From Oscillibacter sp. (lineage in GTDB: Bacteria > Bacillota > Clostridia > Oscillospirales > Oscillospiraceae): 51,518 nucleotides of DNA. Position numbers and translations under genes: made by a program. The notes under the pieces are model-generated. The model had not been told where the DNA came from, searched no databases, and saw only the letters and a program-made list of their open reading frames with translations. Below, piece by piece: positions 1-51,518 of this stretch. How positions within the stretch are numbered: position 1 is the stretch's first letter; each line of letters starts with the position of its first letter. The stretch is taken from the NCBI GenBank assembly GCA_017937405.1, contig JAGBDS010000032.1, forward strand, positions 1 through 51,518, given 5' to 3'.

Positions 1-1
1 C

Positions 2-22
2 AAGGGCAAGAAAAAACGCTGA
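2..22 (+). CDS. 3' end of an unidentified gene (partial)
   Basis: The first bases read in frame as a lysine-rich C-terminus (KGKKKR) followed by TGA and, a few bases later, by a strong terminator hairpin, which fits the end of a plus-strand gene entering the window from the left. Only six or seven codons are visible, so the product cannot be named. Basic C-terminal tails like this are common in RNA-binding and ribosome-assembly proteins, but that is only a hint. Confidence 0.4.
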   Translation, partial: KGKKKR

Positions 23-28
23 TAAGTG

Positions 29-75
29 AAAAACGCTCGTAAATCAGAACTAAATCTGATTTACGAGCGTTTTCA
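29..75 (+). terminator. Strong terminator, long perfect hairpin
   Basis: AAAACGCTCGTAAATCAGA and its exact complement flank a 6-base loop, with A-runs on one side and T-runs on the other. It can stop transcription from both directions: the gene entering from the left and the PadR-linked membrane gene converging from the right. The stretch from 76 to 228 holds no convincing gene. Confidence 0.85.
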
Positions 76-228
76 TTTCGCCAATCCGTACCGACAGTCG
101 CCGTATTTTTGTAGGCTACTGTTTTACCGACACTCTGCTAACGGGCTGCGGTATTATGTCACCTATGTAACAGCGCCTGGAGCCATTATACTGAAAGGCA
201 ACTGCCCGGTCAATATAAAATGAAGATT

Positions 229-1548
229 TTATGGAAACTGGAAATTCTTTCTTTCACTCACCTGTCCCTGGGCACTCTCCCGGACGATAGAGCCGTTTCG
301 GAATACCGACAGCAAGAGGCCCAGCAGGGCGCAGTCCAAAACCAAGGCTGTGCCGCCGTCTGTCAGCAGTGGATAGGGAAACTCTGTCAGCAGATTCGGG
401 ACCCCCACAAAATTTTGCAGCACATTGGCTACCGCCTGCCAGGTCAGTGTCAGTAAGATGCTGACCCCCACCAGTTGTCCCAGCACAGCGGTTTGCTTTC
501 GACACTTCCTCCAGCCAATTCCGAGAAGGACCGCCATCGGCGCTTGTGCCAGCAAAAATACTCCCCATCCGAAGTTACCCAGCAGCATCAGCAGTTGATC
601 CTCATAACCACTGAAACGCAGCCAATGTCGCAAAAATTCCTGTACCTCAGGTAAGACTTCCGCCATTCCAAGAAATTTGGCATGGGCTACGATATCTCTG
701 GTCCTATCCTGATAATAAGTTATCCACTCTGGCGGCGTCAAATATGATTTCAAATATCCAGTGTAGTGCATCACCGCCAGTATACATATCAGCACAGTCA
801 AGCCATGCCCCACTACCAACAACCAGTTCCGTTTTTGGGGGCCAAACAGCCCCCTTCCCTGTCCGTAGGCCAGCAAAGCCGTATTGCAAATCAGGCAGGG
901 CCACAACATCTCAAACCGCCCCCTTGACGCCCAAATTGCTGCTGGCAGAAGTCCCAAGACACAGCAGACAGCTAAACCACCCGTTCCCCTGCTTCGCATA
1001 GCATAAATTGCCAGTGCCAAAGCAAGAGGCGTCAGAAAAGCCAAATATGCGCCGATGTGATAGGTATAGTCCCATGTCACTTCCAGTACACCTTCAAAAA
1101 CAGGAAGGCAAAGGACTGTAAGGGCCAGCAGCATCGGCTTTCTGCCAAGCCGTGTATAATCCCAAAAATACGCAGCGGCAGCCATGGTGCAGGCCAACAG
1201 TACGATGGCGCCAAACCGCCAGATGTAATCCGTAAAATAGCTGACCATATGTCGTTCGTACAGACGCAGGGCCAGCCACACGCAAAGAGACAGCGCCATT
1301 ACAACCAGAGACCCCCACTGGGGCTTGGGACGGTGCACCCGGTCCAGCTCCGTACCGACGAGCACCGGGTCCCCCATCTCCTCTACCGCCAGGCGTTCCG
1401 CTTCTTCCGGGCTGTCCCCTTCCTCCAGAAAAGCGTCCCGTTGGTCCGTCAGGTGCTGTTCCAGCTCCCGGGCCACTACCGGACGGGCCCGCTTCCACCG
1501 AATTTGTTCCTGGACTGTATCCAGATACTCCCGGATCATCTCAGCCAA
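229..1548 (-). CDS. Multi-pass membrane protein with N-terminal permease prefix domain
   Basis: About 439 residues. The first 75 residues form a charged helical segment (EYLDTVQEQIRWKRARP...ELEQHLTDQ...EEAERLAVEEMGDP) matching the 'permease prefix domain 1' seen on membrane proteins that accompany PadR regulators. The remainder holds about nine or ten hydrophobic segments and a short polar tail. The start is a TTG at 1548 with GGAGG eight bases upstream; an ATG three codons later is badly spaced. It overlaps the stop of the PadR gene, so the two are translated together. The pair probably works as a regulator with a membrane effector in drug or envelope-stress response; the substrate is unknown. 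Confidence 0.75.
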   Translation of the reverse strand: MAEMIREYLDTVQEQIRWKRARPVVARELEQHLTDQRDAFLEEGDSPEEAERLAVEEMGDPVLVGTELDRVHRPKPQWGSLVVMALSLCVWLALRLYERHMVSYFTDYIWRFGAIVLLACTMAAAAYFWDYTRLGRKPMLLALTVLCLPVFEGVLEVTWDYTYHIGAYLAFLTPLALALAIYAMRSRGTGGLAVCCVLGLLPAAIWASRGRFEMLWPCLICNTALLAYGQGRGLFGPQKRNWLLVVGHGLTVLICILAVMHYTGYLKSYLTPPEWITYYQDRTRDIVAHAKFLGMAEVLPEVQEFLRHWLRFSGYEDQLLMLLGNFGWGVFLLAQAPMAVLLGIGWRKCRKQTAVLGQLVGVSILLTLTWQAVANVLQNFVGVPNLLTEFPYPLLTDGGTALVLDCALLGLLLSVFRNGSIVRESAQGQVSERKNFQFP

Positions 1549-1882
1549 AGCAGGCGCCTCCTTTCAGCACCTGGCCCACAGCCCTAGCATAGGTGTTCCA
1601 GGATTCCTCCTTCTCCCGCAGGGCCGCGCTGCCCTCCTCTGTCAAGCGGTAATAGCGGCGGGGCTTTCCAGCGGCAGCCTCCCGTTCATAGGCTGTGACG
1701 AAGCCCTTCTCCTCCAGGCCGTGGAGCAGCGGATACAGCGTTCCCGCCTTTAAATGAAAGGTGTCGTCGCTACGGCGCTTTAGTTCCTCGATCATCTGAT
1801 AGCCGTACTTGTCGCCGTCCTCCAGCAGCTTCATCACCAACAGCGCCACGCTGCCGCTGACCAGGCTTTTGTCGATCTCCAT
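1541..1882 (-). CDS. PadR family transcriptional regulator
   Basis: A 113-residue winged-helix protein with the PadR layout: GSVALLVMKLLEDGDKYGYQMIEELKRR (the helix-turn-helix entry), then GTLYPLLHGLEEKGFV and the wing GKPRRYYRLTEEG. The ATG at 1882 has GGAGG seven bases upstream. Members of this short PadR subfamily dimerise and repress their own operon until a ligand or stress relieves it. It overlaps the downstream membrane-protein gene by eight bases. An AT-rich repeated motif lies over its promoter and is the likely operator. Confidence 0.9.
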   Translation of the reverse strand: MEIDKSLVSGSVALLVMKLLEDGDKYGYQMIEELKRRSDDTFHLKAGTLYPLLHGLEEKGFVTAYEREAAAGKPRRYYRLTEEGSAALREKEESWNTYARAVGQVLKGGACFG

Positions 1883-1896
1883 AGTAGTGCCTCCAT

Positions 1897-1945
1897 ATCA
1901 TATATAGGTTATCTATATAATATATCGGTAATCTATATATGTCAA
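1897..1945 (-). promoter_or_regulatory. padR promoter with overlapping AT-rich operator candidate
   Basis: On the minus strand TTGACA (1940-1945), a 17-base spacer and TATTAT (1917-1922) make a good sigma-A promoter. Two related motifs, ATAGATTACCGATATA and ATAGATAACCTATATA, lie in tandem over the spacer and just after the -10 box. That is where a PadR dimer would block transcription. Autoregulation is an inference from position. Confidence 0.7.
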
Positions 1946-1980
1946 GTAGAAAATGGGCGGGGTCTCCCCCGCCCAGTCCT

Positions 1981-2796
1981 TTACTTTTTCCGCACCGGAC
2001 AGCAAACCTCTGTGACAAATTCATTGGGGTCGTTTGTCTCATGGGGGCTGACGTGATAAATGAAGAAAGCCGGGCTGTCAAAGGCGTAGCCATTGGCCTC
2101 CACCCAGGACGCTACCGCAGCGTTGACCTCGCCCATCTGGTCATAGCTACCCTTGCAGACAGCGGAGGCCACCTGGACCGCAGGCATGGTCTTGAACTTC
2201 ACATGCTCCGTATCGGGATAGCTACCCTTTACAGACTTCTGGACCTCCACATCCACATTGGCTTCCTGATACTCCCTGTCGTGGAATGTGGCGGTACACA
2301 GACAGGGGTCCCCGTCCTGAATATGCAGCCCGGCAGTCTCCTGCATCAGAATCCCCCACAGGTCCCCTTCCCGCTCATAGCAGGGGATGATCTGCCGGAC
2401 GCTGGCCACATAGCGCTCCGGAATGGTCTTGACAGTCACATCGTATTTCATAGGTTCGTCCTTTCTCAGCCGTTCGATGGCTGTATCCAGGAGCCGCAGC
2501 CGCCGCGCCGCCTCCTCCGCCTGGAGCCAGGCCGCTTCCCGCTGGGCCAAAAGGCGCTGTTCCAGCGTCTCACGGTCCTCCCAGCACTTTAGCAGCTTCG
2601 CCGTGTCGCAGAGCTTGAAGCCCATGTCCTTCAGCGCGGTGATACGGCCTGCCGTGAAGAGCTGAGATTCGCTGTAATAGCGGTAGCCGGTGAAGGGGTC
2701 GGTGTCTTCCGGGACCAGAAGTCCCATTTCATCATAATAGCGCAGCATACGGATGCTGATCCTGGACAGTTTTGAAAATTCGCCGATCTTCAGCAT
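1981..2796 (-). CDS. MerR family regulator with GyrI-like ligand-binding domain
   Basis: 271 residues. The N-terminal MerR winged helix (MLKIGEFSKLSRISIRMLRYYDEMGLL...DPFTGYRYYSESQL) covers about residues 1-70. A coiled-coil dimerisation helix spans about 75-115, and a GyrI-like effector-binding domain (VKTIPERYVASVRQIIP...) runs to the end. This is the BmrR/TipA arrangement for multidrug-sensing activators. The ATG at 2796 has GGAGGG six bases upstream; the GTG five codons earlier lies inside that ribosome-binding site and is rejected. Its promoter and that of the neighbouring GyrI-like gene share an unusual 19-bp spacer, so it probably controls both. Confidence 0.9.
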   Translation of the reverse strand: MLKIGEFSKLSRISIRMLRYYDEMGLLVPEDTDPFTGYRYYSESQLFTAGRITALKDMGFKLCDTAKLLKCWEDRETLEQRLLAQREAAWLQAEEAARRLRLLDTAIERLRKDEPMKYDVTVKTIPERYVASVRQIIPCYEREGDLWGILMQETAGLHIQDGDPCLCTATFHDREYQEANVDVEVQKSVKGSYPDTEHVKFKTMPAVQVASAVCKGSYDQMGEVNAAVASWVEANGYAFDSPAFFIYHVSPHETNDPNEFVTEVCCPVRKK

Positions 2797-2837
2797 AGTC
2801 GGTCCCTCCACATCGATGTGATCTTGAGCTCAGGTAC

Positions 2838-2868
2838 AGCATACGCCCTGCCACCATGGGAGAGTCAA
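2838..2868 (-). promoter_or_regulatory. MerR-type promoter (19-bp spacer) of the merR gene
   Basis: TTGACT (2863-2868) and TATGCT (2838-2843) are separated by exactly 19 bases, the over-long spacing that MerR-family activators correct by untwisting DNA. The spacer holds a motif nearly identical to that of the 3526-3556 promoter. The -35 box overlaps the stop codon of the upstream GyrI-like gene. Confidence 0.75.
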
Positions 2869-3496
2869 GGGGAAATTTTTCGGACAGGATGCCGCAAGAT
2901 GGTCCGACAGCGGTCCGGCGTGGTCTTTCGGGCGTCGGAGAGGTAAATTTCGTGGTGCAGACGGCGGTCTGTAAGATCGTTGACATACCCGTTTTCCGCC
3001 AGGAAAGCATCCATAACATTGACCGTCTCCGGCTCCGTTTCAAATGGCCCCGTGTGGAGCATCTGGACACAGAGCCCCTCCTCCACAGCCAGCAGTTCCG
3101 CAGCGAAGCAGTCCAGCTTTTTCCGGCGGGCGGCATCCTCCACAGCCCAAGCAAAGTCCGCTTCCGTCACAAAAACCGGCAGGCGCAGGACGGATATCCA
3201 ACGAAAGTCCGCTTTCCGGCCATAATCTGCGCCGTCCACGCCCTCCTGCCACCAGAAGCCTCTAGCGGCGGCACCACATAGTCAAAGAAGCCGGGGATGG
3301 CCATTCCTTTTCTCGGACTGGTTTTTAGCGTATAGGCCAAAGCGTACAGCACCGCCAGCGCACGCTGGTAGGCACCATCGGTTGTATTGGGATCTCCCCG
3401 CCCCCGGACTGCTACGTAATTTGCAGGTGGAACAGTGACAATCTCCGGTCTATCTCCCGCCCGGTACAGCTTTTCTTTCTTGAAATCATAAGGCAT
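2865..3496 (-). pseudogene. GyrI-like small-molecule-binding protein, frameshifted
   Basis: Read through one frameshift, this is a complete member of the stand-alone GyrI-like family (about 210 residues). The N-terminal half runs from MPYDFKKEKLYRAG through VPPANYVAVRGRGDPN to FFDYVVPPLE. The C-terminal half resumes in another frame with DGADYGRKADFRWIS and ends ...LHHEIYLSDARK...TILRHPVRK. The family motif at the junction is PPLEGFWWQEGVDG. The DNA near 3259-3260 lacks one base of a G run (CTAGAGGCTTC where CTAGAGGGCTTC would keep frame). The start at 3496 has GGAGG upstream. These proteins bind small hydrophobic or cationic compounds, and this one sits beside a matching MerR activator. The lesion may be real or an assembly slip. 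Confidence 0.85.
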
Positions 3497-3525
3497 ATCT
3501 CGTCCTCCTATCAGTTGATGGGCCC

Positions 3526-3556
3526 AGTATAGGCCCTGACACCGTGGAAGAGTCAA
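3526..3556 (-). promoter_or_regulatory. MerR-type promoter (19-bp spacer) of the GyrI-like gene
   Basis: TTGACT (3551-3556), a 19-base spacer and TATACT (3526-3531). The spacer carries a dyad with arms TGACTC and GTGTCA. Same architecture and near-identical operator as the promoter at 2838-2868, pointing to one MerR regulator for both genes. Confidence 0.75.
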
Positions 3557-3589
3557 GAAAAAACCTCCCGCACCTGACGGCACGGGAGG
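3557..3589 (-). terminator. Terminator behind the displaced glmS tail
   Basis: CCTCCCG and CGGGAGG arms around a GC-rich loop, followed on the minus strand by six T. It stands only seven bases after the TAA of the extra glmS 3' fragment, so it looks like a terminator that belonged to that copy. Confidence 0.8.
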
Positions 3590-3596
3590 TCGATAT

Positions 3597-3662
3597 TTAT
3601 TCCACAGTGACGGATTTTGCCAGATTTCTGGGCTTATCAATGTCACAGCCACGCTGCAGCGC
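3597..3662 (-). pseudogene. Extra copy of the last 22 codons of glmS
   Basis: Read on the minus strand this encodes ALQRGC...AKSVTVE and a TAA stop, identical in protein to the end of the intact glmS (3802-3867). The codons differ at more than half of the positions and every difference is synonymous, including AGG to CGT and AGC to TCC. It is therefore a piece of a formerly functional glmS of different ancestry, not a fresh duplication. It is separated from the intact tail by a 139-bp hairpin element. Confidence 0.85.
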
Positions 3663-3801
3663 TGCCCCACAAAAACTCCGTTTTTGTGGGGACCCCGCAT
3701 TTGACTCAAATGTGCAGGCAAAGCCCGCCCATTTCAAGGTTTTGCCCCTTGGGCAAAACACTTGAACGCGCCACTCGGCGCGGGTGCGGCGCCTGGGCAG
3801 C
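3663..3801 (-). repeat. Hairpin-rich repeat element, copy A (after glmS)
   Basis: About 139 bp of stem-loops. It holds a CCCCACAAAAA / TTTTTGTGGGG hairpin, CATTTGACTCAAATG, then a block (plus strand) AAGCCCGCCCATTTCAAGG joined to the hairpin GTTTTGC...GCAAAAC with flanking CTTG, and a GCGCC/GGCGC hairpin. Copy B at 8974-9142 shares the order and the core sequence. In both places the element lies between two copies of the host gene's own 3' end. No protein-coding capacity is visible. Confidence 0.75.
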
Positions 3802-5640
3802 TCATTCTACCGTCACGCTCTTCGCCAGATTCCGGGGCTTGTCGATGTCGCAGCCCCTTTGCAGCGCCACATAATAGGCAAACAGCTGCAGCGGCACCAC
3901 GCCCAGAGAGGGCTGGAGGATGGGATGGGTGTCCGGCACCACAATGGTGGAATCGGCGGTCTTTTCCATCTTCTCCTTGAAGGTCTCGGTGGTGACAGCC
4001 AGAACTTCGGCGCCCCGGGCCTTGACCTCCACCACGTTGCTCATGGCCTTGTCGAACAGGGCGGCATAGGTGCCCAGAGCCACCACCAGAGTCCCCGGCT
4101 CGATCAGGGAGATGGTGCCGTGCTTCAGCTCGCCGGAGGCATAGGCCTCGGAGTGGATATAGCTGATCTCCTTCAGCTTCAAAGAGCCCTCCAGGCCCAT
4201 GGCGTAATCCAGGTTGCGGCCGATGAAGAAGATGGAATTATGGTTGAAATACCGGGAGGCGAAATACTGGACATCCTCGAAATGCTCCAGGAGACGTCTC
4301 ATTTTCTCCGGCAGCACCTGCATTTCCGCCAGAATGGCGTCGTACTCGCTCTTTTCCACCGTGCCCAGCAGATCCGCCAGGTACAGGCCGATGAGGTCCA
4401 TCAGCACCAGCTGGGTCGTATACGCCTTGGTGGTAGCCACGGCGATCTCCGGGCCAGCCCAAGTGTACAGCACGTCGTCGGCCTCCCGGGCAATGGAGCT
4501 GCCCACCACGTTGACAACAGCCAGCGTCCGGGCACCCCGGCTCTTGGCCTCCCGCATGGCGGCCATGGTGTCCAGCGTCTCGCCGGACTGGCTGATGACG
4601 ATGACCAGGGTGTTCTCGTCCACCAGCGGGTCGCTGTACCGGAACTCGGAGGCCAGGTCCACCTGCACGGGACGGCGCAGCAGCCGCTCCCAGCTGTACT
4701 TACTGACCATGCCCACATGATAGGAGGAGCCGCAGGCGATGATGAAGATGCGGGAAATGTTTTTGACGTACTCCGCAGTGAGCTTCACATCGTCCAGAAC
4801 CACCCGGCCATCCCGGACACGGGGAGACAGGGTCTTGCGGACAGCCTCCGGCTGCTCCATGATCTCCTTGAACATGAAGTGGGCATAGCCGCCCTTTTCC
4901 GCAGCGGAAACATCCCAGTCCACCTGGCTGTGCTTCTTTTCCAGGGGATTCATCTCGCTGTCGAATACGTCGATATTCTCCGCCGTGACGACGGCGATTT
5001 CTCCGTCCTCCATGTACACCACATCCCGGGTGTGCTTGATGATGGCAGTCACATCCGAGGCAATGTAGTTGCCGTTTTCACCATAGCCCAGGATCAGCGG
5101 GCTGTCCTTCCGGGCGGCGATGAGGGCGTTAGGGTAATCGGAGCAAATTATGCCGAAGGCATAGGAGCCCTGGATACGCCGCAGGACACGGCCCACGGCC
5201 TCCAGCATATTGTGGCACTCATTGTAGTGGAATTCCAAGAGCTGGGCCACCACCTCGGAGTCGGTATCTGAGGTGAATTTCACGCCATGGCGCTGGAGCT
5301 GTTCCTTGATCTCCAGATAGTTTTCAATGATGCCGTTGTGGACCAGAGCGATCCGCCCATTCTCACTGACATGGGGATGGGCGTTGATGTCGTTGGGCTC
5401 TCCGTGGGTGGCCCAGCGGGTATGGCCGATGCCCAGCGTGCCTTCCAGGTCGGCACCGCCGTGGGTCAGGTCGCTGAGCACCTGCAGACGGCCCTTGGCC
5501 TTTTTCACCTGCAGGCCCTTCGCCTCAGAGCGGACGGCGATACCGGCGGAATCGTAGCCCCGGTACTCCATCCGCGCCAATCCGTCCAGCAAAATAGGGG
5601 CCGCCTGTTCGCGGCCCGCAAAGCCAATAATTCCGCACAT
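3802..5640 (-). CDS. glmS: Glutamine-fructose-6-phosphate aminotransferase (isomerising)
   Basis: 612 residues, the normal length. It makes glucosamine-6-phosphate from fructose-6-phosphate and glutamine, the first step toward UDP-GlcNAc and peptidoglycan. The protein starts MCGIIGFAG, whose Cys2 becomes the N-terminal nucleophile of the glutaminase domain (about 1-240: YRGYDSAG, GHTRWATHG). Two SIS sugar-isomerase domains follow, with ACGSSYH, SQSGETLDT and the C-terminal DKPRNLAKSVTVE. AGGAGG precedes the ATG; an in-frame extension upstream runs through the ribozyme and is rejected. A glmS ribozyme precedes the gene. Directly after the stop comes repeat element A and a second glmS tail. Confidence 0.97.
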   Translation of the reverse strand: MCGIIGFAGREQAAPILLDGLARMEYRGYDSAGIAVRSEAKGLQVKKAKGRLQVLSDLTHGGADLEGTLGIGHTRWATHGEPNDINAHPHVSENGRIALVHNGIIENYLEIKEQLQRHGVKFTSDTDSEVVAQLLEFHYNECHNMLEAVGRVLRRIQGSYAFGIICSDYPNALIAARKDSPLILGYGENGNYIASDVTAIIKHTRDVVYMEDGEIAVVTAENIDVFDSEMNPLEKKHSQVDWDVSAAEKGGYAHFMFKEIMEQPEAVRKTLSPRVRDGRVVLDDVKLTAEYVKNISRIFIIACGSSYHVGMVSKYSWERLLRRPVQVDLASEFRYSDPLVDENTLVIVISQSGETLDTMAAMREAKSRGARTLAVVNVVGSSIAREADDVLYTWAGPEIAVATTKAYTTQLVLMDLIGLYLADLLGTVEKSEYDAILAEMQVLPEKMRRLLEHFEDVQYFASRYFNHNSIFFIGRNLDYAMGLEGSLKLKEISYIHSEAYASGELKHGTISLIEPGTLVVALGTYAALFDKAMSNVVEVKARGAEVLAVTTETFKEKMEKTADSTIVVPDTHPILQPSLGVVPLQLFAYYVALQRGCDIDKPRNLAKSVTVE

Positions 5641-5684
5641 AAAACTAAGAATCCTCCTGATAATAAATGCTATCAAAAGGACAA

Positions 5685-5864
5685 ACTCGCAGATATTTGT
5701 CGCTTTCATCGCGGTCACAAGCCGTTCTGTTTTGCGGTCGCCCGCATATTTGTCGACTGTGTCACATGGCCGCGTCCACGGAAGGGCATCCGCCGAATTT
5801 TCGATAAACCCTTCTCCTCGTTATCCTGTCAAGCATTTCTCCATGACAGGCGCATGGCGCTTCG
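5685..5864 (-). ncRNA. glmS ribozyme (GlcN6P-dependent self-cleaving leader)
   Basis: The minus-strand leader matches the conserved core of the glmS ribozyme. AAGCGCC carries the cleavage site between positions 5861 and 5860. A P2 hairpin (CTGTCATGG...TTGACAG) follows, then ACGAGGAGAAGGGTTTATCG and AATTCGGCGGATGCCCTTCCG-type core strands. The 3' boundary is approximate and covers the P3/P4 region. In this class glucosamine-6-phosphate acts as coenzyme for self-cleavage, which lowers glmS mRNA and gives feedback control. The distance to the start codon is typical. Confidence 0.92.
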
Positions 5865-5882
5865 TGATGGGCACTTGCCCAT
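5829..5882 (-). CDS. Possible 17-codon leader ORF across the ribozyme cleavage site
   Basis: An AAAGGAGG ribosome-binding site four bases before an ATG at 5882 opens a reading frame for MGKCPSRSAMRLSWRNA, ending in TGA at 5829. The frame runs through the ribozyme's cleavage site and P2. If ribosomes used it, they would interfere with ribozyme folding. It may be coincidence; the spacing is slightly short, and no homologue is known to me. Confidence 0.3.
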   Translation of the reverse strand: MGKCPSRSAMRLSWRNA

Positions 5883-5926
5883 AAATCCTCCTTTCCGTTC
5901 TGCGATCTTCTATGCTATCTATATGA

Positions 5927-5955
5927 TAAAAACTCCGGCTTTGGGAGTTTTATCC
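5927..5955. other. Hairpin between the divergent glmS leader and DUF421 gene
   Basis: AAAACTCC and GGAGTTTT flank a short loop with A/T runs on both sides. It lies upstream of both divergent genes, so it could be an attenuator-like stem or a remnant terminator. No clear promoter boxes could be assigned on either side. Confidence 0.4.
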
Positions 5956-6008
5956 GGGAATGATTCCGCCGAAAACAGGGCATCCTGTCCCAACGGAGGA
6001 ATGTGCCT

Positions 6009-6692
6009 ATGATGACCGCCTTTGCACGCACGATCATACTCTATTTTCTCATTATGGTGGGCCTGCGGCTGATGGGCAAGCGCCAGATCGGTGAGCTAGA
6101 ACCCAGTGAGCTGGTGCTGACCATGATGATCTCTGACCTGGCAACGGTGCCCATGCAGGACTTCGGCATCCCGCTGCTGGCGGGCGTCATCCCCATCCTG
6201 ACACTGCTGGCTATCTCCATGCTGCTCAGCCAGATCTCCCTGCGCCACCTGCGCTTCCGGGCAGCAGTCTGCGGCACGCCCTCCGTGCTCATCCGCAACG
6301 GGGAACTCCAGCAGGACGCCATGCGCCGCAACCGCTACACCCTGGACGAGCTTTTGGAGGAACTGCGGGGACAGGGCATCTCCGATCTCTCGGAGGTCAA
6401 ATACGCCGTACTGGAGAACTCCGGTCAGCTGTCCGTCCTGCCCTGGGCGGCGCAGAAGCCGCCTACCGCGTCCCAGCTGGGACTGGAGGTAGAGGACGAT
6501 GTGACACTGCCGATCATCCTCATTAACGACGGCCGGGTCCTGACCAAGAATCTGGCCCTGTGCGGCAAAGACGATGTCTGGCTGGACAAGACCCTGCGGG
6601 AGGAGAAGCTTTGCTCCCCCAAGGAGGTCTTTCTGCTGACTCTGGACGAGCAGGGCCAGGTTCTCTGCGTAAAAAAGGAGGGCAAGAAATGA
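6009..6692 (+). CDS. DUF421 (YetF-like) membrane protein
   Basis: 227 residues. Two or three N-terminal membrane helices contain the family motif GLRLMGKRQIGELEPSELVLTMMISDLA, followed by a soluble YetF-type alpha/beta domain with GTPSVLIRNGE and LDELLEELRGQGISDLSEVKYAVLENSGQLSV. The function of the family is not settled; in spore-formers these proteins are linked to spore membranes. The ATG at 6009 lies nine bases after GGAGG; a GTG at 6003 is too close. The stop overlaps the next gene's start as ATGA. Confidence 0.9.
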   Translation: MMTAFARTIILYFLIMVGLRLMGKRQIGELEPSELVLTMMISDLATVPMQDFGIPLLAGVIPILTLLAISMLLSQISLRHLRFRAAVCGTPSVLIRNGELQQDAMRRNRYTLDELLEELRGQGISDLSEVKYAVLENSGQLSVLPWAAQKPPTASQLGLEVEDDVTLPIILINDGRVLTKNLALCGKDDVWLDKTLREEKLCSPKEVFLLTLDEQGQVLCVKKEGKK

Positions 6693-7072
6693 AACGGGAT
6701 ATGCTGCCTCCCCTGGCCGTGCTGGCGGTGATCCTGGCTTTCGCGCTCTGGAACAGCACCGCCATCACCGGCCATACCCAGCGGTGGCGTGACCAGCTCC
6801 AACAGGTGGAAGAACTGGCCGCGGCAGAAAACTGGCGGGCCGCAGGCGACGCCCTCTCCGAAAGCTATGCGGACTGGAGCGAAAGTCAGGTCTATCTCCA
6901 CATCGTCTCCGAGCATGACGCCGTGGACGACGCGGAGGCCATGTACCGCCGCGCCATGGCGTTTGCTTTAGAGAAGGAACCCAGGGAATTCCGGGCCGAA
7001 CTGGCGGACCTCCAGGACCAGCTCCGCCTTCTGGCAGAGATGGAACGCTTCTCTCTCAAAAACATTCTGTAA
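6689..7072 (+). CDS. DUF4363 family membrane-anchored protein
   Basis: 127 residues: a short N-terminal signal anchor (LPPLAVLAVILAFALWN) and an extracytoplasmic helical domain rich in Ala, Glu and Trp (EELAAAENWRAAGDALSESYADWSES...). It overlaps the DUF421 gene by four bases (ATGA), so the two are translationally coupled; the pairing of DUF421 with DUF4363 recurs in Firmicutes. Its role is unknown. Confidence 0.85.
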   Translation: MKRDMLPPLAVLAVILAFALWNSTAITGHTQRWRDQLQQVEELAAAENWRAAGDALSESYADWSESQVYLHIVSEHDAVDDAEAMYRRAMAFALEKEPREFRAELADLQDQLRLLAEMERFSLKNIL

Positions 7073-7086
7073 AGGTTTTTCCCTTG

Positions 7087-7542
7087 TTACTTCTCAGCCA
7101 GCAGCTTGTTCAGCTCCGCCATAAAGGTGTCGATGTCCTTAAACTGGCGGTACACGGAGGCAAAGCGGACATAAGCCACCTGGTCCACCGCCCGCAAACG
7201 TTCCATCACCCGCTCGCCGATGGTCTCAGTACTGATCTCCCGCTCCATGGAGTTCTGAAGGTCCTGCTCGATCTCGCTGGCGATCTTCTCCAGATCCGCC
7301 AGGGGAACGGGCCGCTTCTCACAGGCGCGGATCATACCGCCCAGCACCTTTCGGCGGTCAAAGCTCTGACGGCTGCCATCCTTTTTCACCACCACCATGG
7401 GCAGGCTCTCTACCGTCTCGTAGGTGGTGAACCGCTTGGAACAGGACAGGCATTCTCTCCTGCGGCGGATGCTGCTGCCCTCGTCGGCAGGGCGGGAATC
7501 AATGACCTTGCTCTCACTGTAACCGCAAAACGGGCATCTCAT
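7087..7542 (-). CDS. nrdR: Transcriptional repressor NrdR
   Basis: 151 residues. The N-terminal zinc ribbon has MRCPFCGY and [12 protein letters not shown], the two CxxC pairs, with RRRRE between them. It is followed by the ATP-cone domain ([29 protein letters not shown]) and the usual C-terminal [20 protein letters not shown]. NrdR senses ATP/dATP and represses ribonucleotide reductase genes. GGAGG precedes the ATG. No nrd gene lies nearby. A palindrome in its own leader could be a binding site. Confidence 0.97.
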
Positions 7543-7564
7543 ATTGAACCTCCTGTCTGACCGC

Positions 7565-7660
7565 CGGATAAGACCGGCGAATCTCTTGGGTAGGTATCCG
7601 CAGGGATTTCTCGCGGATACTTGTGGCGATTATATCATACCGCCGCACAATATTGTATAC
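7565..7660 (-). promoter_or_regulatory. nrdR promoter region with palindrome and leader hairpin
   Basis: On the minus strand an extended -10 (TGATATAAT, about 7629-7637) lies just after a perfect palindrome ACAATATTGT (7647-7656), which resembles the core of NrdR boxes. The 5' leader carries a perfect 8-bp hairpin GTATCCGC/GCGGATAC. NrdR autoregulation is possible but rests on a single half-consensus site. Confidence 0.4.
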
Positions 7661-7707
7661 ATAATTTTTAGATTTTCAAAGTTTTTCCCGGAAGTTCTTT
7701 TGACGAT

Positions 7708-8223
7708 TCATTGAAATACAGGCCATTCCCTCCCGTCAAAGGCATACACTATATACCGCTTCCCTCCAATATCCTTCGGCTGGGCCAGACAGAACAGCGG
7801 TGTCATAGGAAAGGGTTTCTTTGCGTCATAGGGCAGTGCCAGCAGGCGGACCTCGCCCGCCGTCCGGGTCAGTGTCCCCTGAACCCCCCGGAGCTGCCGC
7901 CGCAACCAGGGCGTGCGGAACAGGCGGTCCGGCTCCGGCGCTGCCGCCCAGTTTTCTGCTGCCCGGTCTCCGGCCGGGCGCAGTTCTCCCCGCAGCAGCT
8001 TTCCCAAGGGGGCTGTCATCTGCCTGGAAAACCGCCGGCGGATACCGTTCTGCGGTTCGACTACTCCAAGTCGCAGCTCTCCCCCGTCTCCCACGGCCCA
8101 GGCGCACCAGATACCCTCCCCCGGTAGCCGGCAGCGGGCGGTGAACCATGTATAAAGCGCCTCCCGCTCTACCGACAGCTCTCCGATGGCTTTTCCATCC
8201 CACAGCAGCGGAAACTTGTCCAT
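7708..8223 (-). CDS. Hypothetical protein, 171 aa
   Basis: No family recognised. The protein is soluble, rich in Arg, Trp and Pro, with a beta-rich N-terminus (FPLLWDGKAIGELSVEREALYTWFTARCRLP) and a conserved-looking end (PLFCLAQPKDIGGKRYIVYAFDGREWPVF). The start is an ATG behind a G-rich stretch. It follows an exported protein gene after a terminator, so it may have its own promoter. Codon use matches the neighbours, which supports a real gene. Confidence 0.65.
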   Translation of the reverse strand: MDKFPLLWDGKAIGELSVEREALYTWFTARCRLPGEGIWCAWAVGDGGELRLGVVEPQNGIRRRFSRQMTAPLGKLLRGELRPAGDRAAENWAAAPEPDRLFRTPWLRRQLRGVQGTLTRTAGEVRLLALPYDAKKPFPMTPLFCLAQPKDIGGKRYIVYAFDGREWPVFQ

Positions 8224-8242
8224 ACCCCCTGCCCCCTCTCAA

Positions 8243-8285
8243 AAAACATCCCGCCTGTGCAACTGTATGCACAGACGGGATATTT
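8243..8285 (-). terminator. Terminator after the exported protein gene
   Basis: On the minus strand ATCCCGTCTGTGCA pairs with TGCACAGGCGGGAT around a 6-base loop, then GTTTTTTG. Confidence 0.85.
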
Positions 8286-8300
8286 GATACATTTGATGCA

Positions 8301-8807
8301 TCAGGCCACGGTATAACTGCCCCGGACCAGCAGTTTTGTGGTAGCGGCAGTAGCTTTGACGCCGCGCCCCTCAATAGTCATCATGTACAGGTGGTTCTGG
8401 ACCAGGGCGCCGCCGTTGTTCAGCGTAGCCGCTGAGCTCTCGTCAATGAGGCCGGGACTGGAGGGCGACACGCAGACGGCAGTGCCCACCCGCAGCATCA
8501 CCTCACAGCCGATGTCTCCGGTGAGGGTCTGACCGCTGGACAGCGTGACCACGGTAAAGGAGGCCGCCGTACCGGAGGTACCGCCTGCCTGTCCACCCAG
8601 CTGCTGGGAGAGCTGGCTGTTGCGCTCCGCGATTTTCTGGTCCACCTTCTGCAGAATGCTGTCCATGAATGTCTCATTGAGATAACTCAGCGTCACCAGG
8701 GGGTCCTTACTGGAGCCCGGCTCCGCTGCCAAAGTGACCGTCATGCTCAGCGCGCCAGCAAGCACCAGCAGCACCAGAATCCGTGGGAGCCATTTGTTTT
8801 TCTTCAT
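8301..8807 (-). CDS. Exported protein of unknown function
   Basis: 168 residues from the ATG at 8807, which has AGGAGG upstream. A signal peptide (KKNKWLPRILVLLVLAGALSM...TLAAEP) is followed by a short helical segment (LNETFMDSILQKVDQKIAERNSQLSQQ), a Gly/Ser-rich linker, and a beta-rich domain (FTVVTLSSGQTLTGDIGCEVMLRVGTAVC...). It probably sits outside the membrane. The family is not recognised. It is followed by a clear terminator. Confidence 0.7.
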   Translation of the reverse strand: MKKNKWLPRILVLLVLAGALSMTVTLAAEPGSSKDPLVTLSYLNETFMDSILQKVDQKIAERNSQLSQQLGGQAGGTSGTAASFTVVTLSSGQTLTGDIGCEVMLRVGTAVCVSPSSPGLIDESSAATLNNGGALVQNHLYMMTIEGRGVKATAATTKLLVRGSYTVA

Positions 8808-8887
8808 ATGTACCTCCTTCCCCGCCTTTCGCAAAGCGGAGACCTCTCTTCATTTGTTTCAGCCTGTCCAGGCTGTGTGCCAGATAC

Positions 8888-8919
8888 GCTCCCCCAGAAA
8901 GTCCCCTTTCCGGGGGAGC
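8888..8919 (-). terminator. Stable hairpin downstream of the duplicated mazF tail
   Basis: GCTCCCCCGGAAAG pairs with CTTTCTGGGGGAGC with one or two mismatches around a small loop. There is no T run, so it is either a weak terminator or a 3'-end stabiliser. Its position after the mazF fragment mirrors the terminator after the glmS fragment. Confidence 0.55.
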
Positions 8920-8925
8920 ATCCAC

Positions 8926-8973
8926 TCACACCAACTGGTCGTGGGGCAGGCCGAAGCTCACCGCAATGGCCGT
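8926..8973 (-). pseudogene. Duplicate of the last 16 codons of mazF
   Basis: 48 bases identical to the end of mazF (9143-9190), encoding [15 protein letters not shown] plus TGA. Upstream of the block the sequences diverge at once. The two copies flank repeat element B, the same arrangement as at glmS, but here the copies are identical, so the event is recent or the copies have been homogenised. Confidence 0.85.
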
Positions 8974-9142
8974 GTCGTCATCCCGCCGCGGCTTTTCAAG
9001 CCACAGCGGGAACCCTGCCATTTCACTCAAATGGTCAGGCTAAGCCCGCCATTTCAAGGTTTTGCTCCGCAAAACGCTTGGCGCCGCTTTTGCGGCGTGC
9101 AAGGCGGCCACGGCACAGCCTCTTTCCACCTCGTATCTTGGT
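8974..9142 (-). repeat. Hairpin-rich repeat element, copy B (after mazF)
   Basis: About 169 bp. It shares with copy A (3663-3801) the CATTTCACTCAAATG hairpin, the block AAGCCCG-CCATTTCAAGG and the GTTTTGC/GCAAAAC hairpin flanked by CTTG. It also has a CCCGC/GCGGG hairpin and a GCGCCGC/GCGGCG hairpin at equivalent places. It lies between two identical mazF 3' ends. No coding potential is seen. Confidence 0.75.
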
Positions 9143-9511
9143 TCACACCAACTGGTCGTGGGGCAGGCCGAAGCTCACCGCAATGGCCGTATCCACCTTG
9201 TTCATCACATGTTCCTCCACGTGGCCCATCCGCTCCCGCAGGCGCTTTTTGTCCAGCGTCCGCACCTGCTCCAGCAGCACCACGGAGTCCCGGCTCAGGC
9301 CGCAGTTTTCATCCACGGGAAGGTCGATATGTGTGGGCAGGCGGGCTTTCCCTGTCTGAGAGGTGATGGCCGCCGCGATCACCGTGGGGCTGTACCTGTT
9401 TCCGGTGTCATTCTGAATGATGAGGACCGGACGGACGCCTCCCTGCTCGCTGCCCACCACCGGGGAGAGGTCGGCATAATAAATATCGCCGCGCTTGACA
9501 GTCGTATCCAC
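9143..9511 (-). CDS. MazF/PemK family mRNA interferase (EndoA-like toxin)
   Basis: 122 residues with the family core [31 protein letters not shown], the [12 protein letters not shown] strand and [13 protein letters not shown]. Members cut mRNA at short ACA/UAC-type sites. The GTG at 9511 lies ten bases after GGAG; a GTG three codons earlier is too close to that site. In Bacillus the order is alr-antitoxin-toxin. Here alr lies upstream but no antitoxin gene fits in the 182-bp gap. The 3' end is duplicated downstream around element B. Confidence 0.9.
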
Positions 9512-9534
9512 AAAGTTCACACTCCGCCGAAAGA

Positions 9535-9690
9535 AGTACCCGTCACCGAAAGGTGGATTTCCCCCTCGGTGAGGCCACTTTCATTCTCCCACGCCGTTTC
9601 GGAATTTATACGCCCTGCCATCCCGGCAGGCAAAATTCCGGCGTCCGCGCCCCGCACTATCCTATGCGCGGGACAGGCGGGAGTGTGCCC
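9535..9690. other. alr-mazF spacer with several stem-loops
   Basis: The gap contains TCACCGA/TCGGTGA, CCTGCC/GGCAGG inside a longer GGAATTT/AAATTCC stem, and a CCGCA/TGCGCGG stem. No antitoxin-length reading frame with a start site is present on the minus strand. The hairpins could limit read-through from alr or process the transcript. Confidence 0.5.
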
Positions 9691-9693
9691 TTC

Positions 9694-10860
9694 TCACAGC
9701 ATCCGCAGGCTGCGTTCCACCACTTCTCCGTTTTCCATGTACAGTCTCGGCACCCGCTTGCTGACAGCGCAGGTCAGTTCGTAGGGGATGGTCCCAAGCA
9801 CCGCCGCCAGGTCGTCCACCCGCTGGCGTTGACCGAACAGCTCCACCGCGTCACCCACATGGACATCCGGCTTATCCGTGAGGTCCACCATGGTCATGTC
9901 CATGCAGATGCGTCCCCGGATAGGCGCTGGACCGTGGTCGGTCATCACCGCCGCCCGGTTGGAAAGGCCCCGGAAGAAGCCGTCGGCGTATCCGATGGGG
10001 AGTACGCCCACCCGGGTCCTGCCCGTAGTGTGGAAGGTCCGCCCATAGCTGATGTCCGTATCCGGGTCAAAGACCTTGATGGTGGAAACACAGGATTTTA
10101 AGGACATCACAGGCCGAAGGCCCAGCCGGGCCGCGTCAGCCCCCACGCCATACAAGGCGATGCCGGGGCGCACCATGTCCAGATACATCTCCGGGTAACG
10201 GGCCAAAGCACCGCTGTTTGTGCAGTGTCGGATGGTAAAGGTCCTTCCTTTTGCTGCCAGGGCGCCGATCACCCGGGTAAACACGCCGAACTGCTCCCGG
10301 GTATAGTCCTCGCTGGGCTCGTCGTCCTCGTCGGCGGCGGCGAAGTGGGTAAAGATACCCTCCGCCTCCAGATGGGGCAGGTCACAGGAACGGGCAATGG
10401 CCTCCACGCCGCCGTCAAAGTGACGGCCTCGCACCAAAAAGCCCAGGCGGCTCATGCCGGTATCCACCTTGATATGAACCTTCAGCCGCCCGCCGCAGCT
10501 TGCGGCGGCAGCGTCGTATTCCTCCGCCTTGGCCTGGGCCGAGACAGTCTGGGTAATGTGGTAACGGATCAGCTCCGGTACCATTTCCGGCGGCGTATGC
10601 CCCAAAATCAGGATGGGGGCCTGGATGTTTTCATGGCGCAGTTCCCGGGCCTCGTCCAGGCTGGATACCGCCAGATAGTCGGCTCCCAGAGCCTCCAGCT
10701 TCCGGGCTACCTGCACCGCGCCGTGGCCGTAGGCATCCGCTTTCACAACGCCTAAGTATTTGACACCTGGGCCAATCAGCTTCCGGGCCTGCTGGTAATT
10801 ATGCGTCAGGGCGTCCAGGTCGATCTCCGCCCAGGTCCGCCGCAGAATCGTATCTTCCAT
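9694..10860 (-). CDS. alr: Alanine racemase
   Basis: 388 residues. A PLP enzyme that supplies D-alanine for peptidoglycan. The N-terminal TIM barrel carries the lysine motif VKADAYGHGA near residue 40 and MSRLGFLV. The C-terminal beta domain carries the second-base tyrosine region RPGIALYGVG, followed by GRICMDMTMVDL. The ATG at 10860 with AAGGTGA upstream gives the usual N-terminus (RTWAEIDLDALTHNY). It follows the lipoprotein gene closely, and mazF follows it, as in the Bacillus alr operon. Confidence 0.96.
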   Translation of the reverse strand: MEDTILRRTWAEIDLDALTHNYQQARKLIGPGVKYLGVVKADAYGHGAVQVARKLEALGADYLAVSSLDEARELRHENIQAPILILGHTPPEMVPELIRYHITQTVSAQAKAEEYDAAAASCGGRLKVHIKVDTGMSRLGFLVRGRHFDGGVEAIARSCDLPHLEAEGIFTHFAAADEDDEPSEDYTREQFGVFTRVIGALAAKGRTFTIRHCTNSGALARYPEMYLDMVRPGIALYGVGADAARLGLRPVMSLKSCVSTIKVFDPDTDISYGRTFHTTGRTRVGVLPIGYADGFFRGLSNRAAVMTDHGPAPIRGRICMDMTMVDLTDKPDVHVGDAVELFGQRQRVDDLAAVLGTIPYELTCAVSKRVPRLYMENGEVVERSLRML

Positions 10861-10888
10861 GTATGGGTCACCTTCTCGAATTTGAGGC

Positions 10889-11491
10889 TCAAGCCCCTTG
10901 GTCATCTATTGTAGCATAAAAGGAAAAAGCCGTAAACTCCGCCGTCAAAATAATTTCTCCGTCCACGGCGATCTCACCCCTCAGGGGGGTGCCATCATCC
11001 TGCCGCAGCCAGACAGTGGAGACGATCTTTCCGTCCTGGGTACCGCTCTGGTCCACGGTGAGCCGCAGGCAAGGCACCTCGTTCCAGGTTTCCTCGTTTT
11101 CCTCCAGCAGCCACCCGTCCCGCAGGGCGTTCATCAGCCGGGGCAGGCAGACCGCCGGGCTGATCTCCTCCCGGCTGAGGGCCCCGGCGTCCAGGCTCTT
11201 TCCCTGGTATTCCAGATACCAATCCGTGTCCCGTAAAACAGCTTTTACCCCTGCGATGGTATCCGGCGACAGCACTTCCACGGTGCTCTCTCCGCCGGGG
11301 ACGTATTCACACCGGAGTTCTGCTGTCCATTCCGCTCCATTCTGCTCACAGGTCACTGCAGCCTCCATGGAGCAGCCGGTCATGTCGTGGTAGCGGTCCC
11401 GCAGGTCCGCCGCATCCTGTTTTTCCCCTGCGCCGCAGGCCGTCAGCAGCAGGCACAGGGCTATCATTGGTACGCACATCCACTTGCGCAC
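10889..11491 (-). CDS. Lipoprotein, likely LolA/YdcC-position protein
   Basis: About 200 residues starting with a type II signal peptide and lipobox (CLLLTACGAG), so it is attached to the outer face of the membrane. The rest is beta-rich (WTAELRCEYVPGGESTVEV, VSTVWLRQDDGTPLRGEI), reminiscent of LolA-like folds. Its position between nnr and alr matches ydcC in Bacillus, a LolA-like lipoprotein. Start is a GTG nine bases after GGAGG. The function is not established. Confidence 0.75.
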   Translation of the reverse strand: MRKWMCVPMIALCLLLTACGAGEKQDAADLRDRYHDMTGCSMEAAVTCEQNGAEWTAELRCEYVPGGESTVEVLSPDTIAGVKAVLRDTDWYLEYQGKSLDAGALSREEISPAVCLPRLMNALRDGWLLEENEETWNEVPCLRLTVDQSGTQDGKIVSTVWLRQDDGTPLRGEIAVDGEIILTAEFTAFSFYATIDDQGA

Positions 11492-11504
11492 CTGAGATCT
11501 CCTC

Positions 11505-13058
11505 CTATTTTTCAGAAGTCACTTCCAAAAACGCCCGGGGCAAATGGCGCACCACATCCTCCGGCGTCATGCCGTAGGCCGTCAGCTCCTCCGCCGCCAG
11601 GTCGCCTGCCCGGCCATGGAGCCACACGCCGGCGGCGGCCGCCCGGATAGGCGTGGCCCCCTGGGCCAGCAGGGACGCAATGACGCCCGTCAGCACGTCG
11701 CCGCTGCCGCCCTTTGCCAGGCCGGAATTGCCCGTGGTGTTCACCAGTGCGTTCCCCTCCGGGCCGACGGTCACAGTGCGGTGGCCCTTCAGCACCAGGG
11801 TGCAGCCGTGAGCCGCCGCAAAATCTCTGGCGGCCTTCAGCCGGTCCCCGCCGGACAGGTCTCCGCCGACACGGGCGAATTCCCCGTCGTGGGGCGTCAG
11901 GATGGTGACCCGGTCCCGCCGGGCGTCCAACACATCTATATGTCCCTCCAGAGCGTTTATGCCGTCGGCGTCCAGCACCACCGGCTTTTCCGTCTGAAGC
12001 AGCAGATCACAGGCCAGTCGGGTTGTTTGGCCGCTCCGGCCCAGGCCGGGGCCCAAGGCTAGCACATCGCAGGAGGCCAGCTTTTCCAGGATGGCCGCCA
12101 GCGCCTTTGGGCCCAGACAGGATGTCCCCAATTTTCCGGACAGCGGGAACGGCATGGCAGAGACGCACTTCACAGCCTCCACCGCCCAGATGCTCTCCGG
12201 GACACCCAGGTATACCAGCCCGCAGCCGGAGCGTACGGCGGCGGAGACTGTCAAATAAGGTGCCCCGGTATATCCCTCCGCGCCGCCGATGACCAGCAGC
12301 TTACCAAAGTCTCCCTTGTGGCCGTCCGGTTTCCGAGGCGGCAGGGCGTCCCGGACAAAATCGCTCTCCACCGTCTGAGCCCGGCTGGTAATATGCAGGT
12401 CTTTGGGAATAGCAATATCCCAAACCCTCACGTCCCCGGACAACAATGACCCGTCTCCCACAGCCTGCCCGGCCTTTTTGTATGTAAAGGTAATCGTCTT
12501 GTCGGCCTTTACAGCACAGCCCAGCACTCGTCCGGTGTCCGCTTCCACGCCGCTGGCAATGTCCGCCGCCACCACAGCGCCGGGACACTCGTTCATCAGC
12601 CGGATAGCCCGCCCAATGCGGCTCTCCGGCGCAATTTCCCGGGAAAGGCCCACACCGAAGATGGCGTCCACCAGCACATGGCTCCCCCTGGCCCAGGCGC
12701 TCTGGTCCAGGTTTTCAGGGTCGTAGGGCTCCAGCTCCACCCCGCACTCAGATAAGCGCCGGGTCTCCTCCAGGGCGTCAGGGGTCAGCTTTTCGTAGTC
12801 CCCCACCAGGAATATCCGGACCCGCACGCCCTCCAGAAACAGCAGCCGGGCGGCGGCAATGCCGTCCCCGCCGTTGTTCCCCGCGCCGCAGAACACGCTC
12901 ACCCGGCAGTGCTTTCCCGAACGGCCCGGCAGCAGCCGCAGCACCGCCTGGGCCATGCCCTCCGCCGCTCGGTCCATCAGGTCGATGGAGGGAATGTGCC
13001 GCTCCTCGATGGCCCGCCTGTCCAGTTCCTTCATCTCCGCCGTCGTTGCCAGCTTCAT
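11505..13058 (-). CDS. nnr: Bifunctional NAD(P)HX epimerase / ADP-dependent NAD(P)HX dehydratase
   Basis: 517 residues that repair hydrated NADH and NADPH. The N-terminal epimerase (YjeF_N, about 1-215) shows CGAGNNGGDGIAAARLL. The C-terminal ribokinase-like dehydratase (about 230-517) shows KGDFGKLLVIGGAEGYTGAP, LTPHDGEFARV and TGNSGLAKGGSGDVLTG. GGAGG precedes the ATG. It is the first gene of the block leading to the lipoprotein and alr; in many Firmicutes acpS comes before it, and none is present here. Confidence 0.96.
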   Translation of the reverse strand: MKLATTAEMKELDRRAIEERHIPSIDLMDRAAEGMAQAVLRLLPGRSGKHCRVSVFCGAGNNGGDGIAAARLLFLEGVRVRIFLVGDYEKLTPDALEETRRLSECGVELEPYDPENLDQSAWARGSHVLVDAIFGVGLSREIAPESRIGRAIRLMNECPGAVVAADIASGVEADTGRVLGCAVKADKTITFTYKKAGQAVGDGSLLSGDVRVWDIAIPKDLHITSRAQTVESDFVRDALPPRKPDGHKGDFGKLLVIGGAEGYTGAPYLTVSAAVRSGCGLVYLGVPESIWAVEAVKCVSAMPFPLSGKLGTSCLGPKALAAILEKLASCDVLALGPGLGRSGQTTRLACDLLLQTEKPVVLDADGINALEGHIDVLDARRDRVTILTPHDGEFARVGGDLSGGDRLKAARDFAAAHGCTLVLKGHRTVTVGPEGNALVNTTGNSGLAKGGSGDVLTGVIASLLAQGATPIRAAAAGVWLHGRAGDLAAEELTAYGMTPEDVVRHLPRAFLEVTSEK

Positions 13059-13087
13059 CCCGGTATCCTCCCACGTTGTTTTTTCTC

Positions 13088-13116
13088 ATTATAAGAAGGG
13101 CCGCGCTGTTTTTCAA
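13088..13116 (-). promoter_or_regulatory. nnr operon promoter
   Basis: Minus strand TTGAAA (13111-13116), 17-base spacer, TATAAT (13088-13093). About 30 bases upstream of the nnr start codon. Confidence 0.8.
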
Positions 13117-13279
13117 TCACTTCCTATATTTTCCCTTCCCATCCCATCAAAACCCTGATAGAATAAGGAATGCAATCGAAGCTTGACACGAAAATCTTCA
13201 AACGCAACATGAAATCGCTGGCGTTGCACCCGGTGCTCCGGTATCATCAGGCCACCAAAAACACAGGAGGTTTTCCCCT

Positions 13280-14185
13280 ATGGCTTTCTCTGATAACCTG
13301 CAATTCATCCGCGCCCAGGCGGGCGTCACCCAGGAGCAATTAGCCGAACAATTAGACGTCTCCCGCCAGTCCGTCAGCAAGTGGGAGAGCGGCGCCAGCT
13401 TTCCCGAAATGGATACGCTGCTGCGTATCTGTGACCTCTACAACGTGAATCTGGACACTCTGCTCCGGGGCAGCGTGGAGAAAAGCCAAGTCAGCGATAC
13501 CGCCCGGTACGACGTCTTTATGAACCGTTTTTCCCTGCGGATGGCCCTGTCCATCTCCGCCATCATCGCCGGCGTAGCGCTGATGATATTCCTCAAGGTC
13601 CTCATTCCCTCCGGCTCCTCTGAAATACTGGCGGTAGCTTTGTTCATGCTGATCGTCACCATCTCCGTGGTGGTCATCGTAGCCAGCGGCATCCAGTACG
13701 ACAACTTCCGCAAAAAACACCCCGTCATCCAGGACTTTTATACTGAAGAAGAAAAGGATGCTTTTCATCAGAAATTTGTGTGGTACATCGCAGGCGGCGT
13801 GGGCGCCATTCTGTTCGGCGTGGTACTGCTGATCGGTGTGTTCGCTTTCCTGCCCGAGCAGGAGCCCTATGAGTCCATTTCCGCCGCGGTCTTTATGCTG
13901 CTGATCGCCGGGGCGGTATTCTCCTTCGTCTACGGCGGGATGCAGGAGGACAAGTACAAAATCTGGAAGTATAACCGGGACAACAACCCGGACCCGGAGG
14001 CCAAGCGCCGGCTGAACCTGGCGGGCGCCGTCAGCGGCGCCATCATGCTGACCGCAACCGCTATCTACGTGGGCCTGGGCTTTACCCGGAACGCCTGGGG
14101 CACTGCCTGGTGGGTCTTCCCGGTAGGTGGTATTCTCTGCGGTGTGGTCCACATTGCCATGAACCCCTACAAGGGCGAGGATTGA
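13280..14185 (+). CDS. XRE family regulator with membrane domain
   Basis: 301 residues. Residues 5-60 form a helix-turn-helix (LQFIRAQAGVTQEQLAEQLDVSRQSVSKWESG...LLRICDLYNV). A linker is followed by about six membrane helices (SLRMALSISAIIAGVALMIF, EILAVALFMLIVTISVVVIVA, and so on), so the DNA-binding head is tethered to the membrane. Similar proteins are common in clostridia, but their signals are mostly unknown. AGGAGG precedes the ATG. A terminator follows, so it is monocistronic. Confidence 0.9.
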   Translation: MAFSDNLQFIRAQAGVTQEQLAEQLDVSRQSVSKWESGASFPEMDTLLRICDLYNVNLDTLLRGSVEKSQVSDTARYDVFMNRFSLRMALSISAIIAGVALMIFLKVLIPSGSSEILAVALFMLIVTISVVVIVASGIQYDNFRKKHPVIQDFYTEEEKDAFHQKFVWYIAGGVGAILFGVVLLIGVFAFLPEQEPYESISAAVFMLLIAGAVFSFVYGGMQEDKYKIWKYNRDNNPDPEAKRRLNLAGAVSGAIMLTATAIYVGLGFTRNAWGTAWWVFPVGGILCGVVHIAMNPYKGED

Positions 14186-14195
14186 GCTTCTTTTT

Positions 14196-14232
14196 CCCAT
14201 CCCGTCAAATTCCGGCGGGATGGGGATTTTTT
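14196..14232 (+). terminator. Terminator after the XRE regulator
   Basis: CCCATCCCG pairs with CGGGATGGGG, followed by ATTTTTT. Confidence 0.9.
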
Positions 14233-14234
14233 GC

Positions 14235-14263
14235 TTGCATTTCTCCATTTTATATGATATAAG
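14235..14263 (+). promoter_or_regulatory. pheS T-box promoter
   Basis: TTGCAT (14235-14240), 17-base spacer, TATAAG (14258-14263), with TG one base before the -10 box. It lies just upstream of the T-box leader. Confidence 0.75.
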
Positions 14264-14280
14264 TATGAGTTGTTATCAGC

Positions 14281-14506
14281 GATGAACGGGAAAATAACCG
14301 TGATACGCCGCCAAGAGAGGTCTGGTCACCGGCTGCAAGCCAGACTGCGGACGCCCGGTTTGGTTCGCCCGGGAGCCGCCGTGGAGACACGGCCGGATGC
14401 CCACCGTTATTGGGGCTTCAAGTGCGTGCCTCAGGGCGCGAATTTGGGTGGTACCGCGGAAGGAACAGCCTTTCGTCCCAGAGGATGGGACGGGAGGCTT
14501 TTTGTT
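14281..14506 (+). promoter_or_regulatory. T-box leader, phenylalanine specific
   Basis: The hallmark T-box GGGTGGTACCGCGG is at 14446-14459. It is followed by a terminator in which GCCTTTCGTCCC pairs with GGGACGGGAGGC, then a T run (14468-14506). Stem I shows the AGAGAGG motif and a distal hairpin GTCTGG...CCAGAC with GGCTGCAAGCC at its tip. The specifier is TTC at 14364-14366: it is followed by GCCCGGGAG, the position equivalent to ATG-GTCTCGGAG in the methionine T-box of this window. Uncharged tRNA-Phe should stabilise the antiterminator and turn on pheST. Confidence 0.93.
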
Positions 14507-14547
14507 TTGCCCTCTCATCAACAACATCCAAGTAAAGGAGTATCGAT

Positions 14548-15573
14548 ATGAAAGAACAACTGGAAGCCATTCGCAAAGGCGCGCTGGAAGCCATCGCCGG
14601 CACCCAGGCTGCCGCCGACCTGGAAGCCCTGCGGGTCAAGTATCTGGGCAAGAAGGGCGAGCTGACGGCCGTGCTCAAGCAGATGGGCGGACTGTCCGCC
14701 GAGCTGCGGCCTGTCATGGGCCAGATGGCCAACGAGGTCCGCGCCGCCGTGGAAAAGGCCATTGAGAGCCAGTCCGCCATTCTGGCGGAAAAGGCCCTGG
14801 AGGCCAAGCTGGAGGCCGAGACCGTGGATGTGACCATTCCCGGCAAGAAAGTGGAGCTGGGCCACAAGCACCCCATGTACACCGCTCTGGACGAGTTCAA
14901 GGAGATCTTCATCAATATGGGCTTTGAGATCTTCGACGGTCCTGAGATCGAGCAGGAGGACTACAACTTCACCAAGCTGAACACCCCTGACGACCATCCC
15001 GCCCGGGAATGGTCCGACACCTTCTATCTCACCGAGGACTCCCACATCCTGCTGCGGACCCAAACCTCTCCCATGCAGATCCGGGCCATGGAGGAGCACG
15101 GCGTACCCATCCGCATGATCTCCCCCGGCCGGGTGTACCGCAAGGACGAGGTGGACGCCACCCACTCCCCCATGTTCCATCAGATCGAGGGCCTGGTGGT
15201 GGACAAGGGCGTCACCATGGCGGACCTGAAGGGCACGCTGAACGCCGTTATCCGGGAAATTTACGGTCCGGGCACCCAGACCCGTTTCCGTCCCCACCAC
15301 TTCCCCTTCACCGAGCCCAGCTGCGAAGTGGACATCCAGTGCCACAAGTGCGGCGGCAAGGGCTGCCCCACCTGCAAGGGCGAGGGCTGGATCGAGGTCC
15401 TGGGCGCCGGCATGGTCCATCCCAAGGTGCTGCGCAACTGCGGCATCGACCCGGATGTGTACTCCGGCTTCGCCTTTGGCTTCGGTCTGGAGCGCATGGC
15501 CATGGGCCGGTTCAAGATCAGCGACCTGCGGCTGATTTTCGAGAATGACATTCGCTTCTTAGAGCAGTTCTGA
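14548..15573 (+). CDS. pheS: Phenylalanine-tRNA ligase alpha subunit
   Basis: 341 residues, normal length. An N-terminal coiled coil (about 1-90) precedes the class II catalytic core, with HKHPMYTALDEFKEIFINMGFEI, the motif 2 region GRVYRKDEVDATHSPMFHQIEG and motif 3 GFAFGFGLERMAMGRF. It also has a zinc-type CHKCGGKGCPTCKGEGW insert. It joins pheT to form the alpha2beta2 enzyme. AAAGGAG precedes the ATG. Controlled by the T-box upstream. Confidence 0.98.
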   Translation: MKEQLEAIRKGALEAIAGTQAAADLEALRVKYLGKKGELTAVLKQMGGLSAELRPVMGQMANEVRAAVEKAIESQSAILAEKALEAKLEAETVDVTIPGKKVELGHKHPMYTALDEFKEIFINMGFEIFDGPEIEQEDYNFTKLNTPDDHPAREWSDTFYLTEDSHILLRTQTSPMQIRAMEEHGVPIRMISPGRVYRKDEVDATHSPMFHQIEGLVVDKGVTMADLKGTLNAVIREIYGPGTQTRFRPHHFPFTEPSCEVDIQCHKCGGKGCPTCKGEGWIEVLGAGMVHPKVLRNCGIDPDVYSGFAFGFGLERMAMGRFKISDLRLIFENDIRFLEQF

Positions 15574-15576
15574 TTC

Positions 15577-15730
15577 CTCGAGGGGAAGCAGGCTTCCCCT
15601 CGACCTCCCCCACCACCAGCCTGCGGACTGGTGTGTGCGCCCCAAGGGCGCACGGGTCGGGGAATTTTCGCCACGTACACGCCGCGGCGAAAATGATTGA
15701 AATTTCTTTCGCCGCATAGCGACGAAATTC
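15577..15730 (+). repeat. Stem-loop repeat, type II copy 1, between pheS and pheT
   Basis: The 189-bp gap carries a chain of hairpins: GAGGGGAAGC/GCTTCCCCTC, CACCAG/CTGGTG, TGCGCCC/GGGCGCA, and a 34-base block at 15664-15697 in which ATTTTCGCC pairs with GGCGAAAAT around ACGTACACGCCGC. A further TTTCG/CGAAA stem follows. The 34-base block recurs with one mismatch at 31977-32010. It lies inside the pheST transcript. Confidence 0.8.
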
Positions 15731-15762
15731 TGTGAAACCTCATTTCTTTAGGAGGATATATC

Positions 15763-18459
15763 ATGAAACTTTCCCGTAAATGGCTGAATGAATTTGTGGA
15801 CATCGGACCTGTCAGCGACCGCGATTTCGCGGAGGCCATGACCCTCTCCGGCTCCAAGGTGGAGGTCACCGAGGTCCTGAACGAATCCCTGAAAAACGTG
15901 GTGGCGGCCCGTATCCTGAAAATGGAGAAGCACCCCAACTCCGACCATATGTGGATCTGCCAGCTGGACGTCGGCGAGGCGGAGCCCATCCAGATCGTCA
16001 CCGGCGCATGGAACATCCATGAGGGCGACCTCATCCCCGCCGCCAAGCACAACTCCCTGCTGCCCGGCGGTGTGAAGATCACCAAGGGCAACCTGCGGGG
16101 CGTGAAGTCCAACGGCATGATGTGCTCCCTGAAAGAGCTGGGCCTCACTGCCGAGCACGACTATCCCTACGCCACCATCAAGGCCGCCGCTCTGCTGAAC
16201 GACTACAAGCCCCTGGACCCGGAGAAGCCCTCTATCCCCGCCGATGTGCAGCCCGGCCATAAGATTTACGGCAAGGTGGTAGCCGCCCGGGTCACCGGCG
16301 TCGCCTCCGACGATGGTTTCCTCTGGGCTTGCTCCCTGGACACCGGCAGCGGCATGGTGGCTGCTTCCACCGACTGCGCCAACGTCCACGAAGGCGACAT
16401 GGTGGCCTACGACACCGGCAAGAACCACATCTGCACCCTGGCCGACCTCCACGCCGACCAGAAGGAGTTCCCCCATTGCATCCCCGACGGCATCTGGGTG
16501 CTGCATGAGGACGGCGTGAAGCCCGGCGACGATATGGCCGCCGTCATCGGCGCCGACGACCATGTGGTGGAGTTCGAGATCACCCCCAACCGCCCCGACT
16601 GCCTGTCCGTCATCGGTCTGGCCCGGGAGGCCAGCGCCACCTTCGGCAAGCCTTTGAAGCTCCATACCCCCGCGATCAAGGGCTGCGGCGGCGATATCTC
16701 CGAGCTGCTGGACATCGAGATCGAAGACCCGGACCTGTGCCCCCGGTACACCGCCCGGCTGGTGAAAAACGTGAAGATCGCTCCTTCCCCCGCCTGGATG
16801 CGGGAGCGGCTGCGCAACTCCGGCGTCCGTCCCATCAACAACATCGTGGACATCACCAACTACGTCATGCTGGAGTACGGCCAACCCATGCACGCCTTTG
16901 ACTTCTCCTGCGTGGACGGTGGTAAGATCATTGTCCGCACCGCCCGGGAGGGCGAGGCCATCCAGACCCTGGACAGCAATGAGCGGAAGCTGACCTGCAA
17001 CATGCTGTGCATCTGCGACGAACAGAAGCCCGTGTGCGTTGCCGGCGTCATGGGCGGCGCCAACAGCGAGATCATCGGCGACACCGCCATGGTCCTCTTT
17101 GAGTCCGCCAACTTCAACGGCGCTTCCGTCCGCCGTACTGCCCAGGCGCTGAACATGCGCACCGAGGCCTCCGCCCGGTACGAGAAGGGCCTGGACCCCA
17201 TGAACACCATGAAGGCTGTTCAGCGGGCCTGCGAGCTGGTGGAACTGCTGGGTGCCGGCGAAGTCGTGGATGGCGTGATGGACGTCATCGCCAAGGACGC
17301 CTATCCCACCACTGTCAAGCTGGAGCCGGAAAAGGTCAACGCATTGCTTGGCACCAACGTCTCCGAGGAGGAAATGCGCCGCATCCTGCTGTCCCTGGAC
17401 TTCGGTCTGGACGGCGACACCATCCTGGTGCCCTCCTGGCGCGGCGACGTGGAGCACTACTCTGACATTGCCGAGGAAGTGGCCCGGTTCTATGGCTACA
17501 ACAACATCCCCGACACCCTGAACGCAGGCATGAACGAGCGGCGGGGCTTCTCCCCCGTCCAGAAGGCTGAAAACAAGCTGGGCGCCCTGTGCCGCAGTGT
17601 GGGCTACAACGAGATCATCACCTACTCCTTCATCAGCCCCACCTACTATGACAAGATCGACCTGCCCGCGGATTCTCCCCTGCGGAACTCTATGAAAATC
17701 CTGAATCCCCTGGGCGAGGATACCTCCATCATGCGTACCACCACCCTGCCCTCCATGCTGGAGATCCTGACCCGAAACTATAACTTCCGCAACAAGTCTG
17801 CCAAGCTCTATGAGCTGGGCCGCACCTACTTCGCCAAGAACGACGGCTCCGGCATGGCCGACGAACCCAAGGTCCTGTCTCTGGGCGCTTACGGCGAGGA
17901 TATGGACTTCTTCACCCTCAAGGGCGCCGCGGAAACGGTGCTGGAGGGCCTGCGCATCACCGGCGTCCGCTATGAGGCGGAGCGGGAGAATCCCTCCTAC
18001 CATCCCGGCCGCTGCGCCAAGGTATACTGCGGCGACCGTCTGCTGGGCGTTCTGGGCCAGGTCCATCCCCATGTGGCCGCCAACTACGGCGTGGACTGCG
18101 AGCTGTACGCCGCCGAGCTGCGGTTCGACGCGCTGTATGAGAGCATCGGCCCCGAGCCCATTTACCAGCCCCTACCCAAGTTCCCCGCCGTCACCCGTGA
18201 CATCGCCGTGGTCTGCGACAAGGCTGTCACTGTGGGCGCGCTGGAGGACTGCATCCGCCGGGGCGCCAAGGGCCTTCTGAAAGACGTGGCCCTGTTCGAC
18301 ATCTACACCGGCGTGGGCATCCCCGCAGGTAAGAAGAGCGTGGCTTTCAGCCTGACCCTCCGGGCCGACCACCGCAACCTCACCGCCGAAGAAGCGGACG
18401 CGGACGTCAAGAGCATTCTGGAACTGTTGAAGTCCGAACTGAACGCCGTTCTGCGTTAA
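15763..18459 (+). CDS. pheT: Phenylalanine-tRNA ligase beta subunit, with extra OB-like domain
   Basis: 898 residues, about 100 longer than usual. The standard parts are present: tRNA-binding OB fold (about 44-105), B3/4 editing domain starting EFEITPNRPDCLSVIGLARE, B5 domain, catalytic-like core, and the C-terminal anticodon-binding FDX-ACB domain (FPAVTRDIAVVCDKAV...). Between residues 138 and 245 lies an insert whose VVAARVTGVAS...LWACSLDTG...VHEGDMVA resembles the first OB fold (VVAARILKMEK...MWICQLDVG...IHEGDLIP). This looks like an internal domain duplication. AGGAGG precedes the ATG. Confidence 0.96.
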   Translation: MKLSRKWLNEFVDIGPVSDRDFAEAMTLSGSKVEVTEVLNESLKNVVAARILKMEKHPNSDHMWICQLDVGEAEPIQIVTGAWNIHEGDLIPAAKHNSLLPGGVKITKGNLRGVKSNGMMCSLKELGLTAEHDYPYATIKAAALLNDYKPLDPEKPSIPADVQPGHKIYGKVVAARVTGVASDDGFLWACSLDTGSGMVAASTDCANVHEGDMVAYDTGKNHICTLADLHADQKEFPHCIPDGIWVLHEDGVKPGDDMAAVIGADDHVVEFEITPNRPDCLSVIGLAREASATFGKPLKLHTPAIKGCGGDISELLDIEIEDPDLCPRYTARLVKNVKIAPSPAWMRERLRNSGVRPINNIVDITNYVMLEYGQPMHAFDFSCVDGGKIIVRTAREGEAIQTLDSNERKLTCNMLCICDEQKPVCVAGVMGGANSEIIGDTAMVLFESANFNGASVRRTAQALNMRTEASARYEKGLDPMNTMKAVQRACELVELLGAGEVVDGVMDVIAKDAYPTTVKLEPEKVNALLGTNVSEEEMRRILLSLDFGLDGDTILVPSWRGDVEHYSDIAEEVARFYGYNNIPDTLNAGMNERRGFSPVQKAENKLGALCRSVGYNEIITYSFISPTYYDKIDLPADSPLRNSMKILNPLGEDTSIMRTTTLPSMLEILTRNYNFRNKSAKLYELGRTYFAKNDGSGMADEPKVLSLGAYGEDMDFFTLKGAAETVLEGLRITGVRYEAERENPSYHPGRCAKVYCGDRLLGVLGQVHPHVAANYGVDCELYAAELRFDALYESIGPEPIYQPLPKFPAVTRDIAVVCDKAVTVGALEDCIRRGAKGLLKDVALFDIYTGVGIPAGKKSVAFSLTLRADHRNLTAEEADADVKSILELLKSELNAVLR

Positions 18460-18517
18460 GTTTCGGCTGATGAAAAGGGCAAAGTAAAAATCTTTCGTAA
18501 ATTTCCGCCGGAAACGC

Positions 18518-18546
18518 TTTACAGTTTTTCAAAAAGCGAGTATACT
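18518..18546 (+). promoter_or_regulatory. ireB promoter
   Basis: TTTACA (18518-18523), 17-base spacer, TATACT (18541-18546). Confidence 0.8.
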
Positions 18547-18593
18547 AGCTTTATATTTGATATGCCCATCAGAGAAAGAAAGGTGGTGTCTGT

Positions 18594-18839
18594 ATGGACG
18601 ATTTTACCCGAAAATTCAGTATTGCGATGGATAAGGACGCGGAGATCCACCACATCCTGTCCACCGTCTATCAGGCATTGGAGGAAAAGGGCTATAACCC
18701 TATCAACCAGATCGTAGGTTATATTCTGTCCGAAGACCCCACCTATATCACCAACCACAACAATGCCCGCACCCTCATCCGCAAGATCGACCGGGATGAG
18801 TTGCTGCAGGTGCTGGTGCGGCGGTATCTGGGGCAATAA
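18594..18839 (+). CDS. IreB family regulatory phosphoprotein
   Basis: 81 residues, the normal length of the former DUF965/UPF0297 family: [56 protein letters not shown]. In Enterococcus IreB is a substrate of the PASTA Ser/Thr kinase IreK, and in low-GC Firmicutes its gene usually sits with ruvX (yqgF) and alaS. Here neither is next to it. AAAGGTGG precedes the ATG; a terminator follows. Confidence 0.95.
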
Positions 18840-18850
18840 GCCGTGATGAA

Positions 18851-18886
18851 AATCCCGCGAGCTGATTGCTCGCGGGATTTCTTTAT
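18851..18886 (+). terminator. Terminator after ireB
   Basis: AATCCCGCGAG pairs with CTCGCGGGATT, then TCTTTATT. It lies only 25 bases before the methionine operon start, so that operon relies on read-through or an unseen promoter. Confidence 0.85.
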
Positions 18887-18910
18887 TCGACGAAAAAGGA
18901 GGCCGCGCCT

Positions 18911-19570
18911 GTGCTGCCTGATATTGACGAAGCCCTGCGCTATTTAGGCGCAGGCGCTCATCCCCCGGAGGAGCTGCGGCAGCAGGCCGCCGCCGTAGCG
19001 GAGGAGCTGGCTGCTCAGGTCCAGCCCCGCTGCACATATAAGCTGTTCCCTCTGGAACAGGAGGAATCCGGTTTCCGTCTGGGCGGGACGGACCTCGTTC
19101 TCTCCGGTCAAACCGCCCAGCGGATGCTGGCCCAATGTGCCCAGGCTGTTCTGCTGGCCTGCACCCTGGGCACGAAGTTCGACGCCATGGTGCGGTCCGC
19201 CCAGGCCAGGAACATGGCCCGGGCAGTCATTCTGGACGCCTGCGGCAGCGCCCTGGTGGAAAAAGGCTGCGATAAAGCGGAGCGGGATATTGCTGCCCGG
19301 TTCCCTGGCCTCTATCTCACTGACCGCTTCTCCCCCGGCTACGGCGACCTGCCCCTGTCCCTCCAGCCCGCCATCTGCGCTCTGCTGGACACGGCGCGCC
19401 GGGTAGGCATCCACGTCACCCCCAGCTTTCTGATGAACCCCAGCAAGTCCGTCACCGCCGTCATCGGTCTTTCGGACAGGCCCCAGATGGCCCGCATCCG
19501 TGGCTGCGCCTGGTGTGTCATGCGAAATACCTGTACACTTCGTAAGGGAGGAAAATCCTGTGGCCTTTGA
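18911..19570 (+). CDS. Stand-alone methionine synthase reactivation domain protein
   Basis: 219 residues from a GTG at 18911, eight bases after AGGAGG. It resembles the C-terminal AdoMet-binding activation domain of MetH: DACGSALVEKGCDKAE and the AdoMet-binding stretch DRFSPGYGDLPLSLQPAI, ending in SDRPQMARIRGCAWCVMRNTC. In E. coli this domain is part of MetH and re-methylates oxidised cobalamin. Here it is a separate gene directly before a metH that lacks the domain, overlapping it by 11 bases, so the two form a split enzyme. Confidence 0.92.
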   Translation: MLPDIDEALRYLGAGAHPPEELRQQAAAVAEELAAQVQPRCTYKLFPLEQEESGFRLGGTDLVLSGQTAQRMLAQCAQAVLLACTLGTKFDAMVRSAQARNMARAVILDACGSALVEKGCDKAERDIAARFPGLYLTDRFSPGYGDLPLSLQPAICALLDTARRVGIHVTPSFLMNPSKSVTAVIGLSDRPQMARIRGCAWCVMRNTCTLRKGGKSCGL

Positions 19571-21926
19571 TTTTTTTGACCCCACCCGGGAGTTTTTGAT
19601 CTTAGACGGCGCTATGGGCACCGTTTTGCAGCAGCGGGGCCTGCCCCCCGGCGGACAGCCAGAGCTGCTGAACCTCACCGACCCCGCCCTGCTGCGGAGC
19701 GTCTATGCGGAATACATCCAGGCGGGCAGCCAGGTCATCTACGCCAACACCTTCGGCGCCAACGGCCTGAAGCTGGCCCGGACGAGCCACAGTGTAGAGG
19801 AGATCGTCACCGCCGCCATCTCTGTTGCCAAGGAAGCTGCCGCCGGGACTGGCGTCCGGGTGGCGCTGGACATGGGCCCCCTGGGCGAGCTGTTGGAGCC
19901 CATGGGCACGCTGCCTTTCGAGCGGGCTTATGGCCTGTTCCGGGAGATGGCCGTGGCCGGTGAAAAAGCCGGAGCCGACCTGGTGGCCATCGAGACCATG
20001 ACCGACTTGTACGAGACCAAGGCAGCTTTACTGGCCGTCAAGGAAAACACCTCCCTCCCCGCTCTCGTCACTATGTCCTTTGAGGAGCGGGGCCGCACCT
20101 TCACCGGCTGCACCGTGTCCGCTATGGCCCGGACGCTGGAGGGATTGGGTGCCGACGCCATCGGCCTGAACTGCTCCCTCGGTCCGGACAAGCTGGCGCC
20201 CCTTCTGGCGGAGCTGTGCCGGAACACCCGGCTGCCGGTGGTGGCAAAGCCCAACGCGGGCCTGCCCGACCCGGTGGACGGCCACTATGACATGGGGCCC
20301 GAGGCCTTCGCCGCCGCGCTGTTGCCCTGCGTGGAGGCAGGCGTCACCATTGTGGGCGGCTGCTGCGGCACCTCCCCGGACTACATCCGCTGCCTGAAGG
20401 CGGCTCTGGTGGGTAAAAAGCCCGCTCCCCGCACCTATGATGATACCTGCTGCGTCTGCACCCCCGTCACCACCTGCCGCCTGGACGGCGTGCGGGTCAT
20501 CGGTGAGCGGGTGAACCCCACCGGCAAAAAGCGGTTCCAGCAGGCGTTGCTGGAAAACGACCTGGACTACATCCTGGACGTTGCCATCCAGCAGGAGGAC
20601 GCCGGGGCCGACATTCTGGACGTGAACGTGGGCTTCCCCGGCGTGGACGAAGTGGAAATGCTGCCCCGGGTAGTGAAGCACCTGCAAAGCGCCCTTTCCC
20701 TTCCTTTACAATTGGATTCCTCCAACCCCGCCGCGCTGGAAGCGGGCCTGCGGGTCTACAACGGTAAGGCGGCGGTGAACTCTGTCAACGGCGAGGCGGA
20801 GGTGCTGGACCGCATCCTGCCCATCGTAAAAAAATACGGCGCCGCCGTGGTGGGCCTGACCCTGGACAAGGGCGGCATCCCCCAGTCGGCGGAACAGCGG
20901 GTCGCCATTGCCTGCCGTATTCTGAACGCAGCCCTGTCTTACGGCATCCCCAGGGAGGATGTGTGGATGGACTGCCTGACGCTGACGGTCTCAGCCCAGC
21001 AGGAACAGGCCGTGGAGACGCTGAAAGCCGTCCACGCTGTCCGCCATGAATTGGGCTTGCAAACGGTGCTGGGTGTGTCCAATATCTCCTTCGGCCTGCC
21101 CAACCGCCCTCTTATTACCCAGAGTTTCCTTACCCAGGCCATGTACGCAGGCCTGACTTTGCCCATTATCAATCCCAACCAGAAAGCGATGATGGACGCT
21201 GTGGCGGCTTTCCGGGTGCTCTCCGGCGAGGACGCCCAGTGCCAGGCCTACATCGCCCGCTTTGCCGACGAACCGGCGGCTGCCGCCTCGCCTGCCGCCA
21301 GCGGGAGCATGACTCTGGAGGACGCCATCGTCCGGGGCCTTCAGGCGGACGCGGCAGTTCTGGCGAAGGCGGCTCTGGAAACGGAAGAGGAGCTTTCTCT
21401 GGTGGAAAACCGGCTCATCCCCGCCCTGGACCTGATTGGCGAGCGGTACGAGCAGGGCAAAGCCTTCCTGCCCCAGCTCCTGGGCGCGGCCCAGGCGGCC
21501 CAGGCCGTGTTCGAGGTCATCCGCACCTCCATCGCCCAGAAGGGCGGTACTCCTGTGAAAAAAGGCCGCCTCATCATCGCCACAGTCCACGGGGATATCC
21601 ACGATATTGGAAAGAACATCGTCCGCACCGTGCTGGAAAACTACGGCTATGAGGTGCTGGACCTGGGCCGTGACGTGCCGCCGGAGGTCATCGTTCGGAC
21701 GGCGGTGGAGCAGGGCATCCATTTGGTGGGCCTGTCCGCCCTGATGACCACCACTCTCCCCGCCATGGAGGAGACCATCCGCCAGCTCCACACCCTGCCC
21801 CAGCCGCCTGTGACCTTCGTCGGCGGTGCGGTGGTGACGCCGGAATACGCCGCCCAGATGGGCTCGGACTACTATGCCAAGGATGCCCGCCAGTCGGTGG
21901 AGATTGCCAGAAAGGTCTTGGGATAA
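19560..21926 (+). CDS. metH: Cobalamin-dependent methionine synthase (without activation domain)
   Basis: 788 residues from a GTG at 19560, eight bases after GGAGG. Domain order: homocysteine-binding barrel (about 1-295; EFLILDGAMGTVLQQRG, zinc-ligand GGCCGTSPDYI), methyltetrahydrofolate-binding barrel (about 310-560; VIGERVNPTGKK, ILDVNVG), helical cap, and cobalamin-binding Rossmann domain with the lower-ligand motif GDIHDIGKNIV around residue 680. It lacks the fourth, activation domain, which is supplied by the upstream gene. It transfers methyl groups from methyl-THF to homocysteine. The stop shares a base with the next start codon (TAATG). Confidence 0.96.
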   Translation: MAFDFFDPTREFLILDGAMGTVLQQRGLPPGGQPELLNLTDPALLRSVYAEYIQAGSQVIYANTFGANGLKLARTSHSVEEIVTAAISVAKEAAAGTGVRVALDMGPLGELLEPMGTLPFERAYGLFREMAVAGEKAGADLVAIETMTDLYETKAALLAVKENTSLPALVTMSFEERGRTFTGCTVSAMARTLEGLGADAIGLNCSLGPDKLAPLLAELCRNTRLPVVAKPNAGLPDPVDGHYDMGPEAFAAALLPCVEAGVTIVGGCCGTSPDYIRCLKAALVGKKPAPRTYDDTCCVCTPVTTCRLDGVRVIGERVNPTGKKRFQQALLENDLDYILDVAIQQEDAGADILDVNVGFPGVDEVEMLPRVVKHLQSALSLPLQLDSSNPAALEAGLRVYNGKAAVNSVNGEAEVLDRILPIVKKYGAAVVGLTLDKGGIPQSAEQRVAIACRILNAALSYGIPREDVWMDCLTLTVSAQQEQAVETLKAVHAVRHELGLQTVLGVSNISFGLPNRPLITQSFLTQAMYAGLTLPIINPNQKAMMDAVAAFRVLSGEDAQCQAYIARFADEPAAAASPAASGSMTLEDAIVRGLQADAAVLAKAALETEEELSLVENRLIPALDLIGERYEQGKAFLPQLLGAAQAAQAVFEVIRTSIAQKGGTPVKKGRLIIATVHGDIHDIGKNIVRTVLENYGYEVLDLGRDVPPEVIVRTAVEQGIHLVGLSALMTTTLPAMEETIRQLHTLPQPPVTFVGGAVVTPEYAAQMGSDYYAKDARQSVEIARKVLG

Positions 21927-23683
21927 TGGACGTCAGAAGCTATTTGAAACAGGGCCGCCCCCTGCTATTCGACGGCGCCATGGGCACCTATTTTGCCTCC
22001 CTGCCCGGCCGGGCGGAGGAGCGCTGTGAGCATGCTTGCCTGGACCACCCGGAGGAGGTCCGGGCCATCCACCGTGCTTATCTGGAAGCCGGGTGCCGCG
22101 CCGTCAAGACCAACACCTTCTCCGTGGGTGCCGACCTGGCCCAGGGAGACGAGGACCTGGCAAAGGACATCATCAACGCCGCCTGCCGTCTGGCCCAGGA
22201 GGAAGTATCCGCCTTCAATGCTTATGTATTTGCGGACCTGGGGCCTGCGCCCGAGGACTCTATTCTCTCTCCCGCCGACAACTACTGCCGTCAGGCTGAC
22301 TGGTTCCTGGACCAGGGCATCTGCCATTTTCTGGTGGAAACGCTGCCCTCTGACGACGGCATCCCGGAGCTTGCCCGCCATCTGAAGACCCGGTGCCCGG
22401 AAGCATACCTCATCGTTTCCTTCGCGGTTGCTCCCGGCGGCGTCACCCGGTACGGCGTCTCCGGCGCCGAGCTGTACCGCCGGACCGCCGCCCTGCCTGA
22501 GGTGGACGCCGTGGGTTTCAACTGTGTCTCCGGCCCCCACCACCTGATGGAATACATCCAAACGCTGGCTCCCGTGGAAAAACCCCTTTCCGTCATGCCT
22601 AACGCCGGCTACCCCACGGTGCTGGGCCGCCGGACGGTCTACCACGGCGCACCGGAATACTTCGGTCAGAAGCTGTCTCAGATTGCCCAGGCGGGCGCCT
22701 CCATTGTGGGCGGCTGCTGCGGCACTACTCCCGCTCACATTGCCCAGGCGGCAAGGGCCCTGGAGAGCGCTCCTGCCCAAGCGGCTCCCAGCGTCACTGC
22801 TGAAACCAGAGAGCGCCGCACTCCCGGCGCCAACACGCTGGCAGAGAAGCTGAACAGCGGCAGACGGGTCATTGCCGTGGAGCTGGACCCGCCGGTGGAT
22901 GACAACATTACGCCTTTCCTGGACGGCGTCCGTGTCCTGCGGGACGCCGGAGCCGACGCTATCACCATCGCGGACTGCCCCATCGGCCGCCCCCGAGCAG
23001 ACAGCAGCCTGCTGGCCTGTAAAATTCACCGGGAGCTGGGCGTGGAGCCCCTGCCCCACATGACCTGCCGGGACCGAAACCTCAATGCCACCAAGGCCCT
23101 GCTGCTGGGGCTTTCCATGGAGGGTGTCCACAACGTCCTGCTGGTCACCGGCGACCCCATCCCTACGGAGGACCGGGACGAGGTAAAGAGCGTGTTCAAT
23201 TTTAACTCCCGAAAGCTGGCCCGGTACGTCAGCGCATTGAATGAGCAGCTGACCACACCTTTCCAAATCTTCGGTGCTCTGAACGTCAACGCCAAAAACT
23301 TTGATATGCAGCTGAAGATCGCCCGGGAAAAGGAGGAAAACGGCGTGGCCGGGTTCCTGACCCAGCCAGTGCTGTCCCAGGAGGCTCTGGACAATCTGAA
23401 GCGGGCCAGAGCGGTCCTGAACGGCAAAATTCTGGGCGGCATTTTCCCTATCGTCAGCTACCGCAACGCCTGCTTTTTGAACAACGAGATCGCCGGAATG
23501 CGGGTGTGCGACGAGATCATTCAATTGTACAAGGATAAGGACCGGGACGAGGCCGAGGCCCTGGCCGCAACTATCTCCGCCCGTGTGGCTCATGAGATCA
23601 AGCCTTATACTGACGGTCTTTACCTGATGACACCCTTCCGCCGGGTGGAGCTGATTGCCCGCATCATCCATGAAATCCGATAA
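21926..23683 (+). CDS. Bifunctional homocysteine S-methyltransferase / methylenetetrahydrofolate reductase
   Basis: 585 residues, YitJ-like. The N-terminal half (about 1-295) is a homocysteine methyltransferase barrel (RPLLFDGAMGTYFASL, GFNCVSGPHH, zinc cysteines in GGCCGTTPAHI). The C-terminal half (from about 305; RRVIAVELDPPVDDN, HMTCRDRN, LLVTGDPIPTEDRDEVKSVFNFNS) is an MTHFR barrel that makes methyl-THF, the donor for MetH. The ATG overlaps the metH stop. In Firmicutes such fusions serve as MetF. Together with the two genes upstream this is a compact methyl-THF-to-methionine module. Confidence 0.95.
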   Translation: MDVRSYLKQGRPLLFDGAMGTYFASLPGRAEERCEHACLDHPEEVRAIHRAYLEAGCRAVKTNTFSVGADLAQGDEDLAKDIINAACRLAQEEVSAFNAYVFADLGPAPEDSILSPADNYCRQADWFLDQGICHFLVETLPSDDGIPELARHLKTRCPEAYLIVSFAVAPGGVTRYGVSGAELYRRTAALPEVDAVGFNCVSGPHHLMEYIQTLAPVEKPLSVMPNAGYPTVLGRRTVYHGAPEYFGQKLSQIAQAGASIVGGCCGTTPAHIAQAARALESAPAQAAPSVTAETRERRTPGANTLAEKLNSGRRVIAVELDPPVDDNITPFLDGVRVLRDAGADAITIADCPIGRPRADSSLLACKIHRELGVEPLPHMTCRDRNLNATKALLLGLSMEGVHNVLLVTGDPIPTEDRDEVKSVFNFNSRKLARYVSALNEQLTTPFQIFGALNVNAKNFDMQLKIAREKEENGVAGFLTQPVLSQEALDNLKRARAVLNGKILGGIFPIVSYRNACFLNNEIAGMRVCDEIIQLYKDKDRDEAEALAATISARVAHEIKPYTDGLYLMTPFRRVELIARIIHEIR

Positions 23684-23691
23684 TATCCGAT

Positions 23692-23732
23692 AAAAAACGG
23701 TGAGTATTGCTTCGGATACTCACCGTTTTTTG
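23692..23732 (+). terminator. Terminator of the methionine operon
   Basis: AAAAAACGGTGAGTAT pairs with ATACTCACCGTTTTTT around GCTTCGG. It works for both strands. Confidence 0.95.
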
Positions 23733-23739
23733 TATTTCC

Positions 23740-23969
23740 TTTTCAGCGCTGTCAGCCAGCGGCACAGAGCGCGCCAAACAGCAAACCGAAGCTCAGCAGG
23801 ACATAGCGGTAAAGAGGTAAACCGCATAGAGGCCCTTCCAACCAAAACATACCGCCAGCAGCGACATCGGCTCGATGTTAGGAAACCGGACCATTGCTAT
23901 CTTCGCCGTGAAGGTCATGACACCCAGCATGGCAAACAGGGCCACCTCCCGGGCGGCCCCTCGCTTCAC
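23740..23969 (-). pseudogene. Remnant of an ECF transporter S component
   Basis: From a GTG at 23969 the minus strand reads KRGAAREVALFAMLGVMTF, then TAKIAM and RFPNIEPMSLLAV, then FGWKGLYAVYLF, and hits a stop at 23793. A membrane helix continues in another frame (RYVLLSFGLLFGALCAAG). This pattern (hydrophobic helix, PNIEP, GWKALYPVY) matches ECF S components that go with DUF4430 proteins. The gene is truncated and frameshifted. Its GTG overlaps the stop of the DUF4430 remnant as GTGA, as in an intact two-gene unit. Confidence 0.6.
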
Positions 23970-24180
23970 CACCCAATGGGATAGATCCAGGCACAGACGC
24001 CGCCGTCAGTCTGAACCACCTCTCCGTCGCCGTGGATGACCTCCACCGTCACGGCCTTAGCGCCCTCTGCCACCGCGGGACGGGTCTGGTTCTAAATGAT
24101 AAAAAGTAACATCGCCAGGACGCAGAAAACTGCCGCGCCGACTGCCGCGCAACCTTTTTTCCTTGCATATGCAGGCTTCT
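23966..24180 (-). pseudogene. Remnant of a DUF4430 domain protein
   Basis: The minus strand reads a basic N-terminus and signal anchor (KKGCAAVGAAVFCVLAMLLF), an in-frame TAG at 24092-24094, and NQTRPAVAEGAKAVTVEVIH. That is the membrane exit and first strand of DUF4430 proteins. The central part is missing, and the read ends after GVCAWIYPIGW. DUF4430 is related to the C-terminal domain of transcobalamin/intrinsic factor. Nonsense codon plus deletion make this a pseudogene. The rest of the stretch to about 24300 holds nothing recognisable. Confidence 0.6.
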
Positions 24181-24301
24181 TTCCGATTCAATATGTGGTC
24201 GTATACCGTAAAATTCTCCAAATTTCAATGTTTTCCCGTAAAGTTTCGGCTCCGTCTTTCTCTCTGGATGCATTTACCACTTTTTCTTTCCGGCACCAAT
24301 A

Positions 24302-24330
24302 TTGACAAATCGGAAAAAATATGTTACAAT
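24302..24330 (+). promoter_or_regulatory. Consensus-like sigma-A promoter
   Basis: TTGACA (24302-24307), 17-base spacer, TACAAT (24325-24330), upstream of the 102-residue gene. One of the strongest promoters in the window. Confidence 0.88.
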
Positions 24331-24360
24331 TCGGTTACAATTTTTCAAGGGAGTGTTTCC

Positions 24361-24669
24361 ATGGCAGAATCCAAAGCCGCAAAAACGGAAGGCCTGATTT
24401 ATAAAGGCCACCCTCTCCGTCGGGTAGATAACCTGATCTACTACGGAACGATGGCTGAGAAATATATCATTATGATGCAGGTGCTGGACACCAAAAAGGA
24501 GCAGGACCTGGACGTCGCCACCAAGGTCTCCATCCAGCTCCAGCTCACCGATCCCGATCTGAAGTCCCGGGACCGCGTGGTGAAAAAAAGCGAGAAAGAC
24601 AGCCTGTACGCGGCTATGGATATCGCCGCTATCTGGCTGGAACGGGCTCTTGCCGGTAAGGAAAAGTAA
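24361..24669 (+). CDS. Small conserved-looking hypothetical protein
   Basis: 102 residues from the ATG at 24361, behind AAGGGAG. It is soluble and charged: a Lys-rich N-terminus, then RRVDNLIYYGTMAEKYIIMM, VSIQLQLTDPDLKSRDRVVKK and a C-terminal helix (LYAAMDIAAIWLERALAG). The family is not recognised. It has its own strong promoter and codon use like its neighbours. The gap to the NlpC/P60 gene is only 44 bases, so the two may be co-transcribed. Confidence 0.75.
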   Translation: MAESKAAKTEGLIYKGHPLRRVDNLIYYGTMAEKYIIMMQVLDTKKEQDLDVATKVSIQLQLTDPDLKSRDRVVKKSEKDSLYAAMDIAAIWLERALAGKEK

Positions 24670-24713
24670 GTTCCGTTCCACACAAAAGATACGACGAAAG
24701 GAAGCGTACACCC

Positions 24714-25613
24714 ATGACACACTTTGTGAGCAAGGCGGTCAAGGTCCTGGTCCTCTCTACCGCGGCAACTATGCTGCTGGCGGGCTTCGCCATGGCCGCT
24801 GAGGAAGATATGGCTGTTGCCGTGGGCGCCACTACCGGCTCCTCCCTCCGGATGAGAGCCGAGGCCTCCACTTCCGCCTCTATCGTGACCACTCTGGATA
24901 AGGACGTAGCTGTTGCCGTTTTGGACGACACGCTGGACGGCTGGTATAAAGTTGCTTTCAACGGCAACACCGGCTTTGTCTCCGCTGACTTTATGGTCAT
25001 CGACCAAGACAACGTGTTTGAGTCCTACGGCCGGGTCAACGCCGACGGCGTGAACGTCCGGGCTGACGCCAACACCGACAGCGAGGTCCTGGCCTCCGTC
25101 GATACCGGCACCGTTGTCACGGTCAACGGTTTCGTGGACGGCTGGTATGATGTCACCTGCCAGTACGGCACCGAGGGCTACATCCGCAGCGATTTTCTGG
25201 ACCTGACCACCTCTTCTGCCGCTTCTTCCAGCAGCGGCATCGTGGAAACCGCCAAAGCCCACCTGGGCACCCGCTATGTATACGGCGGAGCGGCACCCGG
25301 TGGCTTTGATTGCTCCGGCTTCACGATGTACGTTTATAAGCAGTACGGCTACTCTCTGCCCCACACGGCCACCGGCCAGTGGCAGAGCGGCATCGGCACC
25401 AAGGTCTGGAGTATCGGCGTCCTGCAGCCCGGTGATCTGGTGTTCTTCAACGATCCCAGCCGCAACGCGGGCAAGGCTTGCTCTCACGCCGGCATCTATG
25501 TGGGTAACGGTCAGTTCATCCACGCCTCCTCTTCCAAGAGCAACGGCGTCATCATCAGTGACCTGACCAGCGGCTACTACAACACCTACTTTGTTGGCGG
25601 TATCCACGTTTGA
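24714..25613 (+). CDS. Secreted SH3-domain NlpC/P60 peptidoglycan hydrolase
   Basis: 299 residues. A signal peptide (VKVLVLSTAATMLLAGFAMAA) is followed by two bacterial SH3 domains (about 35-100 and 105-165; LRMRAEASTSASIV, VNVRADANTDSEVL). A Ser/Ala linker leads to an NlpC/P60 cysteine peptidase (about 175-299) with the nucleophile in GGFDCSGF, the histidine in CSHAGIYVGNGQFIHA and the LGTRYVYGG entry. It cleaves the stem peptide of peptidoglycan, normally D-Glu-mDAP bonds. A strong terminator follows. Confidence 0.95.
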   Translation: MTHFVSKAVKVLVLSTAATMLLAGFAMAAEEDMAVAVGATTGSSLRMRAEASTSASIVTTLDKDVAVAVLDDTLDGWYKVAFNGNTGFVSADFMVIDQDNVFESYGRVNADGVNVRADANTDSEVLASVDTGTVVTVNGFVDGWYDVTCQYGTEGYIRSDFLDLTTSSAASSSSGIVETAKAHLGTRYVYGGAAPGGFDCSGFTMYVYKQYGYSLPHTATGQWQSGIGTKVWSIGVLQPGDLVFFNDPSRNAGKACSHAGIYVGNGQFIHASSSKSNGVIISDLTSGYYNTYFVGGIHV

Positions 25614-25626
25614 TTCCTACATAAGC

Positions 25627-25658
25627 AAAGCGGCACGCTTCGGCGTGCCGCTTTTTTA
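25627..25658 (+). terminator. Bidirectional terminator
   Basis: AAAGCGGCACGC pairs with GCGTGCCGCTTT around TTCG, with a T run. It separates the hydrolase from the converging acetyltransferase gene and overlaps the latter's stop. Confidence 0.92.
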
Positions 25659-26300
25659 TAGTCTTTTTCCCAATGTGATGGCTGCCAGCTCCCGGTCAAG
25701 CGCCTCATAGAACCGGGCGATATGGATGCCATCCACCAAAGCGTGGTGAGCCAGCAGCGTCACCGGCATCAAGGTCTGCTCTCCCTGCCAGAAATATTTG
25801 CCCCAGGTGATGCGGGGATTGCTGTCCGCCGGAACGGGCACAGGCTGTATTATTGACGTATAGCTGAGCCAAGGCACACAGGAGACGAAGAACAAACTCT
25901 CCCCATCTTCGCCGTCATCCAGACTGGGGTGCTCTCTGGCCTGTTTCTGGGTCTCCGCCGCGTAAGGCAAAAAATCACCCAGAAGGCCGTCGGCCGTCAG
26001 GCGGCAGTAACAGTAAGCGCCGTTGTCCAGCGCCACCGTATGAGAGGACGGACAGTTTTCATACTCTACCACCTGCTCGCCCCGGATGCGCCGCCGCAGC
26101 TCCGGAACGCTGTTGGCCGCCCGGATGGCGGCGTAGAGAAAGCTTAGGAAGAAGTTGCCGTGAGTCGACTTTGTCCATTCCAGCAGGGCAGTGACATCCA
26201 CATTCACCGTCAGCCCCACATAGGGATTCGCCAGAGAACGGAAATAAGCGTACTGTTCCCTTCTGGGATCTTGCTCTATATCAATGATGTGGAAGTCCAT
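25656..26300 (-). CDS. CatA-like O-acetyltransferase
   Basis: 214 residues, chloramphenicol acetyltransferase fold. The ATG at 26300 gives FHIIDIEQDPRREQYAYF, the typical CAT N-terminus; the upstream extension has no good start. The catalytic histidine motif HHALVDGIHIARF lies near residue 185. The characteristic mid-region (FLSFLYAAIRAANSVPELRRRI) is intact. Such genes are common in clostridia and many do not confer chloramphenicol resistance, so the acceptor is open. It stands alone. Confidence 0.85.
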   Translation of the reverse strand: MDFHIIDIEQDPRREQYAYFRSLANPYVGLTVNVDVTALLEWTKSTHGNFFLSFLYAAIRAANSVPELRRRIRGEQVVEYENCPSSHTVALDNGAYCYCRLTADGLLGDFLPYAAETQKQAREHPSLDDGEDGESLFFVSCVPWLSYTSIIQPVPVPADSNPRITWGKYFWQGEQTLMPVTLLAHHALVDGIHIARFYEALDRELAAITLGKRL

Positions 26301-26446
26301 TTCTTTTCTTCCTTTCCCGTTTTTCTCCATTGTAGTGTTTTTTCCCTGTAATTGCAAGATTTCCGGGCGGTTTTGCTTGCTATTTCCTCCCTCCCCTGCT
26401 ATAATCAGCACTTGTGCGAGAAATACACAGATAAAGGATGGGAACC

Positions 26447-27727
26447 ATGGAGATTGAGAAGATGTACGAGCAGCTTGGCGTCAGCCGGGCTGTGTATGAA
26501 TACGGCGAAGCGGTGCTGGAAAGCCTGCGTCCCCGGTTTGAAGCCATCGACCAGACGGCGGAGTACAACCAGGGCAAGGTCCTGGCCGCCATGCAGAGAA
26601 ATAAGGTCAACGCCACCCACTTCGCCGCCACCACCGGCTACGGCTACGACGACGAGGGCCGTGACAATCTGGAGCGGGTCTACGCCGATGTGTTCCATAC
26701 CGAGGCCGCCCTGGTCCGCCCCCAGATCACCTGCGGCACCCACGCCCTGACAGTGGCCCTGTCCGCCAACCTACTGCCCGGCGACGAGCTGCTCTCCCCT
26801 GTGGGCGCCCCCTATGACACCCTGGAGGAGGTCATCGGCATCCGGGAGAGCAAGTGCTCTTTGAAGGAATACGGCGTCACCTATGCCCAGGCCGACCTGA
26901 AAGCCGACGGCTCCTTTGATTACGACGCCATTCGTGAAAAGATCAATGACCGGACCAAGCTCATCACCATCCAGCGCTCCAAGGGCTACGCTACCCGGCC
27001 CAGCTTCTCCGTGGAGCAGATCGGTGAACTGATCGCCTTCTGCAAGTCTGTGAAGCCGGACGTCAAGGTCATGGTGGACAACTGCTACGGCGAGTTCGTG
27101 GAGCGCATCGAGCCCTCCGACATGGGCGCCGACATGGTGGTGGGCAGCCTCATCAAGAATCCCGGCGGCGGTCTGGCCCCTATTGGCGGCTACATCTGCG
27201 GCACGAAGGAATGCGTGGAGCGGTGCGCCTACCGTCTCTCCGCCCCCGGTCTCGGCCAGGAAGTCGGCGCCAACTTAGGCCTCATGCCCGCCTTCTACCA
27301 GGGCCTGTTTCTGTCCCCCACCGTGGTGGCCGGCGCTTTGAAGGGCGCCGTCTTCGCCGCGAATATCTATGAGAAGCTGGGCTTCGCCTGCGTCCCCAAT
27401 GCCACGGAGAGCCGCCACGACATTATCCAGGCCGTCACCCTGGGCAGCCGGGAGGCCATGATAGCCTTCTGCAAGGGCATCCAGTCCGCAGCCCCGGTGG
27501 ACAGCTACGTCACCCCGGAGCCCTGGGCCATGCCTGGCTACGACTCTGACGTCATCATGGCGGCAGGCGCTTTCGTCCAGGGCAGCAGCATCGAGTTGTC
27601 CGCCGACGGTCCCATCCGGGAGCCTTACGCCGTCTATTTCCAGGGCGGCCTGACCTGGTACCACGCCAAGCTGGGCATTCTGATGAGCCTGCAGAAGCTG
27701 GTGGAAGCCGGTATCGTAAAGCTGTAA
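26447..27727 (+). CDS. Methionine gamma-lyase family protein (PF06838, YnbB-like)
   Basis: 426 residues, a PLP-dependent fold I enzyme of the 'aluminium resistance' family. Seen: HFAATTGYGYDDEGRDNLERVYADVF, the PLP region QITCGTHALTVALSANLLPGDE, the aspartate of VMVDNCYGEFVE, and the lysine region MVVGSLIKNPGGGLAPIGGYI. The substrate is not established, though family members are annotated as methionine gamma-lyase-like. The ATG at 26447 has AAAGGATGG at good spacing; the ATG three codons earlier sits on the site itself. A terminator follows. Confidence 0.9.
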   Translation: MEIEKMYEQLGVSRAVYEYGEAVLESLRPRFEAIDQTAEYNQGKVLAAMQRNKVNATHFAATTGYGYDDEGRDNLERVYADVFHTEAALVRPQITCGTHALTVALSANLLPGDELLSPVGAPYDTLEEVIGIRESKCSLKEYGVTYAQADLKADGSFDYDAIREKINDRTKLITIQRSKGYATRPSFSVEQIGELIAFCKSVKPDVKVMVDNCYGEFVERIEPSDMGADMVVGSLIKNPGGGLAPIGGYICGTKECVERCAYRLSAPGLGQEVGANLGLMPAFYQGLFLSPTVVAGALKGAVFAANIYEKLGFACVPNATESRHDIIQAVTLGSREAMIAFCKGIQSAAPVDSYVTPEPWAMPGYDSDVIMAAGAFVQGSSIELSADGPIREPYAVYFQGGLTWYHAKLGILMSLQKLVEAGIVKL

Positions 27728-27730
27728 AGA

Positions 27731-27758
27731 AAAGGACGCTCTCCCGAGCGTCCTTTTT
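27731..27758 (+). terminator. Bidirectional terminator
   Basis: AAAGGACGCTC pairs with GAGCGTCCTTT around TCCC. It lies between convergent genes. Confidence 0.92.
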
Positions 27759-28599
27759 AAGTTCCCTGTATTCTCTTGTCCAGCCGGGCCAGGAAGAAAG
27801 CCAGCAAAAAGCCACCCACGCAGCACAGGGCAGACAGGGCCATCTCTCCCGCGCCGGTGTATTCTGTGGGGATAATGACCAGAGTAGAGGCCAGCACAAA
27901 CCCCAAAATACCATGAAACGCCACGGAGTAATACCGGTGGAAAAACCAGCTTACCAGTCTTGCCAGCAGCGCCACCGACAGCGCTAGCCCCGGCAGACAG
28001 GCGGCCAACACCATCAGGTCCAGCTCAGCCAAACCCTCCAGCATGGGCTGGTACAACCCCAGAGCCATCATCACCGAGGATGAGGTCATACCGGGGATGA
28101 CGATGCCGGCTCCCCACAGGACTCCGCAGAAGTTATACCACCAGAAATTCGGTGTGACCACAACATGGACCACCCGGCTGACATAGTACAGCCCGGCGAA
28201 CACAGCGGCGGCGCAAACCAGCATGCTCACCCAGGAGGCAGCACAACGCCCCTCCTTCCCCGCCTCCCGGAAGAGGGACGGCACCGTGCCCACGATAAGG
28301 CCAATGAACAGCCAGACCGTCACCGCGTCGGACAGGTTCATAGCGGCGGCGATGCCCTTTGCGAATCCCAAAAAACCCGCGCACCAGCCCAGAGCGATGG
28401 GCGGAAACCATTTCCAATACTTTTGGATGGCAGTCCGGGGATGGGTCAGCACCTCCATAAAGGGGCGGTAAATATCAAATACTACCGCCAGCACACCGCC
28501 GGAGACGCCCGGCAGGATGGCTCCGGCGCCGATCAGAAAGCCGCACAGCAGGTCCCGCAGCCAGCGCATGATGAAATTCTGGTCATGACGCCCCGCCAT
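27757..28599 (-). CDS. DUF368 family polyprenyl-phosphate translocase (PopT-like)
   Basis: 280 residues with about eight membrane helices and the family signatures GFLIGAGAILPGVSGGVLAV and WGAGIVIPGMTSSSVMMALG. Proteins of this family (PopT) and DedA proteins were shown to recycle undecaprenyl phosphate across the membrane, supplying the lipid carrier for wall polymers. GGAGG precedes the ATG. It stands alone with its own promoter. Transport role is assigned by family. Confidence 0.92.
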   Translation of the reverse strand: MAGRHDQNFIMRWLRDLLCGFLIGAGAILPGVSGGVLAVVFDIYRPFMEVLTHPRTAIQKYWKWFPPIALGWCAGFLGFAKGIAAAMNLSDAVTVWLFIGLIVGTVPSLFREAGKEGRCAASWVSMLVCAAAVFAGLYYVSRVVHVVVTPNFWWYNFCGVLWGAGIVIPGMTSSSVMMALGLYQPMLEGLAELDLMVLAACLPGLALSVALLARLVSWFFHRYYSVAFHGILGFVLASTLVIIPTEYTGAGEMALSALCCVGGFLLAFFLARLDKRIQGT

Positions 28600-28626
28600 G
28601 CTGACGCCTCCTTTAAATGATTAGAT

Positions 28627-28655
28627 ATGATAGCAGTTTTGCCCTCCGCTTTCAA
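28627..28655 (-). promoter_or_regulatory. DUF368 gene promoter
   Basis: Minus strand TTGAAA (28650-28655), 17-base spacer, TATCAT (28627-28632). Confidence 0.75.
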
Positions 28656-28751
28656 TCCGATACCCGGTTTTTCGACAGAAATTTTTGCCGTGTTGTCAAT
28701 TATGACCAGTTTTACCAAGCCCTTATCGGTCGTTTCTGTCCATTTCAACCG

Positions 28752-28780
28752 TTGACAGAAAAAGCGATAGCGTGTAAACT
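28752..28780 (+). promoter_or_regulatory. metNIQ T-box promoter
   Basis: TTGACA (28752-28757), 17-base spacer, TAAACT (28775-28780). It drives the T-box leader. Confidence 0.85.
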
Positions 28781-28804
28781 ACACAGCAGATAACAAAACA
28801 ATTT

Positions 28805-29073
28805 CATACCGCAAAGACGATGAAGAGAAGAGTAAGCAGGCAGATACGCCGCAGAGAGCCCCGGTTGGTGGAAAGGGGTACGGAAGGGCTTGCCGAACAT
28901 GGTCTCGGAGTTGCGTGGCCGACCGCGAACGCATAGGTCACGACGTGAGCGCACGTCACAGCGCAGGAGTGTGCTGGCACTCTCAAAGGCCGCTTTCGTG
29001 AGGAAGTGTGCGAACCAAGGTGGTACCACGGCAAGTCTGTCGTCCTTGATGCTTGGCATCAAGGACTTTTTTG
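28805..29073 (+). promoter_or_regulatory. T-box leader, methionine specific
   Basis: The T-box AAGGTGGTACCACGG lies at 29017-29031. The terminator that follows pairs GTCCTTGATGC with GCATCAAGGAC and ends in six T (29042-29072). Stem I shows GCAGAGAGCC, a GGTTGGTGGAAAGG distal part, and a specifier loop GAACATGG with the ATG codon at 28899-28901, then TCTCGGAG. Uncharged initiator or elongator tRNA-Met should therefore switch on metNIQ. A T-box for methionine uptake instead of a SAM riboswitch means the cell reads tRNA charging, not SAM. Confidence 0.95.
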
Positions 29074-29107
29074 TTGCAACAAATACAGATAAAGGAGATT
29101 CGATATT

Positions 29108-30160
29108 GTGAGCGAATCCATCATTCAGATCCAACATCTGACCAAGACCTTCGGCGACGGCGATACCGCCGTCCACGCCCTGGAAGACATCAATCTGGAC
29201 ATCAGGCAGGGCGAGATCTTCGGCATCATCGGTCTGTCCGGCGCGGGCAAATCCACGCTGGTCCGGTGTATGAACCTGCTGGAGCGTCCCACTTCCGGCA
29301 CCGTCATTGTGGACGGTCAGCGGCTGGCCTGGATGGAACAGGACGGCGAGGAAGAAAAGCCCGCTCACGTCAGTGAAAGGGAACTGCGGCTGGCCCGCCG
29401 GAATATCACCATGATCTTCCAGAGCTTCAACCTGCTGATGCAGCGCACCTGCCTGAAAAATGTGTGCTTCCCTATGGAGATCAGCGGCGTGCCCGCCGCC
29501 CAGGCGAAAAAGCGGGCCTTGGAGCTTTTGGAGCTGGTGGGCCTTCGTGACAAGGCTGACGCCTATCCCTCCCAGCTCTCCGGTGGCCAGAAGCAGCGGG
29601 TAGCTATCGCCCGCGCTTTGGCAACGGACCCCAAGGTGCTGTTGTGTGACGAGGCCACCTCCGCGCTGGACCCCACCACCACCGCTTCCATTCTGGCTCT
29701 GCTGAAAGACCTGAACGCCAAACTGGGTGTCACCGTGGTGGTCATCACCCACCAGATGAGCGTGATTGAAGAAATCTGCTCCCGGGTCGCCATCCTGGAT
29801 GGCGGTGTAGTAGCCGAACAGGGCTCTGTGGAGGACATCTTCTCCCACCCCACCACCGACGCGGCCCGCCGCCTCGTGTATCCGGGAGGTGCAAGCGTCC
29901 AGCAATATCCCGCCGGGACCCACGCCGTCCGCGTGGCCTTCAACGGCGGCACGGCCTACCAGCCCCTCATCGCCTCTCTCGCCATCGACTGCGGCGTCAA
30001 GGTAAACATTCTGGGCGCCGACACCCGCAACATCGACGGCAAGGCCTTCGGCACCATGCTGCTGGGCCTCCCCGACGACCCCAATGAGGCCGCCAAGGCC
30101 CTGAGCTACATCCGTTCCCAGCCCAACGTTTCCGCGGAGGAGGTGGAATACCATGGCTGA
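29108..30160 (+). CDS. metN: Methionine ABC transporter ATP-binding protein
   Basis: 350 residues. ABC domain (about 1-245): Walker A GLSGAGKST, signature LSGGQKQRVAIARAL, Walker B VLLCDEATSALDP. The C-terminal NIL/ACT-like domain (about 275-350; VRVAFNGGTAYQPLIASLAIDCGVK) is the regulatory domain that binds methionine in MetN. The start is a GTG at 29108 after AAGGAG. The end overlaps metI by eight bases. Confidence 0.96.
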   Translation: MSESIIQIQHLTKTFGDGDTAVHALEDINLDIRQGEIFGIIGLSGAGKSTLVRCMNLLERPTSGTVIVDGQRLAWMEQDGEEEKPAHVSERELRLARRNITMIFQSFNLLMQRTCLKNVCFPMEISGVPAAQAKKRALELLELVGLRDKADAYPSQLSGGQKQRVAIARALATDPKVLLCDEATSALDPTTTASILALLKDLNAKLGVTVVVITHQMSVIEEICSRVAILDGGVVAEQGSVEDIFSHPTTDAARRLVYPGGASVQQYPAGTHAVRVAFNGGTAYQPLIASLAIDCGVKVNILGADTRNIDGKAFGTMLLGLPDDPNEAAKALSYIRSQPNVSAEEVEYHG

Positions 30161-30896
30161 TCTTCTGACTGCTGAATTCTGGTCCAAATACGGTCCCCTG
30201 CTGCTGGACGGCACTATCGACACCCTGGTCATGACCGGTATCTCCACGGTGTTCGCCTACCTGCTGGGCCTGCCCCTGGGCGTGGCCCTCATCCTGACCC
30301 AGCCCCACGGCATCCGCCCCAACAACGTGATCTACAAGGTCCTGGGCTGGATCATCAACGTGGGCCGGTCTCTTCCCTTCATCATCCTGATGGTCGCCAT
30401 TATGGACTTCACAAAGCTCATTGTGGGCACCAAGATCGGCGTCCGGGGTGCCATCGTCCCCCTGGTGGTCTCCGCGGCTCCCTTCATCGCCCGTATGGTG
30501 GAGACCTCCCTGGCGGAAGTGGACGCCGGCGTTGTGGAGGCGGCCCAGTCTATGGGCGCATCCACGTTCCAGATCGTCTGGAAGGTCTACCTGCCGGAGG
30601 CGAAGCCCTCCCTGGTGCTGGGCGGCGCCATCTCCATCGTGACCATCCTGGCTTACACCGCCATCGCAGGCGCCATTGGCGCAGGCGGCCTGGGCGACCT
30701 GGCCATCCGGTACGGCTACCAGCGCCGCTATCCCCCCATGCTGCTGGTGACGGTCATCTTCCTGATCGTTCTGGTGCAGCTCATTCAATCTGTTTTCAGC
30801 CGTGTGTCCAACCGCATTGACAAGCGCCTGGACAGTAGTCACAAGAAGGGCTTCGCTCCTCTGGAAATGCTGGCCCGGTTCACCCACACCAAATAA
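30153..30896 (+). CDS. metI: Methionine ABC transporter permease
   Basis: 247 residues; a MetI-type permease, with the usual short N-terminal periplasmic part (ADLLTAEFWSKYGPLLLDGTIDTLVMTGIST). It has five or so membrane helices and the ABC-contact loop EAAQSMGASTFQIVWKVYLPEAKPSL. The C-terminus is typical (LVQLIQSVFSRVSNRIDKRL). GGAGG precedes the ATG inside the end of metN, so translation is coupled. Confidence 0.96.
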   Translation: MADLLTAEFWSKYGPLLLDGTIDTLVMTGISTVFAYLLGLPLGVALILTQPHGIRPNNVIYKVLGWIINVGRSLPFIILMVAIMDFTKLIVGTKIGVRGAIVPLVVSAAPFIARMVETSLAEVDAGVVEAAQSMGASTFQIVWKVYLPEAKPSLVLGGAISIVTILAYTAIAGAIGAGGLGDLAIRYGYQRRYPPMLLVTVIFLIVLVQLIQSVFSRVSNRIDKRLDSSHKKGFAPLEMLARFTHTK

Positions 30897-30987
30897 CCCC
30901 GCGTTACATCGGTTTCACCGCCTGTCTTTGGAATTCCGGACAGCCGTATGAAATAAAAAATCCCAGAAATATTGGAGGAAAAGAACA

Positions 30988-31842
30988 ATGAAAAAACTGC
31001 TGACTCTGGCACTGGCCCTGGTGCTGTGCCTGTCCCTGGCCGCCTGCGGCGGCTCCAAGGAGACCCCTGCCCCTGCGGAGAAGCCCGCTGAGACCGAAAC
31101 CCCCGCTGAGACTCCCGCAGAGCCCACCGTGCTGAATGTGGCTGCTTCCGCCACTCCCCACGCCGAAATCCTGGAAGTCTGCGTTCCCATCCTGAAAGAG
31201 CAGGGCATCGACCTGCAGGTCCACGTCTACGGCGACTATGTGGTCCCCAACACCGCCGTGGAGGAGGGCGCCGAGGATGCCAACTACTTCCAGCACGTCC
31301 CCTATCTGGAGAACTTCAACGCTGAGAACGGCACCCATCTGGTGAGCGTGGCCGGCGTTCACATCGAGCCCATGGGCATTTACGCCGGCAAGACCGCCTC
31401 TCTGGACGCCCTGGCTGACGGCGCTTCCGTGGCTGTCCCCAACGACGTGACCAACGAGGCCCGCGCTCTGCTGCTGCTGGAGGCCCAGGGTCTCATCAAA
31501 CTCAGCGCTGACGCCGGTCTGGATGCCACCCCCAACGACATCGTGGAAAACCCCAAGAACCTGACCTTCACCGAGCTGGAGGCCGCCATGGTCCCCAATG
31601 CCCTGACTGAGGTGGACATCGCCGTCATCAACGTCAACTATGCGCTGGAAGCTGGCTTCAACCCCGTTGAGGACGCTCTGGCTATCGAGGATGCTGACTC
31701 TCCCTATGTGAATATCCTGGTGGTCAAGGAAGGCAACGAGAATAATCCCGCCGTTCAGGCCCTGGTGGATGCCCTGCACTCTGATGATGTGCGCTCCTTC
31801 ATTGAGGAGAAGTATGCCGGTGCTGTTGTCCCCGCGTTTTAA
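30988..31842 (+). CDS. metQ: Methionine-binding lipoprotein
   Basis: 284 residues. The signal peptide ends in the lipobox LSLAACGG, followed by an Ala/Pro/Glu-rich linker. The NlpA/MetQ domain follows with TPHAEILEVCVPILKEQGIDLQVHVYGDYVVPNTAVEEGAEDANYFQH. AAP-type methionine contacts are in the family's usual places (EEGAEDANYFQH, NYALEAGFNP). It completes the MetNIQ importer. A terminator follows. Confidence 0.96.
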   Translation: MKKLLTLALALVLCLSLAACGGSKETPAPAEKPAETETPAETPAEPTVLNVAASATPHAEILEVCVPILKEQGIDLQVHVYGDYVVPNTAVEEGAEDANYFQHVPYLENFNAENGTHLVSVAGVHIEPMGIYAGKTASLDALADGASVAVPNDVTNEARALLLLEAQGLIKLSADAGLDATPNDIVENPKNLTFTELEAAMVPNALTEVDIAVINVNYALEAGFNPVEDALAIEDADSPYVNILVVKEGNENNPAVQALVDALHSDDVRSFIEEKYAGAVVPAF

Positions 31843-31873
31843 ATCCAAGAGGGATTGCTTCCCCCTTAGACGT

Positions 31874-31913
31874 CCAAAAGAGAGAGGAGCCAAATGGCTC
31901 CTCTCTCTTTTGG
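31874..31913 (+). terminator. metNIQ terminator
   Basis: CCAAAAGAGAGAGGAGCC pairs exactly with GGCTCCTCTCTCTTTTGG around a 4-base loop. Confidence 0.93.
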
Positions 31914-31916
31914 GCT

Positions 31917-32035
31917 GAACCCCCACCAGTGACGTCGGTCACTGGTGAACGCCGCCCAAGGCGGCTGAGTCAATGTATTTTCGCCACGTACATGCCGCGG
32001 CGAAAATGATGGGAACTTTTGTCGTTTTTTCTATA
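31917..32035 (+). repeat. Stem-loop repeat, type II copy 2
   Basis: Same order of parts as the copy between pheS and pheT: CACCAGTGAC/GTCACTGGTG hairpin, a GCCGCC/GGCGGC hairpin, then the 34-base block at 31977-32010 (ATTTTCGCC and GGCGAAAAT around ACGTACATGCCGC). The block differs from copy 1 at one position. Here it lies between metQ and a decayed MATE gene. Confidence 0.8.
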
Positions 32036-32119
32036 ATATTTCCATAAAGAGGATGTTAGAATGGAAAAACTGTCCGCCAGGGGGTGGGCAAACTCAGGTC
32101 AAACGGAAGGCTTGTTCCT

Positions 32120-32683
32120 ATGAACTGCACCTCAGGAAACGCCTACGAAATCGATATGTGCAGCAGTGCCATTCTCCCCGAACTGCTGCAATTCACGCTG
32201 CCGCTGATGTTCTCCAGCATTCTTCAGCTCCTGTTCAACGTGGCGGATATCATCTTGGCAGGCAACGCCGCCGCGTCCAATATCGAAACTTTGATCTATA
32301 CCTCCATGAACGCCTTTTACCAGGCCGACCTGTCCACGGTGATGGGCAACCTGGCGGTGTTCTTTGAAGAACCGCTGCTGTCCATCTACACCGACAGTCC
32401 TGCGGTGATCGCCGCCGGTATGAACCGCAGGACCATCATCTGCGCCACCTATGCCCTCTGCGGCATCAGTTACTCTGTCATGCCCATGCTGGTGTCTCTG
32501 GTTGGCGCTTGCGGCGTGCGCATTCTGACCGTAGCCCCATCTTCCAGGTTCCCGCGTTCCACACCATCCAGACGGTCTACTGGGCCTACCTGGTCTGTGA
32601 CCTTCCTGGCCTATCTGTGCTGTTTCCTGTGGGCCATGCGCCGCTTGAAACGGCATGATTCCGCCGAAAAAACCACGCTGTGA
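32120..32683 (+). pseudogene. Decayed MATE family efflux pump gene
   Basis: The reading frame is open but the protein is a patchwork. It keeps the MATE N-terminus (YEIDMC, ILPELLQFTLPLMFSSILQLLFNVADI) and then jumps to mid-protein pieces (GNAAASNIE, MNAFYQAD). Next come a later piece (PLLSIYTDSPAVIAAGM, ICATYALCGI joined to SYSVMPMLVSLVGACGVRI) and a frameshift where the family's IFQVPAFHTIQTVYWAYLV reads in another frame (32540-32600). Final residues return to the original frame. Normal length is about 450 residues. At least three internal deletions and a frameshift make it non-functional. Confidence 0.85.
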
Positions 32684-32704
32684 CGAACACAGCGTGGTTT
32701 TATT
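32667..32704 (+). terminator. Terminator after the MATE remnant
   Basis: AAACCACGCTGT pairs with ACAGCGTGGTTT around GACGAAC, with T and A runs on either side. It serves both strands. Confidence 0.9.
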
Positions 32705-33001
32705 TTACAGTCCCAGCTTCATTTTGATAGTCAATACCGCGCAGCCGCCCAGCAGCAGCGCCAGCGCCCCGGTGCCCCAGAGCAGGCTGTAACTCACCAG
32801 CTCCTTGTCCTTTTGCCGGCCCACAGCGGCGGCGAGAAAGGTCAGCACGGCGATGACACCGAAGGCGATGCAGATACCATCTGCCGCCAGCTCCCACCCC
32901 AGCGCCCGTGCTGCCAGATACAGCAGGAAGCCGATGCCGGAGAAGATCGCCCCTCCGTTGATCCGCCGGGTGGTCAGAGGTTCCTTTTTTCTCTCTTTCA
33001 T
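32705..33001 (-). CDS. Small membrane protein, 98 aa
   Basis: A Lys/Arg-rich start (MKERKKEPLTTRR) is followed by three hydrophobic segments (GAIFSGIGFLLYLAARALG, GICIAFGVIAVLTFLAAAVG, LLWGTGALALLLGGCAVLTI). The family is unknown. It is the last gene of the FtsW-PBP operon, 11 bases after the PBP stop, with GGAG seven bases before its ATG, so it may belong to the same wall-synthesis unit. Confidence 0.75.
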   Translation of the reverse strand: MKERKKEPLTTRRINGGAIFSGIGFLLYLAARALGWELAADGICIAFGVIAVLTFLAAAVGRQKDKELVSYSLLWGTGALALLLGGCAVLTIKMKLGL

Positions 33002-33012
33002 GTCACTTCTCC

Positions 33013-34380
33013 TCAGTATCCATTTACCATGATATTCAGCACCTTACCTGCCACAGTGCCGGCCACAGAGCTGCCGCCTCCGCCGTTTTCCACCAGGACC
33101 ACAAAGGCATAGGGTGCGTCCTCGTTCCGCAGGAATCCGGCGAACCAGGCGTGGGGCGTCTGCCCCTCCCCCACCTCGGCGGTGCCGGACTTGGCGCAGA
33201 TGTCCATGTTCGGGAACCGTTTGGTACCGTAGGTCTTTTCCACATTGTCCGCCATCATGTCCGCCAGCTTCGACGCCGTACCAGAGGAGATCAGCGTCCC
33301 AGTCTTTGTGGTCATATGGGGCAGAGACGGGATGCCCAGCGGGGAAACCGTCTTTTGGATGAGATAGGGCTTTGCGGCCTTGCCGCCATTCGCTACGGCT
33401 CCCATATAGACCATCAGGGCGCAGGGATTCACCTGGTCCTTATACTGCCCCACACCGGCCCAGCCCAGCTGCCCGGCGGTGACGGTGCTAAAATCAAAGG
33501 TGCCTTTGGCGGTGGGCAGGCCGTCGATGGAATAACTGTCCATCAGCCCCGCCTTTCCCGTGTACTTCTTCAGGGTATCGGCCCCCAACTCCTCCGCCAT
33601 CTGTGCAAACGCCACGTTGCAGCTGTTGGCAAACGCGTCACCGATGTGCTGCTCCCCGTGGGTGCCGGAGCAGATGATGGTCTCGTCCCCGATCTGGACG
33701 CTGCCCGTACAGGTCCAGGTGCGGTTTTCAATGTCCGGGAACTGCTCCAGCGCCGCTGTCAGTGTCACGGTCTTGTAGACGGAGCCGGGTGTGAATGTGG
33801 AGGACAAAAAGCGGTTCAGGTAGGCGCCCTTATAGTGGTCATTGGTCTCAATGTCTTTGGGAACGTTCAGCGGGTCATAGCTGGGTGCGGAGACCATACA
33901 CAAAATTTCCCCGGTCTTGTAGTTGTACACCGCCACCGTGCCCGCGTGGCCGTTCAGCGCCTGATAGGCCTCGTAATTGTACCGGGCGTCGATGGTGAGG
34001 TACAGCTCTGACCCCCGGTCCGCGCCGAAGGCGCCGTTCAGGAGGTCATAGCCCGTCAGCTTATCGGCAAAGGCATTCAACGCGCCGGTACCGATGCTGC
34101 CCTGCAGGTCGCCCACCGCGTGGAGCGTGGCCTTGCGGACGGTCTCATTTTTGTAATAGGTGCGCTTTCCATCCTCTCCCGCGGACAGTACGTCGCCATC
34201 CCGGTCCAGCACACTACCCACGACTAACCGCCCGCTGGTGTCATACAGGTGACGGTTAAAGGGTGAGGAGACCCAATCGCCGCTGTGGAGCAGGTACTTG
34301 ACCAGAAAAACGCCCAGTCCCGCCGCCAGCAGCAATGCCAGGATGCCGCAGACCACGGCGCGGCGTTCAATCTTCTTCAT
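33013..34380 (-). CDS. Class B penicillin-binding protein (transpeptidase)
   Basis: 455 residues. An N-terminal membrane anchor (CGILALLLAAGLGVFLVKYLL) is followed by a short dimerisation part and a transpeptidase domain. The catalytic triad motifs are S200-V-Y-K (FTPGSVYKT), SCN at 253-255 and KSGT at 397-400. It is shorter than FtsI, resembling PbpA of actinobacteria and the PBP paired with SEDS proteins in Oscillospiraceae. It overlaps the upstream FtsW-like gene by 14 bases. The pair is a glycosyltransferase plus transpeptidase for septal or side-wall peptidoglycan. Confidence 0.93.
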   Translation of the reverse strand: MKKIERRAVVCGILALLLAAGLGVFLVKYLLHSGDWVSSPFNRHLYDTSGRLVVGSVLDRDGDVLSAGEDGKRTYYKNETVRKATLHAVGDLQGSIGTGALNAFADKLTGYDLLNGAFGADRGSELYLTIDARYNYEAYQALNGHAGTVAVYNYKTGEILCMVSAPSYDPLNVPKDIETNDHYKGAYLNRFLSSTFTPGSVYKTVTLTAALEQFPDIENRTWTCTGSVQIGDETIICSGTHGEQHIGDAFANSCNVAFAQMAEELGADTLKKYTGKAGLMDSYSIDGLPTAKGTFDFSTVTAGQLGWAGVGQYKDQVNPCALMVYMGAVANGGKAAKPYLIQKTVSPLGIPSLPHMTTKTGTLISSGTASKLADMMADNVEKTYGTKRFPNMDICAKSGTAEVGEGQTPHAWFAGFLRNEDAPYAFVVLVENGGGGSSVAGTVAGKVLNIMVNGY

Positions 34381-36184
34381 GGCGCTCCTCCTTTTCCGTG
34401 AAAAGCTCCTCTACCGGCTCCGCCATCCGGCGGGCCGCCTCCGTCAGCTTCCGTCCCGGGCTCCGCTGAATGGCAAAGCTGGCGTTCTCCCGGGTGTCCG
34501 CGGCCTTCAAAAAGGCCAGCAGGCCCCAGGCGGACATCATGGCGGAGCCGCCGTTAGAGACAAAGGGGAAGGTCACACCAGTAAGGGGCAGCAGGTCCAC
34601 GGAGCCGAACACGTTCAGGCAGGTCTGGAATACCAATAAGGACCCCGCCGCGCAGGCAGCGATAATGTAATAGCTGGAACGCCCTACCCGGCAGGCCCGG
34701 ACAGCGAAGAACGCCAGGGTGATGATGCTCATCACCGCCAGCACGGCGATCAGCAGTCCCCACTCCTCGCACAGCATGCCGAACACCAGGTCGGTATCCG
34801 CAGCCGGGACCCGGTGGAGCCACCCCTTCCCCGCACCCATGCCCAGCAGGCCGCCGGAGGCGGCAGCGGACATGGTCCGGGTCTGCTGGTAGCCGGTGGT
34901 GGAGGCCGCCTCCCAGGCATGGCCCCAGGACGCGAAACGGCTGAGGATATAGGGCTTGAATTTCAGAATAATGCCCGCGCCGAACACCGCTCCGCCACAG
35001 ATCAGGGACAACGTCGCAAAATCCCCGGAACGGAGATAGGCAATGACCAGAAAAGTCACGAAGAAGATGGCGGCGGTGCCGAAGTCACTCATGAGGCCCA
35101 GACAGCCGATACACACGCCGGTCAGGGCGATGAACAGCGTGATATTCCGCTTATGGAACAGCCGCTCCAGCGTGGCGGAGCCGGCAAAGATGTAGCAGAT
35201 CTTGGCGATCTCCGAGGGCTGAAAAGACAGCGGGCCGATGGAGATCCAGTTGACGGCGCCGTATTTGGAATGGCCGATCAGCAGCGTGATGCCCAGCAGG
35301 CCGATGGCCCCTGCGGCCATAAGCCAGCGGGTCTTCCGCACCCGCTCCAGGTCCCGGAGGAACAGGCCCAGCACCAGAAACAGCACCAGCCCCAGGAGGA
35401 TGGCGCAGAACTGCTTGAACAGGCTCCCCGGCGCGCTGGAAGCCGTCACTGACAAGGACAATGTGGAGAGGAAAAAGGCGATGGTCTCCATCTCAAAGCC
35501 TACGCAGCGGGTACAGCGGAGGGCGGCGTAATACAGCCACATCACCACCGTCAGGCCAAGGAAGGACAGGGGCAATACCGGTGTGGCTTCCGCTCCGGCA
35601 GCGGCGATGAGCTGCACACAGGCCAGCACCTGGAACACCGTCAGCCACAAAAAGGAGGGCCACATGGCGGCGGGCCGCTCCGCCCGGCGCCGCTCCTCCA
35701 GCGCTTCCCGCTCCGCTACGGTCTGGGGCAGGAACACCAGCGGCACGCCGCCCAGAGTAATGGTATCCCCCAGTTCCACGGGGGCGGAGGCCTCCACACT
35801 CTGTCCGTTGACCTGCGTGCCACCCTTGGAGCCAAGGTCGTAGACCGTCCATGCCCCGTCCTCCCCCCGGCACAGCGCCGCGTGCTGGCGGGAGATACTG
35901 GGATAATTTAAAAACACGTCGCAGTTCTTTCCCCGGCCGATGATGTTCTCCCAGTGGGTCAGCAGGATGGGCGTGCCGTTGGGCAGGCTCAGCTGGCCCC
36001 ATGTCTCCGGCGTGTGGGGGATCTTCAGGAGGGAGCGCACCGCCCGGTACAGGATCAAAACCGCCAGAACCGGGAACAGAAAGCGTACAAACGCCGTATA
36101 CCATTCCACCGCCATTGGATAAGCCGCAAAAAAGGCTGTGACTGCATCCATAGCTGTTTGAACTCCTGTGATGAACGGTTCCAT
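34367..36184 (-). CDS. FHA domain fused to SEDS (FtsW/RodA) glycosyltransferase
   Basis: 605 residues from an ATG at 36184 with AAAGGAGG upstream. A first membrane helix (about 30-50) precedes an FHA domain (about 63-155: IIGRGKNCDV, SISRQHAALC, GGTQVNG), which normally binds phosphothreonine. From about 185 onward come roughly ten helices of a SEDS protein with the hallmarks FQPSEIAK, MSDFGTAAIFF and PLTGVTFPFVSNGGSAM. SEDS proteins polymerise glycan from lipid II. The FHA fusion suggests control by a Ser/Thr kinase. First gene of the operon with the PBP. Confidence 0.93.
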   Translation of the reverse strand: MEPFITGVQTAMDAVTAFFAAYPMAVEWYTAFVRFLFPVLAVLILYRAVRSLLKIPHTPETWGQLSLPNGTPILLTHWENIIGRGKNCDVFLNYPSISRQHAALCRGEDGAWTVYDLGSKGGTQVNGQSVEASAPVELGDTITLGGVPLVFLPQTVAEREALEERRRAERPAAMWPSFLWLTVFQVLACVQLIAAAGAEATPVLPLSFLGLTVVMWLYYAALRCTRCVGFEMETIAFFLSTLSLSVTASSAPGSLFKQFCAILLGLVLFLVLGLFLRDLERVRKTRWLMAAGAIGLLGITLLIGHSKYGAVNWISIGPLSFQPSEIAKICYIFAGSATLERLFHKRNITLFIALTGVCIGCLGLMSDFGTAAIFFVTFLVIAYLRSGDFATLSLICGGAVFGAGIILKFKPYILSRFASWGHAWEAASTTGYQQTRTMSAAASGGLLGMGAGKGWLHRVPAADTDLVFGMLCEEWGLLIAVLAVMSIITLAFFAVRACRVGRSSYYIIAACAAGSLLVFQTCLNVFGSVDLLPLTGVTFPFVSNGGSAMMSAWGLLAFLKAADTRENASFAIQRSPGRKLTEAARRMAEPVEELFTEKEERHEED

Positions 36185-36215
36185 GGCAGCCGCCTCCTTT
36201 CTTTCAAATATGAAA

Positions 36216-36244
36216 AGTATATCACTTTTTTCTTCCGGTGTACA
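36216..36244 (-). promoter_or_regulatory. FtsW-PBP operon promoter
   Basis: Minus strand TGTACA (36239-36244), 17-base spacer, TATACT (36216-36221). Confidence 0.7.
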
Positions 36245-36315
36245 GTCTCCGCCGGGCCTTTGAAATATCAGCGGGAAAAACACGGCGAAAACCCTTTCAA
36301 ATTTCTCTTTTTCTA

Positions 36316-36344
36316 TTGACCTTGCGCTAAAAATCCATTAAAAT
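36316..36344 (+). promoter_or_regulatory. Radical SAM gene promoter
   Basis: TTGACC (36316-36321), 17-base spacer, TAAAAT (36339-36344). Confidence 0.78.
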
Positions 36345-36417
36345 AATTTAGTGCGCATCGCAGACGGTGTTTTTAACACACCGCATGTATACCATATATT
36401 ACGAAAGGCCGATCAAC

Positions 36418-37302
36418 ATGAAACATCCCTACAAGACGCGGGAGGGCGGCGCAACGGTGACGATCTTCGTCCCCTACGACTGCAAGAACCACTGCCCTTT
36501 TTGTATCAACAAAGGTGAATACGCTGACCTGACGGGCTTCTCTATGGAAAAGATCTGCCAGAGCATCCGCCGTATGGACGCCATTACGCCCCGCTGTGAC
36601 TTTGTGTTTACCGGCGGTGAGCCATTTGCTGATATTGAAAAGCTCCAGATCATGCTGGACCAGATTCCCACCACCCACAAGGTCTACATCAACACTACCC
36701 TGCCGGTGTCCGAGCACCAGTCCGAGGACGATATCCTGGCATTTGCCGAGAAGAACAAGCACAAGATCACCTGCATCAACGTCTCCCGCCATATGCAGAA
36801 GTATGTGGTGGAGTCCAACGACAGCTTGCTGGCCCGCCTGCCGGTGCCCTTCCGGGTGAACTGCGTGCTGTACAAGGACTACCCCGCCAAGGACCTGGTG
36901 CCCTACATGGAACGGTTCCTGAAGCTCCCCGGCGCCTCCATCCAGTTCCGCTTTGATTACACCGCCACCACCCCCGAGAACCTCTATGACGAGGACAGCG
37001 ACAAGATCCTCCACGATTTGAAGCAGGTGGCCCGGTACACCGGTCTGGACGGCTGCCGGATGCGGTGCGGTTTCCATTTCGACTACAAGGGCATGGAGCT
37101 GACTTACCACAAGACCCTGCCCTACTCCACCATCGTGGAGACGGACCCCGCCGACGGCGTGACCTACGACATCCTCTACGACATCCTCATCAAGCAGAAC
37201 GGCGACATCCACTCCGACTGGACCGGCGTCCTGCTGGACGTGGATGCCTACGAAAAGGTCGTCTATGAGCCTTACGACCTGAAGTGGCTGGTCCGCGTAT
37301 AA
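36418..37302 (+). CDS. Radical SAM protein of unknown specificity
   Basis: 294 residues from the ATG at 36418. The Fe-S motif is CKNHCPFC (CX3CX2C, near residue 21), followed by a GEP-type glycine motif (FVFTGGEPFADIEKL) and INTTLPVSE. The C-terminus is not an obvious SPASM domain, having only two Cys in the middle (GCRMRCGF). The product looks like a metabolic radical SAM enzyme. No substrate or precursor peptide gene stands next to it. A terminator follows, then a ketopantoate reductase homologue. Confidence 0.9.
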   Translation: MKHPYKTREGGATVTIFVPYDCKNHCPFCINKGEYADLTGFSMEKICQSIRRMDAITPRCDFVFTGGEPFADIEKLQIMLDQIPTTHKVYINTTLPVSEHQSEDDILAFAEKNKHKITCINVSRHMQKYVVESNDSLLARLPVPFRVNCVLYKDYPAKDLVPYMERFLKLPGASIQFRFDYTATTPENLYDEDSDKILHDLKQVARYTGLDGCRMRCGFHFDYKGMELTYHKTLPYSTIVETDPADGVTYDILYDILIKQNGDIHSDWTGVLLDVDAYEKVVYEPYDLKWLVRV

Positions 37303-37312
37303 CAGAACCCAC

Positions 37313-37340
37313 GAAAAGCGGCGCATATGCGCCGCTTTTC
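37313..37340 (+). terminator. Terminator after the radical SAM gene
   Basis: GAAAAGCGGCGCA pairs with TGCGCCGCTTTTC around a minimal AT centre. It overlaps the approach to the next gene. Confidence 0.85.
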
Positions 37341-37360
37341 TGCCATAAGGAGGAATCTGC

Positions 37361-38278
37361 ATGAACGATATCAAGACCGCAGGCGTCATTGGCCTGGGCG
37401 CTTTGGGCACCCTGTACACCCACCTGTTGACCGAAGCTTTGGGCCGTGAGCATGTCCTGGTGCTGGCGGACAGCCGCCGGGTGGAGCGCTACCGCCGGGA
37501 GGGCGTGACCTTCAACGGAGAATTTCAGGATTTCAACTATACCGATGCCGCCGCTGTAACGGAGCCAGTGGACCTCCTCCTGTTCGCGGTCAAGTTCGGT
37601 GGGCTGGACATCGCCATTGAGACCTGCCGCCATCTGGTGGGGCCGGACACCACGCTGGTTTCCGTGCTCAACGGCATTTCCAGTGAGCAGGTGCTTGGCG
37701 CCGCCTTCTCCCCTGAGCAGGTGGTCTGGTGCGTGGCCCAGCGGATGTCCGCTCTGAAGGAGGGAAACCACGTTACCGTCTCTCCCTTTGGTGAGCTTGC
37801 CATAGGCGTGCCTGCCGGGCAGGATGACCGCCATTTGCGGCGGCTGACATCGTTCTTTGACCGTATCTCCTTTTCCTACGCCCTCCCCGATGATATTGCC
37901 ACCCATATGTGGAGCAAGCTGCTGTGCAACACCGGCTGCAACCAGGCCGCCATGCTATACCAGTGCGGCTACGGCGGCCTCCAGGTCCCCGGCGAGGCCC
38001 GGGACACCATGCTGGGCGCTATGCGGGAGGTTGTGACCGTGGCAAACGCCGAGGGCGTCCCCCTGTCGGAGAAGGACATCGACGGCTGGCTTGCCATCAT
38101 CGACAGTTTCCCTGCCGACGGAGAGCCCTCCATGCGGCAGGACGGCAAGGCTCACCGCAAAAGCGAGCTGGAGCTGTTCGCCGGGACCATCCGGTGTCTG
38201 GCCCAAAAGCACGGTATCGCCGTTCCAGTGAACGACCGCATTTACAGGGATGTACAAGCACAGGAATCTGCCTATTGA
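37361..38278 (+). CDS. Ketopantoate reductase family (PanE/ApbA) protein
   Basis: 305 residues. Rossmann NADPH motif GVIGLGALGTLYTHLL at the N-terminus, a helical C-terminal domain with MWSKLLCNTGCNQAAMLYQCGY and the conserved lysine and asparagine region, and PSMRQDGKAHRKSELELFAG near the end, where Ser-Glu matches the substrate site. Could make pantoate for CoA, but paralogues have other 2-oxo acid substrates. No panB or panC is near. AGGAGG precedes the ATG; a terminator follows. Confidence 0.88.
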   Translation: MNDIKTAGVIGLGALGTLYTHLLTEALGREHVLVLADSRRVERYRREGVTFNGEFQDFNYTDAAAVTEPVDLLLFAVKFGGLDIAIETCRHLVGPDTTLVSVLNGISSEQVLGAAFSPEQVVWCVAQRMSALKEGNHVTVSPFGELAIGVPAGQDDRHLRRLTSFFDRISFSYALPDDIATHMWSKLLCNTGCNQAAMLYQCGYGGLQVPGEARDTMLGAMREVVTVANAEGVPLSEKDIDGWLAIIDSFPADGEPSMRQDGKAHRKSELELFAGTIRCLAQKHGIAVPVNDRIYRDVQAQESAY

Positions 38279-38281
38279 TAC

Positions 38282-38311
38282 AAAAACGGAGCCTTTCGGC
38301 TCCGTTTTTTA
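38282..38311 (+). terminator. Bidirectional terminator
   Basis: AAAAACGGAGCC pairs with GGCTCCGTTTTT around TTTC. Between convergent genes. Confidence 0.92.
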
Positions 38312-38929
38312 TGCAACGATCAATTCCGTGCCCTCCGGAAGTACCTGGGACAACAGCATCTTCACACTGTCCGCCGCTTTCCTCCGTGCCTCCTCCAGCA
38401 GGCCCTTTGCCAGCGCTTTCTCTTCCATAACACGCTGCTGCTCTGCCTGAAAGTCCGTGAAATCCTCCACGGTAAAGGGGTTGAACAGGCTGGTCTTTTC
38501 ATCGAAGATCTGCACGCTGTCGGCGTCGATCTCGTGGGACAATATCTGCGCCTCCGGCAGCCGGACGCGGACCTGCTGCCCATCCACCGTCACCCGTGCC
38601 TGACTCAAGTCGATGCCCGCCTTGATGACGCCGTCATAGGTCAGAATAAATTTTTTCGTGGTAAACGGCACCTTCATACCATAAAAATCGTTACTGCTTT
38701 CAAACTGCCCCATATTCGTGTAGGCATAGCTGACACTGGCCAGCTCACTGATTTGGGACAGCTGGCCCTCCAGCACCACCGCCGAGATCTCCGGGGCTTT
38801 TTCCGATTTTCCCCCGGTGATCCGCCCCGCCAGGAAGCAGGCTGCCCCCACCGCCAGACATACCAGCACCAAAACGCCCGCCCGCCGCAGGGCCTTGACA
38901 GGATGCTTCCTCTCCGCTTCTTTCTGCAT
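38309..38929 (-). CDS. DUF4230 family membrane-anchored protein
   Basis: 206 residues: basic N-terminus, one membrane helix (AGVLVLVCLAVGAACFLAG), then an extracytoplasmic domain with KKFILTYDGVIKAGIDLSQARVTVDGQQVRVRLPEAQILSHEID typical of DUF4230, ending in an Ala/Glu-rich helix. No function is known. GGAGG precedes the ATG. Transcribed divergently from the GNAT gene. Confidence 0.85.
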   Translation of the reverse strand: MQKEAERKHPVKALRRAGVLVLVCLAVGAACFLAGRITGGKSEKAPEISAVVLEGQLSQISELASVSYAYTNMGQFESSNDFYGMKVPFTTKKFILTYDGVIKAGIDLSQARVTVDGQQVRVRLPEAQILSHEIDADSVQIFDEKTSLFNPFTVEDFTDFQAEQQRVMEEKALAKGLLEEARRKAADSVKMLLSQVLPEGTELIVA

Positions 38930-38956
38930 GTTTCTTCCTCCCCGGCTATTTTTTTC

Positions 38957-38985
38957 AGTTTAGCATACTTTTTCGTCCAGGTCAA
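38957..38985 (-). promoter_or_regulatory. DUF4230 gene promoter
   Basis: Minus strand TTGACC (38980-38985), 17-base spacer, TAAACT (38957-38962). Confidence 0.8.
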
Positions 38986-38993
38986 AACGCCTC

Positions 38994-39022
38994 TTGTCCT
39001 TTTTTCAGAGCTGTGCTACAAT
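38994..39022 (+). promoter_or_regulatory. GNAT gene promoter
   Basis: TTGTCC (38994-38999), 17-base spacer, TACAAT (39017-39022). It starts eight bases from the divergent promoter, so both could share control. Confidence 0.8.
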
Positions 39023-39049
39023 CTAAAAAACCTTCTGGGAGTGACACAC

Positions 39050-39634
39050 ATGACATCTGACATCCAACTCCGCATGGCCCAGGCCGGAGACGCCCCAGCC
39101 TTGCTGGAGATTTTCACCCCTTATGTTCTCCAGACAGCGGTAGCCTTCAACTACGAGCCGCCCACCCTGGAGGAATTCGGCGCCACCATGGCCGACCGTC
39201 TCCGCCGCTATCCTTATCTTGTGGCCCAGCTGGGCGGAAAGCTCATCGGCTACGCCTACGCCTCCCCTTTTAAACAGCGTGCGGCCTATGACTGGGCAGT
39301 GGAAACCTCCATCTATGTCAAGCAGGGCCAAACCGGTACCGGCTGCGGCCGCAGGCTTTACGAAGCCTTGGAGCGCATCCTCAAAGCCCAGCACATTCTA
39401 AGCATGTACGCCTGCATTGCCTACACCGACCAACCGGATGACCACCTAACCAACAATAGCCCGGAATTTCACGCCCACATGGGCTACGAACTGACGGCCA
39501 AATTCCCCAAATGCGGCTATAAGTTCAACAAGTGGTACGACATGATCTGGATGCACAAGGAGATCGGCCCCCACACGGATACGCCCCTTCCGGTCATTCC
39601 GGTGACGGAATTGGATGTGAACAGCCTGCTATAA
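39050..39634 (+). CDS. GNAT family N-acetyltransferase (Pat/Bar-like)
   Basis: 194 residues from the ATG at 39050. Fits the phosphinothricin acetyltransferase-like branch: IRMA-type start (IQLRMAQAGDAPALLEIFTPYV), VQLGGKLIGYAYASPFKQRAAYDWAVETSIYVKQGQTGTGCGRRLYEAL (acetyl-CoA loop QTGTGCG), and the end FHAHMGYELTAKFPKCGYKFNKWYDMIWM. Substrates in this branch include methionine derivatives and small amines. It stands alone with a promoter and terminator of its own. Confidence 0.9.
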   Translation: MTSDIQLRMAQAGDAPALLEIFTPYVLQTAVAFNYEPPTLEEFGATMADRLRRYPYLVAQLGGKLIGYAYASPFKQRAAYDWAVETSIYVKQGQTGTGCGRRLYEALERILKAQHILSMYACIAYTDQPDDHLTNNSPEFHAHMGYELTAKFPKCGYKFNKWYDMIWMHKEIGPHTDTPLPVIPVTELDVNSLL

Positions 39635-39668
39635 AAAACGGCACCTGCTTTCGCAGGCGCCGTTTTCG
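39634..39668 (+). terminator. Bidirectional terminator
   Basis: AAAACGGCACCTGC pairs with GCAGGCGCCGTTTT around TTTC. It separates the GNAT gene from the converging nfn operon. Confidence 0.92.
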
Positions 39669-39677
39669 TATGCCGAT

Positions 39678-41060
39678 TTACTTGCTCAGAGCCTCGTCGA
39701 TGGCCTTGGCGGCGGTCTTTCCGGCGCCCATAGCCAGGATGACGGTGGCAGCGCCGGTGACGGCGTCGCCGCCGGCGTAGACGTTGTTCTTGGAGGTCAG
39801 GCCGTCCTCGTTGACTACGATGCCGCCCTTCTTGTTGATCTCCAGACCCTTGGTGGTGTCCTTGATCAGGGGATTGGGGCTGGTGCCCAGAGCCATGATG
39901 ACGCAGTCCACGTCCAGATCAAACTCACTGCCGGCGACCTCGATGGGACGACGGCGGCCGGAGGCATCGGGCTCGCCCAGCTCCATCTGGATGCAGCGGA
40001 TCTTGGTGACGTTGTCATTTTCGTCAGCCATGATCTCCACGGGGTTGTTGAGGGTCTTGAAGATGATGCCCTCTTCCTCGGCGTGCTCAACTTCCTCCTT
40101 ACGGGCGGGCAGCTCCTCCATGCCGCGGCGGTACACGACGTACACCTCGGCGCCCAGGCGCTTGGCACAGCGGGCGGCGTCCATGGCCACGTTGCCGCCG
40201 CCAACCACAGCCACCTTCTTGGGATGGACAATGGGGGTGTCAGAGTCAGGCTTGTAGGCCTTCATCAGGTTGATACGGGTCAGGAACTCGTTGGCGGAGA
40301 ACACGCCCTTGTAGTTGACGCCGGGGATGTTCATGAACATGGGCAGACCGGCGCCGGAGCCGATGAACACAGCCTCGAAGCCCTGCTCCTCCATCAGCTC
40401 GTCAACAGTGATGGTGCGGCCCACCACGGTATCGGTGGCGATGGTGACGCCCAGAGCCTTCAGGCCATCCACTTCCTTCTGGACGATGGACTTGGGCAGA
40501 CGGAACTCGGGGATGCCGTAGACCAGCACGCCGCCAGCCAGGTGCAGCGCCTCAAAAACGGTGACCTCGTAACCCTTGCGGGCCAGATCGCCGGCGCAGG
40601 TCAGGCCTGCGGGGCCGGAGCCTACGATAGCCACGCGGTGACCGTTGGAGGCGGGCTTCTCAGGCAGGGTGTGGCAGTTGGCATTGTGCCAGTCAGCCAC
40701 GAAGCGCTCCAGACGGCCGATACCGACGGGCTCGCCCTTCTTGCCCCGGACGCAGTACTTCTCGCACTGGTTCTCCTGGGGGCAGACACGGCCGCAGACG
40801 GCGGGCAGAGCGGAGGTGTGGGAGATGATCTGATAGGCCTCCTCAAAGTTGCCCTTGGCGACTTCAGCGATGAACTCGGGGATATGTACCATAACGGGGC
40901 AGCCGGTCATGCAGGGCTTGTTCTTGCAGTTCAGGCAGCGCTGGGCCTCATCCAGGGCCTGGGCCTCGGTGTAGCCGAGAGCCACTTCCTCAAAGTTCTT
41001 GTTCCGAACATTGGGCTCCTGGGAAGGCATGGGATTCTTCGTCAAAGACATATTGGCCAT
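39678..41060 (-). CDS. nfnB: NfnB: large subunit of NADH-dependent ferredoxin:NADP oxidoreductase (gltD-like)
   Basis: 460 residues. Cysteine-rich N-terminus (CLNCKNKPCMTGCPVMVHIPEF) for [4Fe-4S] clusters. FAD domain (VAIVGSGPAGLTCAGDLARKGYEVTVFEA) and NADPH domain (VAVVGGGNVAMDAARCAKRLGAEVYVVYRR). It reads like the glutamate synthase small subunit, but it lies beside the NfnA-type partner. Together they bifurcate electrons between NADPH, ferredoxin and NAD in anaerobes. It has GGAGG ten bases before the ATG. Confidence 0.93.
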   Translation of the reverse strand: MANMSLTKNPMPSQEPNVRNKNFEEVALGYTEAQALDEAQRCLNCKNKPCMTGCPVMVHIPEFIAEVAKGNFEEAYQIISHTSALPAVCGRVCPQENQCEKYCVRGKKGEPVGIGRLERFVADWHNANCHTLPEKPASNGHRVAIVGSGPAGLTCAGDLARKGYEVTVFEALHLAGGVLVYGIPEFRLPKSIVQKEVDGLKALGVTIATDTVVGRTITVDELMEEQGFEAVFIGSGAGLPMFMNIPGVNYKGVFSANEFLTRINLMKAYKPDSDTPIVHPKKVAVVGGGNVAMDAARCAKRLGAEVYVVYRRGMEELPARKEEVEHAEEEGIIFKTLNNPVEIMADENDNVTKIRCIQMELGEPDASGRRRPIEVAGSEFDLDVDCVIMALGTSPNPLIKDTTKGLEINKKGGIVVNEDGLTSKNNVYAGGDAVTGAATVILAMGAGKTAAKAIDEALSK

Positions 41061-41062
41061 GA

Positions 41063-41905
41063 TTATTCGGCCTCCTTTTTGAACAGGTTGCAGGTCTCTT
41101 CGTGCTTGTGCATCTCGAAATCACGGTACATCTGGTTACGCTTGACGGCAATGTCCCAGTCTACCTTATGGCCGTCAAAGTCAGGGCCGTCCACGCAGGC
41201 GAACTTCATCTCGCCGCCGACGCTCAGGCGGCAGCCGCCGCACATGCCGGTGCCATCCACCATGATGGGGCTCATGGACACGGTGGTGGGGATGCCGTAG
41301 GGCTCGGTGGTCTTGGAGACGAACTTCATCATGATCATGGGGCCGATGGCGAACACCTCGTCATACTGGTTGCCGGCCTCGATCAGCTCCTTCAGGGCGT
41401 CGGTGACCAGACCCTTCTGGCCGTAAGAACCATCGTCGGTGCAGATCTTCAGCACATCGGAGGACTTCCGGAAGTCATCCTCCAGGATGACCAGGTCCTT
41501 GTTCTTAAAGCCGACCACCGCGTGGACCTCGGCGCCGTCATCGTGGAACTTCTTCAGCACGGGATAGGCAATGGCGCAGCCTACGCCGCCGCCGACCACG
41601 CAGACCTTCTTCTTGCCCTCGGTCTCGGTAGCCTTGCCCAGGGGGCCCACGAAGTCCTGCAGATAGTCACCCTCATTCAGGTGGGTCAGCTTTTCGGTGG
41701 TAGCACCCACAGTCTGGACAATAATGGTAACGGTGCCCTTCTCGGGATCGTAGTTATTGATGGTGATGGGGATGCGCTCACCGTTCTCATCCACGCGCAG
41801 GATGATGAACTGGCCCGGCTGGGCCTTCTTGGCGATCAGGGGCGCCTCGATCTCGTACAGCGTGACTGTGGGACGGAGGGCCTCTTTTCTGACGATGCGA
41901 TACAT
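41063..41905 (-). CDS. nfnA: NfnA: small FAD/[2Fe-2S] subunit of the Nfn transhydrogenase
   Basis: 280 residues from the ATG at 41905 (MYRIVRKEALRPTVTLYEIEAP). Ferredoxin reductase-like: FAD-binding barrel, NAD-binding domain (KKVCVVGGGVGCAIAYPVLKKF) and the C-terminal [2Fe-2S] site GMCGGCRLSVGGEMKFACVDGP. This dihydroorotate-dehydrogenase electron-transfer type of protein pairs with a GltD-like subunit in NfnAB. Two bases separate it from nfnB. Its own promoter lies upstream, and a Crp/Fnr regulator is the next gene. Confidence 0.93.
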   Translation of the reverse strand: MYRIVRKEALRPTVTLYEIEAPLIAKKAQPGQFIILRVDENGERIPITINNYDPEKGTVTIIVQTVGATTEKLTHLNEGDYLQDFVGPLGKATETEGKKKVCVVGGGVGCAIAYPVLKKFHDDGAEVHAVVGFKNKDLVILEDDFRKSSDVLKICTDDGSYGQKGLVTDALKELIEAGNQYDEVFAIGPMIMMKFVSKTTEPYGIPTTVSMSPIMVDGTGMCGGCRLSVGGEMKFACVDGPDFDGHKVDWDIAVKRNQMYRDFEMHKHEETCNLFKKEAE

Positions 41906-41972
41906 ACTATTCCTTCTTTCCCAAATGATGAAATAAAAACGACCTGTATCCTGCCATATACGCATTACTTAC

Positions 41973-42001
41973 ATAATAATATATGAACGGGAGTTCGTCA
42001 A
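41973..42001 (-). promoter_or_regulatory. nfnAB promoter
   Basis: Minus strand TTGACG (41996-42001), 17-base spacer, TATTAT (41973-41978). It lies between the regulator and nfnA. Confidence 0.8.
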
Positions 42002-42052
42002 TCCATTAACGACAATTTTTTCACAAATCATCCATCTATGCAAGAATTATGC

Positions 42053-42712
42053 TCAAAGGAGCGTGAACTGACGCCCGTCAGAGCGGACGATCCCCTCCTC
42101 CCGCAAACGCTTCAGCTCCCGCATCATGGCGCTACGGTCCGTTGCGATGTAATCCGCCAGGGTGCTGAGAGAGAATGGCAATGTAAAGGTATTGCCCCCC
42201 GCCTGCTCCGAAAGCTGGCGGAAATAACAGAGGAGCTTTTCCCGGATGGAACGGCGGGACAGTACATCCACCCGCTGGCTGAGGGCCTGGGCTTTATCAC
42301 TCATCAGCCGCAGCATATTCTGCACCAGGACGCTGTGACGGTTGCAGGCGTGCTCACACCGCTTGAGGATATGCGGATAGTCAATGAACAGCACATCGCA
42401 TGGCTCCTGGCACACGACCTCCAGGCTGTCTCCACTGGAGCCGGCAAAAGCCAGCGTTCTGCCGAAGACACCGCCGGGTCCCAACTCCTCCATCACAGTG
42501 GCCACGCCCTCCTCATCGATGCGGATCAGCGCAGCGCAGCCCCGTTCTACAATACCCACAGCGTCATTCTTCGGGGAAGAGAAATCGTAGATCAGGTCAT
42601 CTGACCGGAAGGATTTCTGGACCGCCTGAAAGCAGGTGAGCAGACTGCGATAATCCTCGTAACTGATATCTTGAAACAAGGGACTTTTTTCCAGCTCCTG
42701 CTGTGACAGCAT
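42053..42712 (-). CDS. Crp/Fnr family transcriptional regulator
   Basis: 219 residues: cyclic-nucleotide-binding-like beta barrel (about 15-130; YDFSSPKNDAVGIVERGCAALIRIDEEG), dimer helix, and C-terminal winged helix (SLSTLADYIATDRSAMMRELKRLREEGIVR). No Fnr-type N-terminal cysteine cluster is seen, so it is not an oxygen-sensing FNR. It lies upstream of nfnAB, in the same direction, with its own promoter. A regulatory link to nfnAB is suggested only by position. GGAGG precedes the ATG. Confidence 0.92.
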   Translation of the reverse strand: MLSQQELEKSPLFQDISYEDYRSLLTCFQAVQKSFRSDDLIYDFSSPKNDAVGIVERGCAALIRIDEEGVATVMEELGPGGVFGRTLAFAGSSGDSLEVVCQEPCDVLFIDYPHILKRCEHACNRHSVLVQNMLRLMSDKAQALSQRVDVLSRRSIREKLLCYFRQLSEQAGGNTFTLPFSLSTLADYIATDRSAMMRELKRLREEGIVRSDGRQFTLL

Positions 42713-42750
42713 AATGCCGCCTCCTTCTGTGTTGCATATACCACAGAAAT

Positions 42751-42779
42751 ATCATAGCAGCTTCCCCTGGAAAAGTAAA
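42751..42779 (-). promoter_or_regulatory. Crp/Fnr gene promoter
   Basis: Minus strand TTTACT (42774-42779), 17-base spacer, TATGAT (42751-42756). Confidence 0.75.
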
Positions 42780-42905
42780 GGACTTTTGCCAGCAGATTTC
42801 ATAAATTGTTCACCATTGTGGGCGGCAGATATTGTATATTATGAATAGAGGCCGAAGAGCCAAATACAGGCGGGCTTTCCGTCTTCGAGAAAAGGGGCAG
42901 TTTTT

Positions 42906-43355
42906 GTGAATATTGCGTACTTCCTGCTTCCCAAAAACCGCGTCGCATATCTTTACGACGATTACACCTTCCGCCAGGGACTTGAAAAAATGCGTCACCA
43001 CGGCTATACCGCGATCCCTGTCATCAGCCGGGACGGCAAATATGTGGGTACCGTCAGCGAGGGAGACTTTCTGTGGCGCCTCCTGTCTGACGAGCGGGAC
43101 AGCCAGCGGGCCTGTTCCATGAAGGACCTGGAACAGCTCTGTGTCCGGGACATTCTCCGGGAGACCCAGTACCTTCCCGTCCGTATCACCGTCAGCATGG
43201 AGGAACTGCTCTCCAGCGCCATGAACCAAAACTTTATCCCCGTGGTGGACGACACCGGCAGCTTCATCGGCATCGTCACCAGAAAAGACATCATCCGCTA
43301 TTTTGCAGAAGGAAAAAGCGTCTCTGAAAAGCCGTTTTTGCAGAAAATCGTGTAA
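42906..43355 (+). CDS. CBS domain pair protein
   Basis: 149 residues from a GTG at 42906 behind AAAAGGGG. Two CBS motifs fill the protein: FRQGLEKMRHHGYTAIPVISRDGKYVGTVSEGDFL and SMEELLSSAMNQNFIPVVDDTGSFIGIVTRKDII. Such small CBS proteins bind adenine nucleotides or similar ligands; the partner is unknown. Divergent from the Crp/Fnr gene. A terminator follows. Confidence 0.92.
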   Translation: MNIAYFLLPKNRVAYLYDDYTFRQGLEKMRHHGYTAIPVISRDGKYVGTVSEGDFLWRLLSDERDSQRACSMKDLEQLCVRDILRETQYLPVRITVSMEELLSSAMNQNFIPVVDDTGSFIGIVTRKDIIRYFAEGKSVSEKPFLQKIV

Positions 43356-43387
43356 AAATGGGTCTGACAAAAGTCAGGCCCATTTTT
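43353..43387 (+). terminator. Bidirectional terminator
   Basis: AAAATGGGTCTGAC pairs with GTCAGGCCCATTTT around four bases, plus T run. Between convergent genes. Confidence 0.92.
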
Positions 43388-44082
43388 TATCTTTTTCCGC
43401 AGACCGTATCTGCCAGGCGGCGGGCTTCCTCCTCCACGGCAGTTCTCCCGCTATGGGCAGGGACTTCCCTTTTGACCGCTGCGGCCTGTTTTCCCTGAGA
43501 CTTCAGCGCCCCACAGCAGACAAACGCCAGCAGACAGGTAGCACCCACCCGCCAGACCGTCCGGGAATAGACATCATAGCCTTGCCAGACCGTAGGAAGC
43601 GCCAGATCGGCTACCGCCAGCACAGCCGTCATGCCCAGCAGAAACAGCACATTCCTGGGGCGCAGAATCTTGCGCAGCGGTGCATCCGGGAAAGCGGCCT
43701 TCACCGAGCAGGCGAATACCGCCGTCAGGAGCAGTCCCAGACACAGCCAACCCAAAACTCTGCTCAGCAGCGGCGTCAGCGCGTTGGCCCAAAGGGTGGA
43801 AAGCCCGGTCAGGAGCACCCAGCCCAGCACCCACAGCGGAACGCCCACCAGCATCCGTACCGCCGCTGGAAGGCTCAGCACCCATTCCCGGATACGGGCC
43901 GCGGGGCCTTTCTGCCGTTCTTCCGGTGCCACACCGCTGTCATCCTCGTCCGTCTGCACGGAAACGATAGCCGCGGGTTCCTCCATCAGGTCTGCAGGGC
44001 TGTCGAACACCGTGCCGGTGACCATCCCAGCTGCCGCCACCACCGTCACCGCAGCAGCCGCGGCGGCTTTCTTTTTATCCAT
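43387..44082 (-). CDS. Hypothetical membrane protein, 231 aa
   Basis: Starts MDKKKAAAAAAVTVVAAAGMVTGTVFD, a signal-like Ala-rich segment, then an acidic linker (VSVQTDEDDSGVAPEE) and about four or five membrane helices (VPLWVLGWVLLTGLS, VLGWLCLGLLLTAVFACS, VLFLLGMTAVLAVADLAL, VGATCLLAFVCCGAL). Family not recognised. GGGGGC upstream of the ATG is an acceptable ribosome site. No partners stand out. Confidence 0.7.
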   Translation of the reverse strand: MDKKKAAAAAAVTVVAAAGMVTGTVFDSPADLMEEPAAIVSVQTDEDDSGVAPEERQKGPAARIREWVLSLPAAVRMLVGVPLWVLGWVLLTGLSTLWANALTPLLSRVLGWLCLGLLLTAVFACSVKAAFPDAPLRKILRPRNVLFLLGMTAVLAVADLALPTVWQGYDVYSRTVWRVGATCLLAFVCCGALKSQGKQAAAVKREVPAHSGRTAVEEEARRLADTVCGKR

Positions 44083-44135
44083 GTGAGCGCCCCCTTTTCC
44101 GGGATATTCTACCGCATATGCTAAAAAAAGACAAG

Positions 44136-44166
44136 AAAAACCGGCGCCATACGGCGCCGGTTTTCA
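44136..44166 (-). terminator. Terminator after mntP
   Basis: AAAACCGGCGCC pairs with GGCGCCGGTTTT around ATAC; A and T runs on both sides. Confidence 0.9.
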
Positions 44167-44172
44167 TATCCT

Positions 44173-44745
44173 TCAAAAGATGCCCAGATGCTCCAAAAGG
44201 ATCTTTGCGCCCAGCAAAATCAGAATGATGCCGCCGGAGAGCTCCGCCCGCTTTTTGTAGCGTGCGCCGAAGAAGTTGCCCACAGCCACGCCCACCATGG
44301 AGAGAACGAAGGTCGTGCAACCGATGATGGAGATTGCCGGAAGGATGGATACCTCCAGGAAAGCAAAGGTCACGCCCACCGCCAGCGCATCGATGCTGGT
44401 GGCCACCGCCATCAAAAAGAGTTGCTTATAGTCCAGCTTCTGGTCCACAGCGCAGGCCATCTCCTCCTCTTCCGGAGACAATGCCTCCCGCGCCATATTG
44501 CCGCCGATCAGCGCAAGCAGTACAAAGGCCACCCAATGGTCGATGTTCTGGATGTACCCCGCGAACTGGGAGCCCAACAGCCAGCCGATAAAAGGCATCA
44601 GCGCCTGGAAGCCGCCGAAGAACAAGGCGATGATAGCGGCATAGCGCCAGTTCAGCTTTTTCATGCACAGGCCCTGGCAGATGGCCACGGCAAAAGCGTC
44701 CATGGACAGGCCTATGCCAATGAGAAACAATTCCAGAAAACTCAT
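44173..44745 (-). CDS. mntP: Manganese efflux pump MntP
   Basis: 190 residues, six helices. Signatures are GIGLSMDAFAVAICQGL and the second-half repeat ATSIDALAVGVTFAF, each with a conserved Asp, and EEEEMACAVDQKLDYKQL in the loop. MntP exports Mn(II). In many bacteria it is controlled by a yybP-ykoY riboswitch; none is visible in the 19-bp gap to sfsA. AGGAG precedes the ATG. Confidence 0.95.
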   Translation of the reverse strand: MSFLELFLIGIGLSMDAFAVAICQGLCMKKLNWRYAAIIALFFGGFQALMPFIGWLLGSQFAGYIQNIDHWVAFVLLALIGGNMAREALSPEEEEMACAVDQKLDYKQLFLMAVATSIDALAVGVTFAFLEVSILPAISIIGCTTFVLSMVGVAVGNFFGARYKKRAELSGGIILILLGAKILLEHLGIF

Positions 44746-44764
44746 GGTATAACTCCTAACGGTT

Positions 44765-45445
44765 TCAGAGAATGACCGGCACCGGCCGGCGGATGGACAG
44801 ACTGTCCGGCGTTACCTCGCAGTCATATGCGCAAACGCTTACACCACGGGACACTGCTTCCCGCAGGGCCGCACCGAAGGCGGGATGGGTATCATCATTT
44901 GGAGAAACGCTGTCAATGTCCTTTATTTGTACCACAAAGAATAGTGTAGCGTCAAGCCCTTTTTCTACTGCTTTTTGCAATTCCTGAATGTGTTTGACAC
45001 CCCGTTCCGTAGGAGCGTCCGGAAAGCGGGCGCGGCCGTTCTCCTCCAACGTCACGCCTTTGACCTCCACCAACTGCAGCCCTTTTTCCGTCTCCAGGCA
45101 GAAATCCAGCCGGGAATTTCCGTAAACGTATTCGCAGTGAATGGCGGTCAATCCGGGGAGAAAGCCCCCTGCTGCCGCCCACTCGCCAAAGACCTTGTTG
45201 GGTGCCTGGGCATCCATATTGATGAGCCGGCCACCCTTTTCCACAGCGATCAGGTCATAGGGCGTCTTTCGGGCGGGATTGACGGCCTGTTCCAGATAGA
45301 CCGTCGCCCCCGGAACCAGCAGTTCCCGGCAGCGGCCCGTATTCTTTACATGGACAGTCTGGACACCCTCCGCCGTTTCCACTCTGGCGATAAACCGGTT
45401 CGGGCGTTCCAAAAAGCGGCCCGAAATCACTGTATGGTACTTCAA
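44765..45445 (-). CDS. sfsA: SfsA family DNA/RNA nuclease
   Basis: 226 residues from a TTG at 45445, nine bases after GGAAGGA. This gives the usual SfsA start (KYHTVISGRFLERPNRFIARVE) and is preferred to longer frames. Motifs: HVKNTGRCRELLVPGATVYLE, RLDFCLET, LVEVKGVTLEENGRARFPDAPTERGVKHIQEL. The protein was first named for sugar fermentation stimulation; family members are nucleases with an OB-like N-terminus. TATAAT at 45513-45518 (minus strand) may be its -10 box. Confidence 0.93.
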   Translation of the reverse strand: MKYHTVISGRFLERPNRFIARVETAEGVQTVHVKNTGRCRELLVPGATVYLEQAVNPARKTPYDLIAVEKGGRLINMDAQAPNKVFGEWAAAGGFLPGLTAIHCEYVYGNSRLDFCLETEKGLQLVEVKGVTLEENGRARFPDAPTERGVKHIQELQKAVEKGLDATLFFVVQIKDIDSVSPNDDTHPAFGAALREAVSRGVSVCAYDCEVTPDSLSIRRPVPVIL

Positions 45446-45617
45446 AACTGCACATCCTTCCGCTTTCACCGAATATTCTCCGGCAAAACATCTGCATAGT
45501 TGATACGAATCATTATAGCATAAACTGTTATCATTGGTTATGGATATTTTCACTGCTGCTATTGTTTTCTTCGTCAACATAACCAAAAAGAGCAAAAGAA
45601 ATCTAGCCAAAGCCGAA

Positions 45618-45646
45618 TTGTCTTTCCCCCGAAAATTTGTTATAAT
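45618..45646 (+). promoter_or_regulatory. oad operon promoter
   Basis: TTGTCT (45618-45623), 17-base spacer, TATAAT (45641-45646), 30 bases before oadG. Confidence 0.85.
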
Positions 45647-45676
45647 ATTCCCAATTTCGAGTACAGGAGGGAACCT

Positions 45677-45940
45677 ATGGACTATTCCATCATATTTGTC
45701 TGTCTGATGGGAATGGGAACGGTGTTTTTCGGTCTGATCTGCCTGATCGTCCTGACGACACTGCTGGGCCGTATCTGCGGCCGGAAGCAGCAGGCAGCCC
45801 CGGAGGCGGCCATTTCCGCCCCGGCAGCTGTGCCTGCGGTCAACCAGCAGGAGCTGATCGCCGCTGTCTCCGCTGCCATTGCGGAGGACCTTGGCACCGA
45901 CATCACCGGCATCCGCATCTTGTCGGTGAAGAAGCTGTAA
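45677..45940 (+). CDS. oadG: Sodium-pump decarboxylase gamma subunit (OadG family)
   Basis: 87 residues. One membrane helix (YSIIFVCLMGMGTVFFGLICLIVLTTLL), a short Ala/Pro linker and a C-terminal soluble end (ELIAAVSAAIAEDLGTDITGIRILSVKKL). OadG links the membrane subunit to the carboxyltransferase. GGAGGG precedes the ATG. First gene of the pump operon. Confidence 0.9.
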   Translation: MDYSIIFVCLMGMGTVFFGLICLIVLTTLLGRICGRKQQAAPEAAISAPAAVPAVNQQELIAAVSAAIAEDLGTDITGIRILSVKKL

Positions 45941-45977
45941 GTCATTTCAATGTAAAACGGATAAGGAGAAAGAGCTT

Positions 45978-46328
45978 ATGAAAAAGTACAGAGTGACCGT
46001 CAACGGCACCGCCTATGAGATCGAACTGGAGGAACTGACCGGAGCCGCTCCCGCGCCCGCCGCTGCCACGGCAGCGCCTGCTCCTGCCCCTGCCCCCGCT
46101 GCGGCTCCTGCCGGCGGTGAACAGGTGACCTCCCCCATGCCCGGCACCATTCTGTCCATCAACGTCGCCGCCGGCGACGCCGTGAAGCGCGGCCAGGTGC
46201 TGATGATCCTGGAGGCTATGAAGATGGAAAACGAGATCATGTGCCCCTGCGACGGCAAGGTTGTCTCTGTCAATACCTCCAAGGGAGCCTCCGTGGAGTC
46301 CGGGACGCTGCTGTGCGTCATCCAGTAA
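45978..46328 (+). CDS. Biotin carrier protein of the sodium pump
   Basis: 116 residues. Short N-terminal part (KKYRVTVNGTAYEIELEEL), an Ala/Pro-rich linker, and a biotinyl domain with EAMKMEN, whose lysine carries biotin. Comparable to MmdC/GcdC, where the carrier is separate from the alpha subunit. It moves CO2 from the carboxyltransferase to OadB. Confidence 0.95.
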   Translation: MKKYRVTVNGTAYEIELEELTGAAPAPAAATAAPAPAPAPAAAPAGGEQVTSPMPGTILSINVAAGDAVKRGQVLMILEAMKMENEIMCPCDGKVVSVNTSKGASVESGTLLCVIQ

Positions 46329-46346
46329 GAGACTGGAGGACAAATA

Positions 46347-47771
46347 ATGGAAGCTATCCTGAATTTTATCAATGATACCGGCTTCGTTCTGTTCTTTCAG
46401 AGCGGCGGCTGGAAGAACCTGGTGATGCTCTGCATTGCCTGCTTCCTGCTGTATCTGGGTATCGGAAAGAAATTTGAACCTCTGCTGATGGTCACCATCG
46501 CCTTCGGTATGCTGATGACCAACCTGCCCGGCGCCGGGATGTTCCACGAAATTCTCTTCGCCGGAGGTCACATCCACTGGGATCTCATCGGCGGCTCTCC
46601 CATCACCGCGGAGTTCCTTGCGGAGATGCAGGAATTGGGTGTATCGCAAAACGTTCTCGCTCCGTATGTGGAGCAACTGATGGCTGCGGTACAGGCCACC
46701 TTCACCCCGGAAACCATCCAGAGTGTGATAGCGGACATCTCCGCTTCCGCCGGCAGCGCACTGAGCACTCTTGAGGTGCAGCTCCAGGCGCTGGTCCAGG
46801 CAGAGCAAGCTGCCGCTTACTACGGCATGGAGCTGTCCAATGTCACCGTCTCCACCGGCCTTATCGATATCCTGTACTTAGGCGTGAAGCTGGGCATCTA
46901 CCCCTGCCTCATCTTCATGGGCGTGGGTGCCATGACCGATTTCGGTCCCCTGATCGCCAACCCCAAGAGCCTGCTGCTGGGCGCTGCTGCCCAGGTGGGC
47001 ATCTTCTTGACTTACGCTGGCTGCCGTTTCATGGGCTTCACCGGCGCGGAGGCTGGTTCCATCGGCATTATTGGCGGCGCCGACGGCCCCACCGCCATCT
47101 TCGTCACCGCTATGCTGGCTCCGGCCCTGCTTGGCCCCATCGCCGTGGCGGCCTACTCTTACATGGCCCTGGTGCCTGTCATCCAGCCGCCCATTATGAA
47201 GCTGCTGACTACTGAGAAGGAACGGCAGATCGTGATGAAGCCCCTGCGGCAGGTCTCCAAAAAAGAGAAGATCATCTTCCCTATCGTGGTGACCATCTTT
47301 GTGGCCCTGCTGGTGCCCTCTGCCGGTCCTTTGATTGCCTGCCTGATGCTGGGCAACCTGTTCCGGGAGTGCGGTGTCACTGAGCGGCTCAGCAAGACCG
47401 TGCAGAACGAGCTCATCAACATCGTCACCATCTTCCTGGGCGTGTCTGTTGGCGCTACTGCCACCGGCGCCACCTTCCTGTCTCTCCAGACCATCAAGAT
47501 CATGGTCATGGGTATCGTGGCCTTCGGCTGCGGCACCGCCGGCGGCGTCCTGCTTGCCAAGTTCATGAACCTGTTCCTGAAGGAAAAGATCAATCCCCTC
47601 ATCGGCTCTGCCGGTGTTTCCGCCGTGCCTATGGCCGCCCGTGTTTCCCAGAAGGTGGGCCAGGAGGCCAATCCCGGCAACTTCCTGCTGATGCACGCCA
47701 TGGGCCCCAACGTGGCCGGCGTCATCGGCTCCGCCATCGCGGCGGGCGTCCTCATCTCTCTGTTCGGTTAA
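46347..47771 (+). CDS. oadB: Na+-translocating decarboxylase beta subunit, with large insert
   Basis: 474 residues against about 375-430 in the family. The core is typical: LLYLGIGKKFEPLLM, GVKLGIYPCLIFMGVGAMTDFGPLIANPKSLL, GIIGGADGPTAIFVT (with the Na+/H+-linked Asp), and NPLIGSAGVSAVPMAARVSQ. Residues about 79-168 (46581-46851) form a hydrophilic helical insert (ITAEFLAEMQELGVSQNVLAPY...STLEVQLQALVQAEQAA) with no counterpart I recall in the family. It decarboxylates carboxybiotin and pumps out Na+. GGAGG precedes the ATG. Confidence 0.95.
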   Translation: MEAILNFINDTGFVLFFQSGGWKNLVMLCIACFLLYLGIGKKFEPLLMVTIAFGMLMTNLPGAGMFHEILFAGGHIHWDLIGGSPITAEFLAEMQELGVSQNVLAPYVEQLMAAVQATFTPETIQSVIADISASAGSALSTLEVQLQALVQAEQAAAYYGMELSNVTVSTGLIDILYLGVKLGIYPCLIFMGVGAMTDFGPLIANPKSLLLGAAAQVGIFLTYAGCRFMGFTGAEAGSIGIIGGADGPTAIFVTAMLAPALLGPIAVAAYSYMALVPVIQPPIMKLLTTEKERQIVMKPLRQVSKKEKIIFPIVVTIFVALLVPSAGPLIACLMLGNLFRECGVTERLSKTVQNELINIVTIFLGVSVGATATGATFLSLQTIKIMVMGIVAFGCGTAGGVLLAKFMNLFLKEKINPLIGSAGVSAVPMAARVSQKVGQEANPGNFLLMHAMGPNVAGVIGSAIAAGVLISLFG

Positions 47772-47783
47772 GGGAGGTATCAT

Positions 47784-49244
47784 ATGGAATTTTTAAGTAA
47801 CAAGCCTCTGTATATCACAGATACCATTCTTCGTGACGCCCACCAGTCCCAGGCGGCAACCCGGATGCGGGTGGAGGATATGCTCCCCGCCTGTGAGGTG
47901 CTGGACTCCATCGGCTACTGGTCTCTGGAGTGCTGGGGCGGCGCCACCTTCGACGCCTGTATGCGCTTCCTCAACGAGGACCCCTGGGAGCGTCTGCGGA
48001 AGCTGCGGAAAGCCCTGCCCCACACCAAGCTGCAGATGCTGTTCCGGGGCCAGAACATCCTGGGCTACAAGCACTATGCCGACGACGTAGTGGATGCTTT
48101 CTGCCGGAAGTCCATCGAAAACGGCATCGACATCATCCGCATCTTCGACGCCCTCAACGACGTTCGCAACCTGGAGCAGGCCATCAAGTCCACCAAGAAG
48201 TACGGCGGTATGGTGGAGGGCACTCTTTCCTACACCATCTCCCCCATCCATGACGAGGAGTACTTCGTCAAGCTGGCCAAGGAGCTGGAGCAGATGGGCG
48301 CCGACGTCATCTGCATCAAGGACATGGCGAACCTGCTGCTGCCTGCCGCTGCTTACTCCCTGGTGAAGCGGCTGAAAGAAACGGTCAGCGTTCCCATCCA
48401 CCTCCACACCCACAACACTACCGGCACCGGCGACATGGTGTACCTGATGGCCGCCATGGCGGGCGTGGACATCGTGGACACCGCCCTCAGCCCCCTTGCC
48501 AACGGCACCGCCCAGCCCGCCACCGAGTCTCTGGTAGCCACGCTGAAGGGTACCCCCCGGGATACCGGTCTGGACCTGAACAAGATGAGCGAGGCTGCCG
48601 TCCACTTCCGCAAGGTGGCCGCCAAGCTCCAGGAGCAGGGCTCTCTGGACCCCAAGGTCCTGCGGGTGGACACAAACACCCTGCTGTACCAGGTGCCCGG
48701 CGGTATGCTGTCCAACCTGATTTCCCAGCTCAAGCAGGCCGGGAAGGAGGACAAGTACTATGACGTGCTGGCGGAGATCCCCCGGGTTAGAGCGGACTAC
48801 GGCTATCCTCCGCTGGTGACGCCCTCCAGCCAGATCGTGGGCACCCAGGCGGTCATGAACATCATCATGGGCGAGCGGTACAAGACCTTCACCAAGGAGT
48901 CCAAGGCCATGCTGAAAGGCGAGTACGGCAAGCTGCCCGGCACTGTCAACGAGGAGGTCCGTGCCAAAGCCGGCATTGCTCCCGAGGACGTCATCACCTG
49001 CCGCCCGGCGGACCTGCTGGAGCCGGAGGTGGAGAAGTACCGGGAGGAATTCAAGGACATCGCTAAGAGCGACGAGGATGTCCTCTCCCTGGCCCTGTTC
49101 CCCCAGGTGGCTCCCAAGTTCCTTGCCTGGCGGGACGGCCCTCACGACAAGACCCCCGCAGCCAAGTCTGCCGAAGCCCCCAAGGCAGCAGCCCCCGCCG
49201 ACCCCAACGCGGTCCGGGAGCTGTATGTGGAGTATAAGGGTTAA
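47784..49244 (+). CDS. oadA: Oxaloacetate decarboxylase alpha subunit (carboxyltransferase)
   Basis: 486 residues. A TIM-barrel carboxyltransferase domain with DTILRDAHQSQAATRMRVEDM, the GGATFDACMRFLNEDPWERLR motif, CIKDMANLL, and the metal histidines of HLHTHNTTG. It is followed by the PYC_OADA conserved domain and an Ala/Pro/Lys C-terminus. It lacks the biotinyl domain found in one-chain OadA; that sits on the separate carrier gene. Substrate oxaloacetate is the best guess; some relatives use pyruvate carboxylase chemistry. It closes the pump operon with GGAGG upstream. Confidence 0.93.
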   Translation: MEFLSNKPLYITDTILRDAHQSQAATRMRVEDMLPACEVLDSIGYWSLECWGGATFDACMRFLNEDPWERLRKLRKALPHTKLQMLFRGQNILGYKHYADDVVDAFCRKSIENGIDIIRIFDALNDVRNLEQAIKSTKKYGGMVEGTLSYTISPIHDEEYFVKLAKELEQMGADVICIKDMANLLLPAAAYSLVKRLKETVSVPIHLHTHNTTGTGDMVYLMAAMAGVDIVDTALSPLANGTAQPATESLVATLKGTPRDTGLDLNKMSEAAVHFRKVAAKLQEQGSLDPKVLRVDTNTLLYQVPGGMLSNLISQLKQAGKEDKYYDVLAEIPRVRADYGYPPLVTPSSQIVGTQAVMNIIMGERYKTFTKESKAMLKGEYGKLPGTVNEEVRAKAGIAPEDVITCRPADLLEPEVEKYREEFKDIAKSDEDVLSLALFPQVAPKFLAWRDGPHDKTPAAKSAEAPKAAAPADPNAVRELYVEYKG

Positions 49245-49252
49245 CAGCTAAT

Positions 49253-49316
49253 AATACGAATCTCGTCGGCTACGCTGGCGAAATTAAAATCATGTCTGAT
49301 TTTAATTGGCAAATCG
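49253..49316 (+). repeat. AT-rich palindromic segment with short inverted ends
   Basis: ATTAAAATCA and TGATTTTAAT flank a 4-base centre. Outer ends TACGAAT and ATCGTA are partly complementary, so the piece folds into one imperfect stem of about 60 bases. It could be a small mobile palindrome or part of the operon 3' end. It appears once in the window. Confidence 0.45.
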
Positions 49317-49318
49317 TA

Positions 49319-49361
49319 TAAAAATGCCACGGTATTGATGAGATACCGTGGCATTTTTTAT
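49319..49361 (+). terminator. oad operon terminator (bidirectional)
   Basis: AAAAATGCCACGGTAT pairs with ATACCGTGGCATTTTT around TGATGAG. It also ends the converging vanW-like gene. Confidence 0.94.
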
Positions 49362-50185
49362 GCTTGCGGTAAAAGCGGACTGTACATCATGATTGCGTCG
49401 TTGGTGAATAAAAACTGCTCCTCCAGGAATTTTCCCTGCAGATCATAGACATCCCGGTACAGTGCATTATGGCGAATATATCCGCCCCAGGAGGCCTGGT
49501 CAATACGGGCGTCCCGCTCCACGATCTCATAACGTTGCTCAGGCGACCGCATTGCCCTCCACTCCCCATGCAGATGCGTCTCTCCCACTCGAAGGCAAAG
49601 TTGGAAATCCTGATCCGTGTCGTTGCGGATCATCAGGTCCCGGTGAGGATAAGCGCAGGTAGCGCCGCTACCAAAGGGTTGGGTGCGGTCCGCATCGGGA
49701 AACACATCGTGGGAATGGCGATAGCGCTCCACCACCGTCAGCGGTGTATGGAGCGTCATCCAGAAAATCAGATTGGAAAGCTGGCATAATCCGCCGCCCA
49801 CATCGCTTCCGATCTGCCCCAGGAACAGCACCATTCCCTCCCGGTATCCCTTCCGGCGTGTAGGCTTTCCGATGAGCTTCCAATAGCTGAATGTCTCCCC
49901 TGGATGCAGAATAAGACCATCCAGGCGGGCCGTCGCCAGCTTCAAATTGGCCACCTTGTTCCGCTGCCACTCCATCTGGTCACCCCGCAGGTGGCGAAGC
50001 AGCGGCGTAGCGTGGGCAGCCTGTATATACGGTAGCCGCCCATTCTGCCGCTTTTTCGCCCACTGAAACCGCGAAGAACACCACAGCAGATACCGTTTCC
50101 CGGCATAGTATGCTTTCCCTAGCCGAAGGCGCAGCCAACTCCGGTGGATGGGCAGCTGCAACGTCTTGTCTCGTGGGTCCAGCAT
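49358..50185 (-). CDS. VanW family protein
   Basis: 275 residues. The VanW domain is clear: NLKLATARLDGLILHPGETFSYWKLIGKPTRRKGYREGMVL, GQIGSDVGGGLCQLSNLIFWMTLHTPLTVVERYRHSHDVFPD and QPFGSGATCAYPHRDLMIRND. It has no signal peptide or membrane helix at the N-terminus, the short cytosolic-type form. VanW is found in some vancomycin-resistance clusters but its activity is unknown; no other van genes are here, so resistance should not be inferred. It follows bcp after three bases. Confidence 0.9.
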   Translation of the reverse strand: MLDPRDKTLQLPIHRSWLRLRLGKAYYAGKRYLLWCSSRFQWAKKRQNGRLPYIQAAHATPLLRHLRGDQMEWQRNKVANLKLATARLDGLILHPGETFSYWKLIGKPTRRKGYREGMVLFLGQIGSDVGGGLCQLSNLIFWMTLHTPLTVVERYRHSHDVFPDADRTQPFGSGATCAYPHRDLMIRNDTDQDFQLCLRVGETHLHGEWRAMRSPEQRYEIVERDARIDQASWGGYIRHNALYRDVYDLQGKFLEEQFLFTNDAIMMYSPLLPQA

Positions 50186-50188
50186 AGC

Positions 50189-50656
50189 TTATGCTTCTTC
50201 CGCCTCCAAATACGCCAGAAGCTCTCCCGCGTTGATATCCGGCTTGACCTTGGTCATGACCTTTTCGATCATCCCCTGCTCATCGATGAGATAGGTGGAA
50301 CGCACAACGCCCATGCTGACTTTACCGTAGAGCTTCTTCTCCTGCCAGACGCCATAAGCCTGAATGGCCTGGAGCTCCGGGTCGGAGAGCAAAATAAACG
50401 GCAGATGATACTTCTCCGCAAACCGAAGATGAGACGCTGTGGAATCCTTACTGATACCGATGACTACCGTGTTTTTCGCCCAAAACGCCTCGTAGCTTTC
50501 CCCAAAAGCACAGGCCTGCCTGGTACAGCCGGGAGTATTATCCTTAGGATAGAAATACTGCACTACTTTTTTCCCAAGAAAATCAGACAGGCTGACAAGA
50601 TGTCCATTCTGGTCCGGTAATGTAAACAGCGGCGCCTTCATGCCAACTTCCAACAT
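50189..50656 (-). CDS. bcp: Thioredoxin-dependent thiol peroxidase (BCP family peroxiredoxin)
   Basis: 155 residues. Thioredoxin fold with the peroxidatic motif PKDNTPGCTRQACAF (PxxxTPGCT) near residue 40; a second Cys five residues later (CxxxxC) is the resolving type found in many BCPs. Reduces peroxides using thioredoxin, useful to an anaerobe meeting oxygen. GGAG precedes the ATG. Confidence 0.95.
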   Translation of the reverse strand: MLEVGMKAPLFTLPDQNGHLVSLSDFLGKKVVQYFYPKDNTPGCTRQACAFGESYEAFWAKNTVVIGISKDSTASHLRFAEKYHLPFILLSDPELQAIQAYGVWQEKKLYGKVSMGVVRSTYLIDEQGMIEKVMTKVKPDINAGELLAYLEAEEA

Positions 50657-50691
50657 GAAACGTTCTCCTTTCTACATATCCAAGTCCTTAT

Positions 50692-51396
50692 TCAACCGCC
50701 GTATGTCCAACCGCAATCGTTATGGTAGATCATCTGGCGGGTCATACCTCCGTCAATGCAGATGTTTTCACCTGTGATGAAGCCTGCTTTGTCAGAACAA
50801 AGGAACAGCACCATATTGGCGATATCCGCAGGATGACCTACCCGTCCGGCGGGATGCTGGGCAGAATCAGGCCCTTCATAAACGGTGTAATCCATGTCGA
50901 TCCAGCCGGGAGAAATGGAGTTGACACGCACCTTCCCGGAAAGACTCACCGCCATCGCGTGCGTCAGCGCAGCGATGCCACCCTTGGCTGCCGTGTAGCT
51001 CTCACTAAAAGGCTGACTCATGCGGTCCCGGCTGGAGGAGATGTTCACAATACTTGCGCCAGGTGCAAAATAGGGCAAAAACAACTCCTCTGCGTCAACC
51101 GGAAAGGCGCGGAAACGCCCACCCGAAGGGCGTAATTGAACTCCTCCCAAGTGCAGCTGTCGATGCCTTTAAACAGAGGCCTGGCGTTATTGATCAAGAC
51201 GTCTACATGGCCATAGTCTGCAATTACTTTTGCCGCAAAACGGCACAAAGTCTCGTCATCACCAATATCTCCCACAAAATAAGGATTCTCCTGCAAATCG
51301 ATGGTGCAAACCTCCGCTCCGGCCTTTTCAAACTCCTCGCAGATGCACTTTCCGATACCATGGGCACCACTGGTAACTGTTGCCGCCGAGCGTCAT
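50692..51396 (-). pseudogene. Short-chain dehydrogenase/reductase, broken by two disruptions
   Basis: Most of an SDR is readable: SGAHGIGKCICEEFEKAGAE (the glycine-rich cofactor site), ADYGHVDVLINNAR (NNAG-like), then ASIVNISSSRDRMSQPFSESYTAAKGG with Ser and YxxxK catalytic residues. VRVNSISPGWI and GENICIDGGMT follow near the end. The frame changes near 51096 (RLTQ then ELFLPYFAPG; one base missing in an AGAGG stretch). The N-terminal start segment is out of frame near 51380-51396, with no ribosome site and a few codons missing. The intact relatives are about 240 residues. Either a pseudogene or two assembly errors. Confidence 0.8.
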
Positions 51397-51465
51397 TGTC
51401 GGAAAACAGACGGCGCTGTGTGTCGGAGGCAGCCGAGGTTATTTGGCGCAAGCAGAATAGGGTTA

Positions 51466-51490
51466 AGGAGTGGCCGTAGGCCACTCCTTG
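51466..51490. terminator. Perfect hairpin near the right edge
   Basis: AAGGAGTGGCC pairs exactly with GGCCACTCCTT around GTA. No long T run follows. It may end the gene entering from the right. Confidence 0.6.
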
Positions 51491-51496
51491 GCGAGA

Positions 51497-51518
51497 TTAA
51501 GCCACTTCACCATCCAGG
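51497..51518 (-). CDS. 3' end of an unidentified minus-strand gene (partial)
   Basis: The last six codons before TAA on the minus strand read LDGEVA, and the hairpin at 51466-51490 follows directly. This is consistent with the end of a gene beginning beyond the window, but too short to name. Confidence 0.35.

Follow-up and report, generated by a model that had tools for sequence, protein, structure and literature searches.

A dispersed hairpin element with duplicated gene ends and a candidate site-matching guide in Oscillibacter and related bacteria

Duplicated gene ends at mazF and glmS

The window analysed here, the whole 51,518-nucleotide stretch of contig JAGBDS010000032.1 of an Oscillibacter sp. 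assembly (GCA_017937405.1), carries on its minus strand a mazF gene (9520..9143), whose identity is backed by the Pfam family PF02452. The final 51 bp of this gene (copy A) are present again downstream of it (copy B) with 50/51 identity, which up to one mismatch is the arrangement of 48 identical bases around a 169-bp gap that an earlier note on this DNA had reported. The 166 bp that separate the two copies (8977-9142) are predicted to assume a hairpin-rich fold (z -5.85, equalled by 0/200 shuffles), and their core is common to an element found 3' of glmS (96/131 positions identical, gaps included). There, the gene tail is likewise seen twice, in copies of 76% identity that encode the same residues, with all 12 of the 12 differing codons compared being synonymous. 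The parts of both units are collected in Table 1. A second dispersed repeat of a different family (70 bp, 77% identical) also occurs in the window at 15642-15711 and 31955-32024, with one copy lying between pheS and pheT. In three other genomes (G082, G013 and G008, at loci L169, L183 and L076; G and L numbers stand for genomes and loci throughout) elements are found on both sides of mazF, the upstream one following alr in G013 and G008.

Table 1. Parts of the mazF and glmS units in the window
Feature	Position	Strand	Basis
mazF gene-attached tail (copy A), the 5' arm of the unit, stop codon included	9143..9193	-	sequence comparison
Target site in mazF across the insertion point, the exact point being ambiguous by a few bases	9186..9200	-	
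mazF unit-borne spacer and guide region, homologous to the mazF unit of G007 and not to native downstream DNA	9100..9142	-	
mazF guide segment, complementary to 9186-9200 with mismatches; weak, 1/40 controls being as good	9100..9114	-	
mazF scaffold hairpin H1	9081..9098	-	
mazF scaffold hairpin H2	9055..9080	-	
mazF scaffold hairpin H3	9029..9054	-	
mazF scaffold hairpin H4, with 4 bases between its end and copy B	8981..9012	-	
Orphan mazF tail (copy B), running on into native downstream DNA	8926..8976	-	
glmS gene-attached tail (copy A); some other species are closer to it than the closest relative is	3802..3867	-	
glmS guide segment, not significant alone in this genome; beats all 40 controls in G013	3784..3793	-	
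glmS scaffold H1-H4	3665..3782	-	
Orphan glmS tail (copy B), probably native: most similar to the empty site in the closest relative, then the native terminator region	3597..3662	-	

Comparison with other species at glmS bears on which of the two copies is native. In the closest relative (G007), which has no element at this gene, 57/63 positions match copy B as against 51/63 for copy A, and the DNA downstream of glmS continues copy B (alignment score 141 vs 7); in two more distant species 56/63 positions match copy A as against 49/63 for copy B. This pattern suggests that the gene-attached copy A probably came with the element and that the orphan copy B is probably the native end pushed downstream, in keeping with the proposal of the earlier note that the element carries the tail of its host gene and leaves the gene intact. 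G101 and G096 have full-length matches to the glmS unit, and in G013 and G081 the scaffold of the unit is altered. The G013 unit (L142) has about 65 bp extra between the scaffold hairpins H2 and H3, and the glmS scaffold of G081 (L150) is longer too.

A dispersed family of hairpin elements

A DNA search of the source genome, a draft of 112 contigs, recovered 11 matches to the element, 9 of them with a duplicated flank, and a covariance model built from the copies found by DNA search gave 16 matches in the same genome, with the mazF and glmS copies included in the family. Among 60 genomes of relatives (the source genome included) 19 were positive, the highest copy number in a single genome being 37. 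Eighty regions from seven genomes of the genus (among the matches listed) and the 16 loci of the source genome together yielded a genus set of 112 matches. A second model was applied to a sample of 300 genomes, covering 106 genera of the bacterial family, with at most 11 candidates scored per genome; at E <= 1e-5 it was positive in 86 of these genomes and 42 of these genera. Four single-contig genomes contain 32, 47, 19 and 13 matches. The scaffold pattern is found, for example, in Oscillibacter valericigenes An860 and An890 and in Dysosmobacter drafts. Viral contigs gave no exact match to the pattern and plasmids no element, and a phage search returned one partial match of 41 bp in an unannotated faecal phage record.

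The consensus fold of the scaffold consists of four separate hairpins (H1-H4). Across 109 distinct sequences 96.1% of the stem cells are paired and 36 of the 37 pairs have changed on both sides; shuffled and slid controls lie far below this level of pairing, which is read from an alignment fitted to the model and hence biased toward pairing. In the same fitted alignment the stems tolerate G-T far more than A-C combinations (179 vs 23). Searches of Rfam at the element in 11 loci, with E-values up to 5, gave no match, to group I and group II intron families included, the gathering-level matches found being tRNAs. An M-box (magnesium) riboswitch lies on the contig of the uvrB copy in the same genome (L003:321-483).

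That two unrelated genes should share the duplicated arrangement by chance had been judged unlikely from the window itself, and the genus set excludes it: in eight home-genus genomes 101 of the 109 testable copies (one of the 112 matches being cut by the locus end and two near contig ends left out) are flanked by a direct repeat scoring at least 25, as against 1 of 333 random places, with 8 of the 109 lacking a duplication. When members of tandem arrays are removed, 84/91 copies are duplicated, and in other genera (35 matches in 26 loci) this holds for 25 of the 34 testable copies, so that the duplicated flank which the earlier note proposed to look for at other copies is present both in the genus and beyond it. 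The same duplications are seen in single-contig genomes, which argues that they are not assembly artefacts. The flanking repeats are 30-117 bp long and are mostly gene ends, and in most copies the orphan copy begins within -2..+1 of the scaffold end, that is, at a sharp 3' junction.

Gene calls, which were made with a simple codon-usage caller trained on eight window genes and not with a standard gene finder, place 75 of the 101 duplicated copies at a gene 3' end on the 5' side of the element and 13 at a gene start, in antisense orientation; a further 12 are without a gene call and 1 is spanning. At one of the 13 gene-start copies (L091) the intact gene seemingly lies on the other side. A complete tRNA-Leu(CAG) flanks the element on each side in G013 and G007. 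Thus, the earlier view that the element goes with gene ends stands for the 3' ends that make up most of its sites, and has to be widened to gene starts and a tRNA-Leu gene. A scan of 30 of the 39 family representatives with NCBIfam (MazF and GlmS being checked by Pfam) matched the targets LepA, UvrB, MurE, LeuS, Alr, GuaB, RsfS, MutS, MurA, EF-G, formate-THF ligase, RsmH, PrfB, ModB, MutL, AspS, Pta, Pgi, PheT, HisS, InfB, Hpt, MutS2, RNase HI and a phage terminase; matches to UppP, FabK and a HinT-like protein fell short of the curated cut-offs. The target motif is a weak GGR before the insertion site.

In 79 copies compared, 214 of the 302 differences between copies A and B fall at third codon positions, the codon changes being synonymous in 203 cases and non-synonymous in 64, and the reading frame of copy B is kept to a stop near that of copy A in 60 of 68 sense copies. 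Diversity-generating retroelements are marked by adenine-specific differences between repeats and by a reverse transcriptase; this candidate was rejected, as the differences here are mainly third-position and synonymous and the source genome is without an RVT_1 match.

Tandem spacings in three single-contig genomes are 198-231 bp in 17 of 22 cases, with some arrays repeating at about 137-161 bp. The sharp borders and this array period indicate units of about 205 bp, with no endonuclease ORF inside, in the loci read, and not the longer ordinary transposon that the earlier note had named as the finding that would speak against it. Arrays with a period of ~137-140 bp in place of the usual 198-231 (L063, L065 and L169, in G013 and G082) repeat the scaffold apparently without the gene-end arm. 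A degenerate copy after an rsfS-type gene (L273; G060:C1:590148) has no recognisable orphan tail and is possibly a decaying unit. MITEs have terminal inverted repeats that join their two ends and a short target-site duplication of fixed length; the long flanking repeats seen here, being mostly gene ends, speak against this class.

Complementarity between the guide and the insertion site

The segment between the gene end and H1 often includes a reverse-complement copy of the gene sequence that surrounds the insertion point, and within it a guide of ~13 nt, just before the hairpin scaffold, is complementary to the gene sequence across the insertion site. This guide scores above all 40 within-gene control windows in 55 of 98 copies, and a score of 9 is reached by 52 of the 98, the corresponding share among 3920 controls being 1.7%. 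Two entries among the 55 have to be discounted as guides, since L063:2128 forms pairs with the hairpin of its array neighbour and L024 is off-centre; by a stricter count, confined to non-array copies with distinct arms, 49/81 beat all controls and touch the site, where about 2 are expected. Among 55 copies picked for a score of at least 8.5 near the site, Watson-Crick pairing is 87-98% at positions -3..+5 and near background beyond -7 and +8. The guide lies at a nearly fixed distance from the insertion point (median 85 nt, IQR 81-90, range 75-127, n=41), which again implies a unit of about 205 bp, and the stem formed by guide and target is part of the predicted fold in 44 of 51 units with good guides. 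In other genera 14 guides beat all controls; the arms measure 80-94 nt in 11 of these and 47, 101 and 131 nt in the remaining three, the last of which is off site.

In the window itself the guides are weak, with scores of 7.5 at mazF and 5.5 at glmS, where 16/40 controls are as good, and the guides of the mazF and glmS relatives in G007 and G013 beat all 40 controls. The two window copies belong to the 43 of the 98 without a guide beating all controls. A unit of replacement gene end, guide and four-hairpin scaffold is well supported as a property of the family, with the guide not detectable in every copy.

Guides often change along with their targets. Orthologous units differ at 39 target positions, of which 22 retain pairing in both units, 15 of them with an altered guide, and the other 17 have lost it in one unit or in both. 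In the cells where orthologous targets differ, 57/78 of the own pairs form as against 35/78 of the cross pairs (49 vs 16 for Watson-Crick pairs), a comparison in which the genome pairs are not independent and the fitting of the guide position to its own target favours own pairs. Twelve distinct compensatory events between guide and target were counted between species. Because the pairing is centred on the insertion point, its distance from that point is nearly fixed and guide and target co-vary, the most economical reading appears to be that the guide chooses the site. It fits the gene-attached copy at 17 sites and the native copy at 13; since it matches the former as often as the latter, the empty site is not singled out by the guide.

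The nearly constant arm length is also what an ordinary long target-site duplication would give, in which a transposase without known identity makes a staggered cut of ~80 bp, selection leaves the gene-sparing insertions and the complementarity is a by-product; in a few units (L263, L055) near-perfect repeats indeed run past the stop codon. In several others (e.g. L097, L102), however, the part of the arm after the stop is unlike the native downstream DNA while the coding part is 97-100% identical, and the complementarity is specific to the insertion point, so that we regard such a duplication as quite improbable.

Pairing with host sequence at the insertion site, present here in part of the copies, is likewise a feature of introns. 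In an intron-like element the guide would align two exons, namely the gene before copy A and the native tail B, in the manner of a group I internal guide; splicing would restore the native transcript, and the arm would serve unspliced transcripts. The guide does span both sides of the junction, the starts of A and B can pair with the same guide bases, and the frame kept in copy B and the third-position bias noted above are as this reading would have it. Moreover, the Tremella fuciformis mitochondrial introns, as far as their published account goes, have an inserted 5' end that repeats the following exon, and partial foreign gene replacement has been proposed for them (PMC7315562); as described there they differ in being of kilobase size, with no guide-scaffold unit and with splicing presumed. 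Against an intron-like element are the missing Rfam match up to E=5, a scaffold of only ~115 nt with no sign of a catalytic core, and the missing RVT_1 match in 5 of 8 element-rich genomes. Further, 13 of the 101 copies are antisense to the gene and one family sits at a tRNA gene, where splicing of the host transcript could not work in this way. We therefore hold it to be highly improbable.

Inheritance, candidate machinery and a proposed explanation

The 79 copies fall into 39 gene families, of which 22 occur in more than one genome, and for 18 of these 22 the site positions of two or more genomes agree to within 4 nt; orthologous genes thus have common sites. Of the 62 copies whose nearest scaffold could come from their own gene family, 36 do find it there, as against 1.7 expected, and 7 of 79 copies find it in their own genome, as against 11.6 expected. 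Thus, scaffolds group by gene and not by genome, as gene-specific lineages would, and this nearest-scaffold comparison of 79 copies gave no sign of recent jumping or copying between genes within one genome. Copies A and B have identities of 0.80-1.00 within a genome, often 0.95 or more, as against 0.69-0.95 for the A copies of orthologous units between genomes, which points to homogenisation of the two copies within a genome. Since recombination between the two copies would restore the gene, vertical descent with loss could operate beside transfer, and much of the distribution is accounted for by vertical inheritance combined with frequent loss. In the prfB pair of G018 and G024, a single example, the gene body is nearly identical up to the site, after which arm and scaffold diverge; the LepA pair is confounded by a tandem array, its downstream value of 1.00 being an alignment artefact. 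Faster evolution of gene tails in element-bearing species was set aside as weak, since the tails of element-free species are also more variable.

These observations also bear on a serious rival, in which the guide has no part in targeting and is one strand of a stem needed in cis, as RNA or DNA structure, closed over the host gene end. The units would then be ancient, with vertical inheritance separately at each gene and frequent loss through recombination of the two copies, and the duplication would be a relic of a rare founding event. Such a cis-acting stem accords with the joint change of guide and target, the presence of the stem in most predicted folds, the grouping of scaffolds by gene family and the similarity of the copies, usually greater inside one genome than across genomes, which is the outcome expected of gene conversion. 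It leaves unexplained the centring of the pairing on the insertion point, the nearly constant arm length, and the closeness of glmS copy A to other species, which exceeds that of the gene body; we consider it rather unlikely.

Candidate machinery was sought by protein-family searches in 24 genomes of the genus (8 element-rich, 3 low-copy and 13 element-less), and none of the four families Y1_Tnp, RVT_1, IS110 and TnpB was found in every element-rich genome. RVT_1 is matched in 3/8 element-rich genomes, with no match in G000, G004, G018, G024 and G028 (drafts of 76-95% completeness), and a group II intron or retroelement was rejected accordingly. An IS110 bridge-RNA element and a TnpB guide RNA were rejected likewise, the IS110 recombinase being above cut-off in only 5/8 and TnpB (PF07282) in only 2/8. 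Y1_Tnp matches, several of them fragments or weak, occur in 7/8 element-rich, 0/3 low-copy (G006, G012, G023) and 4/13 element-less genomes, the element-rich exception being G008 (95% complete, 23 element matches). A scan of 27 Y1 and reverse-transcriptase loci gave three chance-level matches and no locus that held an element.

The Y1 distribution would suit an IS200/IS605-type single-stranded DNA element that is non-autonomous, has a guide of unusual length and is mobilised in trans by a Y1 transposase, as would the tolerance of G-T in the stems of the fitted alignment. The order of the parts also agrees with the left end of IS608, as far as PMC5934647 describes it: cleavage site, linker, and a guide at the 5' foot of a hairpin, which base-pairs with the cleavage site and sets the target. 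The guide of the present units appears to pair with a putative cleavage site in the same manner, with 13 nt instead of 4; IS608, on the same account, differs in its tetranucleotide guide, in coding for a transposase and in having no duplicated gene end, and one element-rich genome is without Y1. We consider this origin improbable, given that Y1 matches are absent in G008, G006, G012 and G023 and are fragments or weak in several others, that no element lies within about 1.5 kb of the ten Y1 loci scanned, and that the orientation of 43 units follows the gene and not replication.

The last point rests on G186, where 14 plus and 3 minus units lie in the positive-skew half and 2 plus and 28 minus units in the other, and on G060. 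Elements of the IS200/IS605 family have a replication-strand bias that is independent of gene direction. With the replichore borders placed by sampling 20 stretches in each genome, and without seven of the G186 copies, the 43 classified units comprise 33 co-oriented with the gene and 2 opposed to it in the leading orientation, and 4 co-oriented and 4 opposed in the lagging one. Thus, the strand bias in both genomes goes with target genes on the leading strand and was rejected as independent evidence of replication-coupled insertion, and a bias of the IS200/IS605 type was not found, with 2 of 6 gene-opposed units being leading-oriented (few cases).

Other systems resemble the present one in single features. 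To our knowledge, REP sequences have neither gene-end arms nor a target-matching guide. In published accounts, REP sequences with their REP-associated tyrosine transposases are alike in being palindromic repeats dispersed over bacterial genomes (PMC2817692, PMC8266576). The bridge RNA of IS110, as far as it is described in PMC11208160, is alike in being a structured RNA whose guides across the target core decide the insertion site; it differs in that its loops guide both strands and the donor and in its recombinase, which is not found in all element-rich genomes. The closest parallels are the IS608 guide and the Tremella introns discussed above and, likewise from fungal mitochondria, mobile ORF elements carrying a foreign gene C-terminus, which have been described at atp6 of Allomyces and at atp6, atp9, cox2 and nad3 of Glomus (PMC3630166). 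On that account the insertion lies near the 3' end, the replacement C-terminus is divergent in nucleotides and conserved in protein, and the native C-terminus is displaced downstream; a foreign replacement end with a displaced native one is also what is seen at glmS, the gene examined. These fungal elements are mitochondrial and include an endonuclease ORF of ~1 kb, whereas the present units lack an ORF, have a guide of 13 nt and a scaffold of four hairpins, and occupy many different target genes. We could not match the arrangement of replacement gene end, own-site guide and hairpin scaffold, which is absent from each of the three closest parallels, among known bacterial elements, and, as the earlier note had supposed, no description of it was found in open-licence PMC papers (preprints lying outside this scope).

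In light of these comparisons, we propose that the family is probably a novel type of element making use of base pairing where it is inserted. Each unit is inserted at a defined point near a gene end, in most units 25-92 bp from it, and its 5' arm of ~80-90 nt repeats the host gene end with the stop codon (or the start region, or a whole tRNA); since the arm supplies the gene end, the host gene would stay functional. The guide of ~13 nt is complementary, in more than half of the units, to the host sequence between about -6 and +7 relative to the insertion point, and the scaffold of four hairpins adjoins the displaced native gene end with its 3' end. Base pairing of the guide with the target strand may choose or hold the site, while arm, guide and scaffold would travel together as one gene-specific unit and persist, now and then passing between species at the same site. 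To this explanation as a whole, a gene-specific unit of ~205 bp inserted near a gene end with guide-target pairing choosing or holding the site, we give about even credence. A stronger version, held tentatively and with somewhat less than even credence, is that of a natural ORF-less, guide-programmed insertion element, in which guide and scaffold, as RNA or single-stranded DNA, would recognise a 13-nt site in the last ~90 bp of a gene and install the unit together with a replacement gene end. Such an element could live in essential genes without cost, and its enzyme would be either new or a known one in an unrecognised role.

For annotation, the family carries the risk that orphan tails can pass for short genes and that gene ends can be foreign in origin. 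If the guide does not direct insertion, there would still be a family-wide structured element that closes a target-matched and co-changing stem over the ends of LepA, InfB, EF-G, MutS, MutL, UvrB, GuaB, GlmS, PheT and others. If the proposed explanation is true, this is a bacterial mobile element that gains entry to essential genes by supplying their ends itself and that bears a sequence complementary to its target, and, should the guide direct insertion, common gut commensals would harbor a new programmable DNA-insertion chemistry.
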